A stretch of 35,343 nucleotides of DNA. Origin: a virus. The stretch lies in IMG/VR virus record IMGVR_UViG_3300045051_000408, positions 1 to 35,343 of that record; one strand, 5' to 3'. The position numbers were made by a program, and so were the translations under genes. Below are positions 1 through 35,343 of this stretch, piece by piece. Position 1 is the first letter of the stretch, and each line of letters starts with the position of its first letter. The notes beneath the pieces were generated by a model. The model was not told the origin of the DNA. It searched no databases and worked only from the letters and a program-made list of their open reading frames with translations.

Positions 1-127
1 TTTATCTGCAATCTCATGAAGCTCAGCGATCTGCTCAGGCGAATAAACACCAGCTTTTGAGCTTCTACGAATGTCCGTAAGTTTCGCTGTCGAAAATAGC
101 GCGACATTTACCGAGTCGTTTTGATTT
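1..127. repeat. Left copy of 127-bp terminal direct repeat (contig circularity)
   Basis: These bases are identical to 35217-35343. The hydrolase reading frame is open through both copies and only finds its stop when the two ends are joined, so the molecule is circular or circularly permuted. A length of exactly 127 is a common maximum k-mer in de Bruijn assemblers, so this is most simply an assembly overlap and not a packaged terminal repeat. Confidence 0.93.
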
Positions 128-624
128 CCACCTAGAACATAAATGCCACTTGTGGTTTTCTTCACAAAAAACCCCACATGACCATAACCGCTCTTGGGGC
201 TTGTGCGCCAGAAAGTCACAATATCGCCAGGCAATGGCGCAGCTTTTACACTTACGCCCCATTTTTCAAAGGACCTTGCAAGCTGCTTGTTAGTTGAACC
301 CATGCCAACCTTCTCTAGCGCCCAACAGACAAAACTTGCGCACCATGGGACTGAATCCGCCCAACCGAACAGGTTTTTAATCGTCGAGTATTTGTGATAC
401 TCCATGATCTGAGGGTTTGATTTATCACCTGGCACCTCTGTAATGCCAATTTGACTTGCGGCTTGTAATAAAACGGCTTTATTTCTAAACATGATCACCT
501 TCTCTGTGGTTACGGGTTTTAAAACGGGTTCGGGCTCTGGGGCTTTTGTGATTTTCTCAGCCTCTTCAAAGTATTTATTTATAAGGTCCACTAATTCTTT
601 TAAGATGAGCTTTATCTTTTCCAT
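1..624 (-). CDS. CHAP-like peptidoglycan hydrolase (endolysin candidate), cut by contig start
   Basis: This is a likely phage lysin of the CHAP/NlpC-like fold, cleaving peptide bonds in peptidoglycan. It runs 208 codons from ATG 624 to base 1 and continues at 35216-35172, giving 222 aa. Visible motifs are WCASF (candidate nucleophile Cys95), LPGDIV (about 131-136), GHVGFF (candidate His149) and GGNQ (165-168). Residues 1-44 form a charged, proline-containing extension. A second in-frame ATG at 492 has its own ribosome site (AGAAGG five bases upstream), so a shorter product is possible. The gene follows the methyltransferase stop directly (GAGGACCTATAAATG carries that stop and this ribosome site). 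Family assignment is from motifs only; a virion-associated hydrolase is an alternative. Confidence 0.82.
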   Translation of the reverse strand, partial: MEKIKLILKELVDLINKYFEEAEKITKAPEPEPVLKPVTTEKVIMFRNKAVLLQAASQIGITEVPGDKSNPQIMEYHKYSTIKNLFGWADSVPWCASFVCWALEKVGMGSTNKQLARSFEKWGVSVKAAPLPGDIVTFWRTSPKSGYGHVGFFVKKTTSGIYVLGGNQNDSVNVALFSTAKLTDIRRSSKAGVYSPEQIAELHEIADK

Positions 625-2232
625 TTATAGGTCCTCGATTTCTAATTGTTGTTTTGTGTGTTCAATGCGCTTTTGAGCTATGGCGTGATATTCTGGGTCA
701 CGCTCGATGCCGACGAAATTAAAGTTTAGGTTTTTAGCTGCGACTAAAGTTGACCCGCTCCCAGCAAATGGGTCAAGTATTGTGCCGTTTGGTGGTGTTA
801 TGAGTGTGATGAGGTATTCCATGAGCTTGATGGGCTTTACGGTGCTATGGAAATTATTTGTTTTTGCGGCGTCTTTTATTTGTAACAGCGTTGGCAATGC
901 AGCACGAACGACACCAAGGAGATATGCCGTCTTTTCGCTTGTAGTATTCAGCTCTAATTGATTTATGAACGAAACACTTTCGGCAAGGCTTAATCCATTC
1001 GCCTCTATCGTCCTGATAGCATCCTGAATGCTCTCTCTTGTGTTCAAGTTTAGAGATACATTCGAGGTTTTCAACTCTGTTATCGTCTTTAATACCGTTG
1101 ATATGGTGAATATCATGCCCTTCGGGTATTGCTCCGAAATGCTGTGACCATATATGTCTGTGCTCCATGACGAGTCGTCCGCCAAAATATCTGCGGACGT
1201 ATCCTTTACGAGTTCGAGCATGGCCGTTAGGGCCGACTTTAGGTCCTGTTTTTCCCACGCATCGTTTTCCCAGACGAGAAATGAACTGTCAAGCCCACGA
1301 TTGCGCTCGGATTTTGAGGCTTTCGCGACATAGAAAAATCGGGAAGCGCCGCCGGAGTCGTTAAAACCAAGTGGAATATCTTGAGCGCCCATTCCGAAAG
1401 ACTGAGTGCGCTTACCGCCGCGAGACCCGCCTTTGCTTAAACCGAGCTCCCCACTTTGCGCATCGAGCATTTCAGCGGCCCGTTCATCGAATAACACGTT
1501 AGCAGGCCAGCGGCCTTGCACTTGAGAATAGTGCGAATGCTGAGCTTTTTGTCCTTTAGCTTTATAGCTTTGTGAAAAACTATTTCCTTTTTTATGAGAG
1601 ATAGTAATTGTGTCTGTCCCAATCCGCGTCCCATCAATATTGATAGCACCTGTGCCATATTTTAAAACATTCTCAGCAAGTGTTAGCCCCTTCTCTAAAG
1701 GCTTTCGTGCGAGGCAGATTGGCTCGTTTGCGGGCTTAAGTGCTGAGCCCCAGCCGTCCCATTGTTTGGCTTCTGGTGTTGCTGGTCTTGTTCTTATAGC
1801 TCCAGCAACACCGTCTCTAAGTCCCGAGTCAAAAACCCCATCGTCGTTATCGGTCGGGTTTCGGCGCAAAAAGTCCTCATCAACATAAGTTTCGCCTTTA
1901 ACGCCCGCCATTTTATCAATCGCTTTACTGACATTGTGAGACTTGGGGAAGCCTGAGCCATAAATCCACATCACTTGATCGCGAATTTCAAAGCCAGCGT
2001 CTTCAATATTTACAACCATGCGGTGATAGGTTCTGGTCCCGCCAAAACTTAAAACGTGGCCACCGGGTTTTAATACTCGATACACTTCGCGCCAAATATC
2101 AACACTTGGCACGTCGTAATCCCATTTTTTATTCATAAACGCTAAACCGTACGGCGGATCAGTCACCACAGCATCAACCGAGTTATCAGCCAATGTTTTC
2201 ATTTGCTCTAAACAATCGCCGAGTAACAACAA
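625..2232 (-). CDS. Beta-type N4-cytosine/N6-adenine DNA methyltransferase with internal insertion
   Basis: This is a SAM-dependent amino-methyltransferase, probably masking phage DNA from restriction. The catalytic DPPY motif is at residues 25-28 and the SAM-binding DPFAGSGST at 487-495, the motif IV-before-I order of the beta class. TVKP just after the insert and GIERDPEY near the C-terminus are family-typical. At 535 aa it is about 130 residues longer than expected. The excess lies between KASKSERN (about 320) and NNFHSTVKP (about 455), exactly where an HNH gene occupies another frame (854-1258). The methyltransferase frame stays open through the insert, so the protein may carry a frame-shadow domain of unknown effect. 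It lies between the lysis proteins and the hydrolase in the late unit. Confidence 0.88.
   Translation of the reverse strand: MLLLGDCLEQMKTLADNSVDAVVTDPPYGLAFMNKKWDYDVPSVDIWREVYRVLKPGGHVLSFGGTRTYHRMVVNIEDAGFEIRDQVMWIYGSGFPKSHNVSKAIDKMAGVKGETYVDEDFLRRNPTDNDDGVFDSGLRDGVAGAIRTRPATPEAKQWDGWGSALKPANEPICLARKPLEKGLTLAENVLKYGTGAINIDGTRIGTDTITISHKKGNSFSQSYKAKGQKAQHSHYSQVQGRWPANVLFDERAAEMLDAQSGELGLSKGGSRGGKRTQSFGMGAQDIPLGFNDSGGASRFFYVAKASKSERNRGLDSSFLVWENDAWEKQDLKSALTAMLELVKDTSADILADDSSWSTDIYGHSISEQYPKGMIFTISTVLKTITELKTSNVSLNLNTRESIQDAIRTIEANGLSLAESVSFINQLELNTTSEKTAYLLGVVRAALPTLLQIKDAAKTNNFHSTVKPIKLMEYLITLITPPNGTILDPFAGSGSTLVAAKNLNFNFVGIERDPEYHAIAQKRIEHTKQQLEIEDL
854..1258 (-). CDS. HNH endonuclease nested out of frame in the methyltransferase gene
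   Basis: This encodes a 134-aa HNH_3-type nuclease, presumably a homing endonuclease. The core HDIHHING (48-55) followed by DDNRVENLE (58-66) supplies the histidines and asparagines of the HNH fold. The C-terminus has a zinc-ribbon pair, CRKC and CRSC, and a basic tail. It lies wholly inside the methyltransferase gene on the same strand in a different frame. The start is uncertain: GTG at 1258 is used here, and a stop sits nine codons further upstream in this frame with no ATG between. No good ribosome site is visible, so translational coupling or a programmed frameshift are possible. The nuclease motif is convincing; independent expression is inferred. Confidence 0.8.
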   Translation of the reverse strand: MGKTGPKVGPNGHARTRKGYVRRYFGGRLVMEHRHIWSQHFGAIPEGHDIHHINGIKDDNRVENLECISKLEHKREHSGCYQDDRGEWIKPCRKCFVHKSIRAEYYKRKDGISPWCRSCCIANAVTNKRRRKNK

Positions 2233-2233
2233 A

Positions 2234-2527
2234 CTATTTCCCTTTCTTCATTACGACGATGAGCTCTTGGAGCCATGCCGTCGCATCAATGAATTGTTTT
2301 CCAGGAATGCACACATGATCGTGCACATCAGGGGATGAGAATTTAATAAAAAACTCAGTGCCACTTGAATTAATGCAGTCTAACCCTTGTCGTTTATGGT
2401 CGATGAGGCACTTTGTGACCTTAGGTGGGGGTCTGAGTGTGGTGCAACTAGAGCAAAGACTTAGAAACATCAGAGAAGTTAGCAATTTTACGTAAAATGG
2501 CTTTGCGCTCAGATTCACTTTGAGCAT
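2234..2527 (-). CDS. Small lipoprotein, candidate outer-membrane spanin
   Basis: The 97-aa product has a basic N-terminus, a hydrophobic stretch and a lipobox ending LCSSC, then a short proline run (TLRPPP). That is the profile of an Rz1-like outer-membrane spanin or other lysis lipoprotein. The start was chosen at ATG 2527 (MLKVNL) because GGGGGAG lies six bases upstream; the TTG two codons earlier is less likely. It overlaps the upstream single-membrane-segment gene by 80 nt in another frame, as Rz/Rz1 pairs often do. The mature part is longer and less proline-rich than a classic Rz1 and has two further Cys, so spanin function is inferred from context. Confidence 0.6.
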   Translation of the reverse strand: MLKVNLSAKPFYVKLLTSLMFLSLCSSCTTLRPPPKVTKCLIDHKRQGLDCINSSGTEFFIKFSSPDVHDHVCIPGKQFIDATAWLQELIVVMKKGK

Positions 2528-2672
2528 TATCAAGCTCCCCCATAAGACCCTTAGCCTCGACAGTAATGGCGTTGAGTTTTGTTTGTTTTTCGCGCTCGTC
2601 TTTTAATAGACGAATCACCTCTACGGTGACGGCCGCAGCTATCACCTTAGAGATCCAACCGAGGAAATTCAT
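2448..2672 (-). CDS. Single-membrane-segment lysis-cassette protein (candidate holin or inner spanin)
   Basis: This 74-aa protein has one N-terminal hydrophobic segment (about residues 3-22: LGWISKV, AAAVTVEVI) and then a highly charged, helix-prone tail likely to form a coiled coil. The arrangement fits an inner-membrane spanin or a class III holin. It is very short for an inner spanin, so holin is a real alternative. Its 3' end overlaps the lipoprotein gene by 80 nt, and its ATG directly follows the stop of the 75-aa gene upstream. Confidence 0.6.
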   Translation of the reverse strand: MNFLGWISKVIAAAVTVEVIRLLKDEREKQTKLNAITVEAKGLMGELDNAQSESERKAILRKIANFSDVSKSLL

Positions 2673-2900
2673 TTAGCTGATGGCCTTTACAGCAGCCTTG
2701 AGCATATCGATCACTGCGTCGTCGATTTGACCTGGGATGGCTTCTTTAAGTTTATCAAAGAAATAGTCGCCATTAACTGTAGTGATAAGTTGAGCGCCTA
2801 AGCCTGACGTATCAAGGGCTGCTTTTAAAACGATGTTACCTTCTGTGATTTCCACTGTGACGTTAGCTTCTTTTGAAATCTCGTGTTTTACGATTTCCAT
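2673..2900 (-). CDS. Small unknown protein, first gene of the late/lysis unit
   Basis: A 75-aa protein with no recognised domain. The N-terminal half looks like beta strands and the C-terminal half like an amphipathic helix; there is no membrane segment or signal peptide. A strong ribosome site (GGGGAG, about nine bases before ATG 2900) and a sigma70-like promoter at 2945-2973 place it first in the leftward unit that carries lysis, packaging and virion genes. No function is proposed. Confidence 0.65.
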   Translation of the reverse strand: MEIVKHEISKEANVTVEITEGNIVLKAALDTSGLGAQLITTVNGDYFFDKLKEAIPGQIDDAVIDMLKAAVKAIS

Positions 2901-2944
2901 AAATGATTCTCCCCTAGTTTTTGGGCGCTTGATCGCGCTCGTTT

Positions 2945-2973
2945 ACTAGAGGTTAAAAACCATTGTGTGTTAA
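2945..2973 (-). promoter_or_regulatory. Sigma70-like promoter for the leftward late/lysis unit
   Basis: On the minus strand TTAACA (rc of 2968-2973) is separated by exactly 17 bases from TCTAGT (rc of 2945-2950), matching the -35 and -10 consensus at 5/6 and 4/6. It lies about 45 bases upstream of the 75-aa gene. The -35 box overlaps the GTTAACTT direct repeats, which suggests control by a bound regulator. Confidence 0.5.
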
Positions 2974-2987
2974 CTTAAGGTTAACTT
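2969..2987. repeat. Two GTTAACTT direct repeats, candidate operator in the divergent promoter region
   Basis: GTTAACTT at 2969-2976 and 2980-2987 are separated by AAG, an 11-bp period close to one helical turn. They lie between the leftward late unit and the rightward 3023-3426 operon and cover the predicted late -35 box. One or both flanking transcripts may be controlled here. Which protein binds is not known. Confidence 0.45.
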
Positions 2988-3022
2988 TGAATTAATTTCA
3001 CTTTTTTGTTTTCATTAGTTTT

Positions 3023-3202
3023 ATGGAAGTGCCTTTTAAAAACTCTAAAAAATATCCACACCAAATCAATACAAGATCTTCACGTGAGCTTTTAGAAAAG
3101 ATTCATCAAGCAAGAGAGATGGGCGTTGATGTGGCCGAGGTCCAGCGAAAGGCCATTGAAGAGGCCATTGATAAAGTCTTAAAAAAACTTAGAGCCGGAT
3201 GA
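3023..3202 (+). CDS. Small helical protein, first gene of a two-gene plus-strand operon
   Basis: A 59-aa charged protein with no recognised domain. Residues from about 20 onward (RELLEKIHQAREMG and following) look helical and coiled-coil-like with a lysine-rich end. The start is ATG 3023; no Shine-Dalgarno sequence precedes it (the upstream bases are T-rich), so a leaderless or weakly translated message is possible. Its TGA overlaps the ATG of the zinc-ribbon gene (ATGA), which supports both as real. It is one of few rightward genes, divergent from the late unit, so a regulatory role is possible but unproven. Confidence 0.6.
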   Translation: MEVPFKNSKKYPHQINTRSSRELLEKIHQAREMGVDVAEVQRKAIEEAIDKVLKKLRAG

Positions 3203-3426
3203 AATACAAAGACGACGACCCGTTAATCTGGATCTTAGGGGAGCCGGGGCGTAGAGAGTATGCTCAAAGAGAGATTACTAAAGCTCGTAAAGACCACGGG
3301 CTTGAGCCGTTAGACTATAAAGAGCGCACGTGCCTCAAGTGCGATAAGAGCTTTCAGTCAGAGCACAAGAACAATAGGATGTGCGATACCTGTCGTGGCT
3401 ATAGCGACACGGGGTTTATGGACTAA
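3199..3426 (+). CDS. Small zinc-ribbon protein
   Basis: The 75-aa product ends with a zinc-binding pattern: CLKC (about 45-48) and CDTC (about 62-65) flanking the linker SEHKNNRM. Similar short C-terminal ribbons occur in many proteobacterial phage proteins; such ribbons usually bind nucleic acid. The start ATG overlaps the upstream stop, and the stop overlaps the end of the convergent 150-aa gene by four bases. Together with the 59-aa gene it faces away from the late promoter, so a switch protein for late transcription is a reasonable guess. Confidence 0.68.
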   Translation: MKYKDDDPLIWILGEPGRREYAQREITKARKDHGLEPLDYKERTCLKCDKSFQSEHKNNRMCDTCRGYSDTGFMD

Positions 3427-3875
3427 GATAGACCCTTACCCTCTAGTGCTTTGCGGGCTTCTTTTTGATTATTCAAACACTTATCGCAAATAGCGGAATA
3501 GTCTAGCTCCTCAAGCGCCTCACGCAGCTTTTTCACTTGAGCCTCTGCTTTATTTCTGTCTATGGCGTTTAACTGTGCGCTGTCCACCATGAAGTTATAT
3601 TTCGACTTCCAAACATCAATCTCCGCTTCATACTCTTTGGCCCTTTTAAACCAGAACATCTCCTCAGCTTTGTGAGCTGAGGTCAATTCTTTTAGCTTGT
3701 CAACCTCCGCTTGCATCTCGGCTATGGCGGCGTATTCAATGACGTGAAAAATTTTATGTTCTTCTCTTTGGGATCGAGACCAATAATCTAAGCTATAACC
3801 CCAGTCATGTTCTGTTTCATTGACATAAAACTCCCTAAACTTTCGCTCGTCGAGTGTGGGCTTTGGATTACTCAT
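3423..3875 (-). CDS. Coiled-coil hypothetical protein, last gene of the early block
   Basis: A 150-aa protein with a tryptophan/tyrosine-rich N-terminus (about 14-33) followed by a long charged helix likely to be coiled coil (about 50-85, 105-125) and a late CDKC pair. No family recognised. The ATG at 3875 has GAAAGG upstream. A 12-codon reading frame (3906-3868, MSIKPTPKGDHE) with its own AAAGGA site ends across this start codon and could be a translational leader. The 139 bases between here and the next gene hold nothing else recognisable. Confidence 0.65.
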   Translation of the reverse strand: MSNPKPTLDERKFREFYVNETEHDWGYSLDYWSRSQREEHKIFHVIEYAAIAEMQAEVDKLKELTSAHKAEEMFWFKRAKEYEAEIDVWKSKYNFMVDSAQLNAIDRNKAEAQVKKLREALEELDYSAICDKCLNNQKEARKALEGKGLS

Positions 3876-4014
3876 GGTCGCCTTTCGGGGTGGGTTTAAT
3901 GCTCATAAAAATCCTTTACTTTACTTATGCTTGCTATTCGCTTCATTGCATTTCTATACTTTACTGCACGTCACAAGGCCATGCCTCACCACGCCCCGCG
4001 AGACTCAACGGCAA

Positions 4015-4608
4015 TTAATTTTTTACTTCTATAAACTCAATCACATGAAACTTACCAAAAATTCCACCCTTTGAAACTCGAAAAGAGCCGATGCCAGAGC
4101 GCTTCCCAGCATCCTGTAACATTTCTTGCACAGTTTCGGTGGCAACAATTTCATCGTCAATTTGTAACTCTAGCTCCGTAAACCACTTATCAAAACGTGG
4201 GCGACAAACGGCGACAGCACCTTTTTGGTGATTTGTTGCGCGTCTTACGTCAACCTCGAAATCGTTTATTGGTGTTTGCATTTCTTCGTCTGCAAAAAGC
4301 TGACTTGAAATTGTCGTTGGACTTACAATCCCTTTTATAATTTGCTTAAGACTTTTTCGCTGGGAGTTCTTTTGCTTATACTCCGTTGCTACATAAGCCA
4401 AAGCGCCAGTGATATATTCCGTTGGGATATAAAACGTACCGTCATCGCTTTTGTAGGCGCATTTCTCTGCGATTTGCCGTGGTGTTTCTTCACCCTTATC
4501 TTTCTTTTTTGTTGTCTTGGTTCCAAGAAGTCCGAACAATTCGTCCTCTGTGAATCTGTGTTGCAAAAGCGGCGTTATGCCCTTTATTTTTACCTTTATC
4601 GTTTTCAT
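4015..4608 (-). CDS. Conserved phage protein with RAMP-like features
   Basis: A 197-aa protein starting MKTIKVKIKGITPLLQHRF. The start at 4608 has AAAGGAG seven bases upstream; the frame extends to 4710 but that ATG lacks a ribosome site. The short strand followed by G-I-T-P-L-L, the basic mid-region and the glycine-rich GSFRVSKGGIFGKF near the C-terminus (about 172-185) resemble the ferredoxin-like RAMP fold of Cas7-type RNA-binding proteins. I believe similar orphan proteins occur in phages, but I cannot search. There are no cas genes or repeats here, so if the likeness holds it is a stand-alone nucleic-acid-binding protein. It lies in the early replication/recombination block. Confidence 0.7.
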   Translation of the reverse strand: MKTIKVKIKGITPLLQHRFTEDELFGLLGTKTTKKKDKGEETPRQIAEKCAYKSDDGTFYIPTEYITGALAYVATEYKQKNSQRKSLKQIIKGIVSPTTISSQLFADEEMQTPINDFEVDVRRATNHQKGAVAVCRPRFDKWFTELELQIDDEIVATETVQEMLQDAGKRSGIGSFRVSKGGIFGKFHVIEFIEVKN

Positions 4609-4721
4609 CTTTTCTCCTTTGTCCCGAAGGACCTTTACATTACTTCGCCGTACCAAACGGTACTTCGCTCCGCCCCACTTCACGGCACACGACAGCTCGC
4701 GACGCGACATTGCTCGAAGTT
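4609..4721 (-). promoter_or_regulatory. Structured 113-nt leader ahead of the RAMP-like gene
   Basis: As RNA (minus strand) it can form GUACC-GUUU-GGUAC (4650-4663) and GUCC-UUCG-GGAC (4621-4632), the second closing a UUCG loop just before the ribosome site. This is the longest gap between adjacent genes of the early block, whose genes otherwise overlap or nearly touch, apart from 3876-4014 and a pair near 10.7 kb. An RNA processing, stability or translational-control element is plausible. No known riboswitch class is recognised. Confidence 0.4.
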
Positions 4722-4988
4722 TTATTTTGTTATTAATTTTTCTATTTCTTCTAAAGTTTCATCCACGCAGACACTCTCTTTTAACTGTTCAAGTTTTCCC
4801 ACAGCCAAAGCAAGCGCCTCAAAAGCCCACTTGTTTTGTGCGTGTTGGTATTTGGCTCCTTGAATAAATTGATAATGCAAACTTGGCTCTATAAAATATC
4901 CTTCGTTTGTTTCAACGCGAAAGTTTTTATGCAGCTGTCCTCCATCAAGCTCCGCAGCGTTTCGGATTTTGGTTGCGAGGTCTGTCAT
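4722..4988 (-). CDS. Small hypothetical early protein
   Basis: An 88-aa protein, helical and fairly acidic at the C-terminus, with no recognised domain. Its ATG overlaps the stop of the 43-aa gene (TAATG) and an AGGAG ribosome site lies in that gene's last codons, so it is translationally coupled. The structured leader of the RAMP-like gene follows. Confidence 0.65.
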   Translation of the reverse strand: MTDLATKIRNAAELDGGQLHKNFRVETNEGYFIEPSLHYQFIQGAKYQHAQNKWAFEALALAVGKLEQLKESVCVDETLEEIEKLITK

Positions 4989-5119
4989 TAGAGTTCTCCT
5001 AGGTAAATAAATGTCTTTATCTTTTTCTTAATAACCTGGTCTCGCCACCAGTAATGTGACTCATCACCCTCAAGATAAATTACATCCCACTTTGCGGAAT
5101 ACCAAACGTGTCTGGTCAT
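4988..5119 (-). CDS. 43-aa early protein
   Basis: A reading frame of 43 codons rich in aromatics and lysine (MTRHVWYSAKWDVIYLEGDE at the start). It is supported by GGAGAAAAC before ATG 5119, a four-base ATGA overlap with the 117-aa gene upstream and a TAATG junction with the 88-aa gene downstream. It fills the only gap in this stretch of the operon. Function unknown. Confidence 0.6.
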   Translation of the reverse strand: MTRHVWYSAKWDVIYLEGDESHYWWRDQVIKKKIKTFIYLGEL

Positions 5120-5469
5120 GTTTTCTCCTTCCACTCAGCTACAAGCTCAATATCGCAGTGCTTGCATTTAGCTATAGGTACACCACCAAACTCAAGCCTT
5201 ACTTTTATGGCCTCGTGCTTTACACAGTCGCGTTTGATGGGCTCGATGAAGGCTAGGCGGGCTTGGTGAGTACTGTCTGCATCGTGTCGTCCTTTGCTTA
5301 TCCACACTGGATTTTCAAGATAAAATGTGGAGGGTCCTGCGTGAGCATAAACCACGGGCCAGCTCTCGATGAGTTTTTCGAGTTTGGCGTTTGCTATTTT
5401 TGCAACATCATCACACGTTAAATTTGGATATTCAGTTTTAAAATCACTCGGCTTAAATATTGGCTTCAT
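5116..5469 (-). CDS. Hypothetical protein with C-terminal CxxC
   Basis: A 117-aa protein of unknown function. The last quarter has CKHC (about 102-105) near the end; an earlier Cys and His could complete a metal site. It sits in a tight chain: its start overlaps the end of the 82-aa gene by four bases and its stop overlaps the 43-aa gene by four bases. Its place between RusA and small accessory genes suggests early expression. Confidence 0.68.
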   Translation of the reverse strand: MKPIFKPSDFKTEYPNLTCDDVAKIANAKLEKLIESWPVVYAHAGPSTFYLENPVWISKGRHDADSTHQARLAFIEPIKRDCVKHEAIKVRLEFGGVPIAKCKHCDIELVAEWKEKT

Positions 5470-5714
5470 ATCCGTCCCTTCTCTTTTAAAGTAAAATATC
5501 TCTCTATCATCGCTTCAATTCTAGTCTTGTAGTGCCTAGCATTGTCGTACTGATCCAAGCGGTCAGGGTATTCGTCGAAATACGCTACGATCTGTAGCGC
5601 ATGGGCTCTTAGATCGGATCTTGTCTTGTTGTGTGCTTCTTTGGTGTAATGCTCTTTAGCCTCTAGCACCTGATCCTTGGTGAAGGCTTTATAGATGCGC
5701 TCTTTATTTGCCAT
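5466..5714 (-). CDS. Small hypothetical early protein
   Basis: An 82-aa charged, mainly helical protein with many lysines and tyrosines; no domain recognised. The start was set at ATG 5714 (MANKERIY), with GGAG about seven bases upstream, and not at the earlier ATG at 5729. It overlaps the end of rusA by 11 bases and the next gene by four. Confidence 0.65.
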   Translation of the reverse strand: MANKERIYKAFTKDQVLEAKEHYTKEAHNKTRSDLRAHALQIVAYFDEYPDRLDQYDNARHYKTRIEAMIERYFTLKEKGRI

Positions 5715-6114
5715 GGGAGGGCTCCGCATCTAATGCATAAAGGGTCACTATGGTTTTTTCTTCGCCGCTGTATATTTTTTGAGCATCGAGGCTCATGATC
5801 TGTTTATCGTTTTGAATTACTGACGCGGACTGTAAACAGTCTTGTGGACCTTCAATAAGGTTTGAAAGGTCGGCCTCGCCTAAACGGTTTTTAAAGTGGA
5901 AAACGTAAGAAGCATGAAGCCCCCCCGTTAAAATTGAATGCGCCCCACTTAGCGCTCGTTTAAACTCAAATAGCGCAGTGGTTTGCCACCTCAAAAACTC
6001 CGGTGAATACACAACTCTTTTTTTTGCGCCGTTTCCAAAAACGCGCTTTGTGTTTTTCTTAACATACGGTCTGCCTGGTATTTCAGCACTAAAGAGTGCT
6101 TGTTTTTTAATCAC
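5704..6114 (-). CDS. rusA: RusA-family Holliday junction resolvase
   Basis: RusA cuts four-way DNA junctions symmetrically and resolves recombination or replication intermediates before packaging. The 136-aa length suits the family. Hallmarks are IPGRPYVKKNTKRV (14-27), the acidic DLSNLIEGPQDCLQ (about 83-96) holding catalytic aspartates, and the following VIQNDKQI (about 99-106). It is placed after the helicase/initiator genes and before small unknown genes, as in lambdoid replication blocks. I am confident of the family; whether it acts in recombination-dependent replication is inferred. Confidence 0.88.
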   Translation of the reverse strand: MIKKQALFSAEIPGRPYVKKNTKRVFGNGAKKRVVYSPEFLRWQTTALFEFKRALSGAHSILTGGLHASYVFHFKNRLGEADLSNLIEGPQDCLQSASVIQNDKQIMSLDAQKIYSGEEKTIVTLYALDAEPSHGK

Positions 6115-6123
6115 ACTAACCCC

Positions 6124-6510
6124 CTAAACATTGGCCCCGAGCTTTCTGACAAGCCCAAGGTGTTTTTCTTCGTCAAAGTTTGGCCCGGGCACGTTTCTAG
6201 AAAAACTCCACACGCCAGCCATAAAAAGCTCGCTTCGTTTTTCATCGTCGCGCTCGGACTGATCTTGTTGCTTTGGAAACACAAGTTCTTCATGTGTCGT
6301 GCCCTTGATAAGATTTTTTAAAAGTCTGAGACACTCTCGACCCCTTGGCTGAGCCAAAAGGTGAGGTTGGGTTTTGAGCCAAAAGATCATGGTCGCTAAC
6401 TTGTCGAGGTCGATGTCCTCTTGCCCAGTCTGGGATGCTTGCTTTATCAAGACCTCTAAAGCCGTCAGTTCGTTTTTGGTTGGAGTCGCCAACTTCGTAT
6501 TCTTTTTCAT
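6124..6510 (-). CDS. Hypothetical protein overlapping the helicase gene by 221 nt
   Basis: A 128-aa protein with no recognised domain. The first 70 residues look helical (ELTALEVLIKQA, KLATMIFWLK, LRLLKNLIKG) and the end is polar. ATG 6510 has GAGGAAATT immediately upstream, an excellent ribosome site even though it lies inside the helicase frame. The first 221 nt are thus read in two frames. The helicase side of the overlap is its variable polar tail, which makes dual coding tolerable. A replication accessory role is possible from position only. Confidence 0.65.
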   Translation of the reverse strand: MKKNTKLATPTKNELTALEVLIKQASQTGQEDIDLDKLATMIFWLKTQPHLLAQPRGRECLRLLKNLIKGTTHEELVFPKQQDQSERDDEKRSELFMAGVWSFSRNVPGPNFDEEKHLGLVRKLGANV

Positions 6511-7372
6511 AATTTCCTCGTGAGTTTATGTAATCAATGCAAGCCACAAATCGCGTGACGGATCCTTCAAAGCGGTTTTTTACAATCCTGAAGAACGTCT
6601 CAAGCCTTCCTTGCTTCCATGCGCCTGGAGCAAGGGTTATGCCCTTTGTTGCGATTTTAAAAAGATCACTTGAGCCGTGAAACTCCTCTTGCCCTGGCAC
6701 AAGGTCGTTATTGTTTCTATCTCGCTTTCTGATGTGAGAAACGAGAATGATCGGCACTCCCTGCTCAAGCGATAAAGACCTTGCGGTTTTTGCTATTTCC
6801 TTCACTGCCCTATTTTCGTTTTCATCGTCGTAATCGAAGTAATGAACGTGATCGACGATAATTAAATCCGTTTCGCCAGAGCACAGCACGACCGTCTCGA
6901 TGAATTTCGTCACGTTAAAGTCGCCCTGCTTGTAAAACGTAAAAAGCGTTTTGTAAGTTTCTTGAAACTCTTCTGTGGCAAGCTCTTCGTATTTTTTCCC
7001 GATCTCAAGAAAATCACCAAGCATCCATTTCTGGAAGTTTAATTGAATGTGGTTTCGGTCACGGTCGGCGAGGTAATGTTTTACAAAAAGCTGGTAAAGG
7101 ATTCTGCGCTCGATCTCGTATTGCTCAGCTTCAAGTGCCACATAATGCACTCGCTTGCCTTGTTTTGCGTTGTGCATGGCCACGTTACAGCAGAACTGCG
7201 TCTTACCTCCACCGCTATGAGCTCCGATCAAGATCAAGTCGTTTTTTAAAATGCCCTCCATGGCGTGGTCTAGGTAATCTACTCCGAACGACAAGAGCCC
7301 GTCGCGCATTGATCGCCGTGAATCTTTTTCTTTTTTTGCAATCGTTGAGGATTGGTAAAACGACAGGCTCAT
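6290..7372 (-). CDS. DnaB-like replicative helicase (RecA-fold ATPase)
   Basis: This 360-aa protein contains a RecA-type motor: Walker A GAHSGGGKT at 50-58, a Walker B strand LIIVDH at 170-175 and LVSHIRKR at 210-217, the sensor/arginine region seen in DnaB and gp4-type helicases. It lacks the N-terminal DnaB domain and any primase domain, so it is a compact helicase or a helicase-like ATPase that unwinds DNA at the phage origin with the initiator encoded just upstream (four-base overlap). Residues after about 285 are polar, low-complexity and shared with another gene in a second frame. Confidence 0.85.
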   Translation of the reverse strand: MSLSFYQSSTIAKKEKDSRRSMRDGLLSFGVDYLDHAMEGILKNDLILIGAHSGGGKTQFCCNVAMHNAKQGKRVHYVALEAEQYEIERRILYQLFVKHYLADRDRNHIQLNFQKWMLGDFLEIGKKYEELATEEFQETYKTLFTFYKQGDFNVTKFIETVVLCSGETDLIIVDHVHYFDYDDENENRAVKEIAKTARSLSLEQGVPIILVSHIRKRDRNNNDLVPGQEEFHGSSDLFKIATKGITLAPGAWKQGRLETFFRIVKNRFEGSVTRFVACIDYINSRGNYEKEYEVGDSNQKRTDGFRGLDKASIPDWARGHRPRQVSDHDLLAQNPTSPFGSAKGSRVSQTFKKSYQGHDT

Positions 7373-8067
7373 GCTTCACCGCCAATGAACCCGTCAACCG
7401 GTCGGCCTTTGGGTTTTTGTTGGGATTGGGTTTCTAATAACCTATTGGCTTTTGTGGCAAGGTTTCTTGGGATGAAAGTTTCAAACGAGTTTTGAAAACG
7501 ATAGCCCGAGCCCTGCAGGTAAGCCTCGACCTCGATCATCTCCATGGCTAAAAAGTTTTCATCGTAAAGGGACTCTATGCTTAATTTTATAGCATCAGGT
7601 AACCTGCTATAAAAATAGCCATCCCGGAAGGTTTGGACTTTTTCAATTTTCCGGTCTTTGTCTTTGTCTTTATCCTTATCCTTGTCTTTGTCTTTGTCTT
7701 TAAGAGTATAGATACCCTTTGGATACTCTTCAAAAACATCACCTAAAATTGAATGTTTTTTAAGCAGTTTGATTATGGCGAGGTGCGGTCTTGCCTGTTC
7801 TTTAAGCTCTCCGTACTGAAATTCAATGAAGTCCGGGATAAAAATCTTGCCACCAAGGTCTATTGTTTTGCCATTAAAACAGGCAAAAACATCCTCCAAA
7901 GTAAACCGATTTCCGGTGAAAAAATAGACAGAATCAAGGTCAATTTCCCACACTCCAGCGATGTCACAAGAGTCCAAAATAAACTGCCTAACATCTCGCT
8001 GAGAAGAGCTTAGTTTTCTAAACCATTCCTTTTTCCATTTGTCTGTATCAGTAAATCTCTTTGCCAC
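7369..8067 (-). CDS. Phage replication initiator-like protein with (KD)8 linker
   Basis: A 232-aa protein resembling the O-like initiator / DnaD-like replication proteins that precede phage helicases. The N-terminal part (1-110, with RDVRQFILDSCDIAGVWEID) looks like a winged-helix DNA-binding domain; a (KD)8 linker follows at about 124-139, then a helical C-terminal domain likely to load the helicase. It starts at GTG 8067 with GGGGGAT upstream. The gene carries an array of eight hexamers (7654-7701), possibly part of the origin. Family assignment is from architecture and gene order. Confidence 0.75.
   Translation of the reverse strand: MAKRFTDTDKWKKEWFRKLSSSQRDVRQFILDSCDIAGVWEIDLDSVYFFTGNRFTLEDVFACFNGKTIDLGGKIFIPDFIEFQYGELKEQARPHLAIIKLLKKHSILGDVFEEYPKGIYTLKDKDKDKDKDKDKDKDRKIEKVQTFRDGYFYSRLPDAIKLSIESLYDENFLAMEMIEVEAYLQGSGYRFQNSFETFIPRNLATKANRLLETQSQQKPKGRPVDGFIGGEA
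7654..7701. repeat. Eight-copy hexanucleotide array inside the initiator gene
   Basis: The 48 bp consist of three GTCTTT, two ATCCTT and three GTCTTT units on the plus strand, each encoding Lys-Asp. Unit changes keep the frame, so copy number can vary without truncation. Lambdoid origins lie inside the initiator gene, so these hexamers are a candidate origin element; alternatively they only encode a flexible charged linker. Confidence 0.75.
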
Positions 8068-8097
8068 CCTATCCCCCTGATGCCGTTACTTACGATG

Positions 8098-8172
8098 CTA
8101 ATAAAAACACAACACTAAAAACAAAAACGCTAAAACTAAGCCAAAGATAAACCAGTCGTCCTGCTTTCTCAC
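8098..8172 (-). CDS. 24-aa single-membrane-segment microprotein
   Basis: A 24-codon frame starting GTG 8172 (AGGGGG eight bases upstream) encodes VRKQDDWF followed by an unbroken hydrophobic stretch ending LCFY, i.e. one membrane helix with a positive-then-acidic cytoplasmic start. It occupies the gap between the SSB-like gene and the initiator gene. Small membrane proteins in such gaps are often missed. Support is the ribosome site and composition only. Confidence 0.4.
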   Translation of the reverse strand: MRKQDDWFIFGLVLAFLFLVLCFY

Positions 8173-8181
8173 CTTGGCCCC

Positions 8182-8682
8182 CTAAAATGGAATTTCATCG
8201 TTATCGTCAAACGACGGCAAATCATTGCCAACATCAGTCTGACCCTTAGTGGACTCAAGAGGATGTAGCTTAACGGCCTCTATCGCCTTCATGGTTTTTT
8301 CATCGGGCTGTGCTTTAGGTCCTGCAACACTGACAGTGAAGCGAGTGTTTTGTTTAACGCCCGTGCGAGTGATTTTAATCATTGTGGTTTCAAGCGGAAA
8401 TTCTTCATTGATGTTTTTAAGATCAAAGTAAAGATGACCCCCGCCCTCAAGAATCTTTGCAACGGGTTTTTTGTCCTCTGCGACGATAGCGTTAACCTTA
8501 AAGCGCATCGAAGCGCCTTGCTCGCCTTTTTTGGCGGGCTCATAGGTCGTGCCTGTCCAGCGAGAGTAACTGACCTTAATATCTCCACGAAGCACACAGT
8601 AGACTGACTCTCCGTCTGCGATCTTTAAAAACATACTCTTACCGCCTCCGCTGCTTTGAGTGGGCTCTTCTGTAAACTTCAT
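8182..8682 (-). CDS. Single-stranded DNA-binding protein
   Basis: A 166-aa protein with a beta-rich body and the acidic tip DDNDEIPF at the extreme C-terminus, the hallmark tail by which SSB proteins recruit replication and repair partners. The body (RFKVNAIV and neighbouring strands) is compatible with an OB fold like T7 gp2.5-type SSBs. It overlaps the nuclease gene by four bases and precedes the initiator, making a replication/recombination set. SSB function rests on the tail, length and context. Confidence 0.78.
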   Translation of the reverse strand: MKFTEEPTQSSGGGKSMFLKIADGESVYCVLRGDIKVSYSRWTGTTYEPAKKGEQGASMRFKVNAIVAEDKKPVAKILEGGGHLYFDLKNINEEFPLETTMIKITRTGVKQNTRFTVSVAGPKAQPDEKTMKAIEAVKLHPLESTKGQTDVGNDLPSFDDNDEIPF

Positions 8683-9587
8683 GCTATCTCCTCTTTTTTG
8701 TCCTCTATCACTAGAGCTGGTTTGTAGTTTCCAAACTGATCTTTTTTGAAGTCCTTTTTAGCCGTCGGCCAGCAATGCTTAGCAAAGCCACAGTAAGAGC
8801 ATTGCCATGGTAAAACCCATCGGCCCGTGGGCTTTTTATAATAGGTTTCCTCTTCGGGCTCATAGGGACGATCGGGAATGTTTGGGCCGTTAGCTAAAGT
8901 AAACTTGTCGTCGATCTCTTTAACGACAGCCTGATCAAAATCGATTGTGAAGTCGTAAAGATGGCCCGTGGTTTTTCTCATATAAACGAAAATAAATTTC
9001 TTAACGTCGTGTTTTAGCCCTAAGTCGCTCATCATGTAACAGTGGGCTTGATACTTGTAAGACTCAGGGTCGTTTGTTTGCTTAACGCGCTTAAAGCCAA
9101 ATTCGCTTGCGGTTTTACAGTCCCCAATAGCCCAAGTGCCGTCGTGATATTGCACCATAAAGTCAATCGAGCCTGGAAGCACGCGCCCGCTTGGGAGGGT
9201 GGTTTTAGTTTCAATTTGCTTATACTGCTGAATCATTTCGCCGCTTGCGTAAAAGGTCGTCGTGGGCTCTCCACAAATCATTTGCTTAAACGGCTTACCC
9301 TCACCCACGCAGTATTTTTTAAGAAAGTGAATCATGGTAAATTCACCAAGCGCCCCGGCCATAAAGTTAATGTAAGCGCGACCGGCGAGCTTCTGCGCCT
9401 CGTAGCCGTTCTTTTTGTACCAAAGCTGTCTAACGCAAGAGCCTGAGCTTGAGGGGCGGTTTATGGCCTCTGAGCGAGTGGAGTTTTGATCGTCCATTAC
9501 GCCCTGGTAAATGGCGTTTGTTAGAGGCGTGATAAACTCTTCTGAATCTGTGTCGATGTCGAAAAAGGGGTTTTTAAGCTGGCTCAT
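8679..9587 (-). CDS. PD-(D/E)XK nuclease, Cas4/RecB-like with probable Fe-S cluster
   Basis: A 302-aa nuclease likely to resect DNA ends for recombination. The catalytic pattern is visible as GSIDF (Asp142) followed by GDCKTA (Asp156, Lys158) and the QAHCYM helix (about 180-185). Four cysteines, Cys51 (SCVRQLWY) and Cys263, Cys266, Cys272 (CSYCGFAKHC), match the split 1+3 arrangement that holds an iron-sulphur cluster in Cas4 and AddB nucleases. Here the acidic partner of Lys158 is Asp, with Cys between. No annealase was recognised next to it; the neighbouring SSB-like protein may be its partner. There is no CRISPR array in the window. Confidence 0.82.
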   Translation of the reverse strand: MSQLKNPFFDIDTDSEEFITPLTNAIYQGVMDDQNSTRSEAINRPSSSGSCVRQLWYKKNGYEAQKLAGRAYINFMAGALGEFTMIHFLKKYCVGEGKPFKQMICGEPTTTFYASGEMIQQYKQIETKTTLPSGRVLPGSIDFMVQYHDGTWAIGDCKTASEFGFKRVKQTNDPESYKYQAHCYMMSDLGLKHDVKKFIFVYMRKTTGHLYDFTIDFDQAVVKEIDDKFTLANGPNIPDRPYEPEEETYYKKPTGRWVLPWQCSYCGFAKHCWPTAKKDFKKDQFGNYKPALVIEDKKEEIA

Positions 9588-9783
9588 TTTCTATGTCCTC
9601 TCTGATTTGTCGGACTAAAGATCTAAAGTGCGCCTCATCCTCGGCCTTCATTTCTAAAAGATCCACCTCAGTAAGCACCTCAATTGAAACGATGTCTTTG
9701 CGAGAGCGAATCACGTCAATGACAGACTCCACACCCTCAAGACTCATCTCTAAAAGCTGCTGCTTGAGCGATATATCACTCAT
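9574..9783 (-). CDS. Small acidic early protein
   Basis: A 69-aa acidic, all-helical protein of unknown function (LEMSLEGVESVIDVIRSRK near the start). The start was put at ATG 9783, inside the overlap with the 59-aa gene; the longer frame to 9819 has no ribosome site and would overlap that gene further. Its stop overlaps the nuclease ATG by 14 bases, so the two are coupled and this could be a small partner of the nuclease. Confidence 0.6.
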   Translation of the reverse strand: MSDISLKQQLLEMSLEGVESVIDVIRSRKDIVSIEVLTEVDLLEMKAEDEAHFRSLVRQIREDIENEPA

Positions 9784-9955
9784 GATCCACGCACCATTTA
9801 AGTTGAGTCGGAAGCACAAGCTCTTGTTGCCACGAGAGGTCGTCGTAAAAGTTGATCTCGAAATTGTCTCTCATGCAGACAAAAAGAGTCTCGACACACT
9901 TAGGGTCTGTGCTCAACATACAGATATTAATAATTAAAGACGTTAATATGCTCAT
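9776..9955 (-). CDS. 59-aa early protein
   Basis: A reading frame of 59 codons (MSILTSLIINICMLSTDPKC at the start) containing four Cys and a hydrophobic first 14 residues. The ATG overlaps the previous stop (ATGA) and its stop overlaps the next gene by eight bases, so it sits in an unbroken chain of coupled genes. No family recognised. Confidence 0.55.
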   Translation of the reverse strand: MSILTSLIINICMLSTDPKCVETLFVCMRDNFEINFYDDLSWQQELVLPTQLKWCVDHE

Positions 9956-10098
9956 CGGTCGCTCCCATAATCTTCGTCGTAATGCTCAAGCGTGTCCTCT
10001 TCTGACAGGCACTCTCCGCAAATTTCTATAACCTCACCGTCGATCTCTGTTTCTATGATCTTTGGCTCTATGCTTTCACAAGCGTTACATCGGGTCAT
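9952..10098 (-). CDS. 48-aa zinc-ribbon protein
   Basis: This short acidic protein has CNAC at residues 4-7 and CGEC at 27-30, a two-knuckle zinc ribbon, followed by an acidic tail rich in Asp and Glu. GGAGGACTT precedes ATG 10098 and both ends overlap neighbours by four bases (ATGA). It may bind nucleic acid or a host protein; the acidic tail is also reminiscent of small inhibitors of host enzymes, but that is speculative. Confidence 0.62.
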   Translation of the reverse strand: MTRCNACESIEPKIIETEIDGEVIEICGECLSEEDTLEHYDEDYGSDR

Positions 10099-10382
10099 AA
10101 GTCCTCCAATATCGACCAGTCGAAACCGGAGTCACAATAATGCTTTTTAAAAGAGTCAGACGTGCCCAGATAGGCAAAACAAACGCTTCCGCTTAAGGAT
10201 ATGCACTCATACTCCTCAACGGTTTTTGTAAAACATCCCCATCCACAAAACTGTTTTTGAAGCTGTTGCTTGTGAGCGCAAACATAGCTTGTCTGCTGAG
10301 GCTCCTGATCGGGAGCTTGGGCGGACTGATCTGAATCGCTCCCACAAGCCACTAATAATAAGAGTGGTAAATACTTAATCAT
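10095..10382 (-). CDS. Cys-rich lipoprotein in the early/immunity region
   Basis: A 95-aa protein with a short signal peptide (MIKYLPLLLLVACG), i.e. a lipobox with Cys13, then a mature part containing six more cysteines (C36, C46, C50, C60, C69, C83) that could form disulphides in the periplasm. The start is ATG 10382 with GGAGGG upstream. Lipoproteins expressed near a repressor often exclude superinfecting phages; that role is inferred from position. It is unlike the plus-strand lipoprotein at 11830 in sequence. Confidence 0.65.
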   Translation of the reverse strand: MIKYLPLLLLVACGSDSDQSAQAPDQEPQQTSYVCAHKQQLQKQFCGWGCFTKTVEEYECISLSGSVCFAYLGTSDSFKKHYCDSGFDWSILEDL

Positions 10383-10383
10383 A

Positions 10384-10623
10384 TTAAGCGCCCTCCTCAT
10401 AACCTTCGTGGTAAATTAAATAATCAGTCTCAAGCTCAGATAGCTGTGCTCTTGTGAGCTCGCTTGTGATCTCAAGGTTTCCAAGAAATACTCGAAAGTC
10501 CTCAATGTGCGCGGGCTCACCAGGGAGATAACAGCCCATCTCTGGGCAAAACTTTGATGGCACAGCCGGTACATAAGTTCCTTCGCATCTGACATCTAAA
10601 GCTAAGTAAAAACCGTCCACCAT
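10384..10623 (-). CDS. Hypothetical early protein
   Basis: A 79-aa acidic protein, unrecognised, with two close Cys (FCPEMGC, about 24-30) and a tyrosine-rich C-terminus. The start was set at ATG 10623 because AAAGGA lies seven bases upstream; the frame extends to 10671 without a better site. It directly precedes the Cys-rich lipoprotein gene (one base apart) and follows the repressor-like gene after a short gap. Confidence 0.55.
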   Translation of the reverse strand: MVDGFYLALDVRCEGTYVPAVPSKFCPEMGCYLPGEPAHIEDFRVFLGNLEITSELTRAQLSELETDYLIYHEGYEEGA

Positions 10624-10709
10624 ATCGTTTCCTTTGTAAAAATCACACACCAATGCCCGAAAAATAGACATCGCCTATTTTTTGTGCTACAACTCATCTG
10701 TTTTAAGAC

Positions 10710-10919
10710 TTAGCTGGCTTTATCTTTAAGACCCAGAATGTAGTCCACACTGATGCCAAGAGCGTTCGACAACCCTATCAAAGCATTGCCACCCGGAACG
10801 TGTTGATCGTCTAGGATTTTGCCTAGAGTATTTTCAGAAATGCCAGCCTGTTTAGCAACCCACTTCTGTAGTAGTCCTCGCTCTTTTATGTGCTTTCTCA
10901 GTCTCTCACCTATAGTCAT
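10710..10919 (-). CDS. XRE-family HTH regulator (repressor-like), probably leaderless
   Basis: A 69-aa protein made almost wholly of one lambda-repressor-like HTH domain: IGERLRKHIKER, then WVAKQAGISENTLGKILDD as the helix-turn-helix, and ALGISVDYILGL closing the bundle. The start is ATG 10919; the frame extends to 10967 but those codons lie in the operator region. A promoter with perfect 17-bp spacing puts transcription start within a base or two of this ATG, and no ribosome site exists, as in lambda cI from pRM. It is divergent to the second XRE gene. It lacks a protease/oligomerisation domain, so it could be Cro-like. Confidence 0.82.
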   Translation of the reverse strand: MTIGERLRKHIKERGLLQKWVAKQAGISENTLGKILDDQHVPGGNALIGLSNALGISVDYILGLKDKAS

Positions 10920-10925
10920 GGGTCT

Positions 10926-10954
10926 AATATAGACAATATTCAGTGTTTTTTCAA
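10926..10954 (-). promoter_or_regulatory. Promoter giving a leaderless repressor transcript
   Basis: On the minus strand TTGAAA (rc of 10949-10954) and TATATT (rc of 10926-10931) are separated by exactly 17 bases and followed by AGACCC then the ATG. Initiation 6-7 bases past the -10 box would start at or next to the A of ATG. The -35 box lies in the 10943-10965 palindrome, so a bound regulator would block it. Confidence 0.65.
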
Positions 10955-11000
10955 GTAAAAAACACAAAACAGTATGTTTTGAGGAACAGAATTTTATGTT
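10943..11000. promoter_or_regulatory. Operator-like palindromes between divergent regulators
   Basis: Three dyads share TGTT/AACA cores: GTGTTTTTT and AAAAAACAC with a 5-base spacer (10943-10965); AAAACA and TGTTTT with a 3-base spacer (10966-10980); and AACA with TGTT separated by 8 bases (10985-11000). Their centres lie about 19-20 bp apart, roughly two helical turns, so bound dimers would stack on one face, as at lambdoid operators. The third is weak. Confidence 0.55.
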
Positions 11001-11013
11001 TTAATGGTAAAGT

Positions 11014-11355
11014 ATGGAAAAAGCTGACAAATCTGTATTTCAAAGACTTGGCTCAATTCGAGACAAGTTAGACATGAATCAGGATGAATTTGCTGATTAT
11101 GTTGAAATACCAGAGCGCACATACCAATCAATAGAGCGCGGCGTGGTTAAAAACCCAGGCATCGCCACTATTGCAAAGATCGCCGAGAAAACCGGCGTTT
11201 CTCTTGATTATATTTATTTCGGTAAAGAAACCCCCACAGCAAAATCAGACCTCATCGTCGAAGTTGTTACCAACCTTCCTTCCTTGGATGAGAAACAGCT
11301 TCGCTCGGTCCTTGCGCTTATTTCTACGGCGCTTGATTCCTACACCGGGACTTGA
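11014..11355 (+). CDS. XRE-family HTH regulator, rightward
   Basis: A 113-aa regulator with an N-terminal HTH_3 domain (about 8-70): LGSIRDKLDMNQDEFADYVEI with ERTYQSIERG as recognition helix and TGVSLDYIYFG at the end. The C-terminal 40 residues are helical and may dimerise. It is transcribed away from the repressor-like gene across shared operators, the usual CI/Cro geometry. No convincing -10/-35 pair was found for it (TTGAGG at 10979 lacks a good partner), so it may need activation. A stem-loop terminator follows at 11604-11630. Confidence 0.82.
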   Translation: MEKADKSVFQRLGSIRDKLDMNQDEFADYVEIPERTYQSIERGVVKNPGIATIAKIAEKTGVSLDYIYFGKETPTAKSDLIVEVVTNLPSLDEKQLRSVLALISTALDSYTGT

Positions 11356-11430
11356 TTTAATTTCTTCTACAATTAAAAGTGCCGTTGCTAGTGCTTTTTC
11401 TAGGTCTGATAAATCTCTTTTTTTATTCAT
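11245..11430 (-). CDS. Possible small antisense gene (61 aa)
   Basis: A 61-codon minus-strand frame with a good ribosome site (AAAGG six bases before ATG 11430) encodes a helical start (MNKKRDLSDLEKALATALLI) and a very basic middle. The last 111 bases run antisense to the XRE gene. It could be a real small protein at the end of the control region, or chance. No family is recognised. Confidence 0.3.
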   Translation of the reverse strand: MNKKRDLSDLEKALATALLIVEEIKSSPGVGIKRRRNKRKDRAKLFLIQGRKVGNNFDDEV

Positions 11431-11603
11431 ACTGGACCTTTATCGGACCACGTAAAAAAACCTTGAAAAATGAAATTATATTTATCAAAATATAAGAAAC
11501 AGAATCATGTTTCTTTTTGTCTCAACTCTAGTTAAAAATGAGACTATCATGTTATTGAAATAATTAAGGAATATCAAATTGAAACAGGGACACTATCTTG
11601 TGG

Positions 11604-11630
11604 CTAAAGTCGTCGCTTTAGTGCTTTTTT
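11604..11630 (+). terminator. Stem-loop terminator after the rightward regulator
   Basis: CTAAAG (11604-11609) pairs perfectly with CTTTAG (11616-11621) around TCGTCG, followed by TGC and six T (11625-11630). The stem is short and AT-rich, so efficiency may be modest. It would end transcription coming from the 11014 gene before the lipoprotein gene. Confidence 0.5.
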
Positions 11631-11783
11631 GCCCGTTTTCTAGACCAAAAGATTAAAAAATAGACAAAATATCCCAAGCCACAATGCTCGCCAGCTGAGC
11701 AAATTCATTAAAATTTATTTATTTTCAGTGCTTATATAGCTAGCAAAAAGTCCTAAAGTTTATGCACTCTGCTTCCGATAAGA

Positions 11784-11805
11784 TTATGCACAATAGTGTG
11801 CATAA
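11784..11805. promoter_or_regulatory. Perfect 22-bp palindrome upstream of the lipoprotein gene
   Basis: TTATGCACA and TGTGCATAA are perfect 9-base arms around ATAG. A further half-site TTATGCAC lies at 11760-11767, about 24 bases upstream, and ATGCATAA follows it. The palindrome ends 24 bases before the ATG at 11830, where a dimeric regulator could block transcription. It differs from the TGTT/AACA operators at 10.95 kb. Confidence 0.6.
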
Positions 11806-11829
11806 ATGCATAAAAATGAGGAGTCGAAA

Positions 11830-12111
11830 ATGCTTCAAAAAGCAGGGTTTTTGATCGGTTTATTAACGCTTTCAGGCTGTGCTTCAACGCCCGCGCCATG
11901 CCCGTCTGTTGAGCAAGAGAAGGTCAGTATGTGCCGTGCACGGGCTGAGTGTATGCCAAGTTGGGGGCAGCGATTTGCCGCAGGTTATGCCGGTCAACAG
12001 CACATTCAAGCGGCTAATTTTCAAATGTGCGTAGGCAATAACATCGAAGCGCAAAAAGCTAATGCGGCTTTAAGTTTGATTGAAAAATCAACTCAGACAG
12101 CTAGTGATTAA
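11830..12111 (+). CDS. Small lipoprotein, plus strand (possible lysogenic-conversion or exclusion factor)
   Basis: A 93-aa lipoprotein: MLQKAGFLIGLLTLSGCAS has a short signal peptide and a textbook lipobox LSGC (Cys17). The mature part has four Cys and a helical end rich in Ala and Gln. The start at 11830 is fixed by GAGGAG eight bases upstream; the frame continues back to 11806 without a site. It is isolated, on the opposite strand to the virion genes, with its own palindromic operator, as is typical for a gene expressed from a prophage. Exclusion of other phages is inferred, not shown. Confidence 0.7.
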   Translation: MLQKAGFLIGLLTLSGCASTPAPCPSVEQEKVSMCRARAECMPSWGQRFAAGYAGQQHIQAANFQMCVGNNIEAQKANAALSLIEKSTQTASD

Positions 12112-12191
12112 AAGCAAAGACCTGACGGCCAAAACAGATAAACACACCAGAAGAAATATAATTTAAACGACATTTGATATAAACTCATACC

Positions 12192-12479
12192 TTATTTATC
12201 GGCATTATTTTCTAAGACTTTAGTCCTGTATCGTTTTGTGGCGGGATTGCTGTCCGGGTATGAGACATAGAATTTTCTGTTTCTTATTACTACAGACCTA
12301 ATCCCACTGGCCTCAAGCACCGCTTTAATGAGCTTTATATTTGCACAAGATCTGGGCAGATTTAAAACCCTACAAATCACGCTATGGACCTGGCCCCGGC
12401 GGATTCTGACGTGGGTTTTTGTGTTTATTACTTGAGGCAAGATTTCTGCTATTTTTAACAGCTTTTCGGCTCGGTTCAT
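12192..12479 (-). CDS. Basic hypothetical protein, last gene of the late unit
   Basis: A 95-aa basic protein, unrecognised. The central part (VRIRRGQVHSVICRVLNLPR and a following ASGIRSVVIRNRKFYVSY) looks like a small winged-helix or beta-hairpin DNA-binding module. It overlaps the upstream coiled-coil gene by four bases and converges on the plus-strand lipoprotein gene with an 80-base gap in which I see no clear terminator. A regulator of late or host genes is possible. Confidence 0.6.
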   Translation of the reverse strand: MNRAEKLLKIAEILPQVINTKTHVRIRRGQVHSVICRVLNLPRSCANIKLIKAVLEASGIRSVVIRNRKFYVSYPDSNPATKRYRTKVLENNADK

Positions 12480-12724
12480 CGTCTCTCTTCTAAGCGAGTC
12501 ACTCGATCGTTAAGGTCTGAGATCTTTTTTGTCTGAGATTTCTCAAGATCCACAATAGACTCTTTTAAAGCCCTAATGTTAGAGCCAATCGTTTCTAGGC
12601 TGTTTTCAATAGACCTAAAATGAAAGGCCACCTTACCTTTAACAAAAAACCATATCACGCCAAAGGTTACAAGATCCTTAGGGCTTAACATCTTCTCTAG
12701 CATTTCAATCGTTATAAACTCCAC
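12476..12724 (-). CDS. Membrane-anchored coiled-coil protein
   Basis: An 82-aa protein with one hydrophobic segment (about 17-32, DLVTFGVIWFFV) and a C-terminal coiled coil (about 38-82, ending DRVTRLEERR). The shape resembles the XhlA-type haemolysin/holin helper family, so a lysis or injection accessory role is possible. It is far from the lysin gene but in the same transcription unit; its end overlaps the last late gene. Confidence 0.6.
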   Translation of the reverse strand: MEFITIEMLEKMLSPKDLVTFGVIWFFVKGKVAFHFRSIENSLETIGSNIRALKESIVDLEKSQTKKISDLNDRVTRLEERR

Positions 12725-12739
12725 ACACTACGTCCTTGT

Positions 12740-12985
12740 TTAGAAATAAAAAAGATAACCCAAAGCACCGGCCCCTGCTGCTGCGGCTCCTATAGCCCAA
12801 TACGCAAGGTTTGATGATTCGTCTTGAGAGTGAATGATCTCGCCGTTTAAATAAACGCTATCGCCGATTTGAAGGCTGTTTTTATCTAAAAGACAAAGCT
12901 CGCCTTGAGCAAGAATAGGGTAATTGTCCTTATCGTACTCTACGAAGTGCGTGACCTTGTTGTGTTTTACAATCGCGTATCTCAT
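12740..12985 (-). CDS. Small protein with C-terminal membrane anchor
   Basis: An 81-aa protein with a beta-rich soluble part and a hydrophobic, Ala/Gly-rich C-terminus (about 62-81, YWAIGAAAAGAGALGYLFYF). It is probably tail-anchored. It directly follows the receptor-binding-like gene (two bases) and precedes the coiled-coil membrane gene, suggesting a small membrane module at the end of the late unit. No family is recognised. Confidence 0.6.
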   Translation of the reverse strand: MRYAIVKHNKVTHFVEYDKDNYPILAQGELCLLDKNSLQIGDSVYLNGEIIHSQDESSNLAYWAIGAAAAGAGALGYLFYF

Positions 12986-12987
12986 GG

Positions 12988-13794
12988 TTATCTCGCAGTG
13001 GTTCGTGTTGCTTTTAGGTAAGCCCAGTCAAGAATCATAGCTCTAGAGGTTGTCCCGGCTGATTTTTCAATCTTGTTACACCAAAGGGTAAAATCTCCAG
13101 CTCCGGGGAGCCCAGAGTTGTGTGTGGCAACAAGCGAGCCGTCGATGTAAAATAGGGCTTGCGTGCCTGCAGAGTTAACTACAATTCTAAAAACTTGCAT
13201 GATGTTGCCTGTAGGTGAAACGCCGGTATCAAGTGGCGTTCTTACCCCACCGTCAGCGACCACGGCCTCCCATCGGCCACTATTTACTGAATGCGTGTAA
13301 CGAAAGTAAGCACCATCAGTCGCATCCCCTGCGCCTGGGGCATCGAAAAACCCAAGGTAAGATGTATAGGCGTTTGTGGCATCTGAAACCACGTCTATAG
13401 CGTGGCGTACTCCGTACTCTAGGGCTGCCGTGCCAAATACTAAAAGCCCAGAGCTAAAGATTGAGAGCCTTGCCGTGGTGCCAGTGCCTAAAGCAAAGTT
13501 TACGTTTCCTATGCAGTTTTCTGTGGTGTTTAGTAAAGTTGTGGTGTCGTTGTTTACAGCTTGCCCTGTGCCGCCCCCGACGTTTGCCGCTACGGTAAGC
13601 CCTGCTCTATCGTTTTCAATAAAGTCCGTGAAGAAAACAAACTGTCTGTCTGGGTTTATATCCCAGTCATAGATTGCTTCTTTAGCGTCGAGAGCGTCTT
13701 GAAGATCGGTCTGGTCTGCGATGTCGCCCGTAATGGAGCCCCAAGTGCCGCCTCCGCCGCCCGTGACTGGTAAATCAACATAACCAGTGCTCAT
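12988..13794 (-). CDS. Tail-associated, lectin-like receptor-binding protein
   Basis: A 268-aa protein. The start (VDLPVTGGGGGTWGSITGDI and QTDLQDALDAKE) is the linker typical of phage fibres and appendages; the remainder (about 50-265) reads as a single beta-sandwich domain of LamG/concanavalin type, with RWEAVVADGG, FRIVVNSAGT and LFYIDGSLVATHNSG. Such domains bind glycans. It follows the two small paralogues, which may form its attachment platform. Host-receptor binding is inferred from architecture. Confidence 0.7.
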   Translation of the reverse strand: MSTGYVDLPVTGGGGGTWGSITGDIADQTDLQDALDAKEAIYDWDINPDRQFVFFTDFIENDRAGLTVAANVGGGTGQAVNNDTTTLLNTTENCIGNVNFALGTGTTARLSIFSSGLLVFGTAALEYGVRHAIDVVSDATNAYTSYLGFFDAPGAGDATDGAYFRYTHSVNSGRWEAVVADGGVRTPLDTGVSPTGNIMQVFRIVVNSAGTQALFYIDGSLVATHNSGLPGAGDFTLWCNKIEKSAGTTSRAMILDWAYLKATRTTAR

Positions 13795-13795
13795 A

Positions 13796-14164
13796 CTAGA
13801 AACCCTTTGTGTTAAATCTTACGTTAAGAGTCCCTGTGCTCGATGCGTTTGTATAAACCACTCTCACCCAACGATAATAAGCGCTCGTTACATTCCACAT
13901 ATAACTTCCCGCTGTGCCCGTGATTGAATAACTAGAAGCCGCAAGGTCCTCCCAGTTTGTCACTGTTGGCTCGCCTGAATTTCCTACTGTGGGCTCTTGA
14001 GGATCAATCGACACTTGTAGTTTTATGGTGCCGTTCGGTGTGCCAGTCCATACGGCTTGAACTGCATACCCCACAGCGTGCCCCACCCAGAAAGGATCTG
14101 AGTTGATAACCGACGTGCCTGTCATGCTCCCGGCGCTTACGATTAAGTCGTTTGCTAATCTCAT
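13796..14164 (-). CDS. Small virion protein, tandem paralogue B
   Basis: A 122-aa beta-rich protein related to its upstream neighbour: both have a G-[ST]-PNGTI strand in the middle and an AGS...WVRV/WLRV-Y-T ending with a glycine/serine loop and a final strand. Neither has Cys-rich or membrane features. Two genes of identical length side by side ahead of a receptor-binding protein suggest a duplicated decoration or fibre-attachment protein. The family is not recognised. Confidence 0.7.
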   Translation of the reverse strand: MRLANDLIVSAGSMTGTSVINSDPFWVGHAVGYAVQAVWTGTPNGTIKLQVSIDPQEPTVGNSGEPTVTNWEDLAASSYSITGTAGSYMWNVTSAYYRWVRVVYTNASSTGTLNVRFNTKGF

Positions 14165-14165
14165 C

Positions 14166-14534
14166 TTATAACTCCTTCGCAGTGAGATAAATTGAAAGCG
14201 TAGCCCCAGCGCCTCCGCTTGAGCGAGTGTAAGACACTCTTAACCACGCGTAGGGAAGCTGACTTAAAGTCGTAGCAAAACTCCCTGCAGAGCCCGCAGG
14301 ATTCGTCACAGCAGGGCTTGGTGTAACCGTATAGAAAGTGCCGGTCTGCTTTACCGGATCCCAACTATTAGAGCATTGAATAGCGATCGTGCCGTTTGGG
14401 GAGCCTGTAGCGGGCCATGAAAACTCAAGGCCGATGTTATCAAGATAAAGAATGTTGACGGGTTCGGTGTTATTTGTAGCACTCATGTCGATCGTCGATA
14501 GAGTGGGAATAATGACATTTTTGCGACCGCTCAT
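14166..14534 (-). CDS. Small virion protein, tandem paralogue A
   Basis: A 122-aa beta-rich protein, same length and layout as the next gene (SPNGTIAIQCS here against TPNGTIKLQVS there; AYAWLRVSY-like end against YYRWVRVVY). It begins after a 64-base gap that contains the conserved post-stop motif at 14577-14601. AAGGGGG lies about seven bases before the ATG. It probably forms a virion surface complex with paralogue B; no catalytic motif is visible. Confidence 0.7.
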   Translation of the reverse strand: MSGRKNVIIPTLSTIDMSATNNTEPVNILYLDNIGLEFSWPATGSPNGTIAIQCSNSWDPVKQTGTFYTVTPSPAVTNPAGSAGSFATTLSQLPYAWLRVSYTRSSGGAGATLSIYLTAKEL

Positions 14535-14576
14535 GATGTGCCCCCTTGTGAGTTAATGGCTTATGGCCAAAGGTCT

Positions 14577-14601
14577 CTATAAGGGGACCGGTGTTTTTTT
14601 A
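14577..14601 (-). promoter_or_regulatory. Conserved post-stop motif, copy 1
   Basis: On the plus strand CTATAA, two bases, GGACC, GGTG, seven T and A. The final TTA is the stop of the 803-aa gene on the minus strand. Near-identical copies are at 28179 and 31152. GGTC (14572-14575) and GACC (14586-14589) could pair in RNA. It may be a phage-specific promoter, RNA-processing site or attenuator. Confidence 0.5.
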
Positions 14602-17010
14602 GCTCATCGCTACAGCTTGAGTGCTCGTTTGCACCTCTGGCACCTTAAAGGGCTTAGTGCCCGTGCTTTGTTGAGCCGCCGCAGCTTCGTCTTGCTCCAT
14701 GAAGTTTTGTTGCAATCGCTGTAAGTTTTCAGGCTTTAAAGCATCGTCTAAAGGCATATCAAGCAAGAGCGATAGCTTTATGCGATTGTTATAAGAAACC
14801 GTTTGAGGGTTATCCATGAAGTATTGCATGACTCGCCCTTGAATGTTTTCAAAGAGCTTAGGGTAAACCACTTTAACAGCGTCAATGGCCTCGGTCGTAA
14901 GCGTGCCGTCTACAAGATCGTCGATCACCGAAAGAGGGTTTTGAATGGCGTGCACTCTACGCTCAAAACGCGAGAGCTCTTGATCGCTCGGAGTCCACTT
15001 CACCTGCTTAAACGGTGTATTTACAGTTATGGGCTTAGGCATATGATCTGATAAATACTTTGCGATAAGACCATTCTTAAGCGTTAGCTGACTTGCGGTT
15101 TCAGGCGCTCCAGTGTTCGATAGAGGCTCACTAAGCCTTGCGCTTCGATCCATAGGTAAAGCTGGGTTTGCCTCGATTTCTGACAGATCTTCTTTTAGCT
15201 TTTCAAACGCAGCGACTCGGCTCATTCCGCTTTCTGCGTTTTCAATCAAGCGCTGAATCGCCCCGACAGAAGTAGTCTTTGCTACGTCAGTTAATCGTCG
15301 ACCCTTAAGCATAGAGTCGATTTTCTCTGGGATTTCATCGAGCTTTTTTGCGACCTTCGCCATGGACTTTTGCGTATAAAAAACGCCCGCAGTATTTGCC
15401 GCAATTTGGTTGCCGTATTTTTCGATAAACTTTTTAGCTACAACAGTAGCGATGGCTTGAGGCGCACCAACTGCGCTAAAAGCGCCATACCCTGCGATTG
15501 TATCAGTCAACCCAATGTAGTTATTCCCGGCAACAGACGATACCCTATCATCAATCGCTCTTTCGGCCTTTGTTAATTGAGAATAAAGTTTATTGTTTTT
15601 TTTAATTTCGTTTATTACACCCTTTTTCCCGATCAAAGAGCCCGCAGCAGTGTCCACAGTTTCGTTAATTTGATTTCTTAAGATCTTACGAACGTCTTTT
15701 GCTAGAGTTTGCTTTGCAGTAGGGTTAAGCGAGGGCTTTCCGCCAGGGAATGCTATTGCATCGACCTGATCTAATAGCTCTTTAGCTTGCCTTAGAGTGC
15801 TTAAACCATTTTCACCGCCGAGCTTTTTAATCGCCTCAAGAGTGTTTTCGTAAACTTTTATTTCGTCTTTATTTAAGGCTGATTTAAAAAAACTGCCTAA
15901 ATCTTTTTCAACAGTCTCGGCGAGTTTTTCAGTGTCGAATGTCTTAACGCCAGTGTTGTCTATTTCGTCGTAATAAGCTCCAAGTTTTTCCCCGACCTCG
16001 TTTTTAGCTCTTTTTATATTAGCTTGAATGGTTTCAGGGCTATCAAGCGCTCCTATGATTTTTTTACCTTGAGCGTCTGTTAGCTCAAGCATGGCCGCGC
16101 CGATTTCTTCCGCTTCTTGTTGCCCACCCTTTAGCTTTTTTATCTGACCTTTAGAAAACCCAAGAGCTTTCGCTGCTCGTTCATCTCGAAACGCCTCAAG
16201 AAATCCTTTCTCGGCACTTTCTTGCGCAATCTTATTTGCTCCAAGTTTTATAACTTCAGATCCTGCTCTGCCGATAGCCCCAAGTGCCCCACCCGCAAGC
16301 CCATTCACTAAAAGCGTCTCAGCCGCTAGCTCTGGGTCTCCGAGTGCGGCCTCTGTCACGGCAGTTGGGGCGGCAAATGTTGCGCTTTCAACTCCTAATT
16401 GAGTCGAGCTACGAACTATCTTTTTCGCTAGCTCCTTAGCTGCAGTTTGAGTGCCCGCATTAGCGCCAGCCGCGACGAGCCTTCCCGCAACAGCCTTCTC
16501 TCCAGCTCGTGTGGCAAGTGTTGCCATCTTGCCGACAGGACCACCATATAGCAAAGACGCACCAAAGCCGCCGATACCTCCGAGAGTATTTCCAAAAGCA
16601 TTCTGCTCTTTAAATGCTTGTCGTTTTGCTACCTCTAAGGGATCGTCTGTTTTGTCTTTTATCAGTTCTGGCACTACCATGAGGGCTTCGTCACCAAACT
16701 GCATAACAGCCGCTTTTAGTTGGCCCGGAATACCCTTGTTTTCAGGCTTATCAAGATACTCTCTTACTGCCCCAAGCTCTGGGGACTCAATCGTGTATTT
16801 ACCAGACGCTAACGCCTCATAAAGATCATCAGAAGAAAACGCCCCGCCCTGCTCTGTGCTATTTGGGTTTTGAGCCGATCTCACATTGATCGTAGTACCC
16901 TTAGGGTAAAAGTGCGTTTTCGCTAAGATTGCGTTATCAATCTCGCTCGCCGGTAAAACATCAGGCTTCCCTGTTTGGGCATTTATCAATAACGGCTTTT
17001 TAGGGTCCAT
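14599..17010 (-). CDS. Large internal virion (ejection) protein
   Basis: An 803-aa protein, mainly helical, with Gly/Ala-rich hydrophobic stretches (about 143-162, 235-250) that could insert into a membrane and long charged coiled coils (about 330-460). This fits an ejection protein carried inside the head or neck that lines the DNA path into the cell. No lysozyme or peptidase motif was recognised. Its ATG overlaps the stop of the 491-aa gene (TAATG), and the two plus the 402-aa protein form a trio like the ejection proteins of P22-like phages, though sequence kinship is not claimed. Confidence 0.68.
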   Translation of the reverse strand: MDPKKPLLINAQTGKPDVLPASEIDNAILAKTHFYPKGTTINVRSAQNPNSTEQGGAFSSDDLYEALASGKYTIESPELGAVREYLDKPENKGIPGQLKAAVMQFGDEALMVVPELIKDKTDDPLEVAKRQAFKEQNAFGNTLGGIGGFGASLLYGGPVGKMATLATRAGEKAVAGRLVAAGANAGTQTAAKELAKKIVRSSTQLGVESATFAAPTAVTEAALGDPELAAETLLVNGLAGGALGAIGRAGSEVIKLGANKIAQESAEKGFLEAFRDERAAKALGFSKGQIKKLKGGQQEAEEIGAAMLELTDAQGKKIIGALDSPETIQANIKRAKNEVGEKLGAYYDEIDNTGVKTFDTEKLAETVEKDLGSFFKSALNKDEIKVYENTLEAIKKLGGENGLSTLRQAKELLDQVDAIAFPGGKPSLNPTAKQTLAKDVRKILRNQINETVDTAAGSLIGKKGVINEIKKNNKLYSQLTKAERAIDDRVSSVAGNNYIGLTDTIAGYGAFSAVGAPQAIATVVAKKFIEKYGNQIAANTAGVFYTQKSMAKVAKKLDEIPEKIDSMLKGRRLTDVAKTTSVGAIQRLIENAESGMSRVAAFEKLKEDLSEIEANPALPMDRSARLSEPLSNTGAPETASQLTLKNGLIAKYLSDHMPKPITVNTPFKQVKWTPSDQELSRFERRVHAIQNPLSVIDDLVDGTLTTEAIDAVKVVYPKLFENIQGRVMQYFMDNPQTVSYNNRIKLSLLLDMPLDDALKPENLQRLQQNFMEQDEAAAAQQSTGTKPFKVPEVQTSTQAVAMS

Positions 17011-18485
17011 TATTTACTTCCTTTGGTCTCTATTGTCTTAACGTATCCTTGTTTTCTTCTCTCAAGATCTGACTCTTGAGGCAATAACCCAAACCCAGAA
17101 AGGATTGGAGTTGATCCTGTCGCCTTTGCTTTTAGCGCAGACATTAAATCGTTCTTCTTTTTTTGAATGGTTTTTTCATCGTCAGTAAAATTTGGTAATT
17201 GAGGTGCAATAAGCATTTTAGCATCACTATCAGTCATTCTCTCCCCAACGATTGCTTTTACAATAGGGAATAAATCAGCCTCGGCTTTTTTAATTAAAGA
17301 CCTTGATTGAATAGGGTTTGTGACTCGATTAGAAAGCGTTTGTTGATTAGCAATTTCATCATACAGACGATCAAGCTGTTTTGTCTGCTGATTAACAGCA
17401 TCTAAATCGGCCTTCTCCTTCAATGCCTTGTCTCTTAAATCTTTTGGAAGCTGAAGGATTTTCTGAGTCAGTTCGTCGGCTTGCTGAAACACGGGATTAA
17501 CTTGCGCTGCCGCCATAAACTGCATTTTTTGTTTCTCTTTTTCTTCGTCAATCTTTGCATTCAAGAGCTTAGCATTTTCTAAAATCTGTGGCCCTTTATA
17601 TTGAGCCGCAATCTGATTAAGTTTTATTTGAGCGTTATTTAAATAAGCCAAGCGAGCCGCTGCATCGGCTTGACGGTCATCTTTAAAGGTTTCTTTCATT
17701 TCTTGATAGGCGCTTTTACGATCCCCTACCTCAGCCTTTGCTTTAGCAAGGTCTGAATCAATCGCGTTTTGCATAGCTGTTACAGCCTTATTTTGCCCTG
17801 TAGAATTAGGCGCTGCGCCTAAAAACAAAGCTAATCCCATAAGAATCTTTTGCCCAGTGCCGGCGTTACTAAACACTTGTCCGATGTTTGCCGGGCGCTT
17901 TGCATATTCATCCATTTTCTGGTTAAGCTGAGACTCATATTCAAAAAGTTTTGCCTGACGGTTTTGATCAATTAAAGCCTGGTCTTGGCGCATTTTCTCA
18001 GACTCATCAAAAACCTTCTGCTGATAAGCTGACTCACTTGCTGCTTGAGCCGCGCCCATTTCTGCAGCTTTCATGATCGCTTGTTTTTGTTTTTCAAACG
18101 CTCCGCTTAAGCCCGCCATAGGATTAGGCGCGACCTGGGACGCTTGCCCTGATTGTGGAGCTAAATAATCCGGAGCCTGAAACGTCTCAGCTTGCACGGG
18201 CTCATCAAGCGCAGGGTTTCTAAGCGGCACCTCAGCAACACCCTCGTTCATGCCAAGCATACTCTTGGCGCCCTCTTTGATATCGGCAAGCATTGAGCCA
18301 GTACCAGGCATGACCCTGTTCATAACGTCGGGCACAGATTTAGGCAAATAATCTGTAAGTTCAACTTTTGGCACCGTAGGATCAACAGGCGGCACCATGC
18401 GATTATAGGTCTCTTGAGAAATCTGGCCACGATCAAGCGCAAGTTTTGCTAGATCTTCTCTTTTAGGTAATTCACCGGCTAACAT
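17010..18485 (-). CDS. Internal virion protein, coiled-coil rich
   Basis: A 491-aa protein. The first 120 residues are proline-rich and acidic; the middle is one long Gln/Ala/Lys-rich helical region (about 125-400) with a short hydrophobic segment (about 213-223, ILMGLALFLGA) that may touch a membrane. It is the second of three presumed ejection proteins. The start overlaps the previous stop by seven bases (ATGTTAG) and a GGGCGG site is upstream. No enzymatic motif seen. Confidence 0.65.
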   Translation of the reverse strand: MLAGELPKREDLAKLALDRGQISQETYNRMVPPVDPTVPKVELTDYLPKSVPDVMNRVMPGTGSMLADIKEGAKSMLGMNEGVAEVPLRNPALDEPVQAETFQAPDYLAPQSGQASQVAPNPMAGLSGAFEKQKQAIMKAAEMGAAQAASESAYQQKVFDESEKMRQDQALIDQNRQAKLFEYESQLNQKMDEYAKRPANIGQVFSNAGTGQKILMGLALFLGAAPNSTGQNKAVTAMQNAIDSDLAKAKAEVGDRKSAYQEMKETFKDDRQADAAARLAYLNNAQIKLNQIAAQYKGPQILENAKLLNAKIDEEKEKQKMQFMAAAQVNPVFQQADELTQKILQLPKDLRDKALKEKADLDAVNQQTKQLDRLYDEIANQQTLSNRVTNPIQSRSLIKKAEADLFPIVKAIVGERMTDSDAKMLIAPQLPNFTDDEKTIQKKKNDLMSALKAKATGSTPILSGFGLLPQESDLERRKQGYVKTIETKGSK

Positions 18486-19687
18486 ACTTTACCGCCCTTG
18501 TATTTCTTATCTAAAATCACATCGACAAACTTTTTGGCTTTTTCTTTACTCGTGGCCTTAGTCCTAGGAATAACGATCTCACCTGGGCTTAGTAGCGCAA
18601 GCACAAAATCGTTCTTAGGCGAGTCACCCTTCGTCACAGCTCTTCCTGGCACTTCACCGCCCTCGTTTGCTGTCATCGGCACTGCCGGGTTAATGTTCGC
18701 ATCCCCCACGCCCTTGGGTTTTGATTTCATCGCATTTATTAAAGCACCTAAACCCTTACCAACAGATTTACCAGCTCCCTGATGCCCTCGCGCCTGACCC
18801 TCAGACTCAGTTTCGCCCGTGGCCCGAGCTACGCCCTCAACAAACTTCTGCATAGTGCTTTTCGTCTTTGTTGGCTCTGGCACCTCTCCGCCCTCATTAA
18901 ATAACCCGAAGAGCTTAGGCATTTCTTTATCGTCCTCATCGTCCTTTGGTTTTTCAGTGTCAGGTTTTTCCTTCATGGCCTTTTTAAAAGAAGCCACAAA
19001 CGCGCTCACTTTTTCTTGATCAAGATCTTTTTTAACAGGGCTTGGAACAACTCCCCCCTCGTAAAACAATCCGGCAGACGCTATCCCCTGACCAATCCCA
19101 GAGATAAAATCCCCACGGCGCTTAGCTGCATCCGAGTAAGCCTGACTGTTCACGTTGTTTAATCCAGTGCGCTGTTGCACCTCTAGCTGCTCTTTACCCA
19201 TCTTAGCGCCCAAGTCTCGATCTGTCGCCGCAAGATCTCCTTGCCGTTGACCAGAGATCGCCCCACCAAGCTGCTGTTGAGCGTTTAGCATCTCTTGCTG
19301 ACGAATGATCGCAGCGTCTTGAGCGGCCTGTTGATTAAGCCCCGCAATGTTACCCATGGCCATTCTTGCAGCAAGAGCCGGGTTCACTCCACGCTGAGAG
19401 GCCGCTTGACCCATTTGCTGAGCAATGTTTCTATCGGTCGCTTGTTGTAATTGAAGGTTAGATAAAGATGGCCCCTCGCCTCTCATTTGCGCTTGAAGCT
19501 GACGAATAAAGTCTGACTGAGTAGCTCGTGCTTTCTGCTCTTGCTGATAGCTTGTCAGATTGTTCGGATTAAAGGCCGATTTATCAATGTTATAGGCTTG
19601 CGCTTGATAGCGTCCCGTCCCTAAAGCCCCAGGCGAACTAGAACTACCAAATATAGCCCCACCAATAGAACTAACCACTCCACCCAT
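18479..19687 (-). CDS. Internal virion protein with repeated GGxVP elements
   Basis: A 402-aa protein. Residues 1-20 are Gly/Ser-rich and hydrophobic; about 40-200 is Gln/Ala-rich helix; the C-terminal half has three copies of E-G-G-x-V-P separated by acidic or lysine-rich linkers, and ends with LSPGEIVIPR and a basic tail. That last motif recurs in internal and tail proteins of many podo- and siphophages as I recall them. The start is ATG 19687 with GGGGG upstream, not the TTG at 19699. It is likely ejected or assembly-associated. Confidence 0.65.
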   Translation of the reverse strand: MGGVVSSIGGAIFGSSSSPGALGTGRYQAQAYNIDKSAFNPNNLTSYQQEQKARATQSDFIRQLQAQMRGEGPSLSNLQLQQATDRNIAQQMGQAASQRGVNPALAARMAMGNIAGLNQQAAQDAAIIRQQEMLNAQQQLGGAISGQRQGDLAATDRDLGAKMGKEQLEVQQRTGLNNVNSQAYSDAAKRRGDFISGIGQGIASAGLFYEGGVVPSPVKKDLDQEKVSAFVASFKKAMKEKPDTEKPKDDEDDKEMPKLFGLFNEGGEVPEPTKTKSTMQKFVEGVARATGETESEGQARGHQGAGKSVGKGLGALINAMKSKPKGVGDANINPAVPMTANEGGEVPGRAVTKGDSPKNDFVLALLSPGEIVIPRTKATSKEKAKKFVDVILDKKYKGGKVC

Positions 19688-19688
19688 T

Positions 19689-20021
19689 TTAACCCCCAAT
19701 GTCCTTCTTAAAATAAATCACATTATTTAAAATAGAATCAACTCGCATCCCATACGCTAAGAGCACTTTTAAACTCTCAGTCGCTCCTAACGCCGACACG
19801 TCCACACTGCCTACGATAAACTTAAAACCCTTTTGCTTTGCGATCTCACACACCTCATCCGCTAAAGCACTCGCTATCCCTGATTTTCTTTTCTCTGGAC
19901 GCACGTAAATATCAACGATGTAAATAAACTCATCGTATTCTTGATAAACACAAAAAGCGTCGCTGGTTTCTAGCACCTGCTTATTCTCACGCTCTTTTAA
20001 ATAATCCATGTATAAGCTCAT
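19689..20021 (-). CDS. GNAT-family acetyltransferase
   Basis: A 110-aa GNAT domain. Motif A, binding the acetyl-CoA pyrophosphate, is seen as VDIYVRPEKRKSGIASALAD (about 36-55), preceded by the usual beta strands, and followed by the strand FIVGSV and a helix. The start is ATG 20021, one base after the nozzle gene stop, with GCGGG ahead. Its place between the nozzle and ejection-protein genes suggests the substrate may be a virion protein, or a small molecule late in infection. A second GNAT gene lies at 34048. Confidence 0.75.
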   Translation of the reverse strand: MSLYMDYLKERENKQVLETSDAFCVYQEYDEFIYIVDIYVRPEKRKSGIASALADEVCEIAKQKGFKFIVGSVDVSALGATESLKVLLAYGMRVDSILNNVIYFKKDIGG

Positions 20022-20022
20022 A

Positions 20023-23007
20023 TTACCCGCTCGTTGAAAAACTATTCTTCGTAGCAAACTTTCTAAGCGTGCCCTTAACTCCAACCTCTAGCGCTAGGTT
20101 CGTAATGTTAAACCCTTCGCCGTACTCCCCAATAACAGAGTATTGGTTATCTGAAATTCTAAACCTCACGCTCTGGCACTTCTGTTTTGTCATGTGTGTT
20201 TTAAATTGGTAGAGAGGATACTCCCCACCATAGGGAGTCCCTGCCCCATAGGGAGAGTCCTCTCCATAACTTGTTATTGTGTAAATATCACTAAGCTCTA
20301 TAAGAGCACTTTGCGTAAACGTAGGGTTAAAATCATACCCGATCTCTACCTGTAGCTTGTGCGGTGATTTATATTCCCCAAGAACCATCATTCGATAAAC
20401 GCGCTCAAACCCTTGAAGCCCCGCAAGACTCATCCAAGCCGTTGTAAGTGATAAAACAATCGGCGAGCCGTTATCATTGTAGCTTTCAAGATTTTCAACC
20501 CACACTTGGCCTGAGGGTTTTAAAAACACAAACTTATTTTGCCAAATCTCTGCGTCCTCAGCCGTGTGATTCGTAAACGTCGACCACTGACCGATGCCCC
20601 TCTCATCTTTAAAAAAGTAATTATAAACCAAGCAAGTGTCATCGTCCGTTGTAAAGCGCACTTCGTTCTTATCGGCTAAGAGCTTAGAGCTTGTGATCAT
20701 TTTATCGTTATAAAACTCAACGTCAGCGCCCACGTAACTCACATCAAGCCCACGAGTGAGAAGGTAAATCCCTTTTGTGGACTTAAACATTAACCCTTCA
20801 GGCGTTATTACAACAGTGTTAGGGTTATCACAGCCCACGTCTGTCGTGATAAGCTGTGGAGGGCCGTAATCGTTTTGCGCCCCAGTGTCGTTTGGACCAT
20901 TTCCGGCAAATGCGAAAATCGCGCTCTTTTTAAAAATAATGACGTAGTTATCAAGTGTCCCAAGCGCTGTTATATCCCCACCAAACGGGTCCACTCTTGA
21001 GGTAAGAAAGTCTGAAAACTCAACCGGAGAGTTTTGTATCTTCTCTTTCGAGTACCAAAAAGCTAATTTATCATCAAGCCCCGCTATAACCACGCGGTTT
21101 TTATACGTGGTAATAAGAGAGCAAGAAGGTGCCGGGATGTTTTCTAAAACCCCGCCTGTCGTGTAAAGCAAATCGTTTGATATAATTGAAGCATCCGCCG
21201 CCGTGCGAGTAAACGTCACCGTATCGACTGTCATATCGTTATAGGTTGGTGAAGTGATCGAGGTTAAGCGATAAAACAGCGTCCCTCCGGCTGTGGTGCC
21301 GTAAACGACAAGTCTCACATTTGCCCTAGATCCGGTCTTTGCAGTTAATCTTAAAGTTGGAATAGTCACAGTTAAAGTGTTCGTCGAGGTGCCGGCAGGA
21401 ATGACCTGGCTTACAGCAATGCTCGGTGCGCTTCGATGAATCTGACCTAAGTTATCGGTCCACTCATAGCACACTCTAACTTGATAAGTACCTGCGACCA
21501 TAGAGCCGCCCGTTGTAGCGGTGCCCGTCGTTACACCCTCCGGGAATAAATGAAACCCATGCTCAACAACGCTTATCCCGTCATAGGCTTGTAAAATCCC
21601 ACCCACAATATGAAGCTCACCTAACTGTGCATTTAAAAAAGTCTTATCAGAGTTAAATCTTAATTCATTCGCACTGACCCCAATTAAAGCAAAGATTGTA
21701 TTACTCTCGCTTGAGATCGAAGTTCTATAACCACAAGCTAAAAGCCTTGTGCCGGCCGATATTTCAGGCACCTCAGTCAGTGTGGCGTTATCAATAAGAT
21801 TACCAGCATTAAGAGGGTTAACTTTAGCGACAATGGTGCCTGTTTGATCAACGACAAAATACGTTGGTTGAAGTGTCGATTGATGTATCACTGTCACATA
21901 CCAAGTGCCGTTATTCTCAAACGCTTTACTCGCTAGGCCCACAGAGCGCTCAAACACGCTTGCCGTCCCTGCCGTACCACCTATGGTCATGGTGTTAGTG
22001 CGCACAAGCTGGTTAATAGAGGAAACGGCATTTACTTCGTAAAACGCAGTAAGTGTGGTACCTGAAACAAATCCCGTAATGTTTCTTATGGTGCTTGCTG
22101 TAGCCTCAAGAGTCGTAGGCGCAAGCACTGAGCCCATGATGTAGTTGTAAACTGCGACTCTCATGTTTGAGCCCGTGTGCCAAATAAACCACGCTTGATC
22201 GCTCTCATCTCCCACCACAGCCACACCGCCCGCAGCACTCTCAGAAATCACTGTTGCGCCGCTTATGATTAAATCCTCATCAATCGTTCGAATAGTAATA
22301 GTAGTCGTGTCGTCAAAATGAACAAAGAATAATTTGTCGCCGATTTTCACAACATCATAGTGCGGTGTCGCGTTCATGTCTGTCGTGACTGTGGCCTCAG
22401 AGCCTAAAGTTGATGGCGATACGGTTTGAATGGTTTTATATCTTACAGACGTGTTTGAAGCGACAGAGTAAAAGCACACAATGGTTTTACCAAATGCGAC
22501 CACTCTAGGTCTTGTGGAGCTTGCTGCTAAAACTTGATCTGACACAATCGCACTTCCTGTAGTTTGATCAAACACACTATAGCGAGTGCCTCCGCGAGAG
22601 TCCTCCCAAGCGTAGACTGTTATCCCTTCGCTTGTGGCCATGGTGACGTTCTTTTGCTCGTAGCTATTAACAAGGATCGGGCTAAGGCTTGTTGTAACAG
22701 ACGTGACTCGCCCCTTATCAATGTAAGAATCAAGGCTTTCAGCAAACGTATAAAGTTTTGTGCCCGTAAAGAGGTTTAATTCATCGTTATAAACTGAAAG
22801 CGCAGCACCTTCCGTTATTTCATCGGCTGAGCCCACGATATTTAAACCTAAAACATCATACCCGTTTCGTTTATCAATGCGATTACCTTTTATAAACACA
22901 CCGTTTTCAAGGCTTAAGAGCTTACCTGGGATGACGGTTTTTGAGTCACTCTTCGTGTCCACACCGCCTGAAAAATTAATAGGTACGATCTGCTTCTGTA
23001 GTGCCAC
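20023..23007 (-). CDS. Nozzle/tail-tube-like beta protein (packaged-DNA stabilisation type)
   Basis: A 994-aa, almost all-beta protein. The start (IVPINFSGGVDTKSDSKTV, then LENGVFIKGNRIDKRNGYD) is typical of podovirus proteins that close the tail below the connector. Central repeated strands suit a beta-propeller, and the region around 635-800 (VVIAGLDDKLAFWYSKE, VDPFGGDITALGTL, GIYLLTRG) is family-typical. A small PYG repeat (SPYGAGTPYGG) sits near 945. It should join the adaptor to fibres and keep DNA inside. The exact homologue (T7 gp12-like or P22 gp10-like) cannot be settled by eye. Confidence 0.75.
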   Translation of the reverse strand: MALQKQIVPINFSGGVDTKSDSKTVIPGKLLSLENGVFIKGNRIDKRNGYDVLGLNIVGSADEITEGAALSVYNDELNLFTGTKLYTFAESLDSYIDKGRVTSVTTSLSPILVNSYEQKNVTMATSEGITVYAWEDSRGGTRYSVFDQTTGSAIVSDQVLAASSTRPRVVAFGKTIVCFYSVASNTSVRYKTIQTVSPSTLGSEATVTTDMNATPHYDVVKIGDKLFFVHFDDTTTITIRTIDEDLIISGATVISESAAGGVAVVGDESDQAWFIWHTGSNMRVAVYNYIMGSVLAPTTLEATASTIRNITGFVSGTTLTAFYEVNAVSSINQLVRTNTMTIGGTAGTASVFERSVGLASKAFENNGTWYVTVIHQSTLQPTYFVVDQTGTIVAKVNPLNAGNLIDNATLTEVPEISAGTRLLACGYRTSISSESNTIFALIGVSANELRFNSDKTFLNAQLGELHIVGGILQAYDGISVVEHGFHLFPEGVTTGTATTGGSMVAGTYQVRVCYEWTDNLGQIHRSAPSIAVSQVIPAGTSTNTLTVTIPTLRLTAKTGSRANVRLVVYGTTAGGTLFYRLTSITSPTYNDMTVDTVTFTRTAADASIISNDLLYTTGGVLENIPAPSCSLITTYKNRVVIAGLDDKLAFWYSKEKIQNSPVEFSDFLTSRVDPFGGDITALGTLDNYVIIFKKSAIFAFAGNGPNDTGAQNDYGPPQLITTDVGCDNPNTVVITPEGLMFKSTKGIYLLTRGLDVSYVGADVEFYNDKMITSSKLLADKNEVRFTTDDDTCLVYNYFFKDERGIGQWSTFTNHTAEDAEIWQNKFVFLKPSGQVWVENLESYNDNGSPIVLSLTTAWMSLAGLQGFERVYRMMVLGEYKSPHKLQVEIGYDFNPTFTQSALIELSDIYTITSYGEDSPYGAGTPYGGEYPLYQFKTHMTKQKCQSVRFRISDNQYSVIGEYGEGFNITNLALEVGVKGTLRKFATKNSFSTSG

Positions 23008-23018
23008 GTAAATGTCCT

Positions 23019-24185
23019 TTAAAGTTCAAAAACCATTAGCTTGCAATAATTAATTTCAAAATTAGTTCCTGAACCAACTTTGTATTGCACCTTATATGTA
23101 TAAGTCCCTGCCGCAGGAACATCTATGTAAAGTAAACACGATGCCGGTAAATCAAAATTAACTGCGGTTGCTCCAACTGCTTGCATAGAAAACTTTGTTG
23201 AAAAAATAGAAGTGGCACCCCTTAAAAACCTTATTCTAGCATCAAAGTTGTTTGACGATGCTTGGGCTGTAATCCCCCCAACTGGATCTCCACCAATTCC
23301 AGCGATCTCCGGTTGAAAAACTATAAAAACTGGGCGGCCCGTAGTTGTGATCGTAATTGTCGCGTTCGCAATGTCTGCAAATGACGTTGAGGTTAATGTC
23401 GGCGCATCTGATACGGTTGTTTGATATTGCTGCCCAAGTGCTGCCCTTTTTGCTTGTGTAACTGCGCCATCATTAATTTTCGCCGTTGTAACTGCTGAAT
23501 CAATAATGTTACTTGTGCCAACTCTAAACACGGCCCATTTGCTTACGCCGTCTGAAGTTAGTCTCGTTTGCCCATAATTACTAGAAATAGTAAAACTCGT
23601 AGCACCGTCAATCGTGTCAGCGCCAGCTCGGTTAATTACGATATTATTCGTCGCCGCTTGCCCAGTGGTATCTTTAAACTCGTAAAATCGACCAGCACTG
23701 ACAGCATTCGCCGCAGGTAAGGTGAAAGTCACGCTTGTTGTCGTATCAACGTCATAGTAACTCACAGTGGCCGCTGCACTTATGATCGTGTTTGAGCTAA
23801 CCGCCGTCCTGCTAAACGATCTTGCAATCCCGTCACTTGCTGCAATCACACTCCCGCCTGAAGTAATCTGAATCGCAGCCCCCGCACTGTTGTTATAATA
23901 AAGATCGCCGTTTACAGAATACACCGCCCTGACATCGCTCGGTGTGCTAAGCGTGGCACTTTGATTTGTTAGCCTCAAGCTCCCCACACTTGTCGCATAG
24001 AAATTATTAAACGTGAGGTTTGAACTGATGTTCATCCCCGCAGGAGTAATCGGCACACCCTCACCTGTTGAGTGATCGTGCGAGTCCACTAAAGCAAAAG
24101 CCGCGTTCAACTGATCCGCCCAGTCAGGCCCCACAGTCGAGCTCACCGTCGGTAAAACTAAATTCATGTTAGGAGTCGTAGGCAT
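23019..24185 (-). CDS. Tail fibre / appendage protein
   Basis: A 388-aa beta-rich protein. The N-terminus (MNLVLPTVSSTVGPDWADQL, then VDSHDHSTGEG) is a common fibre attachment segment with the conserved D-H-S-x-G motif. The middle has the S-V-G-x-L-R-L/D-L-Y-Y-N-N repeats of trimeric fibres, and the C-terminal 130 residues form a compact beta domain that may bind the receptor. It lies between adaptor/neck genes and the nozzle. A head fibre is an alternative location. Confidence 0.75.
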   Translation of the reverse strand: MPTTPNMNLVLPTVSSTVGPDWADQLNAAFALVDSHDHSTGEGVPITPAGMNISSNLTFNNFYATSVGSLRLTNQSATLSTPSDVRAVYSVNGDLYYNNSAGAAIQITSGGSVIAASDGIARSFSRTAVSSNTIISAAATVSYYDVDTTTSVTFTLPAANAVSAGRFYEFKDTTGQAATNNIVINRAGADTIDGATSFTISSNYGQTRLTSDGVSKWAVFRVGTSNIIDSAVTTAKINDGAVTQAKRAALGQQYQTTVSDAPTLTSTSFADIANATITITTTGRPVFIVFQPEIAGIGGDPVGGITAQASSNNFDARIRFLRGATSIFSTKFSMQAVGATAVNFDLPASCLLYIDVPAAGTYTYKVQYKVGSGTNFEINYCKLMVFEL

Positions 24186-24194
24186 AAAATCCCC

Positions 24195-24515
24195 TTAAAA
24201 AAACCACACATCTATTGTGGTGTTTGCACTTGCGTTCAAATAATAAAGTAATTGCGGGCTTGGGTTCGCACTCTGCGTTTGCCAAATCACTGCATTAGCG
24301 CTGTTCTTCGTTACAATGTAACCCGTGACTGGATCTTTAAGCCCGTGCGCTACAGCGGCCACAACACCGCTTGTAATGTTAACCCCAGTAACTAAGTTTC
24401 CCTTTAAAAAAGGATTAGGCGCGATCTCTTGAAATAATTGATCTATCGAGTCCTGAATGCTCATCAGGTCTTTATCGTCGGATCTAATTTTAAATAGCTG
24501 ACTGATTAATCCCAC
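24195..24515 (-). CDS. Small neck/fibre-associated protein
   Basis: A 106-aa protein: a helical first 30 residues and a beta-rich remainder. It starts at GTG 24515, overlapping the adaptor gene's end, with GGGGG nine to ten bases upstream. Its place between adaptor and fibre suggests a structural linker. The family is not recognised. Confidence 0.62.
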   Translation of the reverse strand: MGLISQLFKIRSDDKDLMSIQDSIDQLFQEIAPNPFLKGNLVTGVNITSGVVAAVAHGLKDPVTGYIVTKNSANAVIWQTQSANPSPQLLYYLNASANTTIDVWFF

Positions 24516-25219
24516 GGATCAAGCCCCCAACGATTATAAACAGACCCTCTAACATCAGCGATTCGCTCAGGCTCCCCGGCATCTCGATTCGTCGCCATCG
24601 CCTCAATTCTCTGCTTTAGCCCCTGCTTTACAGCCATAAGCATCGACGTGTCTGACTCTTCTTTCATCAAACACTTAATCGCTGCGTCCACCACAACGTA
24701 CTCGCTCCACATTTCTATAGTAGAATCTAAATCAATAAGCGCCGTCATGTCTGTCATCTTTGGCACATACCACAAGCGATACGTCCCTATAGAGTCACTC
24801 TGAGGTAAGATCTGCACTTGATTGCCAACGATTCTATAGCTTGCGCTGATCATCCCATAGGCTGTTCTTAAGCCACGAGAAACGAACGTGTTTCGCTCGG
24901 CAAAGTTCCACTTGCGAAGAGTAAACCAGTTATCAGAGCTTGAATCTTGCTGACGATCAACCCCTCTGAGCTTGTAAAAGTCCGACGGCAGAGTAAACCA
25001 ATTCGTCGCAGTGTTTGAAATAGTATAAGTCGGTGGAAGTCCAGTAATTGAATCAACCTTAATGAACTGATCTTCAAAGCGCGATACAACAATATCATAA
25101 AGCTCCCACGCCGAGTTATTCAGATAAACATTAAGCTCGGAGTCTGAAACAAACTCCGAGTTTTGCATATCCGCTCGTTGACGGGCCTGATCTCTTAGCG
25201 AAGCTAAAGTGACAGCCAT
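24506..25219 (-). CDS. Head-to-tail adaptor (gp4-like)
   Basis: A 237-aa protein of the P22 gp4-like adaptor type: an N-terminal helix-rich start (LASLRDQARQRADM, SELNVYLNNSAWELYDIVV), a middle beta part (WFTLPSDFYKLRGVD), and a C-terminal helical bundle (about 165-215). It is expected to dock beneath the portal ring and lengthen the DNA channel. Gene order portal, scaffold, coat, small genes, adaptor supports it. Confidence 0.78.
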   Translation of the reverse strand: MAVTLASLRDQARQRADMQNSEFVSDSELNVYLNNSAWELYDIVVSRFEDQFIKVDSITGLPPTYTISNTATNWFTLPSDFYKLRGVDRQQDSSSDNWFTLRKWNFAERNTFVSRGLRTAYGMISASYRIVGNQVQILPQSDSIGTYRLWYVPKMTDMTALIDLDSTIEMWSEYVVVDAAIKCLMKEESDTSMLMAVKQGLKQRIEAMATNRDAGEPERIADVRGSVYNRWGLDPWD

Positions 25220-25230
25220 TGAAAGCCCCC

Positions 25231-25488
25231 TTAAACTTCTTCTTTAGGTTCTTCGTACTCTTCTTTTTCTTCACATAAAGAGACAAAGCTCTTTAGCGCA
25301 CTCATGAGCATCTTGGCATCCTTCTGCTCTACAGCAGAAATAATGTCCTCTGCGCCACTCATAAGCCCCGGGTCCATGTCCATTTCTGGCTTTTCCATGT
25401 CTACGGGTTTTTCTGAAATGGAAGGGGAGCCCTTGAGCTTCCCCACGATAACAGACGCAATCTTTTTCTTAGGCCCCATCATAAGCAT
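25231..25488 (-). CDS. Small acidic late protein
   Basis: An 85-aa protein with a basic start, a methionine/acidic/proline middle and an acidic C-terminal tail (EEKEEYEEPKEE). The helical part at about 45-72 (AEDIISAVEQKDAKMLMSAL) is its only regular element. It lies between the 144-aa head protein and the adaptor. A minor head or assembly protein is likely; no family is recognised. Confidence 0.6.
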   Translation of the reverse strand: MLMMGPKKKIASVIVGKLKGSPSISEKPVDMEKPEMDMDPGLMSGAEDIISAVEQKDAKMLMSALKSFVSLCEEKEEYEEPKEEV

Positions 25489-25501
25489 GAATTACTCCTA
25501 A

Positions 25502-25936
25502 TTAAGCGTCGTAAGGTCCGACTGTTGAATTTCTGCAAACGATCTTAAGTTTGATTTGCGCACCACTTGCAGGGTTAGCTGCGATCTGTGTGGTCGTGCT
25601 AGCGTTTGTCGCCCCAAAAAACTGAATTTGAAACTTCTTATCAGTTTTGAAGTCAGTTTGAAGGGCAGCAGGATCCTCTAAGATCTGATAGCTGATCGTC
25701 GACGTGATAGCATCGTCCACAATAAGAGCCTCGACAAAAAGTAAGCGCTGGTAATAATCAGCTAGCTCGATTGTGTAAAGCCCTGCAGCGGTTTCTTTAG
25801 TCACACCAGTAATGCCCCCACCTTTTACAGTGTTAGCAGTTACAGCGCCAGAAGCGCCCACAGAAAACTCTCCATAAAGAGTCACAGTGTCTTTTTCGAA
25901 TGTATATTGATATTGGTTTAGGTATCTATTTGCCAT
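25502..25936 (-). CDS. Head-associated beta protein (candidate decoration or stabilisation protein)
   Basis: A 144-aa beta-rich protein (LNQYQYTFEKDTVTLYGEFS at about 5-24) encoded right after the coat gene, where decoration or stabilisation proteins usually lie. AAAGGA lies six to seven bases before ATG 25936. It is preceded by a 154-base spacer with three hairpins that may balance its expression against the coat protein. Assignment is positional plus fold impression. Confidence 0.6.
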   Translation of the reverse strand: MANRYLNQYQYTFEKDTVTLYGEFSVGASGAVTANTVKGGGITGVTKETAAGLYTIELADYYQRLLFVEALIVDDAITSTISYQILEDPAALQTDFKTDKKFQIQFFGATNASTTTQIAANPASGAQIKLKIVCRNSTVGPYDA

Positions 25937-25978
25937 GATTTAATTTCCTTTCGCTATTAAAGCGCGGGCGGTTATAGA

Positions 25979-26091
25979 CATCGTGATAGCCCCCCTCACG
26001 ATGAATAAATCGGGAGGTCGAATAAACGACCCCCCAAGAGAAAAACTTAACGGTCACCACTGAATGCTAATGTAGTTCACTAAAACTACAT
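25979..26091 (-). terminator. Three strong hairpins after the major capsid gene
   Basis: Stem 1: ATGTAGTT/AACTACAT (26070-26091), starting in the coat stop codon. Stem 2: GGGAGGTCG/CGACCCCCC (26012-26035, one A-C mismatch). Stem 3: CATCGTGA/TCACGATG (25979-26003), perfect. No long U-run follows any of them on the minus strand, so mRNA stabilisation or partial termination is more likely than a complete stop. The 154-base gap has no reading frame. Confidence 0.55.
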
Positions 26092-27233
26092 CACCATTGG
26101 ATATTGATAGAAAAACCCGGAGCTTTACAGCCAAGGTTTCCATAAAATCCGTAGCGCACTTCAACGCCATCAGCAGACGCCTGACGAAGCATTTGAAGAC
26201 CATCAGTGTCGATCACTCGTACAGCTTTACCAAGAGAGTAAAGTTTCCAAGTATCAAGCTGCACACCGAAGCAACGATCGCTTGGGCAGTTTTGATCTGG
26301 AATAACTTTTACCATCCCACGAGGACCGTTTAGCATGATCCCACGGAAGCCAATGTCAGCATTAACCTTAAGATCAACATACTGAACCTTAGATCCTAAA
26401 GACTTCTCAAGCTGAGCGTATTTAGAATAATCCATGAAGTAATGGTCAATCTTGCCACCTTCACGAGCAACACGGCTTGCACCTTCGATCAACGCCTCCT
26501 CAAGAGGAATGTTAGTCGCTGCATATCTCTGACCACCAAGACGAGTTACATCTACAGAGCGATCAACACCAAAAAAAGCAGTAGCACCGGGAGCAGAAGA
26601 AGGAAGCCATGCTTCAAGACCTGACATCTTAAGACCACGGTCGCCGTTAACGAATAAATAATCGTTAGCCGCAATGGTACCAGAAGCGTTATAAGTCTGA
26701 GAGATAGTGATCGTGCCAGCTGAGCGGTTAATCGCAGAGATAGCTCCGGCAGTTGTAGAACCGTCAAAGTTTCTCTGAGTTCCACCACTTGTCGCAGACC
26801 AGATTACAAGCTGCATTCCAACTTCAAAGTTAGTAATGTCGTTAATGTTCTTAAGCGTAATCACAGTCGTTGCAGCTTCAGCGGGCTCAGCGTTTACTTG
26901 ACCGATCCAACCTGTAGAATCGCGATACATTGCCACAGCCAAAGAGCGAGTTAAGCTATTAATAGCTCCGTCGATCTCAGTTGTTGCCGCTTCCATGAAC
27001 GCGTTAGCGTTACCTTTAGAAGCCTCAAGAGTTTCGTTATCAATCGTAGCGATTGAGTAATCTTTTACTCTTGTAAGTGTGAAAGCCTCAATCAAGCTGT
27101 TTGTTACGCCGCCACGAGTTTGCGCTGTAGCGAATGTAGCAGAACGGCCTTGAGGGTTTCCGTAGATTAAAGGGATTGGCAAGTTACGGCCACCAAAGTT
27201 TTCATACTTAGGGGCTAATGCCAAAAATGGGTT
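26091..27233 (-). CDS. Major capsid protein, exon 2
   Basis: This exon gives residues 29-408 of the coat protein, starting NPFLALAPKYENFGG. With exon 1 (27990-28073) it gives a continuous 408-aa HK97-like coat: exon 1 ends VYKD, and VYKD-NPFLA followed by ENFGGRNLPIPLIYGNPQGR reads as a single uninterrupted N-terminal segment. The frame looks open back to a TTG at 27236, but that TTG straddles the intron end and has no ribosome site. The coat is unusually rich in Ala, Gly and Thr, as expected. It should be the most abundant late product, made only after splicing. Confidence 0.92.
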   Translation of the reverse strand, partial: NPFLALAPKYENFGGRNLPIPLIYGNPQGRSATFATAQTRGGVTNSLIEAFTLTRVKDYSIATIDNETLEASKGNANAFMEAATTEIDGAINSLTRSLAVAMYRDSTGWIGQVNAEPAEAATTVITLKNINDITNFEVGMQLVIWSATSGGTQRNFDGSTTAGAISAINRSAGTITISQTYNASGTIAANDYLFVNGDRGLKMSGLEAWLPSSAPGATAFFGVDRSVDVTRLGGQRYAATNIPLEEALIEGASRVAREGGKIDHYFMDYSKYAQLEKSLGSKVQYVDLKVNADIGFRGIMLNGPRGMVKVIPDQNCPSDRCFGVQLDTWKLYSLGKAVRVIDTDGLQMLRQASADGVEVRYGFYGNLGCKAPGFSINIQW

Positions 27234-27989
27234 CAATTATGTTACCGTGAAAGTTTTTTATCTCTCACTTCTTCCGGTCCCCCGGAAGTTCAGCGTACAT
27301 TTTCAACCGCGAACGGTTGTCGGACACTCTTGGAAGGGTTCTATTCTGTCTCTTTTTATGCTGTTTTCAAAATGCCAAAGAGGCTGAAGGTTAGTGTAAT
27401 GACAAGCCTTAGCCATTTCCTTTTGATTTGTTAAATCAAAAGAAGATAGCGGTCTAATATGGTCAAGGTGCCAGCCCTTAATACCATAATTATTCCAATT
27501 CATGCCCGCCTTAAATTTTCCCTCAATATAAACGCGCAATTCTTGGTAAGAGCATCCCAACATAGCCTTAGTAGATTGATCTCTTCTTTTTCCATTTAAG
27601 GCTCTATTTAATCTAGTTCTAATTGCGTGAGCCAGTCTTGCGTTTATATTTTCCTTTAATCTAATCTTCGTTAAAAGATTAGATCTCTCTTTGTATTTTT
27701 CCGCATAAGTTTTTTTGTAATTGCGAAGATGCTCTTGATTTTGTTTTTTCCATAAATCAAGGCGAGCCTTAGTTTTTAAACTTTGGCTTCTGTGGCGACG
27801 ACAAACACCGATTGTGTTGTCGATTCTAATTTTTTGACCACAAACTTCACAATTCACAGTTTCACCTTCTACGCGTTACGGTTCTTATCGGTTTTACCCT
27901 TTAAGTTACCTCGGAGTTATCTGTTCTAGACTTTCTCCGATTTTGCCCAATGTTTACTCTTAAGTTACCTCAAGAGGGGACTAACCTTA
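27234..27989 (-). ncRNA. Group I intron in the major capsid gene
   Basis: The intron is 756 nt. The 5' exon ends in U (GAU) and the intron ends in G, as the class demands. P1: GGAU of the exon plus UA of the intron pairs with UAGUCC around AGGU, placing a U-G wobble at the 5' splice site. P10: GGUU in the guide (27986-27983) pairs with AACC opening exon 2. The 3' part has UUCG (27304-27319) and GNRA (27271-27288) hairpins and a third stem (27247-27268), fitting P8 and P9-type elements. I did not resolve P3, P4, P6 and P7. The intron begins with an in-frame UAA, so unspliced RNA makes only a 28-residue peptide. Confidence 0.92.
27303..27857 (-). CDS. Intron-encoded HNH homing endonuclease
   Basis: A 184-aa HNH nuclease. 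The N-terminal CEVCGQKIRIDNTIGVCRRH (3-22) is a Cys/His zinc finger; the middle is basic and helical (NARLAHAIRTRLNRALNGKR, about 70-89); the catalytic part is WHLDHIRPLSSFD (about 128-140), NLQPLWHFEN (about 156-165) and a following Lys. It starts at GTG 27857 with AGAAGG seven bases upstream. The stop codon lies in the UUCG hairpin of the intron, so the ORF and ribozyme overlap. It should cut intronless coat genes and spread the intron. Confidence 0.9.
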   Translation of the reverse strand: MNCEVCGQKIRIDNTIGVCRRHRSQSLKTKARLDLWKKQNQEHLRNYKKTYAEKYKERSNLLTKIRLKENINARLAHAIRTRLNRALNGKRRDQSTKAMLGCSYQELRVYIEGKFKAGMNWNNYGIKGWHLDHIRPLSSFDLTNQKEMAKACHYTNLQPLWHFENSIKRDRIEPFQECPTTVRG

Positions 27990-28073
27990 ATCCTTATAAA
28001 CTAAATTTTCTACGCGCAGATCCGTATAGTGTTCTTTAAGAGCAGCGTCAAAAGACGTCATATCTAAAGCCAT
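27990..28073 (-). CDS. Major capsid protein, exon 1
   Basis: It encodes residues 1-28 (MALDMTSFDAALKEHYTDLR then VENLVYKD), too short to be found as a separate gene. ATG 28073 has a strong AAGGAG seven bases upstream, absent from exon 2, which marks the true coat start. After GAU comes UAA in the intron; splicing joins codon 28 to AAC. The intron is in phase 0. Confidence 0.92.
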
Positions 28074-28167
28074 TGTAGACTCCTTAAAAAGTTATTGGTT
28101 TTTGTTCTTTTTCACTGGGAGTATTTGGCTCTGCTTTTTGACTTAAAAAGAGCTAAGGTTTTTACTT

Positions 28168-28203
28168 AAAAAAGGTCCCTATAACAGGACCCTTGTTTTT
28201 TTA
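28168..28203 (-). terminator. Stem-loop and conserved post-stop motif (copy 2) between scaffold and coat genes
   Basis: On the minus strand AAGGGTCC and GGACCTTT form an eight-pair stem (one G-U) around a loop containing TTATA, ending in a run of six T (rc of 28168-28173): a Rho-independent terminator shape. The same bases carry the conserved motif (28179-28203) whose final TTA is the scaffold stop. If it ends transcription, the coat gene needs its own promoter in 28074-28167, where I see no convincing -10/-35 pair; partial read-through is likelier. Confidence 0.55.
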
Positions 28204-29046
28204 CTTAAATCGTAACATCGCTGCAGCACGGGCAAGCGACTCTTCATGTGATAACAATCGCTGAGGCTGACTGGGTTCACTTGATACAGAAGTCGGAGTG
28301 AGTTTATTAGTTAAAGTGGCACTCATTGAGCTCGGTTGAGCCTGTGGTTTTTGTGGGGTTTCTTGTTTTTCTTGAAACCCTAGCTTTTTAGCCCGCTTGA
28401 TCTTTTGTGCTTCTTCAAACAGGTGGTTTTCAACCTCTTGAGCTGCTCGTTCAACGTCTAACATCTCGCCGGTTTCGTTAAAATAAGCCTCAATGGTGTC
28501 GTAAACCTCATCGAAAGCCTCATAAAGGTTTATCATCTCATATTTATCAGTATCTTTTTGCACAAGGCCCTTGATGTTTTCCTTAAACTGCGTGATCGCT
28601 TGCTCTTCCTGCTGTTTTTTCGCTTGCTCTTCGCGCTCTTTTTCTAGACGCTCTTTATCAGCGAGCTTCTTATAAAGCTCTTCGATCTTATCCTCGGTCG
28701 TGACCGTGGGTTTACCGTCAAGCTCATTAAGATAGGCTTGTGTGAACTCTTCAAAACTCAAACCTAAAGACTCAAGCGCGGTTTTAGGGGATTTTTTAAC
28801 CCCCTCGCGGGTGTACTCCATGGGTTTAAATTTACTTTCGAGCTCTTTAAGCTGGCGCTCTTTTTCTAAAAGCAGTTTTTCTTTTTTCGCAAGAGCGGCA
28901 AACCTTACCGATAACGGCTCGTCCTTTTTTTCAGGCTCCGCCTTCTGTGGCGCTTCGGGCTCTTTAGCCTCTGGGGCTTTTTGTGGCGCTTCTGGTAGGG
29001 GCTTTGATAAATCTTCAACTATTACTTGAGGTGTTTCACCTGTCAT
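28201..29046 (-). CDS. Scaffolding protein
   Basis: A 281-aa, highly charged, almost wholly helical protein. The start is rich in Pro/Glu/Lys/Ala (PEAPQKAPEAKEPEAPQ, about 18-34); long coiled coils cover about 50-72 and 120-160; the end (LLSHEESLARAAAMLRFK) is a short basic helix suited to binding the coat. Position between portal and coat genes is the standard one. ATG 29046 has AAAGGAG upstream. It should guide procapsid assembly and leave before DNA fills the head. Confidence 0.85.
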   Translation of the reverse strand: MTGETPQVIVEDLSKPLPEAPQKAPEAKEPEAPQKAEPEKKDEPLSVRFAALAKKEKLLLEKERQLKELESKFKPMEYTREGVKKSPKTALESLGLSFEEFTQAYLNELDGKPTVTTEDKIEELYKKLADKERLEKEREEQAKKQQEEQAITQFKENIKGLVQKDTDKYEMINLYEAFDEVYDTIEAYFNETGEMLDVERAAQEVENHLFEEAQKIKRAKKLGFQEKQETPQKPQAQPSSMSATLTNKLTPTSVSSEPSQPQRLLSHEESLARAAAMLRFK

Positions 29047-29072
29047 TTATGGGACTCCTTTTAAATTACTGT

Positions 29073-30944
29073 TTAGGCTATAGGTAAAAGATCACTCGTG
29101 GGTGGCGCTTGAGGCACAGCTAATGGATCTGCGCCTGGCATTACTGGCGGTGGTGGTGGAGGCTGCGCCATGTTCATGAGCTCATTCACATCGTCAATGA
29201 ATCGGCGCAATAACTCTAAGCGCTCCTCTGGCACAGCTTGCGTCTTGCCTCGAAGATAAGCGCTTTGCACCATTTTCATGGCAAGCGGTAAATTCATTTG
29301 AGGCTCTGGCACTTGATACTTGCCGTTTTGCACCATGTTTTCGATGATCATTTTAATGTCGTCGATCGCTGCCGTGTGGAGGCTCATGTAAGACTCAACG
29401 TCAGGGAAATCCAGTAAACTCATGCCGATTTCTTTATCAATAAATCCCGCTTGCATGAGCTCTTGCACTCTCTGCAATCGCCCTTGTGGTGAGCTTGGTA
29501 AAAGGCTTGTCGGGTATACGCGCATGATGAATTTATCTTCATCCATGTCCACGTCTTTCCATTTGATCGTCTCTAAGAATTTCCCGCCCTTAACTTTTAC
29601 CTTAAGGTCCCGGCCTTCTTTTTTAAGCTCCTCGTAAAGATCCTTACTTATATCAATCCCGATCTTTGCAATATCCATGAAGAACTCTTCGTAGCGCTGA
29701 CCCGCGAGAATAAAACGCTCGGTCTCTATGTCCTGGTACTCGCGCATAGCAACGGCGCTATCAATGCCCTTAGGCTTCTGACTTGAGGCTGAAAGCTGAC
29801 TAATCCCAATAATCTCAAACGCTTTGTTATAAAGGTTTTGAAGGTGTTGATAAACCTCTGGACTTAGGGCCTGGGCCGCTGAGAATACAGGAGGTGTGCC
29901 TGTGTATTTACCAATAGATCCCGGCTCGTTTGTAATTTGATTTGTGTTAACCTGGCTTGAGTTTTCAACCCAAACTCTTGGCACACAGGTAATGTCGATT
30001 GAGCGTTGAATCGTTCTTAGGGTTTTATTGATCTCAAGCTGAATCCCTACGAGCTCTTCTGCAATGCCTCCGGCCCAGAATCCTACGACTTTAGGTGACC
30101 AGCGGTAAAAAGCAAAAGGGAAATAATCTTTATCCCAGGCGTTTCTAGTGAGGGTGGCATTCTCAATCGCTATAGCGTGGACGCCATCCTTAGCACTTTC
30201 GCCCGATCTCAAATGCCAGCCCTCGATCACTTTAATAAGGTTAGCACTCGTGGCTGAGGCTTGATCGCCCTTAACCCCCACAGTGGCCGATCGGATTTGC
30301 GTTTCAAACTTTGGAAACATCTCGATAAGCACGTCCCGATCAACGTACTTTCTCTGATACATACAGCGAGGCTCGGCATACATCCCATCAGCCTCATCAA
30401 CAATAATCTCGTCAGGTAAAACTCGGTCCACATCGACCTGACCTTTTTCTTTATTAGGATAGATTTTAGCAACACCAGTACCCATGATCCCAGAATCGGT
30501 AAAGCACATCGGGCCTTTTTTATAAACCCCAGCGGCCTCAAACATACCCTCACAGTATTTCGTGAGTTTCTCAGCCCGCTGCTGCTCAGACCAATCCCCA
30601 CCGCTTGTTAAAAACAAAGGCTTAGGGCGGTTTTTAGCGATCTTCGCCGCGGCTGTATCAATGCACGCTTTTGTGACGTTAAGAGTGAGCCTGTTATTAT
30701 TAAGCGGCATCCGTGAGGCTTGAGAAAAGAGTGTGCCGTAAAACCCTAAAAGCTCATAGTTCGCATAGAGCCTTGCGTATCTAATGTTGTTTAGATAGCG
30801 CCACGACTGTTGCTCTTCGATCTGATTCACGACACCAAAAAGGTGAAGGTGGAGCGAGGTTTCTTTTTCCTTCCACCACTGAGCCTTGATGTCTTTTACG
30901 GCTTCAGGTGCTTGGTTATAATACTCGACTCTTATCTCACTCAT
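29073..30944 (-). CDS. Portal protein
   Basis: A 623-aa portal of the podovirus type: it forms the dodecameric ring through which DNA enters and leaves. Seen features are WRYLNNIRYARLYANYELLG (about 48-67), the nucleoplasmic LNVTKACIDTAAAKIAKNRP (93-112), YRWSPKVVGFWAGGIAEELV (about 285-304) and a Pro-rich tail (PPPPPPVMPG, about 594-603). The start is ATG 30944, overlapping the previous stop (ATGA) with GAGG upstream; the upstream in-frame codons belong to that gene's region. Adjacent to terminase and scaffold genes. Confidence 0.9.
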   Translation of the reverse strand: MSEIRVEYYNQAPEAVKDIKAQWWKEKETSLHLHLFGVVNQIEEQQSWRYLNNIRYARLYANYELLGFYGTLFSQASRMPLNNNRLTLNVTKACIDTAAAKIAKNRPKPLFLTSGGDWSEQQRAEKLTKYCEGMFEAAGVYKKGPMCFTDSGIMGTGVAKIYPNKEKGQVDVDRVLPDEIIVDEADGMYAEPRCMYQRKYVDRDVLIEMFPKFETQIRSATVGVKGDQASATSANLIKVIEGWHLRSGESAKDGVHAIAIENATLTRNAWDKDYFPFAFYRWSPKVVGFWAGGIAEELVGIQLEINKTLRTIQRSIDITCVPRVWVENSSQVNTNQITNEPGSIGKYTGTPPVFSAAQALSPEVYQHLQNLYNKAFEIIGISQLSASSQKPKGIDSAVAMREYQDIETERFILAGQRYEEFFMDIAKIGIDISKDLYEELKKEGRDLKVKVKGGKFLETIKWKDVDMDEDKFIMRVYPTSLLPSSPQGRLQRVQELMQAGFIDKEIGMSLLDFPDVESYMSLHTAAIDDIKMIIENMVQNGKYQVPEPQMNLPLAMKMVQSAYLRGKTQAVPEERLELLRRFIDDVNELMNMAQPPPPPPVMPGADPLAVPQAPPTSDLLPIA

Positions 30945-31150
30945 TGCGGCCTCAAGTTCCAAAACTCAAGCTCTTCGTCAACTTCATGGGACGTGTTTTG
31001 ATCTTTGGGGACGGGCGCATCGTGCCGAGAGATCATGATCTTTTTACCTTCGATTTCTAGGCAATCGACTTTGTGCTTTTTCATCAAAACAATGAGTTTT
31101 TCGAGGTCTTTTTGGGTTTTTATTAGTGTTTTTGGTGTTTTTTCATTCAT
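30941..31150 (-). CDS. Small protein between terminase and portal
   Basis: A 69-aa charged protein, unrecognised; the first half is helical and basic (EKTPKTLIKTQKDLEKLIVL), then a CLEIEGKKIMISRHD strand pair and an acidic end. The start is ATG 31150, downstream of the conserved post-stop motif; the longer frame to 31210 runs into the terminase gene and lacks a site. A minor packaging or connector factor is possible. Confidence 0.6.
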   Translation of the reverse strand: MNEKTPKTLIKTQKDLEKLIVLMKKHKVDCLEIEGKKIMISRHDAPVPKDQNTSHEVDEELEFWNLRPQ

Positions 31151-31151
31151 T

Positions 31152-31178
31152 CCATAAAAGGACCGGTGTGTTTTTTTA
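31152..31178 (-). promoter_or_regulatory. Conserved post-stop motif, copy 3
   Basis: On the plus strand CCATAA, two A, GGACC, GGTG, TG, seven T and A. The last TTA is the terminase stop. It matches the copies at 14577 and 28179 with a two-base insertion before the T-run; unlike copy 2 it has no pairing partner for GGACC nearby. Confidence 0.5.
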
Positions 31179-32591
31179 ATTAAAATCCCGATCCCAGAAC
31201 GGCACGACACTCGCTTGATTTACGCGCTCAGCTTCTTTTTCCCAAAAGTCCTCAACCGATCTCTCACTTGTTGGTGGTGGCTTAGGCATGAATTTCTGGC
31301 TTAAATAAGTATAGCAATATCGCCAAGCGTAGAGAGTCGCATCAGATAAGTGGTTTGGGCACGCAGCGTTTTCTATTTTCTTACCGGCTTTTTCGGCCTT
31401 CTCATCCCACACAAGCGTTTGCCACTCATCAATGAGCCCACCCTCATCCTCGCTTGACACCACCTTGATCTTACCTTGAATCATTTCACTGTTCATGATC
31501 TCGATAAAATCGGCTTTACCTGTTTTCTCAGCCGACTCAAGTGGAATGCCATGGCGGCGTTTAATCTCCTCGACCGCCTGTTTATTAGCCCCGTCCACGA
31601 TGAATTTATTAATTCTATATTTTGCTTGAATCTCTTTAATCTTATTTGCCACGTCTGTGATATCCATTTGCACTTTTTTAGCAGTCGATGCCACGTAAAG
31701 CGCGGGGTCAAACTCATTATAAGCACAGAGGCTAAAGCCCGTTGCGTCCTCATACCCAAGATCGACTCCTAAAACATAGTTCCACGTGGAGCGTCCCTTA
31801 GGCTCTGGTAAACTCAGACAGCGGTTTCTATCTTCTCGATATTTGTAAACGAGCCTAGAATCGTCGATGAACCATTCGCCTAAGTACATTTGCTTCCAAA
31901 GCGGCGTTTCAACGATGGCGGGGTTTTGCACCGTGAGCTCGTGCATTTCTTGCTTAATCTGTTCGCGCACATAAGGGTTATCAAGCGCTGACCACTTGTG
32001 GACCGACCACCCAGCCTCTTTTCCGGTCGTTACGTCAAAAAACAACCCACGCGTCATGTTTCCTGGTGTCCCGATAAGGGCTATCGTCCCTCTGAGGTCT
32101 GCCATCGCGGGCTTAAGGATCCTATAGACCATGTCTCTTAGATCAATCGTGTAGCTTGCCGACTCATCTATCACCACGAGCTTATATTTCTGCCCTAAGA
32201 GTTTTTCTTTTTCATCCTCATCAGCATCAGCTCCTAAAAGGTAAATGATAGAGCCGTTTGGTAAGCTATAGGTGAGCTCAGTCTTATTAAGGCGTGCGCC
32301 GATCTTGTATTTTCTATTGATCGGGTTTAGAACGTCCTTCACCATGATTTTTTTAGCCGAATCACGAGTCAGCGCAATGTAAAGACAAGAGACCCCGGGG
32401 TTAGCTAGAGCCTCCTGAAAGAGATAGAGACCGGCACCATAAGATTTCCCGGCTCGACGGGTGCAGAATCCTGCCTTGAGCCTGGCGCTGTCCTCTATAA
32501 AGGCGTTTTGTTTTTCAAAGTTCGTGTCTAATAAATTAGGCGCTCTTTGTTTTCTTCTTATGAGCTCCCGGAGGATGTTCGTTTCCTTCAT
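31176..32591 (-). CDS. terL: Terminase large subunit
   Basis: A 471-aa packaging motor and nuclease. The ATPase has a Walker A variant CTRRAGKS (43-50), Walker B KLVVIDES (137-144, with catalytic Glu) and a coupling motif near GTPGN (174-178). The RNase H-like nuclease domain shows GVDLGY (Asp277), KFIVDG (Asp333) and NHLSDATLYAWR (Asp417). It uses ATP to push DNA through the portal and cuts the concatemer or circular template. The start overlaps the 80-aa gene by 56 bases. The packaging strategy (pac or cos) cannot be told from the sequence here. Confidence 0.93.
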   Translation of the reverse strand: MKETNILRELIRRKQRAPNLLDTNFEKQNAFIEDSARLKAGFCTRRAGKSYGAGLYLFQEALANPGVSCLYIALTRDSAKKIMVKDVLNPINRKYKIGARLNKTELTYSLPNGSIIYLLGADADEDEKEKLLGQKYKLVVIDESASYTIDLRDMVYRILKPAMADLRGTIALIGTPGNMTRGLFFDVTTGKEAGWSVHKWSALDNPYVREQIKQEMHELTVQNPAIVETPLWKQMYLGEWFIDDSRLVYKYREDRNRCLSLPEPKGRSTWNYVLGVDLGYEDATGFSLCAYNEFDPALYVASTAKKVQMDITDVANKIKEIQAKYRINKFIVDGANKQAVEEIKRRHGIPLESAEKTGKADFIEIMNSEMIQGKIKVVSSEDEGGLIDEWQTLVWDEKAEKAGKKIENAACPNHLSDATLYAWRYCYTYLSQKFMPKPPPTSERSVEDFWEKEAERVNQASVVPFWDRDFN

Positions 32592-32778
32592 TGGCCTCTA
32601 ATACCTCCCCATAGGGCACGTTAAACAAAGTGGTGAAAGCCTTAGCCCCTGATCTCTTACACTCGATCCAGACGATGTTGCCATCAATTGTCATGTCGTA
32701 CTGCTCACTCATTAAATAAGCCTTTGTTTCACTCCCAATGCGAATGGCGTTTGCTACAGCCAGTGCTTTTAGTTTCAT
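32536..32778 (-). CDS. Small protein upstream of terL
   Basis: An 80-aa protein: residues 1-25 helical, then a strand-rich middle (YDMTIDGNIVWIECKRS) and a basic Pro/His/Lys tail. Unrecognised. It overlaps the genes on both sides (four and 56 bases). The tail overlap with the terminase start makes the C-terminus dual-coding. Confidence 0.62.
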   Translation of the reverse strand: MKLKALAVANAIRIGSETKAYLMSEQYDMTIDGNIVWIECKRSGAKAFTTLFNVPYGEVLEANEGNEHPPGAHKKKTKSA

Positions 32779-32978
32779 GCTTTACCTCGTTTTCGCGCTA
32801 AGCGGCGCTGACCAACGCGCATTAGCTCTTTATAAGTCTTAATGTCGTCAGGGAAATCTTTTTCAGAGTAAAGAAGCTCAGCCACAATAGCTAAAGTCTC
32901 TCTGATGTTCCCGATGGTGACTTGTTTTTTCTTACTTTCTCGACGGGCGATATAGCTTGCGAGTTTATTGAACTTCAT
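32775..32978 (-). CDS. Small basic protein
   Basis: A 67-aa protein with two basic ends (ARRESKKKQ, and RRLARKRGKA at the C-terminus) around a helical core; probably nucleic-acid binding but no family recognised. It overlaps the genes on both sides by 14 and four bases within the packaging block. Confidence 0.62.
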   Translation of the reverse strand: MKFNKLASYIARRESKKKQVTIGNIRETLAIVAELLYSEKDFPDDIKTYKELMRVGQRRLARKRGKA

Positions 32979-33156
32979 TTGCGTCCTCAGCTATCTTTTG
33001 AGCCTCTGTGATCTCAGTTTTTTCTTTAGATAAACGAGCAATCTTTTTAATCGTCTCGTTCTTCTTGTGCTCAAGCATCCCCTTTTGGATCTCAATATCA
33101 CCTAAGACTGCGCACAGGTCCGTGTACTCTTGATCTATTTCATCGACTGTTCTCAT
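32965..33156 (-). CDS. Small coiled-coil protein
   Basis: A 63-aa, wholly helical and charged protein with heptad-like spacing (about 5-55); it probably forms an oligomer. It starts at ATG 33156 just after the cytosine methyltransferase stop, with AGGAG in that gene's end. No function is assigned. Confidence 0.6.
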   Translation of the reverse strand: MRTVDEIDQEYTDLCAVLGDIEIQKGMLEHKKNETIKKIARLSKEKTEITEAQKIAEDANEVQ

Positions 33157-33157
33157 T

Positions 33158-34048
33158 TTAATCTCCTTTTAATCCTATTAGTTTTTCAAACGCCGTTTTG
33201 ACTTGGAGAGGAACGACTCCATTGCCCAGGGCTTTAATTCTGTCCACCCTAAGGGAAGTCCCATTAGCCACTCGACCCACATCGGGTTCAGCTGACCACC
33301 AATCTTTTCGCATAATGTCGTCTTGTTGCCGCGGTTGACGACCTTCGACGGCTCTCTCCCCGCTTCTGAAGCCCGCGGGGTTGGCCATTTTTTGACTGCT
33401 GCTGGCAGTCCATTCCGAGGGTTGTGTTCGTCGAAATTCCCCCTCTTCTCCGCATCGTTTGCTCTCGGTGTCGGCCATAAATTCTTGCGCGCCATTGTTT
33501 CGAGTGATGGACGATAAACCGCTGAGCCCTCTGCTTTTTGAGTCCCGTAAGTTTGAGCGGTTGGGGTGGGCAAGTAAGAACCATCGTTCTCTTTTGTGAG
33601 GGGCTCCAACGCTTGCGGCAGATAAACAAGTCCATCGACAATCATACCCCACTTCGGTAAATGCTCTGATGACCTCTCGAAGTCCGCGAGTTCTAATCGC
33701 GGGTACGTTTTCAAGGAACACAAACGTCGGCTCAATTTCTTTCGTAAGTCGGATGATCTCGTAGAAAAGTCCACTTCGCTCGCCCGCCAAGCCTTTACCA
33801 AGTCCTGCAACACTGATGTCCTGGCAAGGGAATCCTCCGGTGATAATATCGGCACAACCATTTGCACCTCGAAGTTTTGTAACGTCTGGGTGAATTGGAG
33901 CAAAAGAAAGCTCGCCCTCTGATATTCGGCTTGCCAGTATGGCTCTTGCGTAGTCGTCAATTTCACAGTATCCGACTGGTCTGACATAGTTTTTGAGTCC
34001 AAGCGAAATACCCCCATAACCCGAAAACAAATCCAAAGAAGCTAACAC
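33158..34048 (-). CDS. DNA (cytosine-5) methyltransferase
   Basis: A 296-aa C5 methyltransferase, likely protecting phage DNA from restriction. All core motifs are present: I LDLFSGYGG (5-13), IV GGFPCQD with nucleophile Cys75, VI ENV (113-115), VIII RERWFLLA (153-160) and X IKALGNGVVPLQ (about 270-281). The target-recognition part (about 165-260) is short and low in complexity; this is the stretch where a second protein is read in another frame. GTG 34048 overlaps the GNAT stop (TAGTG). Target sequence unknown. Confidence 0.92.
   Translation of the reverse strand: MLASLDLFSGYGGISLGLKNYVRPVGYCEIDDYARAILASRISEGELSFAPIHPDVTKLRGANGCADIITGGFPCQDISVAGLGKGLAGERSGLFYEIIRLTKEIEPTFVFLENVPAIRTRGLREVIRAFTEVGYDCRWTCLSAASVGAPHKRERWFLLAHPNRSNLRDSKSRGLSGLSSITRNNGAQEFMADTESKRCGEEGEFRRTQPSEWTASSSQKMANPAGFRSGERAVEGRQPRQQDDIMRKDWWSAEPDVGRVANGTSLRVDRIKALGNGVVPLQVKTAFEKLIGLKGD
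33178..34017 (-). CDS. Overprinted second gene inside the cytosine methyltransferase
   Basis: A 279-aa frame on the same strand, almost co-extensive with the methyltransferase gene. It shows protein-like conservation signals of its own: three PTP repeats (YLPTPTA, LWPTPRA, KWPTPRA; about 147-215) and the ending GGQLNPMWVEWLMGLPLGWT (about 240-259). These recall a widespread phage protein family often found at cytosine methyltransferase loci, as I remember it. The start is ATG 34017 without a strong ribosome site. Expression as a separate product is inferred. Confidence 0.7.
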   Translation of the reverse strand: MGVFRLDSKTMSDQSDTVKLTTTQEPYWQAEYQRASFLLLQFTQTLQNFEVQMVVPILSPEDSLARTSVLQDLVKAWRASEVDFSTRSSDLRKKLSRRLCSLKTYPRLELADFERSSEHLPKWGMIVDGLVYLPQALEPLTKENDGSYLPTPTAQTYGTQKAEGSAVYRPSLETMARKNLWPTPRANDAEKRGNFDEHNPRNGLPAAVKKWPTPRASEAGREPSKVVNRGNKTTLCEKIGGQLNPMWVEWLMGLPLGWTELKPWAMESFLSKSKRRLKN

Positions 34049-34494
34049 TATTTGCCCCTCATAAATGGATTATATGTTAATAAATACTTATCTCTGAGCT
34101 CATCAAAGATGTCGTTTGCGAACGTGCAAATCACGGCCTCTTCTTTTGGCTTTTGATGAACGGCCTCAAGTAGCTTTTTCGCTATCCCTAACCTGCGAAA
34201 CGCTTCTTTTACATAAACGTAATGAATCACAGAAAGCGCAATCTCATCGTCAAACGAAAACACAAGATAACCTAAGATCTGATCTGGATCGTCTGGGTTT
34301 AGCGCAAGCGCCACATACGCCCCTGACTCTCTGATTTGATTGATTATGTTTTCATACCCTTGAAAGTAAATGCGGCCTATCATGCGACGGGCCTCTGAGC
34401 TTTTACCGAAACTCTTAAGCCATGAATTATAGATAAAGGCTTTTTCATTCTCAGCGTCTTTAAATGTTTTTATGTCGATCTCGATTGGGATCAT
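34048..34494 (-). CDS. GNAT-family acetyltransferase
   Basis: A 148-aa GNAT with motif A VYVKEAFRRLGIAKKLLEAV (about 95-114), preceded by strands ILGYLVFSFDD and ending in the helix/strand region DELRDKYLLTY. It lies between candidate small-terminase genes and the cytosine methyltransferase. The start overlaps the previous stop by four bases (ATGA). Substrate unknown; it differs clearly from the 19689 GNAT, so it is a separate acquisition or old divergence. Confidence 0.75.
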   Translation of the reverse strand: MIPIEIDIKTFKDAENEKAFIYNSWLKSFGKSSEARRMIGRIYFQGYENIINQIRESGAYVALALNPDDPDQILGYLVFSFDDEIALSVIHYVYVKEAFRRLGIAKKLLEAVHQKPKEEAVICTFANDIFDELRDKYLLTYNPFMRGK

Positions 34495-34808
34495 TTCTTC
34501 TGCTTTCCTAAGAGTAATTCTTTAGCTAACACCGCAAGCTCCGCGTCTGATAAATTCTTAAGCTCATCGTCCTCATCCTCATCAGGGTTTTCCTTCTTAT
34601 TCTTATCCACGGCGACAAGCGTCTTTGCGTACTGCACAAGTGCCGTCATGTGCTCAGGAGCTAGAGGGTAATTGCTATCCGCACAAGAGATCCGCTCAAT
34701 TTTCTCAAGCTCCCGCTGAATGGTTTTTAGGTTTTGATCTAAAAGAGACCTTGCCTCAACCTTCTCGCTCGTTATCTTCGTTTTCAAACTCCCACTGCGC
34801 CCTGACAT
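34491..34808 (-). CDS. Candidate small terminase or packaging accessory protein
   Basis: A 105-aa protein: helical N-terminus (LLDQNLKTIQRELEKI), the segment APEHMTALVQYAKTLV, an acidic run (ENPDEDEDDELKNLSD) and LSDAELAVLAKELLL at the end. Such LS-D-x-E-L endings are seen in small terminase-like proteins. The start ATG 34808 lacks a good ribosome site and overlaps the HTH gene by 53 bases; no later ATG fits well. Either this or the HTH protein, or both, form the small subunit. Confidence 0.55.
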   Translation of the reverse strand: MSGRSGSLKTKITSEKVEARSLLDQNLKTIQRELEKIERISCADSNYPLAPEHMTALVQYAKTLVAVDKNKKENPDEDEDDELKNLSDAELAVLAKELLLGKQKK

Positions 34809-35160
34809 ATTGTAAAAAGACTGGCTCTATCTGCTTTAGAAAGGTGTAAACCGGTGTATGAGACTTAAAGCGCATAAGAAGCGCAATCTCTCGCATCGTT
34901 AACCCCTCGCTATAATAAAACCAGATCTTTTTTTCCCTTTCTGACTTAAAGTTATAATCCCAGTAAAACTTACTCGCCTGACAGAAGTATTCTTGAATGC
35001 TTAAAAGCCTCTCCGGTCGCTTCTGCTCACGCCTTACGTTTATCCTCTCAGGCATCGGCGCATTCTCAACGGGCTCTATATCGTTAAAGCCTGATTCTCT
35101 AAGCCGCTTCTGCCACTTCGAGTGAAGTCTTATAAACTCTCTCGTTTGATAAAACTTCAC
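34756..35160 (-). CDS. HTH protein, candidate terminase small subunit
   Basis: A 134-aa protein with a helix-turn-helix near the C-terminus (EGLTMREIALLMRFKSHTPVY, about 89-109) after a basic, aromatic N-terminus. An HTH protein at the head of the packaging block that binds phage DNA is a good small-terminase candidate; a sigma-like late activator is the alternative. ATG 35160 lies 11 bases after the hydrolase stop; GAGG in that spacer is its ribosome site. Confidence 0.6.
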   Translation of the reverse strand: MKFYQTREFIRLHSKWQKRLRESGFNDIEPVENAPMPERINVRREQKRPERLLSIQEYFCQASKFYWDYNFKSEREKKIWFYYSEGLTMREIALLMRFKSHTPVYTFLKQIEPVFLQYVRAQWEFENEDNEREG

Positions 35161-35171
35161 ACCGACCTCGA

Positions 35172-35343
35172 TTAAGTAAGCGTTTTCGCCTCGACGATCA
35201 CATCCCCTGCCATGATTTTATCTGCAATCTCATGAAGCTCAGCGATCTGCTCAGGCGAATAAACACCAGCTTTTGAGCTTCTACGAATGTCCGTAAGTTT
35301 CGCTGTCGAAAATAGCGCGACATTTACCGAGTCGTTTTGATTT
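35172..35343 (-). CDS. 3' end of the peptidoglycan hydrolase gene (continues from base 1)
   Basis: Bases 35217-35343 repeat 1-127; the new part is 35172-35216, encoding the last 14 residues (IMAGDVIVEAKTLT) and TAA at 35172-35174. Joined to 1-624 it completes the 222-aa protein. No separate gene. Confidence 0.9.
   Translation of the reverse strand, partial: NQNDSVNVALFSTAKLTDIRRSSKAGVYSPEQIAELHEIADKIMAGDVIVEAKTLT
35217..35343. repeat. Right copy of the 127-bp terminal direct repeat
   Basis: Identical to bases 1-127; see the left copy. Removing one copy gives a 35,216-bp circle with every junction gene intact. Confidence 0.93.

Follow-up and report, generated by a model that had tools for sequence, protein, structure and literature searches.

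The window, i.e. the whole stretch of 35,343 nucleotides that was analyzed (IMG/VR virus record IMGVR_UViG_3300045051_000408), carries on the minus strand a phage DNA methyltransferase (MTase) gene, within which an HNH endonuclease ORF is hidden in a different reading frame. The features at the locus are as follows, in the direction of reading:

625..2232, minus strand: phage beta-class N6/N4 DNA MTase ORF, 535 aa, TTG start, open through the insert
2149..2160, minus strand: MTase catalytic motif DPPY, residues 25-28, intact
856..1296, minus strand: insert in its probable extent, starting with GGGCTTGACA and ending at the HNH stop; exact ends not fixed
1287..1296, minus strand: GGGCTTGACA at the 5' edge of the insert, holding a -35-like TTGACA
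854..1258, minus strand: hidden HNH_3 endonuclease ORF, 134 aa, GTG start at 1256-1258, TAA stop at 854-856
845..847, minus strand: second stop codon (TAG) in frame with the HNH gene, within CAT-AGC of HSTVKP
832..849, minus strand: MTase motif X, HSTVKP (HPTVKP in nearly all empty homologues)
754..774, minus strand: MTase SAM-binding motif DPFAGSG, residues 487-493, intact

A CHAP-domain gene (PF05257, E 1.5e-9), likely an endolysin, is the next gene downstream of the MTase and shares its strand (window positions 1-624).

The MTase ORF matched the Pfam family N6_N4_Mtase (PF01555, E 2.3e-33) over residues 19-521, and its motifs are found in the beta-class order, with DPPY ahead of motif X and the SAM-binding motif. 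An earlier note on this DNA had reported an extra stretch between the KASKSERN and TVKP motifs of the 535-aa MTase, and this was confirmed: the spacing from KASKSERN to HSTVKP is ~150 residues in the window and ~15-60 in insert-free relatives, and ~140 additional codons lie between SERN and motif X. In the MTase structure model both core parts were mostly well predicted, and the additional segment, or bridge, was helical at ~58-82 and little informative.

The protein encoded in the other frame matched HNH_3 in Pfam (PF13392, E 1.8e-18) and has a zinc ribbon; with the HNH motif and the cysteines intact, its earlier description as an HNH/zinc-ribbon nuclease holds. HH51-52, N60, N64, H73, H77 and the zinc-ribbon residues C92, C95, C116 and C119 are invariant in 22 relatives. 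The structure model of the HNH protein was confident (pLDDT 91.6). Foldseek gave no significant match with this model; a profile search and a second structure comparison identified the homing endonuclease I-HmuI as the nearest protein (profile E 0.0098; structure Z 7.6, residues 9-80). MTase codons begin at position 2 of the HNH codons, and the third frame of the HNH stretch contains many stops.

HNH endonucleases, including I-HmuI, are often found in introns and inteins (PMC11855218), and related HNH genes sit within inteins, so that the segment might be lost from the product through RNA splicing, protein splicing or ribosome bypassing, in which case the host frame, i.e. that of the MTase, would be irrelevant. 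However, of these routes only protein splicing requires an open frame, yet the frame is open. Moreover, no Hint/Intein_splicing domain was matched in the window protein, although this domain was readily found in the terminase relatives, and the Rfam search gave no intron match at the gathering threshold, which a very divergent intron could escape. Removal of the segment is therefore extremely improbable, and the proposed absence of an intron or intein agrees with both searches.

Homologues without the insert were found, as the earlier note had asked for, but the exact ends of the insert could not be fixed because the host segment varies in length. The stretch is no old conserved MTase domain: most homologues lack it, and its sequence is dictated by the HNH frame. 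At the first insertion site (site A, between SERN and motif X) the same layout is present in L081, an IMG/VR contig whose HNH protein is 69% identical to that of the window, and the other nested carriers are L001, L087, L009, L099, L101, L103, L110 and the fragment L082. At the second site (L005 and L008) an RFF/RFFY-like motif flanks the insert on both sides. The third site is occupied in mycobacteriophages Pollywog, MISSy, ShiLan and Starcevich and in Cylindrospermopsis phage Cr-LKS3, with an LKPxxEPIxxARKP-like motif on either side of the insert. The fourth site was found in the MTase of Escherichia phage BUCT618 (L088:1890-2495), in which an out-of-frame, zinc-finger-rich HNH gene of a different type (PF13391/PF01844) adjoins a repeated SKxID motif; no near copy of this MTase was detected in the E. 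coli genomes or other phages searched. A single MTase ORF of L099 hides two HNH genes (2319-2813 and 3471-3911) and is occupied at both the first and the third site. The HNH genes at all four MTase sites lie in the same relative frame.

The only nested site-A case with a host-frame stop is L009, in which a TGA or TAG is located near 4470, between HPT and VKP and just downstream of the HNH gene; this stop may reflect decay or an assembly error.

The sequence GGGCTTGACA at the 5' edge of the insert is common to the window, L081, L099, L101, L103 and L009, and TTGACA is present at this position in 0 of ~50 empty homologues. In L101 (3386-3413) and L103 (3341-3368) TTGACA is followed after 16 bases by TATAAT, a perfect sigma-70 consensus, and in L009 after 18 bases by TAGAAT. 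No good -10 box was found behind TTGACA in the window, L081 and L099. The site-A element may thus bring its own promoter, or the TTGACA region may be part of the homing site. At the other edge, L081, L099 and L082 end their HNH gene with the TAG contained in CAT-AGY, by which HPTVKP becomes HSTVKP; the window keeps that TAG behind an earlier TAA stop. HST in motif X is otherwise rare (2 of 48 counted), and we infer that an MTase residue was changed so that the HNH gene gained a stop codon.

The open host frame was evaluated against two null models: each HNH protein was recoded with local/phage codon usage or, more strictly, its own synonymous codons were shuffled. A host-frame stop arises only where an HNH codon ends in TA and the next base is A or G, or where it ends in TG and the next base is A; in practice these are codons for Leu, Ile, Val or Met. 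As HNH proteins are low in these residues, the host frame, starting at HNH codon position 2, is stop-poor. For the window alone, 4.3 host-frame stops were expected with P(0)=0.0047 after recoding, and the synonymous shuffle gave P(0)=0.079. Because of this natural scarcity of stops, the open frame of the window gene alone is only moderately unlikely by chance.

All nested copies that were found use the same relative frame. The 75 nested HNH genes, a set that was itself defined by an open host frame, contain 0 host-frame stops, compared with 191.3 expected after recoding and 81.7 after shuffling. In their third frame 592 stops were counted and 546 expected; in the corresponding frame of 34 HNH genes outside a host ORF these numbers were 136 and 118. 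Since the nested set had been chosen by its open frame, an independent check was performed in which genes were classified by homology of both flanks alone, and here the host frame was open in 69 of the 73 flanked HNH genes. Of the four exceptions, two apparently split the MTase, the C-terminal part having a new ATG: the first insert of L101 (L101:2585-3109) and the insert of L102 (L102:3468-3851). Here related HNH genes interrupt the MTase frame with stops, which looks like a division of the gene into two.

Such splitting inserts, together with the stop-poor frame and the P values of 0.005 to 0.08 for the window alone, would fit an insert that kills or splits the MTase, with the open frame being a coincidence of HNH composition. 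This is nevertheless very improbable, since the family has 0 stops where 191 were expected, the MTase motifs are intact on either side of the insert, and the MTase flanks diverge most at third codon positions. At the family level, the sequence comparisons thus provide strong evidence for selection on the open frame. The argument that a random frame is seldom free of stops therefore stands across the family and is weaker for the window alone, and the view that selection keeps the MTase readable through the insert is borne out by the stop-free nested genes. As all nested copies lie in a stop-poor frame from which the remaining stops are absent beyond chance, one stretch of DNA encodes both the full-length MTase and the nuclease.

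The type of selection was assessed from two-frame rates, for which changes were counted by their effect in both frames. The median rate ratios of 19 nested MTase pairs were ~0.29 for the HNH frame and ~0.96 for the host frame, and control pairs of HNH genes without a host gave 0.23 and, in the corresponding frame, 0.91. The HNH frame is therefore under purifying selection and the host-frame peptide not measurably so. With a low HNH ratio and a host-frame ratio as in the controls, selection holds the bridge free of stops and does not maintain its sequence, and the nuclease is the product that is conserved. A conserved domain was rejected for the bridge on the basis of the host-frame ratio of ~1. 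A two-frame constraint had also been considered from the lower third-position divergence of close nested pairs; it was not supported by the two-frame count and is therefore not claimed.

Beta-class MTases carry their target-recognition part in the region before motif X. The bridge directly precedes this motif and might contribute to MTase function, for instance as a new target-recognition segment, with both products selected for their sequence. In the window and its close relatives L081 and L099 the host-frame identity is indeed above prediction; recent common origin suffices to explain this surplus, and weak constraint is also possible. In contrast, in diverged pairs the HNH frame alone predicts the host-frame identity that is observed, and a bridge that is absent from many homologues and evolves in the host frame at the rate of host-less controls is unlikely to have such a function.

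On a tree of the MTases, which was built largely without the insert by a quick method and has several long branches, site-A carriers are scattered among empty MTases, with 6 state changes, at least 3 of which are forced by well-supported branches. In the site-A pairs compared, HNH identity exceeds MTase-flank identity. Both the scattered carriers and the more similar HNH genes agree with homing.

Taken together, it is highly probable that an HNH homing-type endonuclease gene was inserted directly in a phage MTase gene, without an intron or intein. The stop-free bridge joins the SERN and HPTVKP motifs of a full-length MTase, which in this explanation would remain active because the bridge lies in a variable segment ahead of motif X. 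The nuclease would be made by internal initiation and would cut empty MTase alleles of co-infecting phages, after which the HNH gene would be copied into the cut allele by repair. No clear promoter or ribosome-binding site was found for the window HNH gene, which counts against this explanation. The earlier proposal of a homing insertion tolerated by overprinting is retained as far as the out-of-frame, homing-type HNH gene is concerned; the overprinting is limited to the avoidance of stops, the sequence of the bridge not being measurably conserved.

Of the HNH relatives, nearly all of which were fetched by HNH similarity alone, 56 fall in one homology group of large ORFs. The scanned ORFs of this group are mostly phage large terminases with an intein, inside which the HNH gene is located out of frame. 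An in-frame intein splicing domain together with an out-of-frame HNH_3 gene and an open host frame was observed in the terminases of L183:1000-3351, L191:2050-4032 and L123:2767-5034, and further in L083:783-2930, L114:1024-4041 (two hidden HNH genes), L187, L189, L196 and ~45 more loci. Several of these terminase loci come from contigs of bacterial genomes (Planctomycetota, Hymenobacter, Piscinibacter and Patescibacteria). In L106:2632-4251, a DNA MTase holds an intein (PF14890, E 2.3e-9) within which an HNH gene is hidden out of frame; this case links the bare and the intein-borne forms.

Chances are about even that hidden out-of-frame HNH genes are widespread, with a fixed relative frame and several MTase sites, and that in terminase inteins, also in contigs of bacterial assemblies, they replace the usual in-frame endonuclease domain, so that intein and nuclease occupy different frames of the same DNA. 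Such genes would represent a third route for a homing gene inside a coding gene, with neither splicing nor splitting, the host being read straight through. The composition of the HNH protein enables this read-through and predicts the frame that is used. Hidden HNH genes may account for unusual insertions seen in annotated methylases and terminases of phages, and offer many natural cases for testing the origin of overlapping genes.

The most similar known system is the ShiLan domain of mycobacteriophage MTases (Arsenault, Gosselin, Gogarten 2025, Genes 16:178, PMC11855218), which had first been noticed in an earlier study (Gosselin 2023, PMC9957025): an HNH gene is hidden there, the host frame is open, splicing was not detectable and the carriers are patchily distributed. 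The window shares these features: an out-of-frame HNH gene is nested in a phage MTase of the same family in the same relative frame, the host frame is free of stops, no intein or intron is detectable, the distribution is patchy, and I-HmuI is the nearest solved structure. The ShiLan domain differs in its site between two copies of the LKPxxEPIxxARKP motif, in its restriction to mycobacteriophages, and in its HNH protein of 195 aa with two zinc fingers, which is only distantly related to that of the window. Pacc40 gp60, described as a second hidden HNH-like ORF in a phage MTase (PMC11855218), is likewise out of frame with an open host frame; its host, however, is a divergent helicase-methylase, and the site and nuclease sequence are different. 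I-HmuI (PDB 1U3E) has the HNH fold and motif in common with the window protein, but is intron-encoded, and the C-terminal zinc ribbon of the window protein lies outside the match. Phage homing genes that split their host gene, as cited in PMC10448857 and PMC5418858, also lie directly in a coding sequence with no splicing element, but there the host gives two proteins, whereas the window MTase is one ORF.

Among the papers searched, which did not include a possibly relevant actinophage-intein preprint (Gosselin 2025), none on hidden HNH genes in terminase inteins was found. New contributions here are the frame rule and the null model behind it, rates for both frames, the four insertion sites, hosts outside actinophages and the hidden HNH genes in terminase inteins. 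As the ShiLan domain has been described and phage ShiLan is itself among the third-site loci, the arrangement in the window was already known in kind, and the window insertion is, judged by its sequence, a further case outside the mycobacteriophage group of the ShiLan domain.

Follow-up and report, generated by a model that had tools for sequence, protein, structure and literature searches.

Group I introns in phage coat genes have been described before. The major capsid gene of the mycobacteriophage LittleE (Cluster J) has an intron, most likely of group I and about 0.8 kb long, whose splicing was demonstrated by RT-PCR and by sequencing the N terminus of the protein (PMC3706429). The same paper cites a group I intron in the capsid subunit gene of the lactococcal phage Tuc2009, and one gene of the staphylococcal phage Twort has three introns according to a citation (PNAS 1999 96:7005) in PMC6669764. 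The window analyzed here is the whole 35,343-nucleotide stretch of virus record IMGVR_UViG_3300045051_000408. Its coat gene and that of LittleE are alike in having an intron with an endonuclease open reading frame (ORF), a U before the intron and a G at its end. The two phages belong to different lineages and their coats to different families. In LittleE the nuclease is LAGLIDADG-like and encoded on the opposite strand, whereas the nuclease of the window is HNH/endonuclease VII-like, encoded on the sense strand and placed in P7.1. The likeness to Tuc2009, as that phage is described in the citing paper, is a capsid-gene group I intron and is one of description, not sequence. Twort, as cited, resembles one relative of the window (L034) in having several group I introns in a single gene, whereas the window gene has one.

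Coat-gene introns with endonucleases are already known (LittleE, Tuc2009), and the window is a well-supported further example. Very probably, its coat gene is interrupted between the Asp28 and Asn29 codons by a mobile group I intron that contains a nuclease ORF and is spliced out for the full coat. It is less ordinary that a single coat gene has so many insertion sites and that the nuclease is placed in P7.1; no description of either was found in a literature search that covered few subscription papers.

The two exons of the coat gene

Direct reading of the minus strand located an ATG at 28073, preceded by AAGGAG, that opens a frame encoding MALDMTSFDAALKEHYTDLRVENLVYKD and is closed directly afterwards by an in-frame TAA, the first three intron bases (27989-27987). 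The NPFLA frame begins at 27233, after a gap of 756 nt, and no ribosome site was seen on direct reading before this start or before the TTG at 27236. The second frame encodes a phage major capsid protein, whose sequence matched NCBIfam NF033394 capsid_maj_Podo (89.2 bits with a cut-off of 80) and Pfam SU10_MCP. The earlier note had described this arrangement, which the reading bore out, and had anticipated that automatic annotation would yield a truncated coat; a mechanical gene caller did place the coat start at TTG 27236.

Scanning IMG/VR with exon 2 yielded 80 loci, and almost all of the roughly 75 relatives had an uninterrupted frame linking a VYKD-like motif with an NPxx-like one, in agreement with the continuity that the earlier note had proposed for the coat. 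The VYKD-NP frame was unbroken in all loci holding the region except L002, L017, L018, L023, L034 and L069. IMG/VR was scanned again with an alignment of 12 members; of the 80 loci obtained, many lay on contigs already known from the first scan, and no further intron-bearing coat gene was detected. When 27990 is joined to 27233 the DNA reads GAT-AAC-CC, and the junction DNA of the intronless relatives is GAYAAYCC; the predicted spliced joint has TATAAGGAT followed by AACCCATTT. Because the relatives continue without interruption from VYKD to NP with this junction DNA, 27990/27233 is the sole joint that restores the frame. The exon/intron split of the coat gene is confirmed, with boundaries exact to the base (Table 1), and the previously proposed boundaries (27990/27989 and 27234/27233) hold, since the frame-restoring joint is unique and a covariance model described below (R2) also ends at 27234.

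Given the stop that follows VYKD and the frame that is open from TTG, the region could also be read as one gene for a leader peptide of 28 codons and another for a shortened coat, on either side of a nuclease gene unrelated to both. We regard this as extremely improbable, because exons 1 and 2 form one gapless frame in nearly all of the relatives and the spacer has the fold of a group I core.

The searches revealed neither a close relative in culture nor a host: neither the coat protein nor the portal matched any of 50,697 isolate phage records, and the terminase reached only about 24% identity in the same records. The genome collection held one coat relative, at 55% identity, in a Rhodobacteraceae MAG.

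Table 1. Features of the split coat gene in the window and intron insertion sites among its relatives (L numbers are IMG/VR loci).
Feature	Position	Strand	Details or loci
Major capsid gene exon 1	27990..28073	(-)	28 codons (MALDM...NLVYKD); SD AAGGAG upstream
Major capsid gene exon 2	26091..27233	(-)	NPFLA...; NF033394 and SU10_MCP matches
Group I intron	27234..27989	(-)	756 nt; begins U^UAAGG, ends G
P1	27978..27993	(-)	27993-27988/27983-27978; U27990.G27981 at 5' splice site
P2	27957..27976	(-)	8 bp, GUAA tetraloop
P3 5' strand	27945..27950	(-)	UUGGGC; partner 27325-27320
P4 and P5	27911..27940	(-)	P4 27940-27935/27916-27911; P5 27931-27928/27922-27919
P6 and P6a	27880..27910	(-)	
P7 5' strand	27870..27874	(-)	GCGUA; partner 27297-27293 UACGC
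P7.1 5' strand	27865..27869	(-)	GAAGG; partner 27337-27333 CCUUC
HNH/endonuclease VII-like homing-type endonuclease ORF	27303..27857	(-)	184 aa, P7.1 loop; stop overlaps P8/J8-7
P3 3' strand	27320..27325	(-)	GUCCGA; within last codons of nuclease ORF
P8	27304..27319	(-)	CAACCG-UUCG-CGGUUG
P7 3' strand	27293..27297	(-)	UACGC
P9	27271..27288	(-)	7 bp, GGGA loop
P9.1	27247..27268	(-)	hairpin GUGAGAG-AUAAAAAA-CUUUCAC, then GGUAAC..UUG
Site A1			FD/AALKQ; L018
Site A2			inside Leu codon of AALKQ; L017, L034, L069
Site B			DRV/ENMV, inside Val codon; L023
Site C			VYKD/NP; window, L002, L017, L034
Site D			inside Leu codon of NEVL/EASK; L034
Site E			inside Ile codon of TEI/DGA; L069

The group I core

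The U27990.G27981 wobble of P1 at the 5' splice site and the terminal G27234, both proposed earlier, were present as in group I introns. A group II intron was considered and ruled out by the terminal G together with the group I core. P10 was found where it had been placed, pairing GGUU (27986-27983) with AACC (27233-27230), and was perfect in the window and in L002. Judged by eye it was poor in the site-C introns of L017 and L034, so P10 supports the 3' splice site rather than fixing it, as had been claimed; the site is fixed by the intronless relatives.

Searching the window with Rfam at curated thresholds gave no match. With an E-value threshold, Intron_gpI (RF00028) scored 13.1 bits, compared with a gathering score of 50, presumably because an ORF of about 0.5 kb splits the core and because P7 is GCGUA/UACGC in place of GACUA/UAGUC. 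The ORF-less site-C intron of L034 scored 103 bits with the same model (E 8.5e-26), and the P3-P9 core layout is common to RF00028 and the window intron. Group I introns as such are not defined by a gathering-level match to Rfam, and a verdict based on Rfam only would have gone, wrongly, against the intron.

Seven introns from sites B, C, D and E were aligned with the L034 site-C intron as guide after the ORFs had been trimmed from their loops, and helices P2, P3, P4, P5, P6, P6a, P7, P7.1, P8, P9 and P9.1 were written on the alignment. Over 61 pairs, 92.1% of cells were paired (69.7 +/- 1.6 in shuffles, and 31-44% with slid partners, a control that flatters the pairing counts since the helices were drawn while looking at the window sequence). 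Two-sided changes were detected in 46 of the 61 pairs (21 in shuffles, 7-17 with slid partners), and the covariation score was 0.674, compared with 0.228 in shuffles. P2 to P9 all formed, and compensatory changes were present in every core helix, including P3, P4 and P7, which were 100% paired. An extra stem of 5 bp, P7.1, was located between P7 and P3, and all five of its pairs were changed on both sides; extra P7.1/P7.2 stems in this position are characteristic of the group IA subgroup.

Leave-out covariance models were built with automatic structures from the 5' halves (R1) and 3' halves (R2) of five introns (L017 C, L034 C, L034 D, L069 E and L023 B), excluding the window and its close relative L002. 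The automatic structures recovered P4/P5/P6 and P8/P9/P9.1. R1 matched the window at 27956-27865 with 75.4 bits (E 3.9e-17) and R2 at 27337-27234 with 93.3 bits (E 8.9e-22), E-values that are rough by the tool's own statement; the R2 match ended on the predicted last intron base, and the next-best matches in the 35 kb window had about 11 bits. Over 54 coat loci, only intron-bearing loci matched at E below 0.1. Matches of this strength to both halves argue that the intron signal is not due to chance, and this test is independent of the structure having been drawn with the window in view. A complete group I core in the window intron is supported by these sequence comparisons, as is the interpretation of the split coat as a group I intron. 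The core that the earlier note had expected a covariance model to detect was thus recovered by the leave-out models and the compensatory pairs, and missed by the stock Rfam model at 13 bits.

Proteins assist the splicing of some group I introns. The presence of an intron-encoded protein would suit an intron that depends on its own nuclease as a maturase, or on a host factor, in which case the term self-splicing would be inaccurate. The L034 intron of the same site and class has no ORF at all and the core of the window intron looks complete, and we consider protein-dependent splicing unlikely.

A conserved 3' hairpin (GAUAAAAARCY..CGRUAACA) was tried as P7 or P8 and rejected; in L034 it lies after P9, hence its assignment as P9.1. 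At least 120 IMG/VR stretches matched its pattern, RGATAAAAARCYNNNNCGRTAACA. Two of 12 checked loci with the motif held gathering-level Rfam group I introns, not always adjoining the motif. The P9.1 hairpin class is possibly a widespread phage intron subtype that is partly missed by Rfam.

Intron-encoded nucleases and introns in the relatives

The endonuclease ORF within the intron and the intron sites in relatives are additions to the earlier note. The ORF extends from a GTG at 27857 to a TGA at 27305-27303. Its product is related to phrog_1035 endonuclease VII (E 5.2e-7) and has relatives in 113 phage records, all below 60% identity; no Pfam or NCBIfam family was above cut-off. The L069 site-E nuclease, though in a different intron, is homologous (38% identity) and has the motif WHLDHIRPLS..NLQPLW in common with it. 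L002 was the only IMG/VR contig recovered for the nuclease with exact peptide patterns. Between the window and L002 nucleases dN was 0.15 and dS 0.77 (dN/dS about 0.2), so the ORF is maintained by purifying selection. The 184-residue protein would be a homing endonuclease that cuts intronless alleles.

These data also bear on whether the window holds a decayed group I intron, or an assembly chimera, that is no longer spliced, with the coat made from TTG 27236 or absent. The TTG-started coat of the mechanical caller agrees with such a reading. However, the core helices are all intact, P7 by compensatory change, both exons are conserved in frame with the intronless relatives, the TTG has no ribosome site before it, L002, L017 and L034 have introns at the same site, and the endonuclease has the low dN/dS given above. 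Decay or chimerism is thus very unlikely, and we infer that the group I intron is spliced in vivo.

Seven of 108 distinct coat genes contained introns, 11 in total at six sites, with up to three per gene; the genes of the six exceptional relatives were split by tblastn and reading of the intron ends. Once the frame was restored, all 11 introns had a 5' exon ending in U and ended in G themselves. Reading into the intron, an in-frame stop was reached after 2-8 nt in ten cases and after 28 nt in the eleventh. The four A-site introns comprise a second subtype, in which P3 and P7 had two-sided changes (among only four sequences). The window, L002 and L017 have their nuclease ORF in the P7.1 loop; in the L034 D, L069 E and L023 B introns it is in P9. 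The coat gene of the lineage is unusually intron-prone.

A tree of the 108 distinct coat proteins, obtained by a quick search and with many weak forks, gave minimum numbers of gains or losses of three for site C, three for site A2 and six for any intron. L020, the nearest relative of L017 on this tree, has no intron. Such a scattered distribution agrees with introns having been gained or lost repeatedly, which would be expected if they are homing introns, and carries neither dating nor polarity.

The coat gene of L034 (692-4000) contains three introns, with a GIY-YIG nuclease at A2, no ORF at C and an HNH-type nuclease at D. The D nuclease reads WELDPYFPIS in place of WHLDHIRPLS, with a His lost and DH changed to DP, and may be dead. 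In L018 a GIY-YIG-like ORF (about 2010-2665) was seen by eye just upstream of the coat start, outside the A1 intron.

Elsewhere in the window, an N6/N4 DNA methylase ORF (625-2232, minus strand; Pfam N6_N4_Mtase, E 2e-33) has an in-frame insert between ..SERNRGL and NNFHSTVKP... Another frame of this insert (854-1258, minus strand) encodes a complete HNH_3 endonuclease from a GTG (E 2e-18). The arrangement is that of the ShiLan domain, reported as an HNH hidden within methylases of actinobacteriophages (PMC11855218); the present phage is apparently unrelated to them. A translated ORF at 7369-8067 (minus strand), probably a replication-region gene, has a (KD)n run, TLKDKDKDKDKDKDKDKDKDRK, a short tandem repeat.

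Proposed splicing and homing

In the proposed mechanism, transcription would give a pre-mRNA whose exon 1 is translated until the UAA at the start of the intron. Since this UAA comprises the first three intron bases, ribosomes would be kept out of the ribozyme. The intron would then fold into P1-P9.1, with guanosine attacking after U27990 and exon 1 attacking after G27234, and the joined exons would encode a coat of 408 residues. The HNH/endonuclease VII-like protein would cut intronless VYKD-NP alleles, allowing the intron to spread. The coat is the most abundant virion protein and would need the spliced message; therefore, splicing would have to be efficient. Splicing might also delay or tune coat production, as the earlier note proposed.

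The Shine-Dalgarno-like GAAGG at 27869-27865, 7 nt before the nuclease GTG, is itself the 5' strand of P7.1, and the final nuclease codons contain the 3' strands of P7.1 and P3 as well as P8. Because of this overlap, nuclease translation and ribozyme folding are expected to compete and would be mutually exclusive.

With the mechanical ORF call the window coat appears truncated, and the intron escapes Rfam. We suggest tentatively, as a possible but doubtful extension, that in this phage lineage the coat gene acts as a multi-site intron trap, with six sites and two nuclease families, combined, in the window subtype, with an either/or switch between splicing and nuclease production. If this is true, unspliced RNA would yield the nuclease and spliced RNA the coat. 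The introns at six sites, beside many intronless alleles, form a natural series for intron gain, loss and nuclease swapping.
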